Origin: Oscillatoriales cyanobacterium
GTDB lineage: Bacteria; Cyanobacteriota; Cyanobacteriia; CACIAM-69d
Direction of reading: 5' to 3'
Assembly (NCBI GenBank): GCA_004292515.1
Contig: RDXB01000056.1
Coordinates: 1-36,773 of the forward strand
Length of the DNA: 36,773 nt
Shown here: piece after piece, positions 1 to 36,773 of the stretch
Position numbering within the stretch: position 1 is the stretch's first letter
Layout: the number at the start of each line of letters is the position of its first letter
Notes under the pieces: model-generated
Databases searched by the model: none
Told to the model about the DNA's origin: nothing
Seen by the model: the letters and a program-made list of their open reading frames with translations, nothing else
Translations under genes and position numbers: made by a program

Positions 1-78
1 GAATTGTGAGGGGCTGGCAAAGTCGATCGGCTTTGTGTTTCGTAGAAGCGTCGCCGTCATCCCCACTGGGTTGCTGTC

Positions 79-233
79 AGTTTGGGCGATCGCTGAGGTC
101 AGTCATGTCGAATTTACAGCCGGTGTATGTGATTGGCGGCTGGCTGGCCGGCACTGAGGCGGCCTGGCAGGTGGCGCGATCGAACGCACTATCTAGCCCA
201 AGAACATCCATAGAACATACAGATAACTTTTAA
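79..233 (+). pseudogene. trmFO 5'-end duplicate, truncated
   Basis: Positions 79-182 repeat 2725-2828, the ribosome binding site and first 26 codons of trmFO, with 8 mismatches in 104 bp and no gaps. The start ATG is at 105. The copy keeps the upstream TGAGGT Shine-Dalgarno but has Trp in place of Gly in the FAD-binding loop (GGWLAG versus GGGLAG). Similarity stops abruptly at 183, after which the frame runs through unrelated residues to a stop at 233. It is a dead fragment, left by recombination or by insertion of the island between the two copies. Confidence 0.85.
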
Positions 234-546
234 TTGTTATGCGATCGAAAACACCCAACCATTTGGACGGGCGGCGGAGGCAGGGATGACGGGCGATCGC
301 CCCACATCGCAAACCAAATATTGCTGTGAAGATTGTGAATCTGTAGAAAAGCTGGAAACACAGGCAGTCCTAAAACTGCTGAAGGTAATTATCCATAGCT
401 ACTATGCTAGCTGGCAAAAAATTTTGGATTTTTAATAAAAGCTTTATAAAATCACCCAAATAGTACTTCATGTGAATGTATTATGTATACAGGCATGGCC
501 CAATACAAAAAGTCATACGACTCGCGATCAAGTGAATATCCAAACA
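234..546. other. non-coding left part of the island
   Basis: No convincing gene. The first part (to about 315) still contains HIP1 sites and looks native. From about 330 the composition becomes A+T-rich, with runs such as TTTAATAAAAGC before the first island gene, which probably contain its promoter. Confidence 0.4.
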
Positions 547-996
547 ATGGACACTACATTACTACGAGCAGCATACGAGACGTATCGTGCCCAAATCATG
601 CTCAACGGCATTGACCACGAAGGTAAGTTACGCATCGATCCTGCTTATTACTTCGCAGTGTCGGTAAGAATGTTTCCGTATTTTCATACCCACTGGTGCG
701 ATGATCCTGACCCATTTTCTGAAATTTATAGTATCGGCCAGGAATTCATGGATGAGGTTCTTACCTATGTCGATGACCTCCGGAGACAAGGACATCCGAT
801 TCCTAGCTTCTATGCGCTGGAGGGAAAGTTTGGAAACAATCAGAAATCAGCTTTGATTCAGATTTTTCGCTACTGCTATCTGAGCGGACGATTCGACCCT
901 GATTTTTATGGCTCACTGCTTAATCTACCCGAATATCCCACAGGAGCTAGTGCCATACTCGAAGAGATCAGTAAACATGACTGTTTGTTGGTGTGA
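547..996 (+). CDS. orphan hypothetical protein of the island
   Basis: I do not recognise a family. From the ATG at 547 the product is about 149 residues. The frame stays open to a GTG at 472, but that extension looks non-native. The protein is probably soluble, with no signal peptide or membrane segment. Its first half is rich in aromatic residues (YYFAVSVRMFPYF), with an acidic CDDPDPFSE segment and a charged helical region ending in EEISKHD. Composition is A+T-richer than the flanking housekeeping genes. It lies 185 bp upstream of, and in the same direction as, the HEPN-like gene, so the two may be a cassette. Function unknown. Confidence 0.6.
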   Translation: MDTTLLRAAYETYRAQIMLNGIDHEGKLRIDPAYYFAVSVRMFPYFHTHWCDDPDPFSEIYSIGQEFMDEVLTYVDDLRRQGHPIPSFYALEGKFGNNQKSALIQIFRYCYLSGRFDPDFYGSLLNLPEYPTGASAILEEISKHDCLLV

Positions 997-1181
997 CATC
1001 ATTCTAAAAGTTGTGTAGAGTTTCTAGCCATTCTTACCTGATGGCTAAACAAACAGACATCACTTTTCAGTTGTGCAGATGTAGAAGGTTAGATCTTGCA
1101 TCGCAAGCAACCATTTACCAAAAGTCGTCACATCGTAAGCATTACTCAATTACTGACTGAGATTGTTCCCTCAACGTAACC

Positions 1182-2465
1182 ATGGATGAATCAAGAGCAG
1201 TTAAGCTTCTAGGCGAAGCATTTCGTTGTCAACCTATTGAAGGCGAGGAAGAATATACATTTAGGCCAAAAGTTTGGAGGGATGAATCCGACTTTACTGT
1301 TAGTATCAGTAAAAATGACTTAAATGCTACTGTTGCTGCTCTAAATAAAAAAACACAGACTGATTCACTCTGGTTGTGCGATGGCACAACTATGGAAATG
1401 CTTGTTCGTGAAGAAACTTCGAGACCAATGCGCAGATTACGAGACGACCAAATAAGCCTGCGCGACGATGATAATGGAGTATCTTATAAAATAACTTCGG
1501 CAAGCGATGAATATATTCTTTTCTATCTTGATAAAATTGTTGAGCATCCAGATTTTAAATTCTTCCTACGAGGTTATTCAAGGCTTGATCGATATCTATC
1601 TGAATGCGAAGATCAGCCAACTATTTTTGGTCTAATGCGAATTGCATACCTTCGCATTAAAGTTGTGCAAGTTGCATGTGATTCTAAAAAATCAAGTTCA
1701 GACATGTTATCTCTTGCACATGCTTTTCTTTTCCAGATGGCTTTTAATGCGGATATTGCTCTTGTTCCTCAAAAAGAAATTGACTCGATTTTTCGTTCTG
1801 GTGGTTTATCACGAATTCGCCGTAATTACAGTGACATGGATCCGCCACGCAAAATATACGATACAGATCTAATTCATCATTATCTTATGGCTATTTCAAC
1901 GGATAATCCATTTGTTGAATATCTGTCCCACTATCATGTTCTTGAGCATTTTTATGAAGAGGTTTTCCAAGATGAATTAATTTCATCGATACAACACAAG
2001 ATCACTAGTCCTGATTTTTCTTATCGCCGGAAGAAAGATATTTCTGGACTCATTAAAATGATGCGTAAATCACTACGAATCCAAAATGATACGATTACCT
2101 TCTCTGAAGAGCAAGCGCTCAAGTTAACATTGATACGCTTTGTTGTAATTTCCGACCTAGTTGATGATCTCAAAAAACATAATGCTTCCATTCTTGAATA
2201 CTATCAGCATGAAAGTGTGAGTTTTGCGAATGCCCCTGGAATTAACTGGGAATGTGGGGATAATGATACTATTTATAAAGCACTATCAAGAAGAATTTAT
2301 GCCACCAGAAATGCACTGGTTCACAGCAAAAATAATGACAAATTAAAATATACTCCATTCGTTCATGATCATATCTTGGCTAAAGAGTTACCACTATTAC
2401 GACTTATTGCAGAAAAAACCATTCTCTCTAATTCAAAAATGATTGGTAGTGCCCCAAATGGGTAA
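1182..2465 (+). CDS. HEPN-like domain hypothetical protein
   Basis: The 427-aa soluble protein has a helix-rich C-terminal half carrying RNALVH at residues 376-381. This is an Rx4H motif of the HEPN superfamily, many members of which are RNases in toxin-antitoxin and antiphage systems. The surrounding pattern (IYATRNALVHSK, then KYTPF and an amphipathic ELPLLRLIAE helix) resembles the C-terminus of ApeA-like HEPN proteins as I recall them; that assignment is inference. The N-terminal region is unrecognised. The gene is clearly A+T-rich compared with trmFO. Its last seven codons and stop lie inside a 91-bp MITE, so the native C-terminus has been replaced by element sequence. The ATG at 1182 lacks a strong ribosome binding site. 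Confidence 0.75.
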   Translation: MDESRAVKLLGEAFRCQPIEGEEEYTFRPKVWRDESDFTVSISKNDLNATVAALNKKTQTDSLWLCDGTTMEMLVREETSRPMRRLRDDQISLRDDDNGVSYKITSASDEYILFYLDKIVEHPDFKFFLRGYSRLDRYLSECEDQPTIFGLMRIAYLRIKVVQVACDSKKSSSDMLSLAHAFLFQMAFNADIALVPQKEIDSIFRSGGLSRIRRNYSDMDPPRKIYDTDLIHHYLMAISTDNPFVEYLSHYHVLEHFYEEVFQDELISSIQHKITSPDFSYRRKKDISGLIKMMRKSLRIQNDTITFSEEQALKLTLIRFVVISDLVDDLKKHNASILEYYQHESVSFANAPGINWECGDNDTIYKALSRRIYATRNALVHSKNNDKLKYTPFVHDHILAKELPLLRLIAEKTILSNSKMIGSAPNG

Positions 2466-2535
2466 TGATGACTTACCGAAACTCTTAATTGGCAACCATT
2501 TCAGAATCGATAATCATCACTTCACAGGCACTACC
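2445..2535. mobile_element. 91-bp MITE, copy 1
   Basis: The element has terminal inverted repeats GGTAGTGCC / GGCACTACC and is flanked by a direct repeat AATGATT (2438-2444 and 2536-2542). The repeat is 8 bp, AATGATTG, if the first G is counted as target. Read on the minus strand it begins GGTAGTGCCTGTGAAGTGATG and shares both ends and the exact 91-bp length with the copy at 33809-33899, while the middle differs. It has no coding capacity and would need a transposase in trans. It interrupts the 3' end of the HEPN-like gene. Confidence 0.85.
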
Positions 2536-2750
2536 AATGATTGTCTAAATCCAAGATATTCAGAGCAAGAGACAAGATTGATTTAGTATCAGAATATGTT
2601 TGAGAAGGTGTTTGAAGTCATCTCAAAATAACCCTTATAGTCTTAGATAATTTAGACAGTTGAATCCAGCAGCTATCGATCGCCCCGATCGAATTGCTAT
2701 AAGCTATTGCTTTCGGTTTCTGCAAGTTTGGGCGATCGCTGAGGTAAGCC

Positions 2751-4160
2751 ATGTCGAATTTACAGCCGGTGTATGTGATTGGCGGTGGGCTGGCCGGCAC
2801 CGAAGCAGCCTGGCAAGTGGCGCGATCGGGCGTGCCCGTGGTGTTCTATGAAATGCGGCCCGAACGCCTCAGCCCCGCCCACCACACGGAACACTTGGCA
2901 GAACTGGTTTGTAGCAACTCCTTTGGCGCGATGTCTGCCGATCGCGCGGCCGGTTTGCTGCATGAGGAATTGCGGCGGCTGGGGTCGATCGTGATTGGCA
3001 AAGCCGATCACCATGCCGTGCCCGCTGGTGGGGCCTTGGCGGTCGATCGCGCCGAGTTTAGCCGCGACCTGACCGAGACCCTGGCCCAACATCCGCTGGT
3101 GGACTTCCGGCGCGAGGAAGTGCGGCAAATTCCCACCGATGGCGTGGTGGTGCTGGCCACGGGGCCGCTGACCAGCCCGGACTTAACCGAGGATTTGCGG
3201 CAGTTCACCGGTCGGGACTACATGAGCTTTTTCGATGCGGCCAGCCCGATCGTGGTGGGCGAGTCGATCGATCGCGACGTGGCCTTCATGGCTTCCCGCT
3301 ACGACAAAGGCGAGGCGGCTTATCTGAACTGCCCCATGAACCGGGAGCAATATTTGCAGTTCTACCAAGCCCTCTGCGCAGCGGAACAAGCGCCCCTGAA
3401 GGATTTCGATCGCGAAAGTGCCAAATTCTTTGAGGGTTGCCTGCCGATCGAAGAACTCGCCCAGCGCGGCGAAGACACCATGCGCTACGGCCCCCTGAAA
3501 CCTGTGGGTCTGTTCGATTCCCGGCTGGGCGACGGGCGCGACCCCGCCAACCGCGACAAACGCCCCTACGCCGTGGTGCAACTGCGCCAGGAGGACAAGG
3601 CGGGGCAACTATGGAACATGGTCGGCTTCCAAACCAACCTGCGCTGGGGCGAACAACAGCGCGTGTTTCGGATGATTCCCGGCTTGGAAAATGCTGAGTT
3701 TGTGCGGATGGGCGTGATGCACCGCAACACCTTCATCAACGCGCCGGAATTATTGAGCGCCACCTTGCAGTTCAAGGGCCGGGCAACTCTGCTGGCGGCG
3801 GGCCAACTGATCGGCACGGAGGGCTACACGGCGGCCACGGCCGGCGGCTGGCTGGCGGGAACCAACGCGGCCCGAATTGCCCGTGGACTGGAGCCGATCG
3901 CCCTGCCCCCCGTGACCATGAGCGGCGCACTGTTCGAGTTCATCAGTTCCGCCTCACCGAAGCATTTCCAGCCGATGCCGCCGAACTTTGGCATCCTGCC
4001 GGAGCTGCCGACTAAGATCCGCAACAAACAGGAACGCTACGGCCAATACCGCGATCGATCCCTGGGTGAACTCGATCGGTGGCAGGTGGAATCTTTGGGT
4101 GAATCCTTGGGTGAATCTGGGGGCGATCGACCTGCGGCCTTGGTGGGTGCAACGGTGTAG
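2751..4160 (+). CDS. trmFO: methylenetetrahydrofolate--tRNA-(uracil-5-)-methyltransferase TrmFO
   Basis: This FAD- and folate-dependent enzyme makes 5-methyluridine at position 54 of tRNA T-loops, using methylenetetrahydrofolate as carbon donor. The 469-aa protein has the N-terminal dinucleotide loop [10 protein letters not shown] (11-20), then ELVCSNSFG with Cys54 and [10 protein letters not shown] with Cys230. These match the two functional cysteines of characterised TrmFO (Cys53 and Cys226 in Bacillus). The C-terminal [19 protein letters not shown]-contact segment is intact. A GAGGT Shine-Dalgarno lies 9 nt before the ATG. Near the end, a 12-bp direct repeat (from 4089) gives [12 protein letters not shown], probably a lineage-specific tail. 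A 144-bp palindromic repeat begins 6 bp after the stop. Confidence 0.97.
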
Positions 4161-4165
4161 GGCCC

Positions 4166-4309
4166 GTCGTCATTTCCTGGTGACAAGCTGAAATGGTTGA
4201 TTTTCCAGGTCTCAATTTCCCGGATCATCGGTCGTAACAAGGGGCTTAAGCCCCTTGCCCCCCCACGACCCGCTCACGGCGGAATCAGGGTTTTGGGCGA
4301 AACGACGAC
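4166..4309. repeat. R-element copy 1 (3' of trmFO)
   Basis: The element is bounded by GTCGTCA (4166) and GACGAC (4304-4309). Centrally it carries the palindromic core AAGGGGCTTAAGCCCCTT at about 4239-4257. The left arm contains AAGCTGAAATGGTTGATTTTCC and the right arm GGAATCAGGGTTTTGGGC. Both arms recur in reverse orientation at 14083-14213 and 32750-32879 and in the same orientation at 22558-22688. It begins 6 bp after the trmFO stop and can fold into a long hairpin, so it may serve as a 3' UTR structure. The remainder, up to 4440, shows nothing else recognisable. Confidence 0.8.
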
Positions 4310-4440
4310 ACCCCCTCAGCAAGCAGTGCCAACCCCGACCCGATCGCGATGACTAAAATGGTCATGGGGATTGATTCACCGCACCCTCAATCCCAGGCCA
4401 TTGCATCGGGTTTTGGTTATTGAATTCAGGAGCGTGAACC

Positions 4441-5196
4441 ATGTTGGAAATCCACAAGCCCGGTTACGCCGAATACATCAACTTACCGGACTCCGATGAC
4501 GAGCCTGTGGATCACGAAATTCAAAATTTACTGCCCAATCTGTTGCTCTCGATCCTGGCTTGGCTGTGGGGCGATCGCACCGATTGGACTTGGAACGTGG
4601 ACATGGGCATTTTCTATTATCGAAATGGCCAACTTCAGCCCGCCCTTTGTCCCGATGGCTTCCTGAGCGTGAGGGTTCCCAGGCGACGGGGCGAGCAGTT
4701 GCGATTGAGCTATGCGATGTGGATGGAGGATGAAATTCCACCCATTTTCGTGTTGGAAATTGTCTCGAAAACCAAGGGCGGCGAATACGATCAAAAGCTG
4801 TTGCGCTATGCCGATTTGAGTGTGCTGTATTACTGCATCTATAACCCCGATCACTATCGGCGCGATCGCCACGATCCCTTTGAGATTTACAAGCTGATTG
4901 ATGGGGTTTATCAACGGCAAAGTGGTGAACCCTTTTGGATGCCGGAGTTGGAATTGGGGATTGGTCGGCAGGTTGGTTCCTTCCAATTTATCGACCGCGA
5001 ATGGCTCTATTGGTTTAATGAAACGGGCGATCGCTACCTGACCCCCGAGGAGCGATCGGCAGTGTTTCAAGTGCAAGCCAAAACTTTTGAAGCACAGACC
5101 CAAGCCCTGGAAGCCCAGGCTCAGGCAGCAGAGCAACGCGCCGATCGGCTAGCCGCCAAGTTGCGGGAATTGGGTTTGAATCCTGAGGATTTGTAG
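4441..5196 (+). CDS. Uma2 family (DUF820) protein
   Basis: The 251-aa member of the Uma2/DUF820 family has a PD-(D/E)xK nuclease-like fold and belongs to a group greatly expanded in cyanobacteria. Candidate active-site residues are Asp72 in CPDGF, and Glu106 with Lys110 in FVLEIVSKTKGGEYDQKLLRYADLSV. The LYYCIYNPD segment that follows is also typical. Residues of about 205-245 form an Ala/Gln/Glu-rich coiled coil (EAQTQALEAQAQAAEQRADRL), probably for oligomerisation. The cellular role of the family is not established. The gene stands alone, with GGAGCG upstream of the ATG. Confidence 0.9.
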   Translation: MLEIHKPGYAEYINLPDSDDEPVDHEIQNLLPNLLLSILAWLWGDRTDWTWNVDMGIFYYRNGQLQPALCPDGFLSVRVPRRRGEQLRLSYAMWMEDEIPPIFVLEIVSKTKGGEYDQKLLRYADLSVLYYCIYNPDHYRRDRHDPFEIYKLIDGVYQRQSGEPFWMPELELGIGRQVGSFQFIDREWLYWFNETGDRYLTPEERSAVFQVQAKTFEAQTQALEAQAQAAEQRADRLAAKLRELGLNPEDL

Positions 5197-5234
5197 CGCC
5201 GGGGTTGGCCGATCCAACCCCACGGGCGATCGCT

Positions 5235-5456
5235 CTATTCTTCGGGTTTTTGGTCGCGAGGGAAGCCGCCGATCAAGCCGCTCTCGATCATCAAACCCAC
5301 GCCCGCGTTAATCACAGCCAGGGCGATCGTGCCCCACCAAAACCAGGAGTCGCCGTTAATCCGCCGGGTGACCGCCTCACCAAACAAACACAGGCCCAGG
5401 GGAAAGAGCAACACGCCCGCCTGGGCTTTGATGTACCAAGTCCACTTTTTGCTCAT
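5235..5456 (-). CDS. small two-helix membrane protein
   Basis: The 73-aa product has two predicted membrane helices, about residues 10-27 (AQAGVLLFPLGLCLFGEA) and 39-60 (FWWGTIALAVINAGVGLMI), separated by a short polar loop (TRRINGDS). The C-terminus is charged (PRDQKPEE). An AAGG motif lies about 8 nt upstream of the ATG. It ends convergently with the Uma2 gene. The composition, helix pattern and ribosome binding site support a real gene, but I do not recognise a named family and assign no function. Confidence 0.7.
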   Translation of the reverse strand: MSKKWTWYIKAQAGVLLFPLGLCLFGEAVTRRINGDSWFWWGTIALAVINAGVGLMIESGLIGGFPRDQKPEE

Positions 5457-5571
5457 GGTGCGCCTTTCGCTTCATGCAATATCGCCCTTGCTTATCAGAT
5501 CAGAGCGATCGGGCGCAAGCGATCGCCTCAGTTTGGGTCTATATCTTGGTTAGCAAGTGGGGTTAGAGCGT

Positions 5572-5896
5572 GTCATCATTGCCCATCATGAGTCTGAAAT
5601 CGTCGATTTCCCACGCCTTAAGCGTCGTAATCAGTCAATCGTCGTAACAAGGGGCTTAAGGCGTGTCATCAAATGATCTTGATTGGGGCTAGAACGACCA
5701 ATTTTCCTAGCCCAACCGCCCTAGACAAGGGGCTTAAGCCCCTTGCTGCCCCACGATCAAGCAATGCCAGAATTAGGGTTTCAGGGATTAGATGACAGCC
5801 CCTAAGCCCCTTGCCCCTCACGATCAAGCAACGCCAGAATTAGGGTTTCAGGGATTAGATGACAGCCCCTAAGCCCCTTGCTGATCCGCGATCTCG
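5572..5896. repeat. cluster of nested R-element fragments
   Basis: This non-coding patch is built from broken R-elements. A left arm starts with GTCATCATT at 5572. The AAGGGGCTTAAG core is at about 5648, a full palindrome AAGGGGCTTAAGCCCCTT at 5727-5744, and half cores CCCCTAAGCCCCTTG at about 5800 and 5867. A 67-bp unit starting CACGATCAAGCA is duplicated in tandem at 5752-5818 and 5819-5885, with very few mismatches. The last right arm runs on into the aldolase gene. Positions 5457-5571 show no gene. Confidence 0.75.
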
Positions 5897-6535
5897 TCAC
5901 GGTAAAATCAGGGTTTCAGGCTCATTGATAACAAGCCCTAATAATGCTTGTAGGGGCTGGGCTGCGGTGGTTAAGTCGCAGCCAAAGGTTAATAGCCCCT
6001 CTGCATGGCCCGCCATTACCAAAATCCGATCGGTTCCTAAACTCGTTTCGTGAAATAAACGCCACATTTCTTGGGCCATTGCGGGTGTGCCGTAGGGAAC
6101 ATCGGCGCGGGTGGTGGGGAGTTGCTGTTGATGGCGCTGCCACAGGTCGCGATCGTGGATATGAATAATGGCCTGAATCTGCTGATCGTATTGATAAATG
6201 GCTGCATGGGTCAGCGATTCCGAGGAAGCACAAATGGGCCCAATACAGTGAAGCGAATTGCGATCGATATCCCAGCGATCGACGAGGGTGTAATGCTCGG
6301 GACTGGTGGTGATTAAATGACCCGTTTGGGTTCCCGAAATTAAGAAGCGATCGCCCCCCAATCTGATGCTGATGTTGCCATAACCGATGCCGTTGGGATC
6401 GACTCCAATTAACCCCCATTGAAAGAGGCGATCGCGCCATTGAATTAAGTCCAACAACTCCGGCACTGCGTCCGAGGCGATCGGCTCGCAGCGTTCCCAA
6501 TCACACTGAAATTTAATAACTCCATCGTCATGCAT
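5897..6535 (-). CDS. class II aldolase/adducin family protein, probable MtnB-like
   Basis: Class II aldolase-fold protein of about 212 residues from the ATG at 6535. The frame is open to 6628, but that would overlap mtnA, which ends at 6577. Family motifs are GYGNISIRL, LISGTQTGHL, CASSESLTHAAIY and the metal-ligand segment IIHIHDRDLWQRH, with a later His in MAGHAEGLLTFG. It lies 41 bp downstream of mtnA in the same direction. The natural reading is methylthioribulose-1-phosphate dehydratase or a related dehydratase/aldolase of methionine salvage; this comes from context, not from diagnostic residues. Its last residues (EPETLILP) and stop are encoded by the right arm of an R-element, so the C-terminus has been remodelled by repeat insertion. 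Confidence 0.85.
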   Translation of the reverse strand: MHDDGVIKFQCDWERCEPIASDAVPELLDLIQWRDRLFQWGLIGVDPNGIGYGNISIRLGGDRFLISGTQTGHLITTSPEHYTLVDRWDIDRNSLHCIGPICASSESLTHAAIYQYDQQIQAIIHIHDRDLWQRHQQQLPTTRADVPYGTPAMAQEMWRLFHETSLGTDRILVMAGHAEGLLTFGCDLTTAAQPLQALLGLVINEPETLILP

Positions 6536-6576
6536 ACCCAACCCATCCTGTGACTTCACTTCCCAATGGCTCGGGA

Positions 6577-7710
6577 TCAAAACTGTTCGGGAAAGCGCGA
6601 TCGCAACCCTGCTTCCGAAGCCGCGCAAATTCCCCGCTCCGTGATCAGCCCCGTCACCAAGCGGGCTGGAGTCACGTCAAATCCATAATTGGCAGCCGGT
6701 GACGATTCTGGGCAAATTAGCACTTCGACGATCGCCCCCGATTCGGTGCGGCCGTCCATGTATTTCACTTCCCGATCGCTGCGTTGTTCGATCGGAATTT
6801 CGCGCAGGCCGTCCCGTAGTGTCCAATCAATTGTTGGGGAAGGCAACGCCACGTAAAACGGTACTTGGTTATCGTTGGCGGCTAGGGCTTTGAGATAAGT
6901 GCCAATTTTGTTGGCCACGTCGCCGTTGCGGGTGGTGCGATCGCTGCCCACCATCACCAAATCCACCCGGCCATGCTGCATCAGGTGGCCGCCTGCGTTG
7001 TCGGGAATTAGGGTGTGGGGCACGCCGTGCTGGCCCAGTTCCCAGGCCGTGAGCTTGGCCCCTTGGTTGCGGGGGCGGGTTTCATCCACCCACACATGGA
7101 GCGGAATCCCACGATCGAAGGCGTGATAAATCGGTGCAGTGGCCGTTCCCCAATCCACACAGGCCAGCCAACCCGCATTGCAGTGGGTCAGGATATTCAC
7201 CGGCCGACCTGTGCGGGCGTGGATTGCTTCGATTAGGGGTGCGCCATGCTCACCAATTTGGGCACATTGGCGCACATCATCTTCCAAAATTTGCACCGCG
7301 CCGGTCCGCAACTGGTCAACCGCGATCGCCCCCGACGGACAATCGGCCAAGCACGCCAACTGCCGAGCAATCGCCCAATGCAAATTCACTGCTGTGGGCC
7401 GGGTTTGCAACAGCCGCTGGGCCGACGCTTCGATCGCCTCCCGAAAATTCGATTGCGATCGCACTTCCAGGGCCGCCAAGAACAAACCCATGGCCGCCGT
7501 CGCCCCAATCAGCGGCGCACCCCGCACCACCATCGCTTCGATCGCCCAGGCAGCAGTTGCTAGATCGTTCAGGTCTTGCCAAACCAAGCGATGGGGCAAC
7601 TGCCGCTGATCGATCACCTGTACGAGGTCGGGGCGATCGGGCGCAAAACGAATGGTACGGGTCGGCTGGCCGGCAATTTTCATGGGGAAGCGCAACGGGA
7701 TCATCTCCAT
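6577..7710 (-). CDS. mtnA: S-methyl-5-thioribose-1-phosphate isomerase
   Basis: It converts 5-methylthioribose-1-phosphate to 5-methylthioribulose-1-phosphate in the methionine salvage pathway. The 377-aa protein is slightly longer than typical. It has the RGAPLIGATAA motif (63-73), the catalytic Cys177 in NILTHCNAG and the catalytic Asp257 in MVGSDRTTRNGDVANKIGTY, all hallmarks of MtnA in the eIF2B-alpha/beta/delta-like family. The ATG at 7710 is preceded by GGCAGG. Met10 (MKIAGQPTRTIRF) is an alternative start closer to the usual family length. It probably forms a transcription unit with the aldolase gene 41 bp downstream, and perhaps with the lipoprotein gene upstream. Confidence 0.95.
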   Translation of the reverse strand: MEMIPLRFPMKIAGQPTRTIRFAPDRPDLVQVIDQRQLPHRLVWQDLNDLATAAWAIEAMVVRGAPLIGATAAMGLFLAALEVRSQSNFREAIEASAQRLLQTRPTAVNLHWAIARQLACLADCPSGAIAVDQLRTGAVQILEDDVRQCAQIGEHGAPLIEAIHARTGRPVNILTHCNAGWLACVDWGTATAPIYHAFDRGIPLHVWVDETRPRNQGAKLTAWELGQHGVPHTLIPDNAGGHLMQHGRVDLVMVGSDRTTRNGDVANKIGTYLKALAANDNQVPFYVALPSPTIDWTLRDGLREIPIEQRSDREVKYMDGRTESGAIVEVLICPESSPAANYGFDVTPARLVTGLITERGICAASEAGLRSRFPEQF

Positions 7711-7757
7711 CCTGCCATTGCGGGGCGATCGCCCTCAATCCCGATCCGTCGCCAGCC

Positions 7758-8441
7758 CTAGGGAGCCGACACCCACACCGCCGAAATCGCCGCCGTCGGT
7801 CGGTAGGTTGTGGTGCTATGGAAGGCATCGCCTTGGGTGGCGGGATAGCGCCCATCAAAATCATTGGGCCGACCCTGGGTACGAAACAGCATCGATGACG
7901 GTTGATTGGCAAACCGCACATATTCGCGCCCTTCATCATCCCAGTTAAAACTCAGGGTTGCCGGGCCGTAAATACTGGCGACCCGGGCGATCGAGGTGCT
8001 GGGGCCCACGCCTTCGCCGGTTTTGTAGGCTGGATTTTGGGTCATCAAAATCGAAATGGAGTCCCGATCGCGCAGGGGGCGATCGGCTTCATAAACCACA
8101 TAAAACAGCACCGTCGAGCCAGACTTCACCGCAATCGCCCCAAAATCCACCATAAAGTTGGGTGTGTTTTCCCAGCGTACATTGGCTCCCATCACCCGCT
8201 TCGCCTGGGCCAGGGTCATGCCCAAACGCACGGGGCCAATCCCGTTCGCCGCAATCAACCGTGCCGGGTCGATCGGGGCAACCTTGGGCGCTGGGCTGGG
8301 CGCTGGGGTGACGGCTTCCGTGGGCGGCGAGTTGGCGCAACCGGCTCCGGCCAAGGCGATCGCCCCGCAAATCCAACCCACGCTACCCGCGCGAGCCAGA
8401 ATCATAGCGGAGGAGCGAAGGAGATTGGTGGGATGCTTCAT
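7758..8441 (-). CDS. putative lipoprotein, function unknown
   Basis: The 227-aa protein begins with a long basic N-terminus and a hydrophobic stretch (SVGWICGAIALAGAGC). The cysteine after GAG could be lipidated, though the lipobox is not canonical. A Pro/Ala/Thr linker (about 38-58) leads to a globular domain with GIGPVRLGMTLAQAKRVMG. A segment of the type GPVRLGMTxxEA is common in secreted bacterial proteins with small BLIP-like or SmpA-like folds; the exact family is uncertain. It lies 47 bp upstream of mtnA in the same direction. No role in methionine salvage is implied beyond position. Confidence 0.75.
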   Translation of the reverse strand: MKHPTNLLRSSAMILARAGSVGWICGAIALAGAGCANSPPTEAVTPAPSPAPKVAPIDPARLIAANGIGPVRLGMTLAQAKRVMGANVRWENTPNFMVDFGAIAVKSGSTVLFYVVYEADRPLRDRDSISILMTQNPAYKTGEGVGPSTSIARVASIYGPATLSFNWDDEGREYVRFANQPSSMLFRTQGRPNDFDGRYPATQGDAFHSTTTYRPTAAISAVWVSAP

Positions 8442-8569
8442 AGGGAACGGAGATCACAAGATCAAATTGACAACAGCACAATCAATCCCCTGCATTTGGG
8501 GAGCAATGATGATCTGCAAAGGGGCAATTTATGGGGGAATTGATAGATTGACCCACAATTAATCATTGC

Positions 8570-10255
8570 CTATGGTTTATTCGATCGATAAATCCTGATT
8601 TCAGGGTCGATCTTGTCAAAGTTAGAGTAAATTTTCATATCATCCAAAAATCGATAGGTCACTTCCGAACGATCAAACCAATACCACTTGGGCAAGGTTT
8701 GATATTTCAGCACCATTTCATAGCCCAATTTTTTCCCTGAAAGTTCCTGAAAAAAAGCATAGCCCTTTGAGTCTGGGGCAAAACGTCGTTGATCGTAGCC
8801 GCTACTGGTAATGATCCAACGGGGATTGAGGGCTTGGAGCTGGTCTAAGTCTGGTTCTTCAAGGGTTTTGACTTGAAAGCCTGTTGAGCGGGGCAAGTAT
8901 TTTTCAATGCCAACTTCCAAGACCAGTTCATTAGGCAGAATTTGTGCCTGCATCCACTCCTCCACAAAGTAGCGCGCATCATTTGCCATCAGGCTATTAA
9001 TCGTCCAGCTATAGCCCAGACTATAGAAAAAGATCAGCGTCGCTAGCATCGTGCCCGGAATAAACCAAGGCTTGGTGCGATCGACTAATTGCGAGATGCC
9101 ATAGCCCCCAAACAACACCATAATCGGCATCAGGGGCATCAAATAGCGCACATCATTATAAAGAATTGGCGCAACGTAAAACAGATAGTAGGAAATAGCT
9201 GGAACCCAGAGATAAAGTGGCAGCCAATTACGAGGCTGATTGGATAATTGCGGCTTCCAACAATGCCATAGATATAGAATCAAACCCAAAATACTCACTG
9301 TCCACAGCGGCCAACCAAAGGAGAATTTCAGATGATAAAAACTCTGGCCTAACATTTCCAGTTGACCCCGCCAGCTTTCCTCATAGCGGGGGCGAATACT
9401 GGCTCCTCCATAAAGAATGAGATTGAAGCGATCGATGAACCCTTCAAAGTTAAACAGCGCATTTTGCAAAATTAAAAACGCCACAATCCCAGCCAGCAAG
9501 CCCCAACCAATTCGCCGATCGCGCACTGCTTGCCATAGGGTAAATTCTGGCTGAGTTTGGCGCTGGTGTTGCCACAAATGCCCGATCGCAAAGAACGGGG
9601 TCAGGATACAAAATCCATAGAACTGATCTTTGGTGCAAACGGCGATCGCGGCCAGCACGGCCCCAATGATGTAGTCCCGAAATCGGTGATGTTTAAGAAT
9701 TTCGATGTAGCAAATTAAAAAGGCGATCGTCCAAAACAAAACGGGAATATCAAGGTTGGTGACTTTGGCGTAATAGACATAGAGCGGCGTGAGGGTCATG
9801 CCCAGGGCTGCCAGCCAACCCGTGCGGCGATCGAACACCTGCTCACCCAACCGGGCAATCAACAAAATCGTGCCTACACCCATCACCACACTGAGCGATC
9901 GCCCAATATAAAACAGCAAGGTATAGGTTTTCAGATCATCAAAGTTGACCAAGCCCAGTTGCTGCAAAATCAACAGGGGGGAGTAGAGAATCGCCAGTAA
10001 GTAGTAGTGAACGGGTGGATATTTGTAGTACCAGCCGTTGACAAATTGCTGATCGATCGCCTCTAGGACTTTCTCAGGAATCAGTTCATCGGCGGCCCAA
10101 GCTTTCCAATCGGGTAAGCCCCAGTTGATGCCATAAAGGGCGATCGCAAAGCTCAACAAAATCAAGCAAACGACCGGCAGTGGTAGATTAAAAGATTGAA
10201 TTTTTCGGGGGCTTTGAAACAATGAACCTAGCCTTTGAAACAGAGGACTCGCCAT
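8570..10255 (-). CDS. GT-C type membrane glycosyltransferase (PMT/ArnT-like)
   Basis: The 561-aa polytopic protein has about ten membrane helices in its first two thirds. After the first helix comes GLPDWKAWAADEL, with adjacent acidic residues Asp56-Glu57 in the first outer loop, then YYKYPPVHYYLLAIL. An acidic pair in this loop followed by a PP-x-YY segment is typical of GT-C enzymes of the PMT_2/GT39/GT83 group. These transfer sugars from polyprenyl-phosphate donors on the outer face of the membrane. The C-terminal ~120 residues form a soluble domain. It follows the two paralogous membrane proteins on the same strand after 89 bp, so the three may work on one envelope glycan. Donor and acceptor are unknown. 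Confidence 0.85.
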   Translation of the reverse strand: MASPLFQRLGSLFQSPRKIQSFNLPLPVVCLILLSFAIALYGINWGLPDWKAWAADELIPEKVLEAIDQQFVNGWYYKYPPVHYYLLAILYSPLLILQQLGLVNFDDLKTYTLLFYIGRSLSVVMGVGTILLIARLGEQVFDRRTGWLAALGMTLTPLYVYYAKVTNLDIPVLFWTIAFLICYIEILKHHRFRDYIIGAVLAAIAVCTKDQFYGFCILTPFFAIGHLWQHQRQTQPEFTLWQAVRDRRIGWGLLAGIVAFLILQNALFNFEGFIDRFNLILYGGASIRPRYEESWRGQLEMLGQSFYHLKFSFGWPLWTVSILGLILYLWHCWKPQLSNQPRNWLPLYLWVPAISYYLFYVAPILYNDVRYLMPLMPIMVLFGGYGISQLVDRTKPWFIPGTMLATLIFFYSLGYSWTINSLMANDARYFVEEWMQAQILPNELVLEVGIEKYLPRSTGFQVKTLEEPDLDQLQALNPRWIITSSGYDQRRFAPDSKGYAFFQELSGKKLGYEMVLKYQTLPKWYWFDRSEVTYRFLDDMKIYSNFDKIDPEIRIYRSNKP

Positions 10256-10299
10256 GAATCACACCGGAAAAACTAAACATTAAATCAAACATTGATCGT

Positions 10300-10324
10300 A
10301 GGGGCGGTTTTGAAACCCACCCCT
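10300..10324. repeat. palindrome between two membrane-protein genes
   Basis: Imperfect hairpin AGGGG-C-GGTTT-TG-AAACC-CA-CCCCT in the 89-bp gap between two minus-strand genes. It has no T-tract on the minus-strand side, so it is more likely a processing or stabilising structure, or a dispersed palindrome, than an intrinsic terminator. Confidence 0.6.
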
Positions 10325-10344
10325 GCCAGAATTGGGGCAATTGA

Positions 10345-12237
10345 TCAGGTTTTGTCAGGGTTTTGGAGGCATTTGGCCTCTAAGACTACCAGCGAATCGT
10401 CCGTAAACCGTTGGCATCGATCGAGCCGCTGCTGGGTCACAGGTAACTCACCCCGCTGTAATTGAGCGATCGCCTGACGATGGGCGATCGCTAAGGGTTC
10501 ATCGGCGCTGGCCCGAAACCACTTAACCCAGCCGATTTTGGCGAGGCGATCGGGGTTGAAATCCTGGCGATCGAGCAGCCAAAAATCAACCTGGTAACGG
10601 GCGATCGTTTGGGCTAAAACCTGCGGGTCGGTGGTGTATTGAGCCCTGAGCACATCGGTCGCCCGTTGCAATAGCTCGGTGGCATAGCGGCGGTGGTAGC
10701 GCATGGTGAAACCGGGGCCAACCACAATCGATCGCTGGGCAAAGCTGGGGAGATTATCTGTTTCAGCAATGGTCGAAGCAATGATCATTTCGGTTGGTTG
10801 TTGCCGCAGAAATTCGTAGAGCCGGGGATGCTGCCCAATTTCATATTGGGTGAAGGGAAAACCCGCGATCGCAAAGGGAGCGAATAGCATGATCGCGCTG
10901 GTCAAAATTACAATCATGCGGGGCAAAGGACGAAATGGCGCTGAGGGTGTGGTGGTTAGGCTTGATCGCGTTTTGCGCCAACCCCAATCAACCAGGGCAC
11001 TGAAGTGAATGGCTCCCACAATGGCAACAATGATTCTGAGGGAATGCTCCGTGTAGCGATTGGGCAAATGCAATCGAAAGAGGAATAAATGGGCGATCGC
11101 AAACCATATCAAGGAGACGATCACCAACTGCCCAAATACAACAATTTGGGGGCTGGTTGCTTGGATCAGGGGCAGGCGATCGCGCCGCCACCAAAATTTA
11201 AAAAATAAGACCGTTAGAGCGATCGGGGGCAAGGCAAAATCCACCTCCCACCAATCGATCGGAATCATACCGGTGCGGCGATGTTTGAACCAATAGGCCC
11301 AAGCCGGTTTCACATCAAAAAACTGGGCCCAGGCGGTTTTGGCTTCGGCAGCAGTGAGGATGGGGCCATAGCTAGCTGATTTGCCGAGTAAGGGGATGAG
11401 GGCGATCGCTGAAATTAGCAAAATGGTGATTTCAAACTGATAGGTTATCCACCATTTTTCGCGAGGGCGATCGCCCCAATCTAGCCAACGCGATCGCCAC
11501 GACTCGGCCGTGACAGAATGCGCAGTGACGTTAGGTAGCAAGGGGCGATCAGCAGTGACAGACAAGGGGCTTAAACCCCTTGCCTCTGGGTGCTGGCTAA
11601 ACCGGGAAGCGATCGCCCGAGTTAGCCCACTCAAAAGCACCACCGAAGCACCCAGCAACACACCGTGGGGATAAAAACCCGCCATTAAAATGATTGCCCC
11701 GGCTGTGCCCCAGCGCGATCGCCGCAACCAATAATCCAAAAAAGCCAGGAACAAAGGATAGATGAAGGCGACAGGAACCCCCGAGACTAAATCATCGGCA
11801 ATCCACAACAATTGATTCAGAAAAATGCAGGCACTAAGCGCCGCCAGGGGCACGGGCAACAGTTGCCAAACCACCCGAAAACAATAGACCGTAGAAATCG
11901 TTCCCAAGCCGATCGGTAGGCATTTATTCAACACCATTGGATCAAGACCAAACCAGGCTCCAATCTGATATAAACTGCGATATCCCCAGGGGGCAACGGA
12001 TTGGAAATAGTCGGCGATCGGATCGTTTGCAAACAGTGCCGGGTTGAGCCAACGCCGCATCCAAAAGACGTGCTGACGGGCATCATCTTGCACCACATAG
12101 GGCTGACTAAAAGCCTGGAATAGCGCCGGAATTGCACAGCCGATCGCGATCGCTACACTCAGCCAAAAAGCCCAACGGGCCGTGCGATCGCCCCACCAGT
12201 GATCGCGATCTAAAACCCGCGTCCAGCCTGTAAGCAT
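10345..12237 (-). CDS. polytopic membrane protein, GT-C-like, tandem paralogue B
   Basis: About 630 residues from the ATG at 12237, which has a perfect GGAGG at 4-5 nt spacing. The frame is open to 12273 but lacks such a site. It has about ten or more membrane helices. The first outer loop carries VVQDDARQHVFWMRRW, an Asp-Asp pair as expected of GT-C glycosyltransferases, followed by NDPIADYFQSVAPWGYRSLY. These segments and the C-terminal EAKCLQ are shared with the upstream gene at 12210-14009, showing a tandem duplication. The start overlaps that gene's end by 28 bp, indicating translational coupling. A loop encoded around 11500-11600 contains an R-element core in frame (residues PEARGLSPLSVTAD) with no counterpart in the paralogue. 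Substrate unknown. Confidence 0.85.
   Translation of the reverse strand: MLTGWTRVLDRDHWWGDRTARWAFWLSVAIAIGCAIPALFQAFSQPYVVQDDARQHVFWMRRWLNPALFANDPIADYFQSVAPWGYRSLYQIGAWFGLDPMVLNKCLPIGLGTISTVYCFRVVWQLLPVPLAALSACIFLNQLLWIADDLVSGVPVAFIYPLFLAFLDYWLRRSRWGTAGAIILMAGFYPHGVLLGASVVLLSGLTRAIASRFSQHPEARGLSPLSVTADRPLLPNVTAHSVTAESWRSRWLDWGDRPREKWWITYQFEITILLISAIALIPLLGKSASYGPILTAAEAKTAWAQFFDVKPAWAYWFKHRRTGMIPIDWWEVDFALPPIALTVLFFKFWWRRDRLPLIQATSPQIVVFGQLVIVSLIWFAIAHLFLFRLHLPNRYTEHSLRIIVAIVGAIHFSALVDWGWRKTRSSLTTTPSAPFRPLPRMIVILTSAIMLFAPFAIAGFPFTQYEIGQHPRLYEFLRQQPTEMIIASTIAETDNLPSFAQRSIVVGPGFTMRYHRRYATELLQRATDVLRAQYTTDPQVLAQTIARYQVDFWLLDRQDFNPDRLAKIGWVKWFRASADEPLAIAHRQAIAQLQRGELPVTQQRLDRCQRFTDDSLVVLEAKCLQNPDKT
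11562..11583. repeat. R-element core inside a coding sequence
   Basis: The segment reads ACAAGGGGCTTAAACCCCTTG, one base off the palindromic R-element core, with TGACAG just before it. It lies in frame inside paralogue B and encodes part of a loop between membrane helices. Confidence 0.7.
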
Positions 12238-14009
12238 TTTGCCTCCAAAAGGGCTAAGTCGCCTTGTTGCCAAACGGCGCAGGTTGGGATGGCGGTGGGT
12301 AAGATGGGCTGCTCACCGCGATCGAGTTGGGCAATTTGGGCCGCACCTAGGCCAAACTGTCGAAAGCGGCGACTATCGACAAATTCTCGCCCAAAAGCCG
12401 ATCGCTCCACTAACCAAAAATCCACACCACTTTGGGCTAAAAAACTTTGAATGGTTGACCAGTTAGCGGCATATTGGGCAGTGAGTAATTGATCTAAGCG
12501 GCGCACCATTGGTTGATAGAAACCTAGGTGGTAGGGCAGTAGATATCCTTGACCGCCTACATAGATCGATCGCCCCGCAAAGGCCGGCAAATTATCGCCC
12601 TCCCGCGCCAAGGAAGCCACGACCGTTTTGATCGGTTGTTGCCGCAAAAATTGGTACAGACTGGGGACATTGCCCGCCACATAGTTCGTGACTGGGAAAT
12701 CATATTTTTGGGCCGTTAAGCCGATCGGGTAGGCCACCACCCACAGGCTCAACAGCCCGGCCGCCGCCCCCGAGCCGATCGCCCGTTTGCCGCCCCGTTC
12801 GATCGCCCGCCAAGCCCGTTCCAGCAGCGTTGCCAACACCATCCCCGCCGCCAATGCCGCCACCAAGCGCACGGAATGTTCCCCGTAGCGGTTGGGCAAA
12901 TGCAACTTAAACAACAGCAGGTGAGCAGCCCCAAAGCCGCTCGCCGAGGACAACAACAACTCCCCCAGCAGACGGCTGGCTGGTTGGATTTGTTGGATCA
13001 GGGGCCAGCGATCGCGCCGCCACCAGAGCAACGGCAAGGCCCAGCCAAACCACACCCCTAAGGGCAAAACCAGCACCGAGTGGTAGGCCATGATCCGACA
13101 CCATTCGGTGGGCAAAAACCCGCTGCGTTGCCCGCAGGCCCAATAGTTCCAAGGATCACGGGTAAAAAATGCCGACCAGCCCTTATCCATCAAGGTGGGC
13201 ATTGATCGGGCAGCTTGCATCGACAGCACTGGCCCAAAGGGTGAATCGCGCATGAGGTAAGGCACGATCGCCACCACCAAGGCCAAGCCGCCCGCCAGGG
13301 CCACCCGCGCCGCCGGTTCCGACAGCCAAGGCCGCCAGCGCCACCCCTGCGATCGCCCCGCCTGCAACAGCCGCAAGCCCAAGGCCCCGCCCAACACCAG
13401 CGCCACTTGGGGATAGAAGCTGGCCAGCAGCCCGATCGCCACCACCGTGGCCCACAGCCAATGGTGCGCGATCGCCCACAGTCCCAACAACAACAACGGC
13501 CCGGCAAAGGCGGCCGGCGTGCCCGACACCAAATCGTCCCGCAGCCACAGAGCCTGCACCACCAACAGCCCACTCAACCCCGCCGCCAAGGGCACGGGCC
13601 AAAGGGTGAGCGCCAAGCCATAGCCACAAATCGCCGCCAGCCCACTCAGCACCAGGGGCACAACTTTATTGATGAACAACGGATCACAGCCGAGTTGGGC
13701 GGCCAATTGGTAGAGCGCCTTGTAACCCAAGGGGGCCACAGATTGGAAATAATCGGCGATCGGATCGTTGGGAAAAGCGGTTGGCTCCCGAAACCGTTGC
13801 ATCCAAAAAATATGTTGGCGGGCATCGTCTTGGATCACAAACTCGCCATCCAAGGCCTGACGCAGGGCCACCAACCCATAGCCGATCGCCACCGCCCAGC
13901 AGAGGCCGCCCCAAAACCACAGCCGTCGATCGCGCCGCGACGTGATGGGATCAAACAGCCAGCGCCCCAGCTGCTCGATCGCCCCTTGCCCCACTTTGGC
14001 CATACCCAT
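12210..14009 (-). CDS. polytopic membrane protein, GT-C-like, tandem paralogue A
   Basis: About 599 residues from the ATG at 14009 (or 14003). The frame is open to 14138, but its first part overlaps an R-element (14083-14213), so the extension is probably not native. The protein has about ten or more membrane helices. The first outer loop has FVIQDDARQHIFWMQRF with an Asp-Asp pair, then NDPIADYFQSVAPLGYKALY. A helical core and a C-terminal soluble region ending in LALLEAKCLQ follow. It is a clear paralogue of the next gene downstream, and the two overlap by 28 bp. The layout fits a GT-C glycosyltransferase or related polyprenyl-linked sugar enzyme; no specific reaction can be assigned. Codon use is more G+C-rich than in paralogue B. 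Confidence 0.85.
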   Translation of the reverse strand: MGMAKVGQGAIEQLGRWLFDPITSRRDRRLWFWGGLCWAVAIGYGLVALRQALDGEFVIQDDARQHIFWMQRFREPTAFPNDPIADYFQSVAPLGYKALYQLAAQLGCDPLFINKVVPLVLSGLAAICGYGLALTLWPVPLAAGLSGLLVVQALWLRDDLVSGTPAAFAGPLLLLGLWAIAHHWLWATVVAIGLLASFYPQVALVLGGALGLRLLQAGRSQGWRWRPWLSEPAARVALAGGLALVVAIVPYLMRDSPFGPVLSMQAARSMPTLMDKGWSAFFTRDPWNYWACGQRSGFLPTEWCRIMAYHSVLVLPLGVWFGWALPLLWWRRDRWPLIQQIQPASRLLGELLLSSASGFGAAHLLLFKLHLPNRYGEHSVRLVAALAAGMVLATLLERAWRAIERGGKRAIGSGAAAGLLSLWVVAYPIGLTAQKYDFPVTNYVAGNVPSLYQFLRQQPIKTVVASLAREGDNLPAFAGRSIYVGGQGYLLPYHLGFYQPMVRRLDQLLTAQYAANWSTIQSFLAQSGVDFWLVERSAFGREFVDSRRFRQFGLGAAQIAQLDRGEQPILPTAIPTCAVWQQGDLALLEAKCLQAGRGF

Positions 14010-14082
14010 CCCCCAGCCCCGCGCAACAGTCGCCAGATTACCGCGATTTTTTGCTGGCGATCGGCGCTGGGGTTGAGGGATC

Positions 14083-14213
14083 GTCGTCAAAATCACCCAC
14101 AGCCGTGATTCCACCGGGACGAAATCGTGGGGGGGCAAGGGGCTTAAGCCCCTTGTCTACTGGGGTTGGGGTCAGGGAATCAACCGTTGCAGCGTGCCCC
14201 AGTCCATCACGAC
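14083..14213. repeat. R-element copy (3' of the ABC ATPase gene)
   Basis: Reverse-orientation copy, 131 bp. It starts GTCGTCA at 14083 and has the core AAGGGGCTTAAGCCCCTT at about 14138-14155. The distal arm carries GGAATCAACCGTTGCAGC and the end is a degraded TCACGAC at 14207-14213. It begins 5 bp beyond the TAG stop (14219) of the minus-strand ABC ATPase gene and extends towards the start of paralogue A. Confidence 0.8.
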
Positions 14214-14218
14214 CAGTC

Positions 14219-15325
14219 CTAGCGATCGTCGATCGCAAAGGCCCGCAATCGATCGCTGGCAATCTCCACCCGCACCCGATCGCCCGGTTCCAGCTTGGCC
14301 CGCCAATCGGCGATCGCCTGCAAAACCTGACCACTGGGCAACTGCAAGCGATAGGCATATTCCCGGCCCAAAAATTGCCGCTCCAACAGGCAGCCATTAC
14401 CCTCGGGATCGGCAGTGAGGTGCAAATCCGTTTGGCGCACAGCCAAGGCCACCCGATCGCCCACCGGCTCATGGCTCAAGCATTCAGGCGCGATCGTTCC
14501 CAGTTCCGTTTGCCAACCGGCGGGCGATCGATGGGCTGCCAAAAAGTTGGTTTCCGCCACAAACCCCGCCACAAACCGAGAAGTCGGCCGCCAATACAAC
14601 CCCTCGGGCGTATCGATTTGCTCCAAGCACCCCTGACGCATCACCGCCACCCGATCGGCGATCGCCATGGCCTCCTCGCGATCGTGCGTCACAAACACCG
14701 CCGAAGCCCCCGCCCGCTTCAAAATGGCCCGCACCTCTTGGCGCAACCGTTGCCGCACCCGTGCATCCAAATTGCTCAGGGGTTCATCGAGCAAAATCAA
14801 CGCCGGTTGCGGGGCGATCGCCCGGGCCAAGGCCACCCGCTGCTGTTGACCGCCGGACAGTTCGTGGGGATAGCGTTTTTCTAGTCCTTCCAAGCCCACC
14901 AAGGCGATCGCCTCGGCCACACGATCAGCCGCTTGGCGAGCCGACTGTTTTCGCAGCCGATCTAGCCCAAAGCCCACATTCTGGGCCACGGTCAAATGGG
15001 GGAATAGGGCGTAATCCTGAAACACCATGCCCAAATTGCGTCGCTCCGGCGGAACCCAGCCGCCGGGCCCCGCCACAGGCCGCCCCGCCAGCACAATCGC
15101 CCCACCATCGGGCACTTCCAACCCAGCAATCAACCGCAACAGGGTCGTTTTGCCGCAACCGGACGGCCCCAACAGGGCCAACAATTCCCCCTGATGCAGG
15201 GTCAAGCTGATCTGATCCACCGCCGCTGACTCCGCCTGATAGCAGCGCATCACTTGGTCGAGGTGCAAAATGGCGATCGAGTCGGCAGCGGTCATAACAA
15301 AAGCAATGGGGTCAGCGATCGTCAT
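14219..15325 (-). CDS. ABC transporter ATP-binding protein, Fe3+-type (FbpC/FutC-like)
   Basis: The 368-aa nucleotide-binding subunit has Walker A GPSGCGKTT (53-61), Q-loop FQDYALFPH, signature LSGGQQQR (156-163), Walker B ALILLDEP and H-loop His214. A C-terminal regulatory region of about 120 residues resembles a TOBE_2 fold. The GWVPPERRNLGMVFQDYALFPHLTV stretch is characteristic of FbpC/FutC-type ferric iron importers, though PotA-like transporters are close. No permease or binding-protein gene is adjacent, so the partners must lie elsewhere. The start is uncertain: ATG 15325 or ATG 15295 (MTAADSIAIL), neither with a good ribosome binding site. An R-element lies directly after the stop. 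Confidence 0.9.
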   Translation of the reverse strand: MTIADPIAFVMTAADSIAILHLDQVMRCYQAESAAVDQISLTLHQGELLALLGPSGCGKTTLLRLIAGLEVPDGGAIVLAGRPVAGPGGWVPPERRNLGMVFQDYALFPHLTVAQNVGFGLDRLRKQSARQAADRVAEAIALVGLEGLEKRYPHELSGGQQQRVALARAIAPQPALILLDEPLSNLDARVRQRLRQEVRAILKRAGASAVFVTHDREEAMAIADRVAVMRQGCLEQIDTPEGLYWRPTSRFVAGFVAETNFLAAHRSPAGWQTELGTIAPECLSHEPVGDRVALAVRQTDLHLTADPEGNGCLLERQFLGREYAYRLQLPSGQVLQAIADWRAKLEPGDRVRVEIASDRLRAFAIDDR

Positions 15326-15494
15326 CCTACGGTGCGACGTTGCTTCTTGCCAATCTTTAGCAATTTGCCAGTTGGCGATCGACTCCGCTGCACTGGCCCT
15401 GTCTTACGGTCAATTCACCCTTACGGACTCGATCTTGCACTGACGTTTAGTTAGCCTCAGCCGTTACCATTAAAACCAGTCCGATCGCTAACGA

Positions 15495-17660
15495 TTGACG
15501 ACTCCTCTGCTGCTCACGCTCTCCCCTCCCGATCGAACCGTGTCCCACGAATTTCAGCCCGGAGATTTGATTAACGATCGCTACCAAGTGGAGCGCAAAT
15601 TAGGCTCCGGAGGGTTTGCCCACACCTACTTAGTCCGCGATCGCCAGGCCAATGATGATCCCCGCGCCGTCAAGCAATTTGTGCCGGCCATGATCCGCGA
15701 CGACCACCGAGCGAAGGCCCGAGAACTCTTCGATCGGGAAATCGATACCCTGCGCGAACTGAGCTATCCCCAAGTGCCTGGGTTTCACGACTCCTTTGAG
15801 TGGGACGATGGCTTCTTTTTGGTTCAGGAATTTATCGACGGCAAAACCTACAGTGAGCTGATTACCGAAAACCTGCGGCTCCAAAAAACCTTCACAGAAG
15901 CCGAGGTCAAACAGTGGCTGCAAGATTTGTTGCCCTTGCTGCACGACTTGCACGGACGGCGCATCTATCACCGGGACATCAAGCCCGCTAACATCATTCG
16001 CCCCCACAATGGTGGCCAGCCGGTGCTGATCGACTTTGGGGCCGTGAAGTGGCAAATGACCACAATGCTGGCCAGCGGCGGCGCGGCTTCGTCGATCATT
16101 GGCACTCAAGGCTATGCTGCCCCCGAACAACTGCTGCGGGGCACGGCCGATGCCCGCACGGATCTCTACTCCCTGGGCATGACGGCCTTGGTGATGCTGA
16201 CGGGCAAAGAACCCCAAGCGTTGGTCAATCCCGATGGGGAAGTGCAGTGGAACGAGCTGGACTTAGCGGTTTCTCCCGAGTTTGCCGACCTGTTGAATCG
16301 GTTGGTGCAAATGAAGCCGAGCGATCGCTACGACAGTGCCAAAACCGTGTTGGGCGAGTTGCAGGGGCGATCGACTCCTCCAACGGCCCTAGACCAGGCC
16401 GCAGCCGCGGCCTCGCCCTACAATCCCCCAACGGTTTTTGATCCATCACCAACATCGGGAACAACGGCGATCGAGGATTCTCAGCCGCTACCCAGTCGCC
16501 AACCGCGATCGAACCGGCCCCCACTGATCGCAGCGGCGATCGCAGCGGCTTTGGTCGTCGTGGGCGGCGGCGGCTGGGCCGCAATTCCCCATTCCGACCT
16601 GTGCAAAACCTTCAAGAACTGCGCCAAGGAAGGGGAGTGGAAAACCCAATATCAAGAAGGGCGCGAATTTTTGCGAGTGGCCCAAGCCACGGGCAGCACC
16701 GCCACGGTCGCCGACCTGGAACGCACGATCGCCAATCTCGATTCTGGGATCAAGCGACTGGCGCAAGTGCCCGCCCTGTCCCAAAACTACGAAGCCGCCC
16801 AACAGGAACTCACCAACGCCAACACCCTGAAACAGCAGTACGAAGCTCAATTAGCCACGCTCCGACAAACGGAAGGCTCCTACAGCCAAGCCGAGCAAGA
16901 TCTCAGCAAAGCCCGAGCCGCCTTGACCAGCTACCAAACGCCCCAGGAGCTGGAAACGGCGATCGCCTCCGCCAAGGCCGCTTTGCAAACCTTGCAGGCA
17001 ATTGCCCCCGATCAGCCCACCCACGATCGGGCCCAATTACTCGCAAAACAGGAAGCGAAACTGCCCGACGAGCTGGCTCAACTGTTGCAAGCCGAGCAGG
17101 CAGCCGTCACCGCCCTAGAGCAGGTGAAGGTGTTGGATGCTGAGATTCAGCAAGCAACCGCAGGTGCTAGCCAAGTGGATCAGCGTCAAAAATTGGCTAG
17201 TTATCGTAAGGCCCAGGGTTTGATTGAGCAGGCGATCCAACTACTACAAAACGATGACTTTTCTAAAACCAAGTCATCAGTTTCCATTCAAAGGGAATTG
17301 CAGTCTTATCAACATAAACAGCGCACAACCAACTCCCTGATCGCTGGTCTGCAACCTCCGCCTTCGAGTACAGCATCTAGCCAGTCTGACACCCCATCCA
17401 CCACGTCTGCCTCATCCACCACATCTCCTCGATCGGGGGATCGATCAGGGGGTCGATCGCGCACTGGCGGCAGTGCTCGTGTGAGTTCCAGCAGTAGTAG
17501 CAGTTTTAGGAGCGGTTCAAGCAGCAGCCGTACCGCGAACAGAGGTGGTAACTCTGGCTCTAACAGTTCTCGATCGCGACCACCTAGCCAACCCAGGCAA
17601 CGGCCCCAACCCAAACCCAAACCTTCAGGATTGATTGTGCCGCCAGTTGAGTTGGAGTAG
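15495..17660 (+). CDS. transmembrane Ser/Thr protein kinase
   Basis: Hanks-type kinase. Seen are the glycine loop KLGSGGFAHTYLV (35-47), the ATP-binding lysine in RAVKQF (60), catalytic HRDIKPANI (159-167), DFGAVK (180-185), and an activation segment ending GYAAPEQ. One membrane helix (about 343-364) separates the cytosolic kinase from an outer part. The outer part has CKTFKNCAKEGEW just after the helix, a long coiled coil (about 385-570), and a Ser/Arg/Pro-rich low-complexity tail with poly-Ser tracts. The frame begins at a TTG (15495); GTG at 15540 (SHEFQPGDLINDRY) is a likely alternative. Outer cysteines plus a coiled coil suggest a sensor, but the signal is unknown. It is convergent with the gene ending at 17671. 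Confidence 0.93.
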   Translation: MTTPLLLTLSPPDRTVSHEFQPGDLINDRYQVERKLGSGGFAHTYLVRDRQANDDPRAVKQFVPAMIRDDHRAKARELFDREIDTLRELSYPQVPGFHDSFEWDDGFFLVQEFIDGKTYSELITENLRLQKTFTEAEVKQWLQDLLPLLHDLHGRRIYHRDIKPANIIRPHNGGQPVLIDFGAVKWQMTTMLASGGAASSIIGTQGYAAPEQLLRGTADARTDLYSLGMTALVMLTGKEPQALVNPDGEVQWNELDLAVSPEFADLLNRLVQMKPSDRYDSAKTVLGELQGRSTPPTALDQAAAAASPYNPPTVFDPSPTSGTTAIEDSQPLPSRQPRSNRPPLIAAAIAAALVVVGGGGWAAIPHSDLCKTFKNCAKEGEWKTQYQEGREFLRVAQATGSTATVADLERTIANLDSGIKRLAQVPALSQNYEAAQQELTNANTLKQQYEAQLATLRQTEGSYSQAEQDLSKARAALTSYQTPQELETAIASAKAALQTLQAIAPDQPTHDRAQLLAKQEAKLPDELAQLLQAEQAAVTALEQVKVLDAEIQQATAGASQVDQRQKLASYRKAQGLIEQAIQLLQNDDFSKTKSSVSIQRELQSYQHKQRTTNSLIAGLQPPPSSTASSQSDTPSTTSASSTTSPRSGDRSGGRSRTGGSARVSSSSSSSFRSGSSSSRTANRGGNSGSNSSRSRPPSQPRQRPQPKPKPSGLIVPPVELE

Positions 17661-17670
17661 GGATACTAGC

Positions 17671-18033
17671 TCAATCTAACAAGCCCGATCGCTCCAAAAT
17701 CCATTGGCTCCACTGACTCGATCGGGCCAACACCACCTGACGGCGATCGACGCTTGACCACAGCACCGGCCAATCGGCCAACCATTGAACGATCTGCCGT
17801 TGAATCGCTACTAGCTCGATCGCCACTGGTAAATCGGTCTCCGGCGCTGCCCATTCAATAAACCAACCGCTTTCCCGCAACAAACTAGAAATGAGCTGCC
17901 CATTATTGGGATTTTTGCCAAAGGATTTGACCCGCGCTAAATTAGCCGCAATACCGCCTAAACGAACTGCCAAGCTGTCGCGAATATACCGATCGCGCCG
18001 ATTCAGAAAGTCACTCGTAGAAGTGTCTAACAT
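17671..18033 (-). CDS. conserved-looking hypothetical protein paired with GUN4
   Basis: About 120 residues from the ATG at 18033. The frame is open to a TTG at 18150, overlapping the GUN4 gene. The body (RDRYIRDSLAVRLGGIAANLARVKSF, then ESGWFIEWAAPETDLPVAIELVAIQRQIVQW, ending ILERSGLLD) is helical and well formed, with a distribution of hydrophobic residues expected of a real domain. I cannot name the family. It starts 13 bp after the GUN4 stop, so the two are probably co-transcribed. The 3' end is 10 bp from the convergent kinase stop. Confidence 0.7.
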   Translation of the reverse strand: MLDTSTSDFLNRRDRYIRDSLAVRLGGIAANLARVKSFGKNPNNGQLISSLLRESGWFIEWAAPETDLPVAIELVAIQRQIVQWLADWPVLWSSVDRRQVVLARSSQWSQWILERSGLLD

Positions 18034-18046
18034 AGAAACTTTCTGA

Positions 18047-18568
18047 CTACTCAATACCGCGCCATAGAAGTAAGCAAAATGATTTACTAATATGGCCACA
18101 TTTTCCATCATGCCAAAAACTTGTACAACTCCAAGTTGGCAAGTGACCAATGCAAGCAGAGTTATTGAAATTGATCTGAGAGTAACTCAACCACTCTTCA
18201 TAATCGCGCCAGTGAACTTTGTCTCCCCATTTACATAGAGAAACTACTGATTCGTGAATCGGTATAAGTTCCTTATTGCTACTGAGGTCAAGTTTGGGAT
18301 AGTGGTTTTTTGTAATTTCTCTATAGAGTTTTGATTGAACACTCAGTCCAAATTTACCTGATGAATACTCAAGCCATAGATAATCAATAGTTCTCAAAAT
18401 ATCCTGAGAGAGACTGATCATATCTTGAGATTCTGGAGAGTCTCCTAGAGAGCAGCTAGAAGCTTTTCTTAAAAGATAGTTAGTCTCTTGATCAGCTTGT
18501 TTCCACACCCCTAAAGCAAGAAGATCTTTTAGAGGTGTGTAACTTATTTCAGGAGTACGCTCTTTCAT
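18047..18568 (-). CDS. GUN4 domain-containing protein
   Basis: The 173-aa protein matches the GUN4 domain across most of its length: YTPLKDLLALGVWKQADQETNYLL, then IDYLWLEYSSGKFGLSVQSKLYREI, a KWGDKVHW segment and a final GHLPTW. In Mg-chelatase activation, GUN4 binds porphyrin. Stand-alone or multidomain GUN4 proteins are common in cyanobacteria and many have unknown partners. This one lacks an N-terminal helical bundle, so it is probably not the housekeeping chelatase activator. The gene is more A+T-rich than its neighbours, hinting at separate ancestry. The region after GHLPTW (to RGIE) is poorly conserved-looking, but I see no need to postulate a frameshift. Confidence 0.85.
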   Translation of the reverse strand: MKERTPEISYTPLKDLLALGVWKQADQETNYLLRKASSCSLGDSPESQDMISLSQDILRTIDYLWLEYSSGKFGLSVQSKLYREITKNHYPKLDLSSNKELIPIHESVVSLCKWGDKVHWRDYEEWLSYSQINFNNSACIGHLPTWSCTSFWHDGKCGHISKSFCLLLWRGIE

Positions 18569-18597
18569 CTTGGTTCTTATTTTGAGAAAGAATGAAG

Positions 18598-18621
18598 TCG
18601 GGACGTGTCACATCGTCCCGA
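18598..18621 (-). terminator. hairpin downstream of fabD
   Basis: Perfect 8-bp stem TCGGGACG / CGTCCCGA with an 8-nt loop, 15 bp beyond the fabD stop. There is no T-run on the minus-strand side, so intrinsic termination is uncertain. Confidence 0.45.
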
Positions 18622-18635
18622 TACACATCGTAGAG

Positions 18636-19514
18636 TTATGCGATGTCGGCTAAGGCGGCAATGTTGACCAGGGCGGTGTTGGGACAGGCTCGCTTGAGGA
18701 GGCCCGTCAGTACCTTGCCCGGCCCCACTTCGATCGCCTCGGTGCAGGCCGTTTCGTTCAAGAATTCCATCGTTTCCCGCCAGCGCACAGAGCCGGTCAT
18801 TTGCTTCGAGAGCCGTTCTTTCAAGGCCGCGCCGCTGGTTTCCGGGGTGGGGTCAGTGTTGGAGAGGACAGCGATCGCGGTGTCCGCAAACTCCGTGGCC
18901 GCCAGGATCTCGTTAAAGTCCGCCGAGGGTTCTGCCATGTAGGGCGAGTGGAACGCACCGGACACGGCCAACGGCACAGCGCGCTTGGCTTTCACGTTGG
19001 CCAAAATTGCATCCACCGCATCGGGTGTACCGGAAATCACCACCTGGGCATCGCTGTTGTCGTTGGCCAGCACCACGCCTTCGGTGGCAGCGATCGCCTC
19101 GGTCAGAGTGGGGCGATCGAACCCAATCATGGCCGCCATCTTGCCACCGGAAGCCGCCTGCATCAGTTCCGCCCGCCGTTTCACCAGTTTCAGACCTGCT
19201 TCAAAGCTAAAGGCTCCGGCTGTGTAGAGCGCCACATATTCGCCCAAGCTGTGACCCGCAACCAAATCCGGCGTTTGCCCCGCCGCCTTGATCGCATCCG
19301 CCAAGATTGCTTCGATCGTGTAGAGGCAAGGCTGGGTGAATTGGGTTTGGGACAGTTGCGCCTCGTCCCCGTTACAAACCTCTGCCACTGACCAGCCTAA
19401 AAGGTCGACGGCAGTGGCCAGCTTGGCTTGGGCGGCGGGCGAGTCGAGCAGGTCGGCGGTCATGCCAACGGCTTGGGAGCCTTGGCCCGGAAACATCCAA
19501 AGGGTTTTCGCCAT
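18636..19514 (-). CDS. fabD: malonyl CoA-acyl carrier protein transacylase
   Basis: It transfers malonyl groups from CoA to acyl carrier protein, supplying type II fatty-acid synthesis. The 292-aa protein shows the N-terminal MFPGQGSQ (7-14), the nucleophile Ser89 in GHSLGEY, the Arg in KRRAELMQ, and the catalytic His189 in SGAFHSPYM. Near the end GPGKVLTGLLKR is typical of the family. Length is normal. The flanking genes are not fatty-acid genes; the PlsC-type acyltransferase is 15 kb away. A palindrome fragment of the R family (core around 19592-19611) lies upstream of the start. Confidence 0.96.
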   Translation of the reverse strand: MAKTLWMFPGQGSQAVGMTADLLDSPAAQAKLATAVDLLGWSVAEVCNGDEAQLSQTQFTQPCLYTIEAILADAIKAAGQTPDLVAGHSLGEYVALYTAGAFSFEAGLKLVKRRAELMQAASGGKMAAMIGFDRPTLTEAIAATEGVVLANDNSDAQVVISGTPDAVDAILANVKAKRAVPLAVSGAFHSPYMAEPSADFNEILAATEFADTAIAVLSNTDPTPETSGAALKERLSKQMTGSVRWRETMEFLNETACTEAIEVGPGKVLTGLLKRACPNTALVNIAALADIA

Positions 19515-19569
19515 TGTGTTTATGTTGTGTGTTTATGGTGTCGCGTAGGGATAGGTTAGGACTCGCGCA

Positions 19570-19640
19570 ACCATCATCCAAGTCCTGGGGGCAAGGGGCT
19601 AAAGCCTCTTGCCTACTGCATGGCTGTTGATGATCGCGGT
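19570..19640. repeat. degenerate R-element fragment
   Basis: The segment reads GGGGGCAAGGGGCTAAAGCCTCTTGCCTACTG around 19587-19618, a decayed version of the R core plus one flank, between the fabD start and the 3' end of the methyltransferase gene. Confidence 0.6.
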
Positions 19641-19691
19641 CTGTTAGTTCTGAGGAACAAAGTGCTTATACCAAGCGGCCGGGCCGTTGCG

Positions 19692-20561
19692 CTAGCGGGG
19701 GATTTCCGGCCAGGGTAGGGGGCGACTGTCGTTGCTGAGGTCAGACGATCGCAGGGCCACGGGGTTGCCCTTGAAGGCGACAAAGGTGGCCCGATCGCCC
19801 CCCGATCGCCGTAGTTGCTCGAATTTTTCCACCAGCGGTGAGTGGCACTCGTAAATCGACGTGAACCCACAATGCTGCATCAAGTTAAACAAGGACGGGC
19901 GCGTCAACCAAAAGCTGTAGTCGTTATCTAGCGAGGCCCAGAGGATTTTGAGGCGATCGTCCGTGGAGGCTTCCGGCGCGTGTTCCACATAGCGACAGCC
20001 CGAGAGTTCCAACCCGGCGTAATCATGCTGTGCTTCGGCGGTGCGGCTGACGTGGGTATCGACGATCGCCAGCTTGGTGCAAACGGAGCCGATTTGTTCC
20101 ATAAACCGGAACACGTCCGGCGCGTCTAGGTGGTAATAAATCCCCAAACAGAGCACCACATCAAACTGGCCGTAGCGCTCCACGGACAGGTTCCGCACGT
20201 CGTCGCAGTAAAAGTCGATGTTGGTTAAGCCCAGGCTGTCTTTGACGAAGCGGGCTTTGGCCAGGTTGGCTTCGCGCCCTTCGATGCCCACCACCTGCGC
20301 GCCCTGCATGGCCAACTCCAGGCCATACATTCCTTCGAGACAGGCCAAATCTAAGATCCGCAACCCTGCCACGGAGCCGCCACACCAGTCCATGACAATT
20401 TGGGTCATGCGGCGCAGTTTGGGTTCCGAGGGGGTGGGGGTCGGGGCGATCGTGTAGCAGCCGTCGGCTAGGCGCATGTTGTGGTTAGTCCAGTCGCCAA
20501 ATTCCGCAATGACTTTGGCTCTGGCGGCTTCGAGGGCGGCGATCGCGTCGGGGCTGGTCAC
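19692..20561 (-). CDS. class I SAM-dependent methyltransferase
   Basis: The 289-aa protein has a Rossmann methyltransferase core: motif I ILDLACLEGMYGLELA (69-84), the acidic end of strand 2 in VVGIEGREANLAKAR (Glu94), FYCDDVRNL for motif II, and FDVVLCLGIYYHL for motif III/IV. The LACLEG variant of the SAM loop and the YYHL segment resemble FkbM/CmoB-like cyanobacterial methyltransferases of unknown substrate. The start at 20561 is a GTG. It is divergent from the oxidoreductase gene at 20931, with a repeat between them. Confidence 0.88.
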   Translation of the reverse strand: MTSPDAIAALEAARAKVIAEFGDWTNHNMRLADGCYTIAPTPTPSEPKLRRMTQIVMDWCGGSVAGLRILDLACLEGMYGLELAMQGAQVVGIEGREANLAKARFVKDSLGLTNIDFYCDDVRNLSVERYGQFDVVLCLGIYYHLDAPDVFRFMEQIGSVCTKLAIVDTHVSRTAEAQHDYAGLELSGCRYVEHAPEASTDDRLKILWASLDNDYSFWLTRPSLFNLMQHCGFTSIYECHSPLVEKFEQLRRSGGDRATFVAFKGNPVALRSSDLSNDSRPLPWPEIPR

Positions 20562-20930
20562 GGGGGCTTGCTCGCAACAACATCGCCCCCAGAATATCGA
20601 GAATTGGGCCCTTGCCTATGGTCTTGGCCCAGAGCTGCGGGGCGATCGGCTTGCGGCTAGGGCAGTGATCGCAAATTTGGGCCCAGTAGCGCGGCTTCCT
20701 TAATTTATTGGGTTAAAGTCACGAAGTCAGTCGTGGTAATAAGGGGCTTAAGCCCCTTGCTGCCTAACGATCTGGGGATGGCAACAGTCATTTGATTTGA
20801 CCTATCAAAATAAGCGTACCGCGCTACTAGAAACGATCTGACTTGATCTATTCTGATCGGCCGGTCGGTGATGACAGCCCATTGCTCCTCTATTGCCCAT
20901 ATTTTGGATTGAAGATTTGGATTGAAGATA
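20562..20930. other. divergent intergenic region with an R-core palindrome
   Basis: About 370 bp between divergent genes. It contains an R-element core AAGGGGCTTAAGCCCCTTG at about 20742-20760, preceded by CACGAAGTCAGTCGTGG (inverted repeat CACGA / TCGTG). Next to the oxidoreductase start, a 13-bp unit TTTGGATTGAAGA occurs twice in tandem (about 20903-20928). No gene seen; promoters for both flanking genes must be here. Confidence 0.55.
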
Positions 20931-21929
20931 ATGAAAGCGATCGCCCTGAGTCAGCCCGGTGGGCCGGAAAATTTGCAACTTCAAGACCTGCCCAAGCCCA
21001 CCATCACGGCGGGACAGGTGTTGGTGAAGCTGAAAGCGGCCGGCATTAACCCAATCGATACCAAGTTGCGATCGCGCGGCACGTTTTACCCCGAGGCCGC
21101 GCCCCAAGTGCTGGGCTGTGACGGCGCGGGGATCATCGAGGCGATCGGCTCCGAGGTGACGGGGTGGCAACCGGGCCAGGCGGTGTATTTTTGCTATGGC
21201 GGGTTGGGCGGCCCGGCGGGTAATTATGCAGAATGGGCGGCGGTGGATGCCCGCTGCCTAGCCCCCAAGCCCGATCGCCTCAGTTTTGCGGAAGCGGCGG
21301 CGGCTCCCTTGGTGTTGATTACGGCTTGGGAAGCCCTGCGCGATCGGGCCCGGATCAGCGCCGGTCAAAAGGTGTTGATTCACGCCGGGGCCGGTGGCGT
21401 GGGCCATGTGGCAATTCAGCTTGCCAAGCTCTGGGGCGCGGAGGTGGCTGCCACGGTCAGCAGTCCCGAGAAGGCGGATTTTGTGGCCGGGTTAGGCTGC
21501 GATCGCCCCATTCTCTACGGCCAAGAGGACTTTGTGAGCGTCGTGCAGGGCTGGACGGGCGGCCAGGGCGTGGATATTGCCTTTGACACGGTGGGGGGCG
21601 AGTTGTTGACGGCGACATTCCCGACCGTGAAACCCTATGGCGATGTGGTGACGATTTTGGAACCCGCCGCCAACACCAACTGGAAAGTGGCCCGCAACCA
21701 CAATTTACGAATTGGGTTGGAATTAATGCTCACACCGCTGCTGAAGCATTGGGATGCGGGTTTGCGGCATCAGGCGGATATTTTGCGTCAGTGTGCGGTC
21801 TGGATTGATGCGGGTCAACTCAAAATCCAGTTGCACCAAACCTTACCGCTCGATCGAGCCGCTGAGGCCCACCAACTGCTGGAGCGGGGCAGTTTAATCG
21901 GCAAGCTGGCCCTGGCGATCGAGCCGTAG
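20931..21929 (+). CDS. zinc-free MDR/quinone oxidoreductase family protein
   Basis: About 332 residues, in the medium-chain dehydrogenase/reductase family, quinone oxidoreductase branch. It has the N-terminal GroES-like domain (PQVLGCDGAGIIEAIGSEV) and the NAD(P)-binding domain with HAGAGGVGHVAIQLAK (about 151-166). The C-terminus, GSLIGKLALAI, is typical of Qor-like enzymes. The zinc-binding cysteines of alcohol dehydrogenases are absent, so it likely reduces quinones or enones with NADPH; the substrate is unknown. ATG 20931 is preferred over the in-frame TTG at 20922 because conserved sequence begins at MKAIALSQPGGPENL. Confidence 0.93.
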   Translation: MKAIALSQPGGPENLQLQDLPKPTITAGQVLVKLKAAGINPIDTKLRSRGTFYPEAAPQVLGCDGAGIIEAIGSEVTGWQPGQAVYFCYGGLGGPAGNYAEWAAVDARCLAPKPDRLSFAEAAAAPLVLITAWEALRDRARISAGQKVLIHAGAGGVGHVAIQLAKLWGAEVAATVSSPEKADFVAGLGCDRPILYGQEDFVSVVQGWTGGQGVDIAFDTVGGELLTATFPTVKPYGDVVTILEPAANTNWKVARNHNLRIGLELMLTPLLKHWDAGLRHQADILRQCAVWIDAGQLKIQLHQTLPLDRAAEAHQLLERGSLIGKLALAIEP

Positions 21930-21935
21930 CGGGTC

Positions 21936-22439
21936 TTAACCGGCCTTGGCCGCTTGGCGTTGTTTTTTGCGATCGACCATGGCCGACAGGTGACGACGCA
22001 GCAAGGCGCTCCCTTGCAGGTTGCCGCTGTTTAGGTAAAGATCGCCCGCCTTCACCAACCGGGGAGCCGCTTCGTTGTCGTCGAGCAAGTTCGCCAAGGC
22101 CAAACCCCAGTTGTGGTAAGCCTCGGGCCAGTTGGGAGCAAGCTGCAAGGCAGCCGCAAAGCGATCGCTCGCGGCCCGGTAATCGCCCTTGGCAAACAAT
22201 TCGCGTCCTTGGTTAAACGCCGCGATCGCCTTGGGAATTCGGTGATCGTTGTCGTCGGGCAGTTCCACCGACTCCCCAAACAGGATCGATCGACTGCCCT
22301 GCCCCTTGTAGGCCCAGAGCATCGACCCCAGCGCAAAGACCAACACCAGCCCGATCGAGCCAAACCAAACCGCAAAATCGCCCAACTCCAGGCCCAATTC
22401 CACGCGATCGGTCACTGCCATCACCCATCCCATTACCAT
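21936..22439 (-). CDS. membrane-anchored TPR protein
   Basis: The 167-aa product has one N-terminal membrane helix (about 24-43, AVWFGSIGLVLVFALGSMLW). A soluble region follows with at least one clear tetratricopeptide repeat (GRELFAKGDYRAASDRFAAALQLAPNWPEAYHNWGLALANL). The layout resembles Ycf37, a thylakoid protein for photosystem I assembly, but TPR proteins are too similar for a firm call. The ATG at 22439 has AAGG about 9 nt upstream; Met8 is an alternative start. It ends convergently, 6 bp from the oxidoreductase gene. Confidence 0.8.
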   Translation of the reverse strand: MVMGWVMAVTDRVELGLELGDFAVWFGSIGLVLVFALGSMLWAYKGQGSRSILFGESVELPDDNDHRIPKAIAAFNQGRELFAKGDYRAASDRFAAALQLAPNWPEAYHNWGLALANLLDDNEAAPRLVKAGDLYLNSGNLQGSALLRRHLSAMVDRKKQRQAAKAG

Positions 22440-22557
22440 AGGTCAACCTTGCCGTCACGAGTCCTGTGCTGCGGCTCCTTGGGAACCGCTTGTCCCGCCC
22501 TCAGCGTAACGAAGACGGGCCCAAGCTTCAATCTATTCAGCAATCTCCCTAAAGCCC

Positions 22558-22688
22558 GTCGTGATTGCTGGAGGTCCCGCTGAAATCGTTGATTTGCCAC
22601 ACCGCAACCGCAGTAGACAATTAGCTCAAGCCCCTTGCCCCTCACGATCCGCTAACGGTGGAATCAGGGTTTCAGGCAGTTTGACGAC
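22558..22688. repeat. R-element copy (3' of the tubulin-like gene)
   Basis: The 131-bp copy runs from GTCGTGA (22558) to TGACGAC (22682-22688). Its arms are GCTGAAATCGTTGATTT and GGTGGAATCAGGGTTTCAGG, and its core is half-decayed (GCTCAAGCCCCTTGC). It ends 2 bp from the TAG stop (22691) of the tubulin-like gene on the minus strand. Confidence 0.8.
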
Positions 22689-22690
22689 CC

Positions 22691-25600
22691 CTAACTCAAG
22701 AGCTTGTCCAACGCCGCGCTGTACGCAGACTGATCCATCAAACCTTCCCGATACATTTCGGTCAGTTGCTCAAACTTGCCTTGCAGCTTGGTTTTGGCAG
22801 ACTCACAAGCGGCTGAGTCCAAAAACCCTGCTTGCTCAAGGCCATCAATTTGGGCCAGCTTGGCCTGCAACCGGGCCACAACCGTTGCAGGGTCGAAATC
22901 AACTGCCTTGACTGTCGGTTGAGGCGTTGGCGTTGGTTCCGGTTGAGGCGTTGGCGTTGGTTCCGGCTGGGGTGCGGCGAGCGGGGTGGGATCGGGCGGC
23001 ACTTCGATCGCCACGCCCGTCAGCTTGAATTGGGTGAAGATGTCCGAGATGATTTTGGCTTCTCGACGATAGATCGGGCTGTCTTTGCCCCCCAACTTGT
23101 CGAGGTTAATCGCCCGTTGATCCAGGTACTGTTTAAAGGTTTGGGCGATCGCGGCCTTTTGCTCCTCGGTTTCTGCTTGGGTCAGCTTTTGATCAATTTG
23201 GTGATCAATCGCCGCGCGATCGGCCTGACAAGCCCGCACCTCCAACACCTGCACCGCCTCATCCCAAGTGGAAGCCACATCAATGCTGTCCTTGCTTCCG
23301 AAGTTGTTATCCACCTGATAACGAATCGTTGGCTCTTTGGTCGAAGCATTCACGTCTTCCCACAGCAAGCCCAACGCCCGAGCCAGCACCACGGTTTTGT
23401 AAACGCGGGCATCTTCAGGAAACACATCCCAGAACGGCGCTTCCTTTTGCAGATGCACCGGAATCGGCAGCTCCCGACTTTCGCCCTTCAGTTGGGCCCG
23501 CTTGGCCACAATCATCTCGCCCAGCCAATCTTGGTAGGACTGCCGCAACTCCCGCATCCCATCAATACAGCGCAAGGAGAACCCGCCCGTTTCTTGGACA
23601 AACACCATCCGGTGACGCTCGGGATCACCCAGGGGCTTAATGTTATCCTCGCTGCCCACAAACTCCGGCAACAACTTCAAGACCTTCTGAGCCGCTGGGT
23701 CGGCCGTGCGCGGCCCACCCAAAATCGCTGCATTCAGGTTGTGAGCCGGCGTAAAGCCCGCATCCTTGCCGGACATCGTGGTTTTGGACAGCAACAGCAA
23801 GGGCTGAGACTTGTTCACCGCGATTCGCAGGTTGTTTTTTAGGCTCTCCTCATCGTTGTAAGTGCGATAGAGCAGATCGCAAGCCGCCAGTTCCATCCGC
23901 AATCGACTCCCTTCAGGCGCGCGCATAATTTCCTGGCGCGTCCGATTGCTGATCAGTTCTCGCAGATCCTCGCGTTTTGCATCGGGGATTTCGGTCATGT
24001 CCCACAGCCGCATCACTTCATTAGCGCTGCGATTGTCTTTCCAAAGGGGACTAGCGGTTTTAAGGATGTCCTCAGACATCGTGCCGCAGGTGGCATCCAG
24101 CCCCACCTCACGACGGGCCCGGGCCCCTTCACTCAGACCAGCAAACTGTTCAAGCAGGTCATCATAAAGACCATTCATATCATCGCGCTCGAACAGCTTC
24201 ACCCCGTTGATGTCCAATACGTCGGCGCTGTCTGCCTGCCGATCGGCCTGTTCTTTAAAGCCATCGCGTAGTTCAATCAGCCGCTGCGTAAACCGATTCA
24301 AACGCCGTTCTAGATCGGTGACTTGCTCATCGAGCCGAGCCAACACTTCCAACCCCAGGGCGCGGGCCTTGCGCTGAATTTTGGCGCAGAAGTGACCTTC
24401 AATCCCAATCAGAGATTCTTCGGCAAACTTCTCCATATTCGACTGTTTGGTCAAGCCGTACTTGTCCCGAAACTCCACAATTTCCTGGAGCGCAGCATTG
24501 TATTGCTTCAGGCGATTGTCTTCGTTTTTCGCCCAGACATTATCCTGTTCGCGCCGGTACTTTTCGGCAGCATCCGTGAAGATTTGGCGGGCCAAGATCA
24601 AGAACTGCTCGGCAAATTTGGGGCCACGGGTGCGATCGGTCAAAATCGCATAGAGTTCTTCTTCTAACACCTTGCGCGCCCGAATTGTCACCTCGTCTGC
24701 ATTGCTATACATCCGAGTGAAGTAGTCTCCATGGGCGCGGCGATCGGGCGTTTGATCGCGTAGGTGATCGCGTCCATACTCATCAACCTTATCGATTAAA
24801 TAATTATTGAACTGCATGATCTTGCCCCGCTCAGAGCCGATCAAGCTTGCGCCCTGCAAGGTGCATTCCAGCAAGTTTTGATTGCTAATTTCGGTGCGGA
24901 TGCCGTTGACCCATTTACTAATCACCGAGGTGTAAGGCTGATCCTGTGCGGCACTCAAATCGCCCAACAATTCATTGGCTGTCAGGCGCATGGTTTTGAG
25001 CATTTGATCGCGCACCAAGTCCAGCATTTGTGGGGGGAGCATGACGCGATCGTTGAGCCACCAACTGACCAAATCAGTGGCCAAACGATTAGCCAATGAG
25101 GTGCGGATTTGGGCGATCGGGATTTCGATCGTCGAAAGCCCAAAGCTCATGAAACAACGGGGATAGCTGCGGCCACCGGGATCAGGTTGAGCAAAAGATC
25201 CCTTGATGTTGTCGCGGATCGATCGCTTGTGGGGGGCAAAGTCGGAAGTCATATCCAAAAAGATATGCTGCGCAATAATTTCCCGAACTTGATCTAATTT
25301 GAAATTCACATTTTCGTTTTTTGTCCCTACCAAATAGGTAAAGTCAAAAGGTGCTTTCGGATTTTGGATCTCATCCACAGTCCCTGAGCTGAAGGACACG
25401 TTATATTCTGTGCGGTGATCCGAAAAATAGCTCAATTCCATCAGGGCCGCGTAGCCATTAGCCAACACGCGATCGCCCACTTTGATCCCGGCAAAGGCAT
25501 TCGGCATCGGCACCACAGCCGTCATCGAACAAGATTCACCCTTAGCCCAATCACGAATCGCATAGGCAATATCAATCAGCATTCCGCTGCCGGTTCCCCC

Positions 25601-26119
25601 AGACAGGGAACCCGTCACAAACACATTCACCTGGTTGCCCGCAACTTTTACCTTATAGGTATCTTGCATATAGTTTTCGCGGCGCTGCACATTGCTCATC
25701 ACCGCCTTGAACTTGTCGCGGATATCGTGATAGTTCATGAAAAAGGCAAAGCGCCCGCAAGCCCGAATTTGCCCCGCCCCAGCTTCCAAGGAAGTCAAAT
25801 TACGCTGCAATTCCGTGGGAAACCAGCGTTGAATCCAGGGATATTTGTCCATATCCGCCACCACATCTTGGGCTTGCTTACTAGTAACCCTTGCCCAGTG
25901 GCGTTCGTTGTCCTTGAATGGGGGGCCGGCGGCTTCAGGGTTAGAGACTTTGTAATCCTTGTCGGTATCGATCGCCAGGTAGCCTAAAATCGGGAACTTA
26001 TCCAAGCTGCCGTAGGTTTCGACAACCAAGCGCCGTACCCGCGACAACACCTCTGCACCAGTGCCACCAATGCCCACCAAGATCGTGGGAACCATGCTTT
26101 TTTCTTCAACGGCTGCCAT
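22691..26119 (-). CDS. tubulin-like GTPase (Tubulin_2 type), 1142 aa
   Basis: Large cytosolic protein with a tubulin/FtsZ-type nucleotide domain. It has a glycine loop VGIGGTGAEVLSRVRR (15-30), AIDTD (49-53), and the tubulin signature VTGSLSGGTGSGM (168-180). A long helical region follows, with coiled-coil stretches at about 480-640, then a globular part. A Pro-rich linker PEPTPTPQ repeated (from a 24-bp tandem repeat at 22917-22964) leads to two short helical hairpins, the last (LTEMYREGLMDQSAYSAALDKLL) resembling SHOCT modules. It matches the bacterial tubulin-like proteins annotated as Tubulin_2; related families have been linked computationally to VWA proteins and membrane remodelling. 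AAGGGG lies about 10 nt before the ATG. The downstream gene of a probable three-gene unit. Confidence 0.9.
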   Translation of the reverse strand: MAAVEEKSMVPTILVGIGGTGAEVLSRVRRLVVETYGSLDKFPILGYLAIDTDKDYKVSNPEAAGPPFKDNERHWARVTSKQAQDVVADMDKYPWIQRWFPTELQRNLTSLEAGAGQIRACGRFAFFMNYHDIRDKFKAVMSNVQRRENYMQDTYKVKVAGNQVNVFVTGSLSGGTGSGMLIDIAYAIRDWAKGESCSMTAVVPMPNAFAGIKVGDRVLANGYAALMELSYFSDHRTEYNVSFSSGTVDEIQNPKAPFDFTYLVGTKNENVNFKLDQVREIIAQHIFLDMTSDFAPHKRSIRDNIKGSFAQPDPGGRSYPRCFMSFGLSTIEIPIAQIRTSLANRLATDLVSWWLNDRVMLPPQMLDLVRDQMLKTMRLTANELLGDLSAAQDQPYTSVISKWVNGIRTEISNQNLLECTLQGASLIGSERGKIMQFNNYLIDKVDEYGRDHLRDQTPDRRAHGDYFTRMYSNADEVTIRARKVLEEELYAILTDRTRGPKFAEQFLILARQIFTDAAEKYRREQDNVWAKNEDNRLKQYNAALQEIVEFRDKYGLTKQSNMEKFAEESLIGIEGHFCAKIQRKARALGLEVLARLDEQVTDLERRLNRFTQRLIELRDGFKEQADRQADSADVLDINGVKLFERDDMNGLYDDLLEQFAGLSEGARARREVGLDATCGTMSEDILKTASPLWKDNRSANEVMRLWDMTEIPDAKREDLRELISNRTRQEIMRAPEGSRLRMELAACDLLYRTYNDEESLKNNLRIAVNKSQPLLLLSKTTMSGKDAGFTPAHNLNAAILGGPRTADPAAQKVLKLLPEFVGSEDNIKPLGDPERHRMVFVQETGGFSLRCIDGMRELRQSYQDWLGEMIVAKRAQLKGESRELPIPVHLQKEAPFWDVFPEDARVYKTVVLARALGLLWEDVNASTKEPTIRYQVDNNFGSKDSIDVASTWDEAVQVLEVRACQADRAAIDHQIDQKLTQAETEEQKAAIAQTFKQYLDQRAINLDKLGGKDSPIYRREAKIISDIFTQFKLTGVAIEVPPDPTPLAAPQPEPTPTPQPEPTPTPQPTVKAVDFDPATVVARLQAKLAQIDGLEQAGFLDSAACESAKTKLQGKFEQLTEMYREGLMDQSAYSAALDKLLS
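22917..22964. repeat. 24-bp tandem repeat x2 in coding sequence
   Basis: Two perfect copies of a 24-bp unit beginning GGTTGAGGCGTTGG, followed by a partial third copy. On the minus strand it encodes the octapeptide PEPTPTPQ, a flexible linker before the C-terminal helical modules of the tubulin-like protein. Copy number could vary between strains. Confidence 0.85.
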
Positions 26120-26243
26120 AGGAATGACCCCTTCTAAGGAGTGGGAATTGGGAGAGTCGAGAGGGTTGGGTGATTGGGAACAGAAAGGCTGAGAAAAATG
26201 ATCATGAGGCGATCGCCCGATCGCCCTCAGCCCCCCAGATTTC

Positions 26244-27170
26244 CTAACACTTAGAAAACAACGGCAATTGCAAAATCTTCAGCAAATTCCAGACAATAAT
26301 CGGGGTGGCCGAACTCCAAAATAGACCATGGCCGATCGCAATTCGACCCGCCATGTCAAATCGCAACCCCATCGTTTTTTGCAAGAGGCGATCGAGTGGC
26401 AACACCAACGCCCACATCAACGCCAGCCAAGCACCTCCCAAACAAATAATCACCCAGTTCAGATTGCTATTCACCCTGGGGAAAAACCGCTGCGTAAACG
26501 CACTACTTAGCTCACTGGCCGCATTGGCAGCGAAATAAGAACCACCCGTTTTGACCGCCCCTGCTTGCAGATTCTGGACTGGATCACCCAAGATCAAGAA
26601 ATTCAACTTAACTTGGCTGGCCAGCGCCCTAGCAACCAGTTCAGGATTCAACTCCGCTTGGCCATCGGTAAAGACCAGCAGCTCTTTGCAGCCCTGCTTG
26701 GCGGTGCTGAGATCGGTCAACCCCTTTTGGACGGCCATGTTGACATCCGTCGCGGAAGGAATCACCTGTTGGGCCACATTGTTGGGGGAATTGGGCTGAA
26801 TGGCTGCATCGATCGCCCCGGTCAAGGCTGCTGCGTCGCTGCTAAAGTCCTTCGTCAAATCCACCACCGCCCCCCCAAAGCCCAACACTTTGATCTGATT
26901 GGGTTTTTTCAGGTTTTGGCTATTGAGATTGATATAAGACTTGACCGCTTTGACAGCCTCATCGGAAACCGTCCCGGCAGCCCCGAGCTGACCCGTGCCG
27001 CTGTTATAGGTGCTACTGCTCAGATCTAGGGCAACTACTACGGACACATTGCCTGGTTGGCCCCACTGCAACAGCGAACACAACAGGGCCGCAATCAAAA
27101 AGGCGATACAGATAATCAGCGGCCGTTGGAACAGGCCGTAGCGATAGAAGGGGCGTGTTGAATTGCTCAC
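26244..27170 (-). CDS. VWA-domain membrane protein
   Basis: The 308-aa protein has a first membrane helix (18-36), then a von Willebrand A domain starting SVVVALDLSSS (43-53). This holds a full MIDAS Asp-x-Ser-x-Ser, a later Thr in PSATDVNMAVQKGL and an Asp in LLVFTDGQAE. Two or three C-terminal helices follow (about 238-262 and 280-302). The VWA domain therefore probably sits outside the cytoplasmic membrane, clamped between helices, as in Bat-type proteins. It could bind a partner in a Mg2+-dependent way. The GTG start reads SNSTRPF. It lies 124 bp upstream of the tubulin-like gene and 166 bp downstream of the binding-protein fusion, all on one strand. Confidence 0.9.
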   Translation of the reverse strand: MSNSTRPFYRYGLFQRPLIICIAFLIAALLCSLLQWGQPGNVSVVVALDLSSSTYNSGTGQLGAAGTVSDEAVKAVKSYINLNSQNLKKPNQIKVLGFGGAVVDLTKDFSSDAAALTGAIDAAIQPNSPNNVAQQVIPSATDVNMAVQKGLTDLSTAKQGCKELLVFTDGQAELNPELVARALASQVKLNFLILGDPVQNLQAGAVKTGGSYFAANAASELSSAFTQRFFPRVNSNLNWVIICLGGAWLALMWALVLPLDRLLQKTMGLRFDMAGRIAIGHGLFWSSATPIIVWNLLKILQLPLFSKC

Positions 27171-27210
27171 AAGATTAACGCAGGGAAGGAAAGCAGACGG
27201 GGGACTAGCA

Positions 27211-27324
27211 ATGGTTCAGGGCGATTGTGTTAGTAGATGACAGATGACCCTGAACCATCCCTGAACCATCTATGGCCACGGAATAGGGGGTTGACTCGTC
27301 ACGGCATGGCCGTTAAGTGACGAG
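27211..27324. promoter_or_regulatory. inverted repeats between the SBP-fusion and VWA genes
   Basis: Two structures lie in the 166-bp gap. The hairpin CTCGTCAC (27295-27302) / GTGACGAG (27317-27324) starts 12 bp after the SBP-fusion stop and has no T-tract. Next to it, ATGGTTCAGGG (27211-27221) is the reverse complement of CCCTGAACCAT, which occurs twice in tandem (27248-27258, 27259-27269). That gives alternative 11-bp stems and suggests an attenuator, a processing site or a dyad operator. Confidence 0.5.
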
Positions 27325-27336
27325 CCAGCCAGGCCG

Positions 27337-29088
27337 TTAGTTGGTGGGAATCGGATCGAACTGGTATTTGGAGCCAGAGGGCCGACCATCAGCGGGGCCA
27401 GCGTTGCCCTTGGCTTTCACCGCTTGGACGAGGGGCACGCGATCGAACGTATCCACCCGTGAGGCTGCCCCCAACAGTTCAATGCCCCCCATCAGTTTGG
27501 CCGATGCTCCCTGGCGGTTGGGGTTTTGCTTCAAGGCTCCCATCAAGCCGCGAGCCGCATCATAGGCCGTGCTGGTGCGCCAGCTTACTCGCCCCTTCCA
27601 CAGCTCTGAAGACTGTTCCGCAAAGTTGTTGCCCTCAGCCGAGTTCCAAGGCACGGCCAAGACCAGCCCTTCGATCGCCTTGTCTCCTCGCACCAAAGTT
27701 TGGGGCGAGTAGAGTTCATCGCCACCAATCAGCAGCAACTTGGGACCTTTTATGTTGGCTTGCACAATGTCGTAGGCTTCCCGTTCGCGATCGCGCGACA
27801 TGGCCAGGAAAATGACCTTAGCCCCCTCCTTCTTCGCCGCTGCCACCGAGGCTGCCGCATCAAAGCCCGGCCGAGCCAAGTCCACCGCATCATCTGCACC
27901 ATTGCCCAATCGGAGGAAAGACCCCCCAGACTGATTCAGGAACTTGCTGAACTGCTCTTTGAGGGTCTTGCTGTAGGGACTATCGGAGTTGTAGAACACA
28001 GCCACGGGCGATCGCGGAGCCTTCACGCTCACATAATTCGCTAAAGATCGCCCCACACCCGATAAATACTTGTCTGACAGTGCATTCCCGCCACTGGGCA
28101 CATTCGGTGCGGGGGGCGGCAGCATTTTCAACGTAGACTTCTCGCCATTGTTGGGTTCCACCTGGGTGGTCAGGGGCGACAACACGGGCAACCCAGCAGT
28201 AGCATAGGTGCGAATTGCTTGTTGGCTGCTGGCATCCAACCCGTGGCCCAGCACACCCAAGACCGATTGAGCATTCACCAAATCCTGGGCCAAAGTCGGG
28301 GTGATCGCCTGGTTGGTGCTATCCACGATCATCACTTCCATCATCTGCTGCGGATTCAGGGGATCGCGGTTGTACTCGTCTTGGTATTGAGCAACACCTC
28401 GCAAAATTTCCTGAGCCGTTTCGGGCGCTGGGGTGATCGGCACCACAACGGCGATCGTGATCGGGTTACCAGCCACCCGCGCCCGGGCATTGTTGAAATA
28501 GATTTTGCTTTCAGGATCGTTCTTATTCTCGTTGGCGGCTTGGTTATACTCTCCTTGCGCTTCCTGCCAGTTCTTGGCGCGGAAGGCAGCTTCACCCTCT
28601 TTTTTGCTGCGGCTCGTGAGGTTTGTGAATAGAATGCGTTCTCCCTGACTGATGCGATCGCGATTTTGAATCCCCGGTAGCTCACTCACCAACTGTGTCG
28701 CGTTCGGCCCCGGGGGTGGCACAAGGGTCGATGTTGGACTCACGGTGGGGTTCCCTGGCGTAGTTGCCCCCCCTGGAGTCACGCCTGGACTACCTGAGGT
28801 GCCCTGATTACCTGGAGAAGAGGGAGTAACAGCAACACTGCCTTTATTGCCGCTTCCCTGATTGAGCAGCGCGTAAGCACCACCCCCGAGCAAACCGATC
28901 GCAGCGACGGCCGCCGCCGCCTTTTGCCACAGGGGCATTCCCCCCCCACCGGGACTATTTAAGTTACTAACAACGGTTCCGCCGCCCTGTACCTCAGCTT
29001 GCGATCGCCCGCAAATATCGCAGGTTGAGCCAAAATTCTGATGGGGTTCGTGGGGGTCATTAGGCAGGCCTTTACAAGTCCAACTCAC
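27337..29088 (-). CDS. zinc-ribbon / TM / TPR / periplasmic-binding-protein fusion
   Basis: The 583-aa protein has an unusual order. An N-terminal Cys5, His13/His16, Cys23-x2-Cys26 zinc-ribbon-like module is followed by a membrane helix (56-75), a Gly/Pro/Ser/Thr linker (78-130), and a TPR-like segment (EGEAAFRAKNWQEAQGEYNQA). From about 208 comes a type I periplasmic-binding fold of the LivK/Peripla_BP_6 class (ITIAVVVPI..., later VIFLAM and LLLIGGDELYSP). The zinc module should face the cytosol and the ligand-binding domain the periplasm, so it looks like a receptor more than a transport cofactor. No permease is adjacent. GTG start (SWTCKGL) with AGGTAA just upstream. Divergent from the FHA-ABC gene. 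Confidence 0.9.
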   Translation of the reverse strand: MSWTCKGLPNDPHEPHQNFGSTCDICGRSQAEVQGGGTVVSNLNSPGGGGMPLWQKAAAAVAAIGLLGGGAYALLNQGSGNKGSVAVTPSSPGNQGTSGSPGVTPGGATTPGNPTVSPTSTLVPPPGPNATQLVSELPGIQNRDRISQGERILFTNLTSRSKKEGEAAFRAKNWQEAQGEYNQAANENKNDPESKIYFNNARARVAGNPITIAVVVPITPAPETAQEILRGVAQYQDEYNRDPLNPQQMMEVMIVDSTNQAITPTLAQDLVNAQSVLGVLGHGLDASSQQAIRTYATAGLPVLSPLTTQVEPNNGEKSTLKMLPPPAPNVPSGGNALSDKYLSGVGRSLANYVSVKAPRSPVAVFYNSDSPYSKTLKEQFSKFLNQSGGSFLRLGNGADDAVDLARPGFDAAASVAAAKKEGAKVIFLAMSRDREREAYDIVQANIKGPKLLLIGGDELYSPQTLVRGDKAIEGLVLAVPWNSAEGNNFAEQSSELWKGRVSWRTSTAYDAARGLMGALKQNPNRQGASAKLMGGIELLGAASRVDTFDRVPLVQAVKAKGNAGPADGRPSGSKYQFDPIPTN

Positions 29089-29646
29089 GCCGAATTACCT
29101 CAGTGATTGTAGGGATAGATGTGATGTGGGAAAGAGCGAATTTTGGGAGATGCGGACGACGCAGCAGGCTGGTATGCAAACTGGCATTAATTTAGTCGAT
29201 TTAGCTGAACTAATCACCACTCTTTTTTAAAGATTGCATCTTAAGCTATGACAAATGCTTGACAATTCCCGGTCTGGCCATGCCTTTATTGAGCATAGGT
29301 AACACAGATACCGATGGCCAATCAGCATCACCCATCACAGCACCCTAGGTCTACAGCACCCTAGGTCTATCGGCAGCGATCGCCCCCTTTCATGCAACTC
29401 ATTCCGCACGCAATTTTTAGGGACTGGCCAAACCCAGTCTTTATTGTAATTTTTATTACTTTTATTGACTAACTTACACGGAGACTCGCACGCCAGCTGC
29501 TTGGGTTGAGCAATACCCAGACCACCCCGGGGCGATCGCTCAAAATGTTGCTGAAATCACAACTCAACACCAAAATTGCCCCCGCTGAACCCTGATTGCC
29601 CCGCCCGACTCAGACCCTATCCCCGCACTCGACCCATCAACCCACC
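29089..29646. promoter_or_regulatory. long divergent intergenic region
   Basis: About 550 bp between the SBP-fusion gene and the FHA-ABC gene, with A+T-rich blocks and no credible gene. TTGACA at 29259-29264 is a good -35 candidate, but its -10 is weak. A 16-bp unit, ACAGCACCCTAGGTCT, occurs twice in tandem (29337-29368), each with a CCTAGG palindrome, as might bind a dimeric regulator. A TTTATT-rich stretch lies at about 29440-29470. Confidence 0.5.
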
Positions 29647-32172
29647 ATGCAAGGCTCAGAAACTGTTTTTGGGAATGCTCCTCATCTCTACGTCGCGGCC
29701 CAGGGGCAACGGCTGGACTTTACCCTGACGGCCGATCGCTATGTGCTGGGGCGAGAACAGTCCCTAGCCGATTTGGTCGTGCCCAAGGAGTGGGCCACAG
29801 TGTCTGGTTATCACGCGGTGTTGGTTAAACGGGGCGAAGATTACTGGATTTTTGATGGGATTAATCCAAACACAGGTCAGCCCAGCACCAATGGTCTATT
29901 GCTGGAAAACACACGATTAACGGGGACTGAAGCGAGCGGCCAGGGTTTTCGACTCACCCACGGGATTAAGCTCCAAATTGGTCAAAACCCCGTCACGGCC
30001 GTCACGCTCACGTATTTCGACCCAGCCCGAGCCTTGGCGCAGCGGGAGTTAGTCGCCCCAAGTCTGATCGGCTCGGTGGATCTCCGGCAAGGGCGGGTGT
30101 TGTTGGGACGCAGTGCGGATGCCTCAATCGAACTCGACTCCCCCCTGGTGTCTCGGCAGCACGCCACGATCGAGCGATCGAGCACCGGCTACGTGTTGCA
30201 AGACCTCAGCACCAATGGCACCTTCATCAACGGGATTCGAGTCAGCAAACAAGCCGCGCTACCCGATCGCGCGATCGTCCGCATTGGCCCCTTCACCCTG
30301 GTGCGGCTGGGCGATCAACTAACCCTCAGTGACGAAGGCAACCGGATTCGCCTCGATGCCCATAATCTCTCTCTGAATGGTCGTCGCCGGGAGTGGGTGG
30401 GCCTGGCCGGTTTGGGTAAAGAGCAGATTGATGGGGACAAAACTGCCTGGTTTGGGCTGCAACGCAAGCGCACCTTTCCCCGTTTGCAAAGCGTGACCAT
30501 GCCGATCGAACCAGGACAACTGGTGGCCCTTGTGGGGGGTAGCGGGGCCGGCAAGTCCACCCTGATGCGCAACCTGTTGGGCATCGAGCACCCCGACACC
30601 GGCGCGACCTACATCAACAGCACCGCTCTGCGCGATAACTTCAACCTCTATCGCAACCAAATTGGTTATGTGCCCCAGCAAGACATCTTGCACCGCGATC
30701 TGACCGTTAAAGAAGCCCTGACCTACACCGCCCAACTGCGACTGCCCACCGACCAATCCCTAGCCACCAGGGTTGACCAAGCCCTCCGCGATGTGGACAT
30801 GGCCCACAAAACCAATGATTTGGTGCGGGATCTGAGCGGGGGCCAACTGAAGCGGGTCAGCATTGCCGCAGAGCTGATTGCTGATCCCAAGCTGTTTTTC
30901 TTGGATGAGCCAACCTCAGGGCTTGATCCCGGCTTGGACAAGAAAATGATGCTGTTGTTGCAAAAGCTGGCCAAGGAGGGCAACCGGACGATCGTGCTGG
31001 TGACCCATGCCACAGCCAATATTGAACTTTGCGATCGCGTAGCCTTTTTGGGTCGGGGCGGCAAGCTCTGCTACTTTGGCCCACCGGCTGAGGCGCTGGA
31101 CTTCTTTCGGGTTGATTCTGAGGATTTTGCTGACATCTATCTGGCCCTAGAACCCGGCGATGCGAAAGCCACCGATCAAGCCGTGAATCAGTGGTCTGCT
31201 GAATTTCGGTATTCCAAGGACTACACCACCTACGTCGATCAGCGATTGGTACGCGCAGAACCCAATTCCAAACTCACAACCAAAATACCGTCGAAGATCA
31301 GTCCAAGTGCATCGGAGCTGCCCCGATCGCCCGTCCAGCAATGGCAAACCCTCAGTGAGCGCTACTGGAAAATGGTGCTGCGCGATCAACTAAAACTGGC
31401 GATCGCCCTGCTGACGGGGCCGGTCGCGATCGCGCTGATCGGCCTGGCCGTTCGCAACGCTGACGTGTTACTTCCCAGCGAACTGGACGCGCGATCGGCC
31501 TCCCTGGCCCTGCGAGTCTTGTTTGTCTTCACCTGTGCGGGCCTGTGGGTGGGCCTCTCGGGGGCAATTCAGGAAATTGTCAAAGAACAAGAAATCTACA
31601 GCCGTGAACGCTTGGTCAACTTAGGACTCTTGCCCTATTTAGGCTCCAAGCTGACGGTATTAGGCGGCTTGGCCCTGCTGCAAACGGTGTTGACCGTGAC
31701 AGTCATTGCCCTGTTTTTTAAAAATCCTGAACCCGACACCTTGCCCTGGCTGTTGGGCGTGGCGATCACCACCTTACTCACCCTTTTCAGCAGCCTTTCT
31801 TTGGGCTTGTTAGTTTCAACGGGGACGCGCAACAGTGCCCAAGCCAATACCCTAGTTCCGCTGATTTTGTTACCCCAAATTATTTTCTCGGGGGTGCTGT
31901 TCAAAATGGAGGGAGCTGGTGAATATATTTCCTGGTTGATGTTGGGTCGTTGGTCTGTGGGCGCTTACGGCAGCTTGGTGAATGTGAATAGCCTGGTTCC
32001 CAATATGCCCCCGATGCCGAACGGTCAACCAATGCCCCTGCCATTTGAACCCACTGCAGTTTATGACCCGACTTGGGAGAATTTGGGCTGGAACTTTGCG
32101 GCGTTTGGCATTCATATTTTGGTCTACTTGGGTCTGACCTTATGGTTACAAAAGCGGAAAGATTTAGTTTAA
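29647..32172 (+). CDS. FHA-FHA-ABC pump with fused membrane domain
   Basis: About 841 residues from the ATG at 29647. The frame is open to a TTG at 29596; residue numbers here use that longer frame. An atypical first FHA domain lies at about 48-135 and a canonical second one at 167-240 (GRSADASIELDSPLVSRQHA ... LSTNGTFING), which should read phosphothreonine. Then comes an ABCG-like ATPase: Walker A GGSGAGKST (314-322), signature LSGGQLKR (413-420), Walker B LFFLDEPTSGLD. An ABC-2 type membrane domain with about six helices completes a half-transporter. Such FHA-modulated exporters occur in cyanobacteria, but the substrate is unknown. A nearby Ser/Thr kinase could phosphorylate the partners. 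Divergent from the tubulin-like/VWA/SBP unit. Confidence 0.93.
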   Translation: MQGSETVFGNAPHLYVAAQGQRLDFTLTADRYVLGREQSLADLVVPKEWATVSGYHAVLVKRGEDYWIFDGINPNTGQPSTNGLLLENTRLTGTEASGQGFRLTHGIKLQIGQNPVTAVTLTYFDPARALAQRELVAPSLIGSVDLRQGRVLLGRSADASIELDSPLVSRQHATIERSSTGYVLQDLSTNGTFINGIRVSKQAALPDRAIVRIGPFTLVRLGDQLTLSDEGNRIRLDAHNLSLNGRRREWVGLAGLGKEQIDGDKTAWFGLQRKRTFPRLQSVTMPIEPGQLVALVGGSGAGKSTLMRNLLGIEHPDTGATYINSTALRDNFNLYRNQIGYVPQQDILHRDLTVKEALTYTAQLRLPTDQSLATRVDQALRDVDMAHKTNDLVRDLSGGQLKRVSIAAELIADPKLFFLDEPTSGLDPGLDKKMMLLLQKLAKEGNRTIVLVTHATANIELCDRVAFLGRGGKLCYFGPPAEALDFFRVDSEDFADIYLALEPGDAKATDQAVNQWSAEFRYSKDYTTYVDQRLVRAEPNSKLTTKIPSKISPSASELPRSPVQQWQTLSERYWKMVLRDQLKLAIALLTGPVAIALIGLAVRNADVLLPSELDARSASLALRVLFVFTCAGLWVGLSGAIQEIVKEQEIYSRERLVNLGLLPYLGSKLTVLGGLALLQTVLTVTVIALFFKNPEPDTLPWLLGVAITTLLTLFSSLSLGLLVSTGTRNSAQANTLVPLILLPQIIFSGVLFKMEGAGEYISWLMLGRWSVGAYGSLVNVNSLVPNMPPMPNGQPMPLPFEPTAVYDPTWENLGWNFAAFGIHILVYLGLTLWLQKRKDLV

Positions 32173-32209
32173 ACCTGCTGTCTCCAGAGGGTTAATCAAC
32201 GGGTCGATT

Positions 32210-32274
32210 GTTGCAGGGAATTATTGCAGGAAATCGTTGCGGGAACTCGTTATAGGGAATCGTTACAGGGAATG
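32210..32274. repeat. 13-bp minisatellite x5
   Basis: Five degenerate tandem units of 13 bp, consensus GTTGCAGGGAATC, lie in the gap after the FHA-ABC stop. The period is not a multiple of three, so it is non-coding. Confidence 0.8.
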
Positions 32275-32466
32275 GAAGCTTTGGGGGCGCATGGGGGACG
32301 ATCGCTCAAAATAGATCGCAGTATGGATAGCAATCGCTTCAACCATTTCCCCTAGGCCGAGATGCGATCGCGGTTTCCCGTGTCCCATCTATCACCGCTG
32401 TTTGATCTCGTGTTTGATCTCGGCTCTCACTCGCCCCACCATGCGATCCGATGGAGGATTGACCTC

Positions 32467-32730
32467 ATGCCGATCGAGTTTCAACGCACGCTGGTAATGC
32501 GCTTTTGGCAGTTAGCTCAATGTCGCCCCGTTGCGGGCTATGCCATGTATTTGGATTTGCGCGAAGGCCGATCGCTCTTGGCGATCGACTGTCGAGGAGA
32601 CAGCGCCGCCCACAAACTTTGGCAGCAAAAAGAACGGCTCGATCGCGCCGCCTGCCAACTGGGTATCGAACGGCTGGAATTGCGAGTGCGGGGCCAAACT
32701 TGGCGATCGCCCTGGCAGGCACAACACTAG
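32467..32730 (+). CDS. small hypothetical protein
   Basis: The 87-aa product starts at ATG 32467, which has GGAGG 9 nt upstream. The frame is open to 32362, but nothing supports an earlier start. The protein reads MPIEFQRTLVMRFWQLAQCR, then YAMYLDLREGRSLLAIDCRGD and a basic helical C-terminus. It is soluble and probably a small alpha/beta domain. I do not recognise it. An R-element begins 19 bp after its stop. Confidence 0.5.
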   Translation: MPIEFQRTLVMRFWQLAQCRPVAGYAMYLDLREGRSLLAIDCRGDSAAHKLWQQKERLDRAACQLGIERLELRVRGQTWRSPWQAQH

Positions 32731-32749
32731 CGGACTGGGGCTAGGGTCT

Positions 32750-32879
32750 GTCGTCAAATCGCCCAAAACCCTGATTTCACCGTGACGGAATCGTGGGCAG
32801 CAAGATGCTCAAGCCTCTTGTTACGACGACTGGAGCAAGGAAGATCAACCGTTTCAGCTTGCTCCCAGGCAATGACGAC
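32750..32879. repeat. R-element copy near 32.8 kb
   Basis: A 130-bp reverse-orientation copy bounded by GTCGTCA (32750) and TGACGAC (32873-32879). The core is decayed to AAGATGCTCAAGCCTCTTG. The distal arm carries AAGATCAACCGTTTCAGCTTGC. It follows the small hypothetical gene. Confidence 0.8.
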
Positions 32880-32929
32880 AAGCCCCAAGGCGATCGGGAC
32901 AACTGCCCAGCAATCAGCCCATCAGCCGT

Positions 32930-33430
32930 TCAGAGAATGCCACGGCCCCAATCGAGAATTTCAATCACCCCTTTGAATTCTTGGGGCTGAAACACTTCAT
33001 ACAACAACAGCAACTGCCGCAGCACGCGCCTGATCGGTAGTTCCATGGGGCTATAAATCAACCCGCTATGCATTTTTTGCTCGATCGCAAACTTCACAAA
33101 AGCCGCATCGGCCGTCACCACCACCAACTGATGACGATAGGCAAACAACAACTGTGTAGCATCACTTTGGTCTTGCAGTTTGGCCTCAGTGGGGCGCGTG
33201 ACACGAATGCCATAGGCCCGCAATGACGCAATGACCACTGGGGGTAAGCTGTCATCTAAGTAAAATCCCAGGCGCTGAGGACTGGCGGGTGATGGGCTGG
33301 CAACGTTCACGCAATGAGGGATGTCCCGAGTTGGGGAAAGGGCAATACGGATGCAGTCAAAATTGATGTCATTGGAATTGATCGCCCGTGTAATTGAGAT
33401 CGATCGCCCAATTAACAACAGGCATTCCAT
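32930..33430 (-). CDS. PIN-like (DUF5615-type) putative toxin
   Basis: The 166-aa protein starts at an ATG with GAGGA about 8 nt upstream. From about residue 54 it resembles the PIN-like DUF5615 domain: FYLDDSLPPVVIASLRAYGIRVT, then SDATQLLFAYRHQLVVVTADAAF, which keeps the acidic residue of the T-x-D motif though a later Asp is Ala. DUF5615 proteins are the predicted RNase toxins paired with DUF433 antitoxins. The first ~50 residues are not part of the family as I know it and may be an extension or a mis-start. It follows the antitoxin gene by 16 bp. Whether it is active is open. Confidence 0.75.
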   Translation of the reverse strand: MECLLLIGRSISITRAINSNDINFDCIRIALSPTRDIPHCVNVASPSPASPQRLGFYLDDSLPPVVIASLRAYGIRVTRPTEAKLQDQSDATQLLFAYRHQLVVVTADAAFVKFAIEQKMHSGLIYSPMELPIRRVLRQLLLLYEVFQPQEFKGVIEILDWGRGIL

Positions 33431-33446
33431 CCAGTTTCCTCGCAGA

Positions 33447-33758
33447 CTAATCGCCCCGAAGTTGGTTTAGTTTATCTTGCAGGGCCGAGGGCTGGCCACG
33501 TTGAAAGCCTGTAACAAACGCCAAGTCTTCGTGAATCATGGCATCCATTTCTACGCGATGGTCAAAGTAGTAAGACATCGCAGCATGGAGCGCAGCCAAA
33601 GAGAGCTGATATTGGCCAGCGATTTCCTCGATCGACTGACCAAAACGCAAATGCATCATGGCCACGTCCGTGACGGTGATGCGGGTTCCGGCTAGGCGGG
33701 GTCGTCCGCCGCGAATGCCGGGTGTGCTTTCAATATGGCGAGCAATATTATTAGCCAT
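33447..33758 (-). CDS. DUF433 family putative antitoxin
   Basis: The 103-aa protein is a clear DUF433 member: IESTPGIRGGRPRLAGTRITVTDVAMMHLRFGQSIEEIAGQYQLSLAALHAAMSYYFDH followed by VEMDA. The family forms a winged-helix-like DNA-binding fold and is commonly found directly upstream of DUF5615 PIN-like toxins. It likely neutralises the product of the next gene and represses the operon. Normal length. Confidence 0.88.
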   Translation of the reverse strand: MANNIARHIESTPGIRGGRPRLAGTRITVTDVAMMHLRFGQSIEEIAGQYQLSLAALHAAMSYYFDHRVEMDAMIHEDLAFVTGFQRGQPSALQDKLNQLRGD

Positions 33759-33808
33759 CGATAGAAACGGACAACAGGGGCGATCGCTAGAGGTTAATAA
33801 CTAAAGAT

Positions 33809-33899
33809 GGTAGTGCCTGTGAGGTGATGTTTTTTGGAAAAAGACTTCTTACACTGCAAGGCTTTCACCCGTTCATCATTACTGAATTACGGCACTACC
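33809..33899. mobile_element. 91-bp MITE, copy 2
   Basis: The ends are GGTAGTGCC and GGCACTACC, with perfect 8-bp target duplications CTAAAGAT (33801-33808 and 33900-33907). It has the same length and the same terminal sequence (GGTAGTGCCTGTGAGGTGATG, and TCATCATTAC near the other end) as copy 1 at 2445-2535. It is non-coding. Confidence 0.9.
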
Positions 33900-33924
33900 C
33901 TAAAGATTAATAGCTAGGGATCAA

Positions 33925-34099
33925 TAGACCTCTTGCATCAATCCAGACCCTCACCCTAAATCCCTCTCCCGACTTGGGAGAGGGACTGGGAAACCGACCA
34001 TGAGATCGCTGAAAACCCTGATTTCTGGCTCCCCTTCGCCCCACTTGGGAGAAGGGGTTGGGGGATGAGGGCTTCTAGCGGATTCGCGCAAGAGGTCTA
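33925..34099. mobile_element. 175-bp MITE-like element
   Basis: Terminal inverted repeats TAGACCTCTTGC (33925-33936) / GCAAGAGGTCTA (34088-34099), extended imperfectly to about 20 bp, enclose hairpin-forming sequence (CCCTCTCCC-gactt-GGGAGAGGG). The ends starting TA may include a TA target. A diverged second copy starts at about 36654 and runs off the window. It is non-coding. Confidence 0.75.
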
Positions 34100-34338
34100 A
34101 TGAATTGATAGTAAAGCGATGTGGGCTGATCGATTTGGAGAACCTCGAAGATCAATGGCTCTGGAGACAAGCCCTCTGGAGACAAGCCTTCAGTGATGCT
34201 GCAACTATGGCAGCGCACGATCGAGCACCAGCACCATAGAAGCGCGATCGTCAATCACGCGATCGCCAATCATTCGCCAATCATGCCGATCAGATAGACC
34301 ACCAATCATATAGACAGATCCCCTAGACAGATCCCCGC
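34100..34338. repeat. non-coding gap with short tandem repeats
   Basis: No gene. A 15-bp unit CTCTGGAGACAAGCC is doubled at 34159-34188, and TAGACAGATCCC occurs twice at about 34311-34335. Several GCCAATCAT repeats lie between. Confidence 0.6.
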
Positions 34339-35289
34339 CTAGGTTCCTGGGGACTGCTGGGAGTGCTCCGCCAAGGCCAGCAAGGCCGCTTGCAAATCAG
34401 CCATGACGATCGGCCCAGCCACCTTAGCCGGGCGATCGACATACTGAGCCAAAGGAATCGATCGCCCAATCATCACCCGCAACTCACAGCGCCAAGGCAC
34501 ATCGGCCCGACCATAGGCTAAATGCACAGGGATGATATGCACCCCAGGCTGATTGCGTTCGGCTTGCAGGGCCATCCGCGCCAAACCGGGTTTTAAAGGA
34601 TGGAGCATCCCATCCCGAAAAATATCCCCCTCAGGAAAAACCACCAGGGACTCGCCAGCTTCTAGGACTTTGATGCCGTGGCGAATGCTGGCAACGCTGG
34701 GCTGTAACGTATCGACCGCAAAACCGCCCATCCGTTGAATAAACCAACTTTGGAGACCGTAGTTGGCTTCGTTGGCGGAGACCATGAAGTGGAGGTCACG
34801 CCCGCAAATGGGCTGACCAACGGCACAGGGCACAACGATCGCATCCCAACGCGATCGATGGGTGGGCGCAAACAGCAAAGCATGGCAGTCTGTGGGGATG
34901 TTTTCTAGGCCTTCAACCACCACGGAGCGAAAGTAAGCCGGCAAAAGCAGCCGCCGGGCCAGGGGGTAGAGCAACTGCGACAACCAAGGCAACACGCGAG
35001 ATCGAATCGACCCAGAATCGACCTCATGATGGCGATCGCCCCTTGCATGGGTGGGGCGATCGGGCTGACAGTTAGAGCGATCGGGCAAGCGTTCACCGGT
35101 TGAAAGTGGCAAGGTTACAGGAGATCGATCAGGCAAAGCTGCTGCCTCGCGAGGACTCGAACCCGAAGCGTCACCATTGATTGCTGTCCGCCCCAGAGGT
35201 GGGGACACCTTGGACAACACCTCCGCAGAAGCAACGTTTAGACGCACCATGGACAGTTCCAGTTCCCCGATCGAGTCAATATCCTTCAT
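34339..35289 (-). CDS. 1-acyl-sn-glycerol-3-phosphate acyltransferase family (PlsC-type)
   Basis: The 316-aa acyltransferase domain starts at about residue 95. It has the catalytic HX4D motif THRSRWDA (His144, Asp149), a phosphate-binding block MGGFAVD, and VVFPEGDIFRDG (216-227), characteristic of LPLAT enzymes that acylate lysophosphatidate or related lipids. The N-terminal ~95 residues (starting MKDIDSIGELEL) are unusual, low in hydrophobicity and without a recognised domain. Part of it (residues ~40-52) is encoded by a sequence containing a perfect tRNA T-loop motif, so the extension may be recent or artefactual. No in-frame ATG nearer the domain was found. Other candidates in the family are possible. 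Confidence 0.85.
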   Translation of the reverse strand: MKDIDSIGELELSMVRLNVASAEVLSKVSPPLGRTAINGDASGSSPREAAALPDRSPVTLPLSTGERLPDRSNCQPDRPTHARGDRHHEVDSGSIRSRVLPWLSQLLYPLARRLLLPAYFRSVVVEGLENIPTDCHALLFAPTHRSRWDAIVVPCAVGQPICGRDLHFMVSANEANYGLQSWFIQRMGGFAVDTLQPSVASIRHGIKVLEAGESLVVFPEGDIFRDGMLHPLKPGLARMALQAERNQPGVHIIPVHLAYGRADVPWRCELRVMIGRSIPLAQYVDRPAKVAGPIVMADLQAALLALAEHSQQSPGT

Positions 35290-35356
35290 GGTTTCTGAGG
35301 CTCACGATACCAGTCCGTTCTGGCTTGCCACTTCCTCTACCGGCTAGGCCACAGCG
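35140..35356 (-). other. split tRNA-like sequence, probable tRNA remnant
   Basis: On the minus strand, TGGCCTAGCCGGTAGAGGA (about 35335-35353) fits the tRNA D-arm/box-A consensus, followed by a GTGGC anticodon-stem half. About 180 bp further, GGGTTCGAGTCCTCG (about 35148-35162) fits a T-arm. The intervening sequence does not form a normal anticodon arm, and the outer ends do not pair as an acceptor stem. It is therefore not a functional tRNA as written but could be a tRNA gene broken by an insertion or rearrangement, or two chance matches. Confidence 0.4.
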
Positions 35357-35381
35357 CGATCGACTGGATCAATGCCAGATT

Positions 35382-35429
35382 CCGGATCATGGCGATCGGG
35401 ATCAACACCATTCGATCGCCATGATTCGG
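35382..35429. repeat. long perfect hairpin
   Basis: ATCATGGCGATCG (35386-35398) and its exact reverse complement CGATCGCCATGAT (35413-35425) are separated by 14 nt. The stem extends to 17 positions with one mismatch (CCGG... / ...TCGG). No T-run follows, so a terminator role is doubtful. Immediately after it TTCGGTCAG occurs twice in tandem. Confidence 0.7.
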
Positions 35430-35770
35430 TCAGTTCGGTCAGTAATGACCCGTTGCGCCGCATTGTGTGGCATTAGAGATCGAGAAGCAGACAGATTTGG
35501 GTTTTTATTACAAATCCTTAATAATTACTGTAAAGCAGCTTTCACCACTTGCCATAACGGCTTTCCCTCACCCTAGGGCCGAAATTTACCGGTCATCTTC
35601 GACCCGATCGCCCCACGATTCGGCAATCCTCGCCACAGCGCGATCTTCCTTGATCATGCTGCTAGTTTTGATCCCCCATCTTCTAGCGTTCAGTGGCAAA
35701 CTGCAATCTGCCACCGTCAGCCCTTACCCTGTAGCCGTTAACGGCGTTCCTGATCTTCCCCATTGCCGCT
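35430..35770. other. intergenic region before the ABC-2 permease
   Basis: A mostly A+T-moderate non-coding stretch. I see no gene with domain-like sequence. It must hold the promoter of the permease gene; no clear -35/-10 pair or operator stands out. Confidence 0.4.
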
Positions 35771-36622
35771 ATGCGCTCTACTCCCTTGCTTCCCCAACCC
35801 TCCATGGCCGAGTCCCCCACATCCCACCGATCCCGAGCCAAGTTATTAGACACCTTTCTGACTGATGCCCTGTCGATCTTTTGGGGCGATTGGCTGAAGC
35901 TACGGGTGCGCGTGGGTCAGGTGGCGGCCTCTGGCCTGGTGTCGCCCCTGATTTATATCGTGGCCTTCGGGTTGGGGCTGGGCAGTTCCCTCGATGCCGT
36001 CTCCAAACCCACAGCCGGTGACAGCTACTTAGAATTTATCCTGCCTGGCATGGTGGCGCTGTCGTCGATGGCCATTAGCTTTGGGGGCACGACCTTTTCT
36101 ATTTGTGGCGATCGCCTGTTCACCAAAACCTTTGAAGAAATGCTGCTCGTGCCCGTGCATCCCCTGGCCATGCATTTGGGACGGATGATGGCGGGCATTG
36201 TGCGCGGCCTGCTCACCTCCGGCTCCGTCATCTTGGTGGCGGTGATTTTTACCGGCAAGGTTTGGAGCTTTCTGAATCCCCTGTTTTTATTGCTGCTGGT
36301 GCTGAACTGCGCGGTCTTTGCGGGGCTGGGTGTGATTGTGGGTTTGAGCGTGCAGTCCTTGGAAATGGTGGGCCTGTATAACAACTTCCTAATTGTGCCC
36401 ATGTCGTTTTTGGGAGCCACCTTTTTCGATCCGGCCAAGCTGCCAGCCTTGCTCAAGCCGATCGTTTTTTGTTTGCCCCTGACCTACACCAGCATTGGGT
36501 TGCGATCGGCTGCTTACCGTCCCTTAAGCGAATTTCCCTGGTACAGCATTCCTGTGTTGTTGGGGGTGGCGGCAATTTTGTCTGTGATTGGAGCCAAGCG
36601 CTTTTCACAGCAGCAAGACTAA
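35771..36622 (+). CDS. ABC-2 type transporter permease
   Basis: The 283-aa membrane protein has about six helices. LPGMVALSSMAISFGGTTFSI and EEMLLVPVHPLAMHLGRMMAGIVRGLLTSG match the conserved region of ABC-2 permeases such as NodJ/DrrB/Wzm-like proteins, and the PMSFLGATFFDPAKLP segment before the last helices is typical. It would export a drug, lipid or polysaccharide with a separate ATPase. None is in the window, so it may lie just beyond the right edge or elsewhere. The start could also be the ATG at 35804 (MAESPTS). Confidence 0.9.
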   Translation: MRSTPLLPQPSMAESPTSHRSRAKLLDTFLTDALSIFWGDWLKLRVRVGQVAASGLVSPLIYIVAFGLGLGSSLDAVSKPTAGDSYLEFILPGMVALSSMAISFGGTTFSICGDRLFTKTFEEMLLVPVHPLAMHLGRMMAGIVRGLLTSGSVILVAVIFTGKVWSFLNPLFLLLLVLNCAVFAGLGVIVGLSVQSLEMVGLYNNFLIVPMSFLGATFFDPAKLPALLKPIVFCLPLTYTSIGLRSAAYRPLSEFPWYSIPVLLGVAAILSVIGAKRFSQQQD

Positions 36623-36653
36623 CCCAACGACCTCGCAGCATTCGGCAACTCAC

Positions 36654-36773
36654 GAGACCGCTTGCCTCCATCCAGACCCTCACCCTAAACCCCGCTCCCA
36701 AGTCGGGAGCAGGACTGGCAGACCCAAAATGCGATCGCCAATAACCCTAATGGTTGGCTCCCCTGCGCCCAAC
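36654..36773 (+). repeat. truncated copy of the 175-bp MITE-like family
   Basis: It starts GAGACCGCTTGCCTCCATCCAG and continues with CCCTCACCCTAAACCCCGCTCCC, aligning with 33926-34055 in order. The copy is cut by the window edge, so its right end is not visible. Confidence 0.7.

Follow-up and report, generated by a model that had tools for sequence, protein, structure and literature searches.

Zinc-ribbon receptors with solute-binding domains accompany Tubulin_2 proteins in cyanobacteria: a candidate transmembrane sensing module

Within the window, the 36,773-nucleotide stretch of cyanobacterial DNA analyzed here, four intact open reading frames were found that had been proposed in an initial annotation as a candidate envelope system, and both the reading frames and their domains stand far above chance expectation (Table 1). 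Three of the genes lie on the minus strand, separated by gaps of 124 and 166 bp, and are read as an operon in which a receptor gene comes first, followed by genes for a VWA membrane protein and a tubulin-like protein. The fourth gene, encoding an ABC transporter with FHA domains, diverges from the receptor gene across an intergenic region that possibly serves both as a shared promoter region. This adjoining ABC gene is of the exporter type, and no importer permease gene is found beside the receptor gene in the window.

Table 1. Features of the locus, in window coordinates.
Feature	Position	Strand	Basis or note
Tubulin_2 (FtsZl1, type 1) putative GTPase, 1142 aa	22691..26119	-	PF13809 E 4e-105; AF2 pLDDT 84.7; CetZ Z 24.5
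Tubulin: Pro/Thr linker and helical SHOCT-like tail, residues 1042-1142	22694..22996	-	homologue comparison
Tubulin: remainder of second domain, residues 791-902	23414..23749	-	conserved motif, model
Tubulin: helical/coiled-coil insertion within the fold, ~residues 360-790	23750..25042	-	VIA-align; edges inferred from DSSP string
Tubulin: GTPase domain and start of second domain, residues 9-355	25055..26095	-	AF2 model, fold match, alignment
Tubulin: T4 loop GGTGSG	25583-25600	-	inside 25055..26095
VWA membrane protein, 308 aa	26244..27170	-	AF2 model, alignment, TM prediction
Single-pass receptor, 583 aa	27337..29088	-	domains, TM prediction, alignment
Divergent intergenic region, receptor/exporter	29089..29595	.	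507 bp, from gene coordinates
FHA-FHA-ABC exporter (Rv1747-like), optional neighbour, not core	29596..32172	+	Pfam domains

The tubulin signature reported for the last gene of the operon, GGTGSGM at residues 174-180, is borne out by a PF13809 score of 352 bits against a cut-off of 27, and GGTGSG is invariant in 38/38 aligned rows spanning the three types of the family described below. A model predicted with AF2 from these 38 rows (pLDDT 84.7) was compared with known folds using VIA-align: CetZ of Methanosaeta is matched at Z 24.5 over 311 residues (rmsd 4.0) and tubulins at Z 20-23 over up to 352 residues, with sequence identities to these folds of 10-17%. The matched tubulin residues are spread over residues 9-902 of the model, the comparison hardly extending to the stretch past residue 902. 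As modelled, the protein seems to contain a whole tubulin fold, nearest to that of CetZ, whose second domain is split by a helical insertion of ~430 residues; this insertion and a long C-terminal extension set it apart from CetZ and the tubulins. The authors who described the family found no counterpart of the second tubulin domain (Makarova and Koonin, 2010; PMC2875224), whereas the present model places one behind the long insertion. Residues F847, L849, R850, G854 and Y862 of the 791-902 motif are invariant. Long helices (499-551 and 558-634, among others) are present in the model, and its C-terminal part is mostly helical. Judged from these features, the window protein is a member of Tubulin_2/FtsZl1 with a GTP-binding motif and a coiled coil, for which GTP hydrolysis and polymerisation are predicted.

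The tail of the window tubulin gives no Pfam match above cut-off. In other type-1 proteins the tails that follow the Pro-rich linker comprise a zinc ribbon, SHOCT or GYF_2, each scoring above its Pfam cut-off in one example. A sequence search for solved relatives of Tubulin_2 returned none, its sole match being to the PT-rich linker; the same linker accounts for meaningless NCBIfam matches to Internalin and TonB, and a viral fold library gave one weak FtsZ match only.

The second protein of the operon is composed of a first transmembrane helix (12-33), a VWA domain (37-236), a second transmembrane helix (237-254) and a third helix (271-299) whose membrane insertion is uncertain. Pfam alone supports the VWA assignment weakly (E 0.11); the assignment is settled by an AF2 model (pLDDT 87.6), since this matches VWA folds at Z ~22. 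As initially annotated, the MIDAS is intact, with DLSSS at 49-53 and a downstream TDG. Cys161, within the VWA domain, and Cys308, the last residue, are invariant in 20/20 rows. The VWA domain has been lost at least twice, the membrane core staying beside the receptor: in Geitlerinema and Phormidium both cysteines are gone together with the domain, whereas the short protein of Leptolyngbya PCC 7375, which also lacks the domain, contains two cysteines at other places. A periplasmic Cys161-Cys308 disulfide may be guessed from this pattern.

The receptor consists of a zinc-ribbon-like module (3-26), a transmembrane helix (57-75), a linker, a TPR-like region (149-201) and a Peripla_BP_6 domain (209-521, E 3.5e-9), the closest solved relatives of which bind amino acids. 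The module, transmembrane helix and ligand domain of the initial annotation are thus present; its placement of the module in the cytosol is a prediction, as is zinc binding, which is suggested by residues invariant among homologues (W3, C5, G7, H13, P15, N18, C23, C26). Type-1 receptors carry one of three sensors: Peripla_BP_6, PBP_like_2 (found by scanning at locus L072, with L080, L085 and L088 placed by its cluster), or Phosphonate-bd plus an SNase domain. The last is known from a Cylindrospermopsis plasmid (L172, 8639-14102), which encodes, besides a type-1 tubulin, a divergent receptor with zinc ribbon, Phosphonate-bd and SNase domains fused in one protein. Both the Peripla_BP_6 and PBP_like_2 kinds occur inside each tubulin clade, and the type of solute-binding protein (SBP) domain switches within clades. 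Separately, the genome of the window has tandem zinc-ribbon/SBP receptor genes on contig C60 (L121, 188-1972 and 2179-4011) with no tubulin or VWA gene nearby, and at L069 (572-3585) a COP23-domain gene and a trypsin/TPR/WD40 protein gene lie near a kinase that adjoins the receptor, with similar sets at L051, L070 and L076.

Alignment of the window tubulin with its relatives and a scan of the genome collection yielded 44 loci, nearly all labelled cyanobacterial. When neighbouring genes were collected by tblastn and clustering, three families recurred: the tubulin itself, the VWA family at 24 loci and the receptor family at 18. The operon of receptor, VWA protein and Tubulin_2 recurs across many families, and the order is fixed wherever all three stand together. 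Among the 17 draft genomes behind the scanned loci, the zinc-ribbon profile of the type-1 receptor (ZnR1) was matched in 15, once weakly, and the VWA family in 14, three of these matches being partial.

Co-occurrence was examined across 195 cyanobacterial genomes from 109 genera. Type-1 tubulins, defined by scores >1600 bits (the next class scoring <=540) with one further genome counted from fragments, are present in 16/195 genomes, most of which are supplied by a single genus. The VWA family is found in 16 genomes, 15 of them shared with the tubulin, the one that lacks the tubulin being a draft genome with a completeness score of 90%. ZnR1 is found at E ~1e-11 or better in 18 genomes, including all 16 with the tubulin, although, as the ZnR profiles were built from tubulin loci, some of the absences elsewhere may be due to the narrowness of the model. 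Each association with the type-1 tubulin has p ~1e-20. At the level of genera, the tubulin is accompanied by VWA in 5/6 (p 5e-8) and by ZnR1 in 6/6 (p 3e-9), and conversely the tubulin is found in 5/5 VWA genera and 6/7 zinc-ribbon genera. The genus supplying most type-1 genomes carries the three genes at widely separated chromosomal positions, and co-occurrence is therefore not mere hitch-hiking within an operon. Similarly, all seven Microcystis genomes checked contain one receptor each, on a contig other than that of the tubulin. Against a strict pairing, ZnR1 proteins are also found apart from type-1 tubulin, in G148, in G055 and as an extra tandem pair in G000. The receptor, VWA and tubulin genes are all absent from two genomes of the genus to which the window belongs; in G018 and G035, of the same genus, the two flanks lie on separate contigs, so that a clean empty insertion site could not be demonstrated.

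A second type of Tubulin_2, ~31% identical to type 1 and with no VWA gene next door, repeats this pairing with different parts. The type-2 tubulin is present in 21 genomes, and 20/21 also have a receptor with a CPKC..CEIC zinc ribbon and one predicted transmembrane helix (p 2e-26); in the remaining genome the tubulin gene is cut off by the end of its contig. Strong matches to a profile of the receptor's N-terminus (E <1e-20) are confined to those 20 genomes. Outside one genus, where the receptor is present but unlinked, its gene lies directly downstream of the tubulin gene at 13/13 intact loci. Those type-2 receptors that were scanned have an SBP domain, either Peripla_BP_6 or PBP_like_2. Type-1 genomes lack the type-2 receptor and type-2 genomes lack the type-1 receptor, and a tree separates types 1, 2 and 3 (98/98, 100/99, 100/100). 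As the VWA gene is missing from Microcystis and from type-2 loci, the VWA protein is, by gene content, not essential to the pairing of receptor and tubulin. Since two unrelated zinc ribbons share one plan of transmembrane helix and SBP domain, the link of ribbon to tubulin is argued to be the part that has been kept. Comparative genomics demonstrates the pairing of cognate receptor and tubulin types, and we infer from it that the two take part in signalling.

Together these data suggest, with about an even chance of being correct, that receptor, VWA protein and Tubulin_2 form a three-part transmembrane sensing module controlling a membrane-tethered tubulin. Specifically, the single-pass receptor would bind a small solute in the periplasm through its exchangeable SBP domain while its zinc ribbon faces the cytosol. 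The VWA protein would sit beside it in the inner membrane with the MIDAS-bearing domain in the periplasm, and the cytosolic partner would be the large tubulin-fold GTPase with its coiled-coil insertion and adaptor tail. Acting through the zinc ribbon, and in type 1 also through the VWA protein, ligand binding would alter how the tubulin binds GTP or assembles at the membrane, and the tubulin would then execute the response; the exporter would be an optional neighbour that may serve as an output in some few lineages. The predicted elements of this scheme are its topology, the direct contact between the proteins, the gating by ligand and the assembly. A cytosolic protein kept with a receptor of fixed plan is best explained as its partner, because the pairing was kept through two unrelated zinc ribbons and repeated exchange of sensors. 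A stronger form, in which periplasmic ligand gates assembly of the tubulin-fold GTPase directly by way of one receptor family with exchangeable sensors, adaptor tails and two unrelated zinc-ribbon couplers, is proposed only tentatively and is judged less likely than not. If the receptor does gate the tubulin, bacteria would possess a cytoskeletal GTPase that is coupled directly to a ligand outside the cell.

That Tubulin_2 genes adjoin VWA genes has been known since 2010, when FtsZl1/vWA operons with the same tubulin family, coiled coil and adjacent VWA gene were described, cyanobacterial members included (Makarova and Koonin, 2010; PMC2875224). OmpA-like, kinase and P-loop GTPase partners appear there as frequent, not constant; no OmpA-like or kinase gene, and no P-loop GTPase short of a divergent one, was recognized in the operon of the window. 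Noting an Arthrospira case with a branched-chain amino acid binding protein next door, one reviewer of that paper proposed a role in transport or signalling; the objection was also raised in review that a cytosolic tubulin could not act with periplasmic partners (PMC2875224). The receptor described here, a constant companion that spans the membrane once and is predicted to have its zinc ribbon in the cytosol, would remove that objection and provides a concrete candidate for the partner. Neither a zinc-ribbon receptor nor a test of co-occurrence nor an exchange of modules is found in the main text of the 2010 paper. Within the literature found, the receptor pairing, the insertion and the exchange of modules are new: the open literature yielded no description of the pairing, of which the supplementary tables of that paper may hold an earlier notice, and no experimental test of any Tubulin_2 protein since 2010.

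The function proposed in 2010 was membrane remodelling, in which a tubulin polymer bends or organizes the membrane and the other genes provide scaffolding. The shared protein family, the VWA neighbour and the whole tubulin fold of the model agree with it. However, the OmpA partner of the published operon fits a third type of Tubulin_2, whose operon resembles the published one, comprises VWA, tubulin, a MotA/ExbB-like gene and an OmpA/MotB-like gene (the latter two below Pfam cut-off) and was seen at five loci (L037, L040, L047, L049, L170). The type-1 and type-2 genes that were read showed no MotA-like or OmpA/MotB-like neighbours, and sensing accounts better for a constant partner that has a ligand-binding domain, so that remodelling is considered unlikely for these two types, to which the sensing reading is limited.

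Metal or iron homeostasis, with the receptor sensing a metal complex and the tubulin controlling uptake or storage, is suggested by gene neighbourhoods: Microcystis and Crocosphaera-type genomes have genes for a ferritin-like protein and an FTR1 iron permease immediately before the receptor gene (L178, 4117-5503; L179, 7301-8687; L060, 4011-5477), even where the tubulin has moved away. This arrangement was seen in one clade only, however, neither the window nor the type-2 loci showing any noticeable iron genes, and the amino acid ligands of the nearest solved Peripla_BP_6 relatives also speak against it; iron homeostasis is accordingly judged improbable. A role in anti-phage or other conflict is rated lower again. 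GTPase-centric conflict systems combine a tubulin with a membrane vWA protein whose domain lies outside, as is predicted here (Kaur et al., 2020; PMC7159879), and three non-cyanobacterial Tubulin_2 loci, which keep other company than types 1 and 2, place the gene near brxL, caspase-family genes or an AAA/DUF2357 pair (L180, L181, L182), neighbours that resemble those of defence genes. The published systems, however, contain DO-GTPases and GAP1, none of which was recognized in Pfam scans of the window genes (GAP1 having no dedicated profile). PADLOC found no match in tubulin, VWA protein or receptor and only generic ATPase matches in the exporter, and no further gene is constant at type-1 loci as a possible effector.

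The exporter combines two FHA domains (the second at 169-231), an ATPase (297-441) and an ABC2 membrane domain (581-782) in one chain, and its four aligned homologues show a mean column identity of 67%. The FHA motif residues are conserved, and phosphothreonine binding is predicted. Rv1747 of Mycobacterium tuberculosis likewise joins two FHA domains to an ABC transporter in one chain, and its FHA I binds a phosphothreonine partner (PMC5549992); in the window, by contrast, no kinase gene of the pknF type adjoins the exporter, the recognized kinase (15495-17660) lying ~11.9 kb away. Nor is there a kinase gene within the operon, from which this nearest recognized one ends ~5 kb away, and the initial proposal of phosphorylation as the switch is not upheld. 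Ser/Thr kinases do occur near some type-1 loci, but kinases are numerous in cyanobacteria, and a linkage to the operon is at most possible.

The exporter gene lies near the type-1 operon at four loci: the window, L051 of the same family, L054 of Spirulina and L064 of Trichocoleus. These count as three lineages, against 0.15-0.3 expected if a 5-Mb genome holds one or two copies (p 5e-4 to 4e-3), which suggests a linkage that is probably genuine but only occasional. A four-part system with the pump as obligate, phosphorylation-gated output is the least probable reading of all: the window, its relative G061 and Spirulina have the pump gene adjoining the receptor gene in divergent orientation (with a TnpB gene between them in Spirulina), and within the window's family the pump comes and goes with the other three genes, but 27 of the about 40/195 genomes that encode it lack type-1 tubulin (13 have it), three type-1 genomes lack the pump, most type-1 loci have none nearby, and the association among genera is weak (4/6 tubulin genera versus 20/103 others, p 0.02). 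Thus, co-occurrence and adjacency of the four annotated genes are near-perfect and frequent, respectively, for receptor, VWA protein and tubulin and do not extend to the pump; the data support coupling of an envelope receptor to a tubulin, and a core role for the pump is rejected.

Two further features of the window were observed. A dispersed intergenic repeat of ~45-150 bp, shared with genomes of the same genus, is present at 4239-4312, 5727-5935, 14093-14193, 22594-22691 and 32742-32886, and includes copies immediately beyond the tubulin gene and beyond the gene that follows the exporter. In addition, a GUN4-like open reading frame (18047-18568) overlaps one in a different frame that has no Pfam match (17671-18150), and the two (17671-18568) are possibly a single frameshifted gene.
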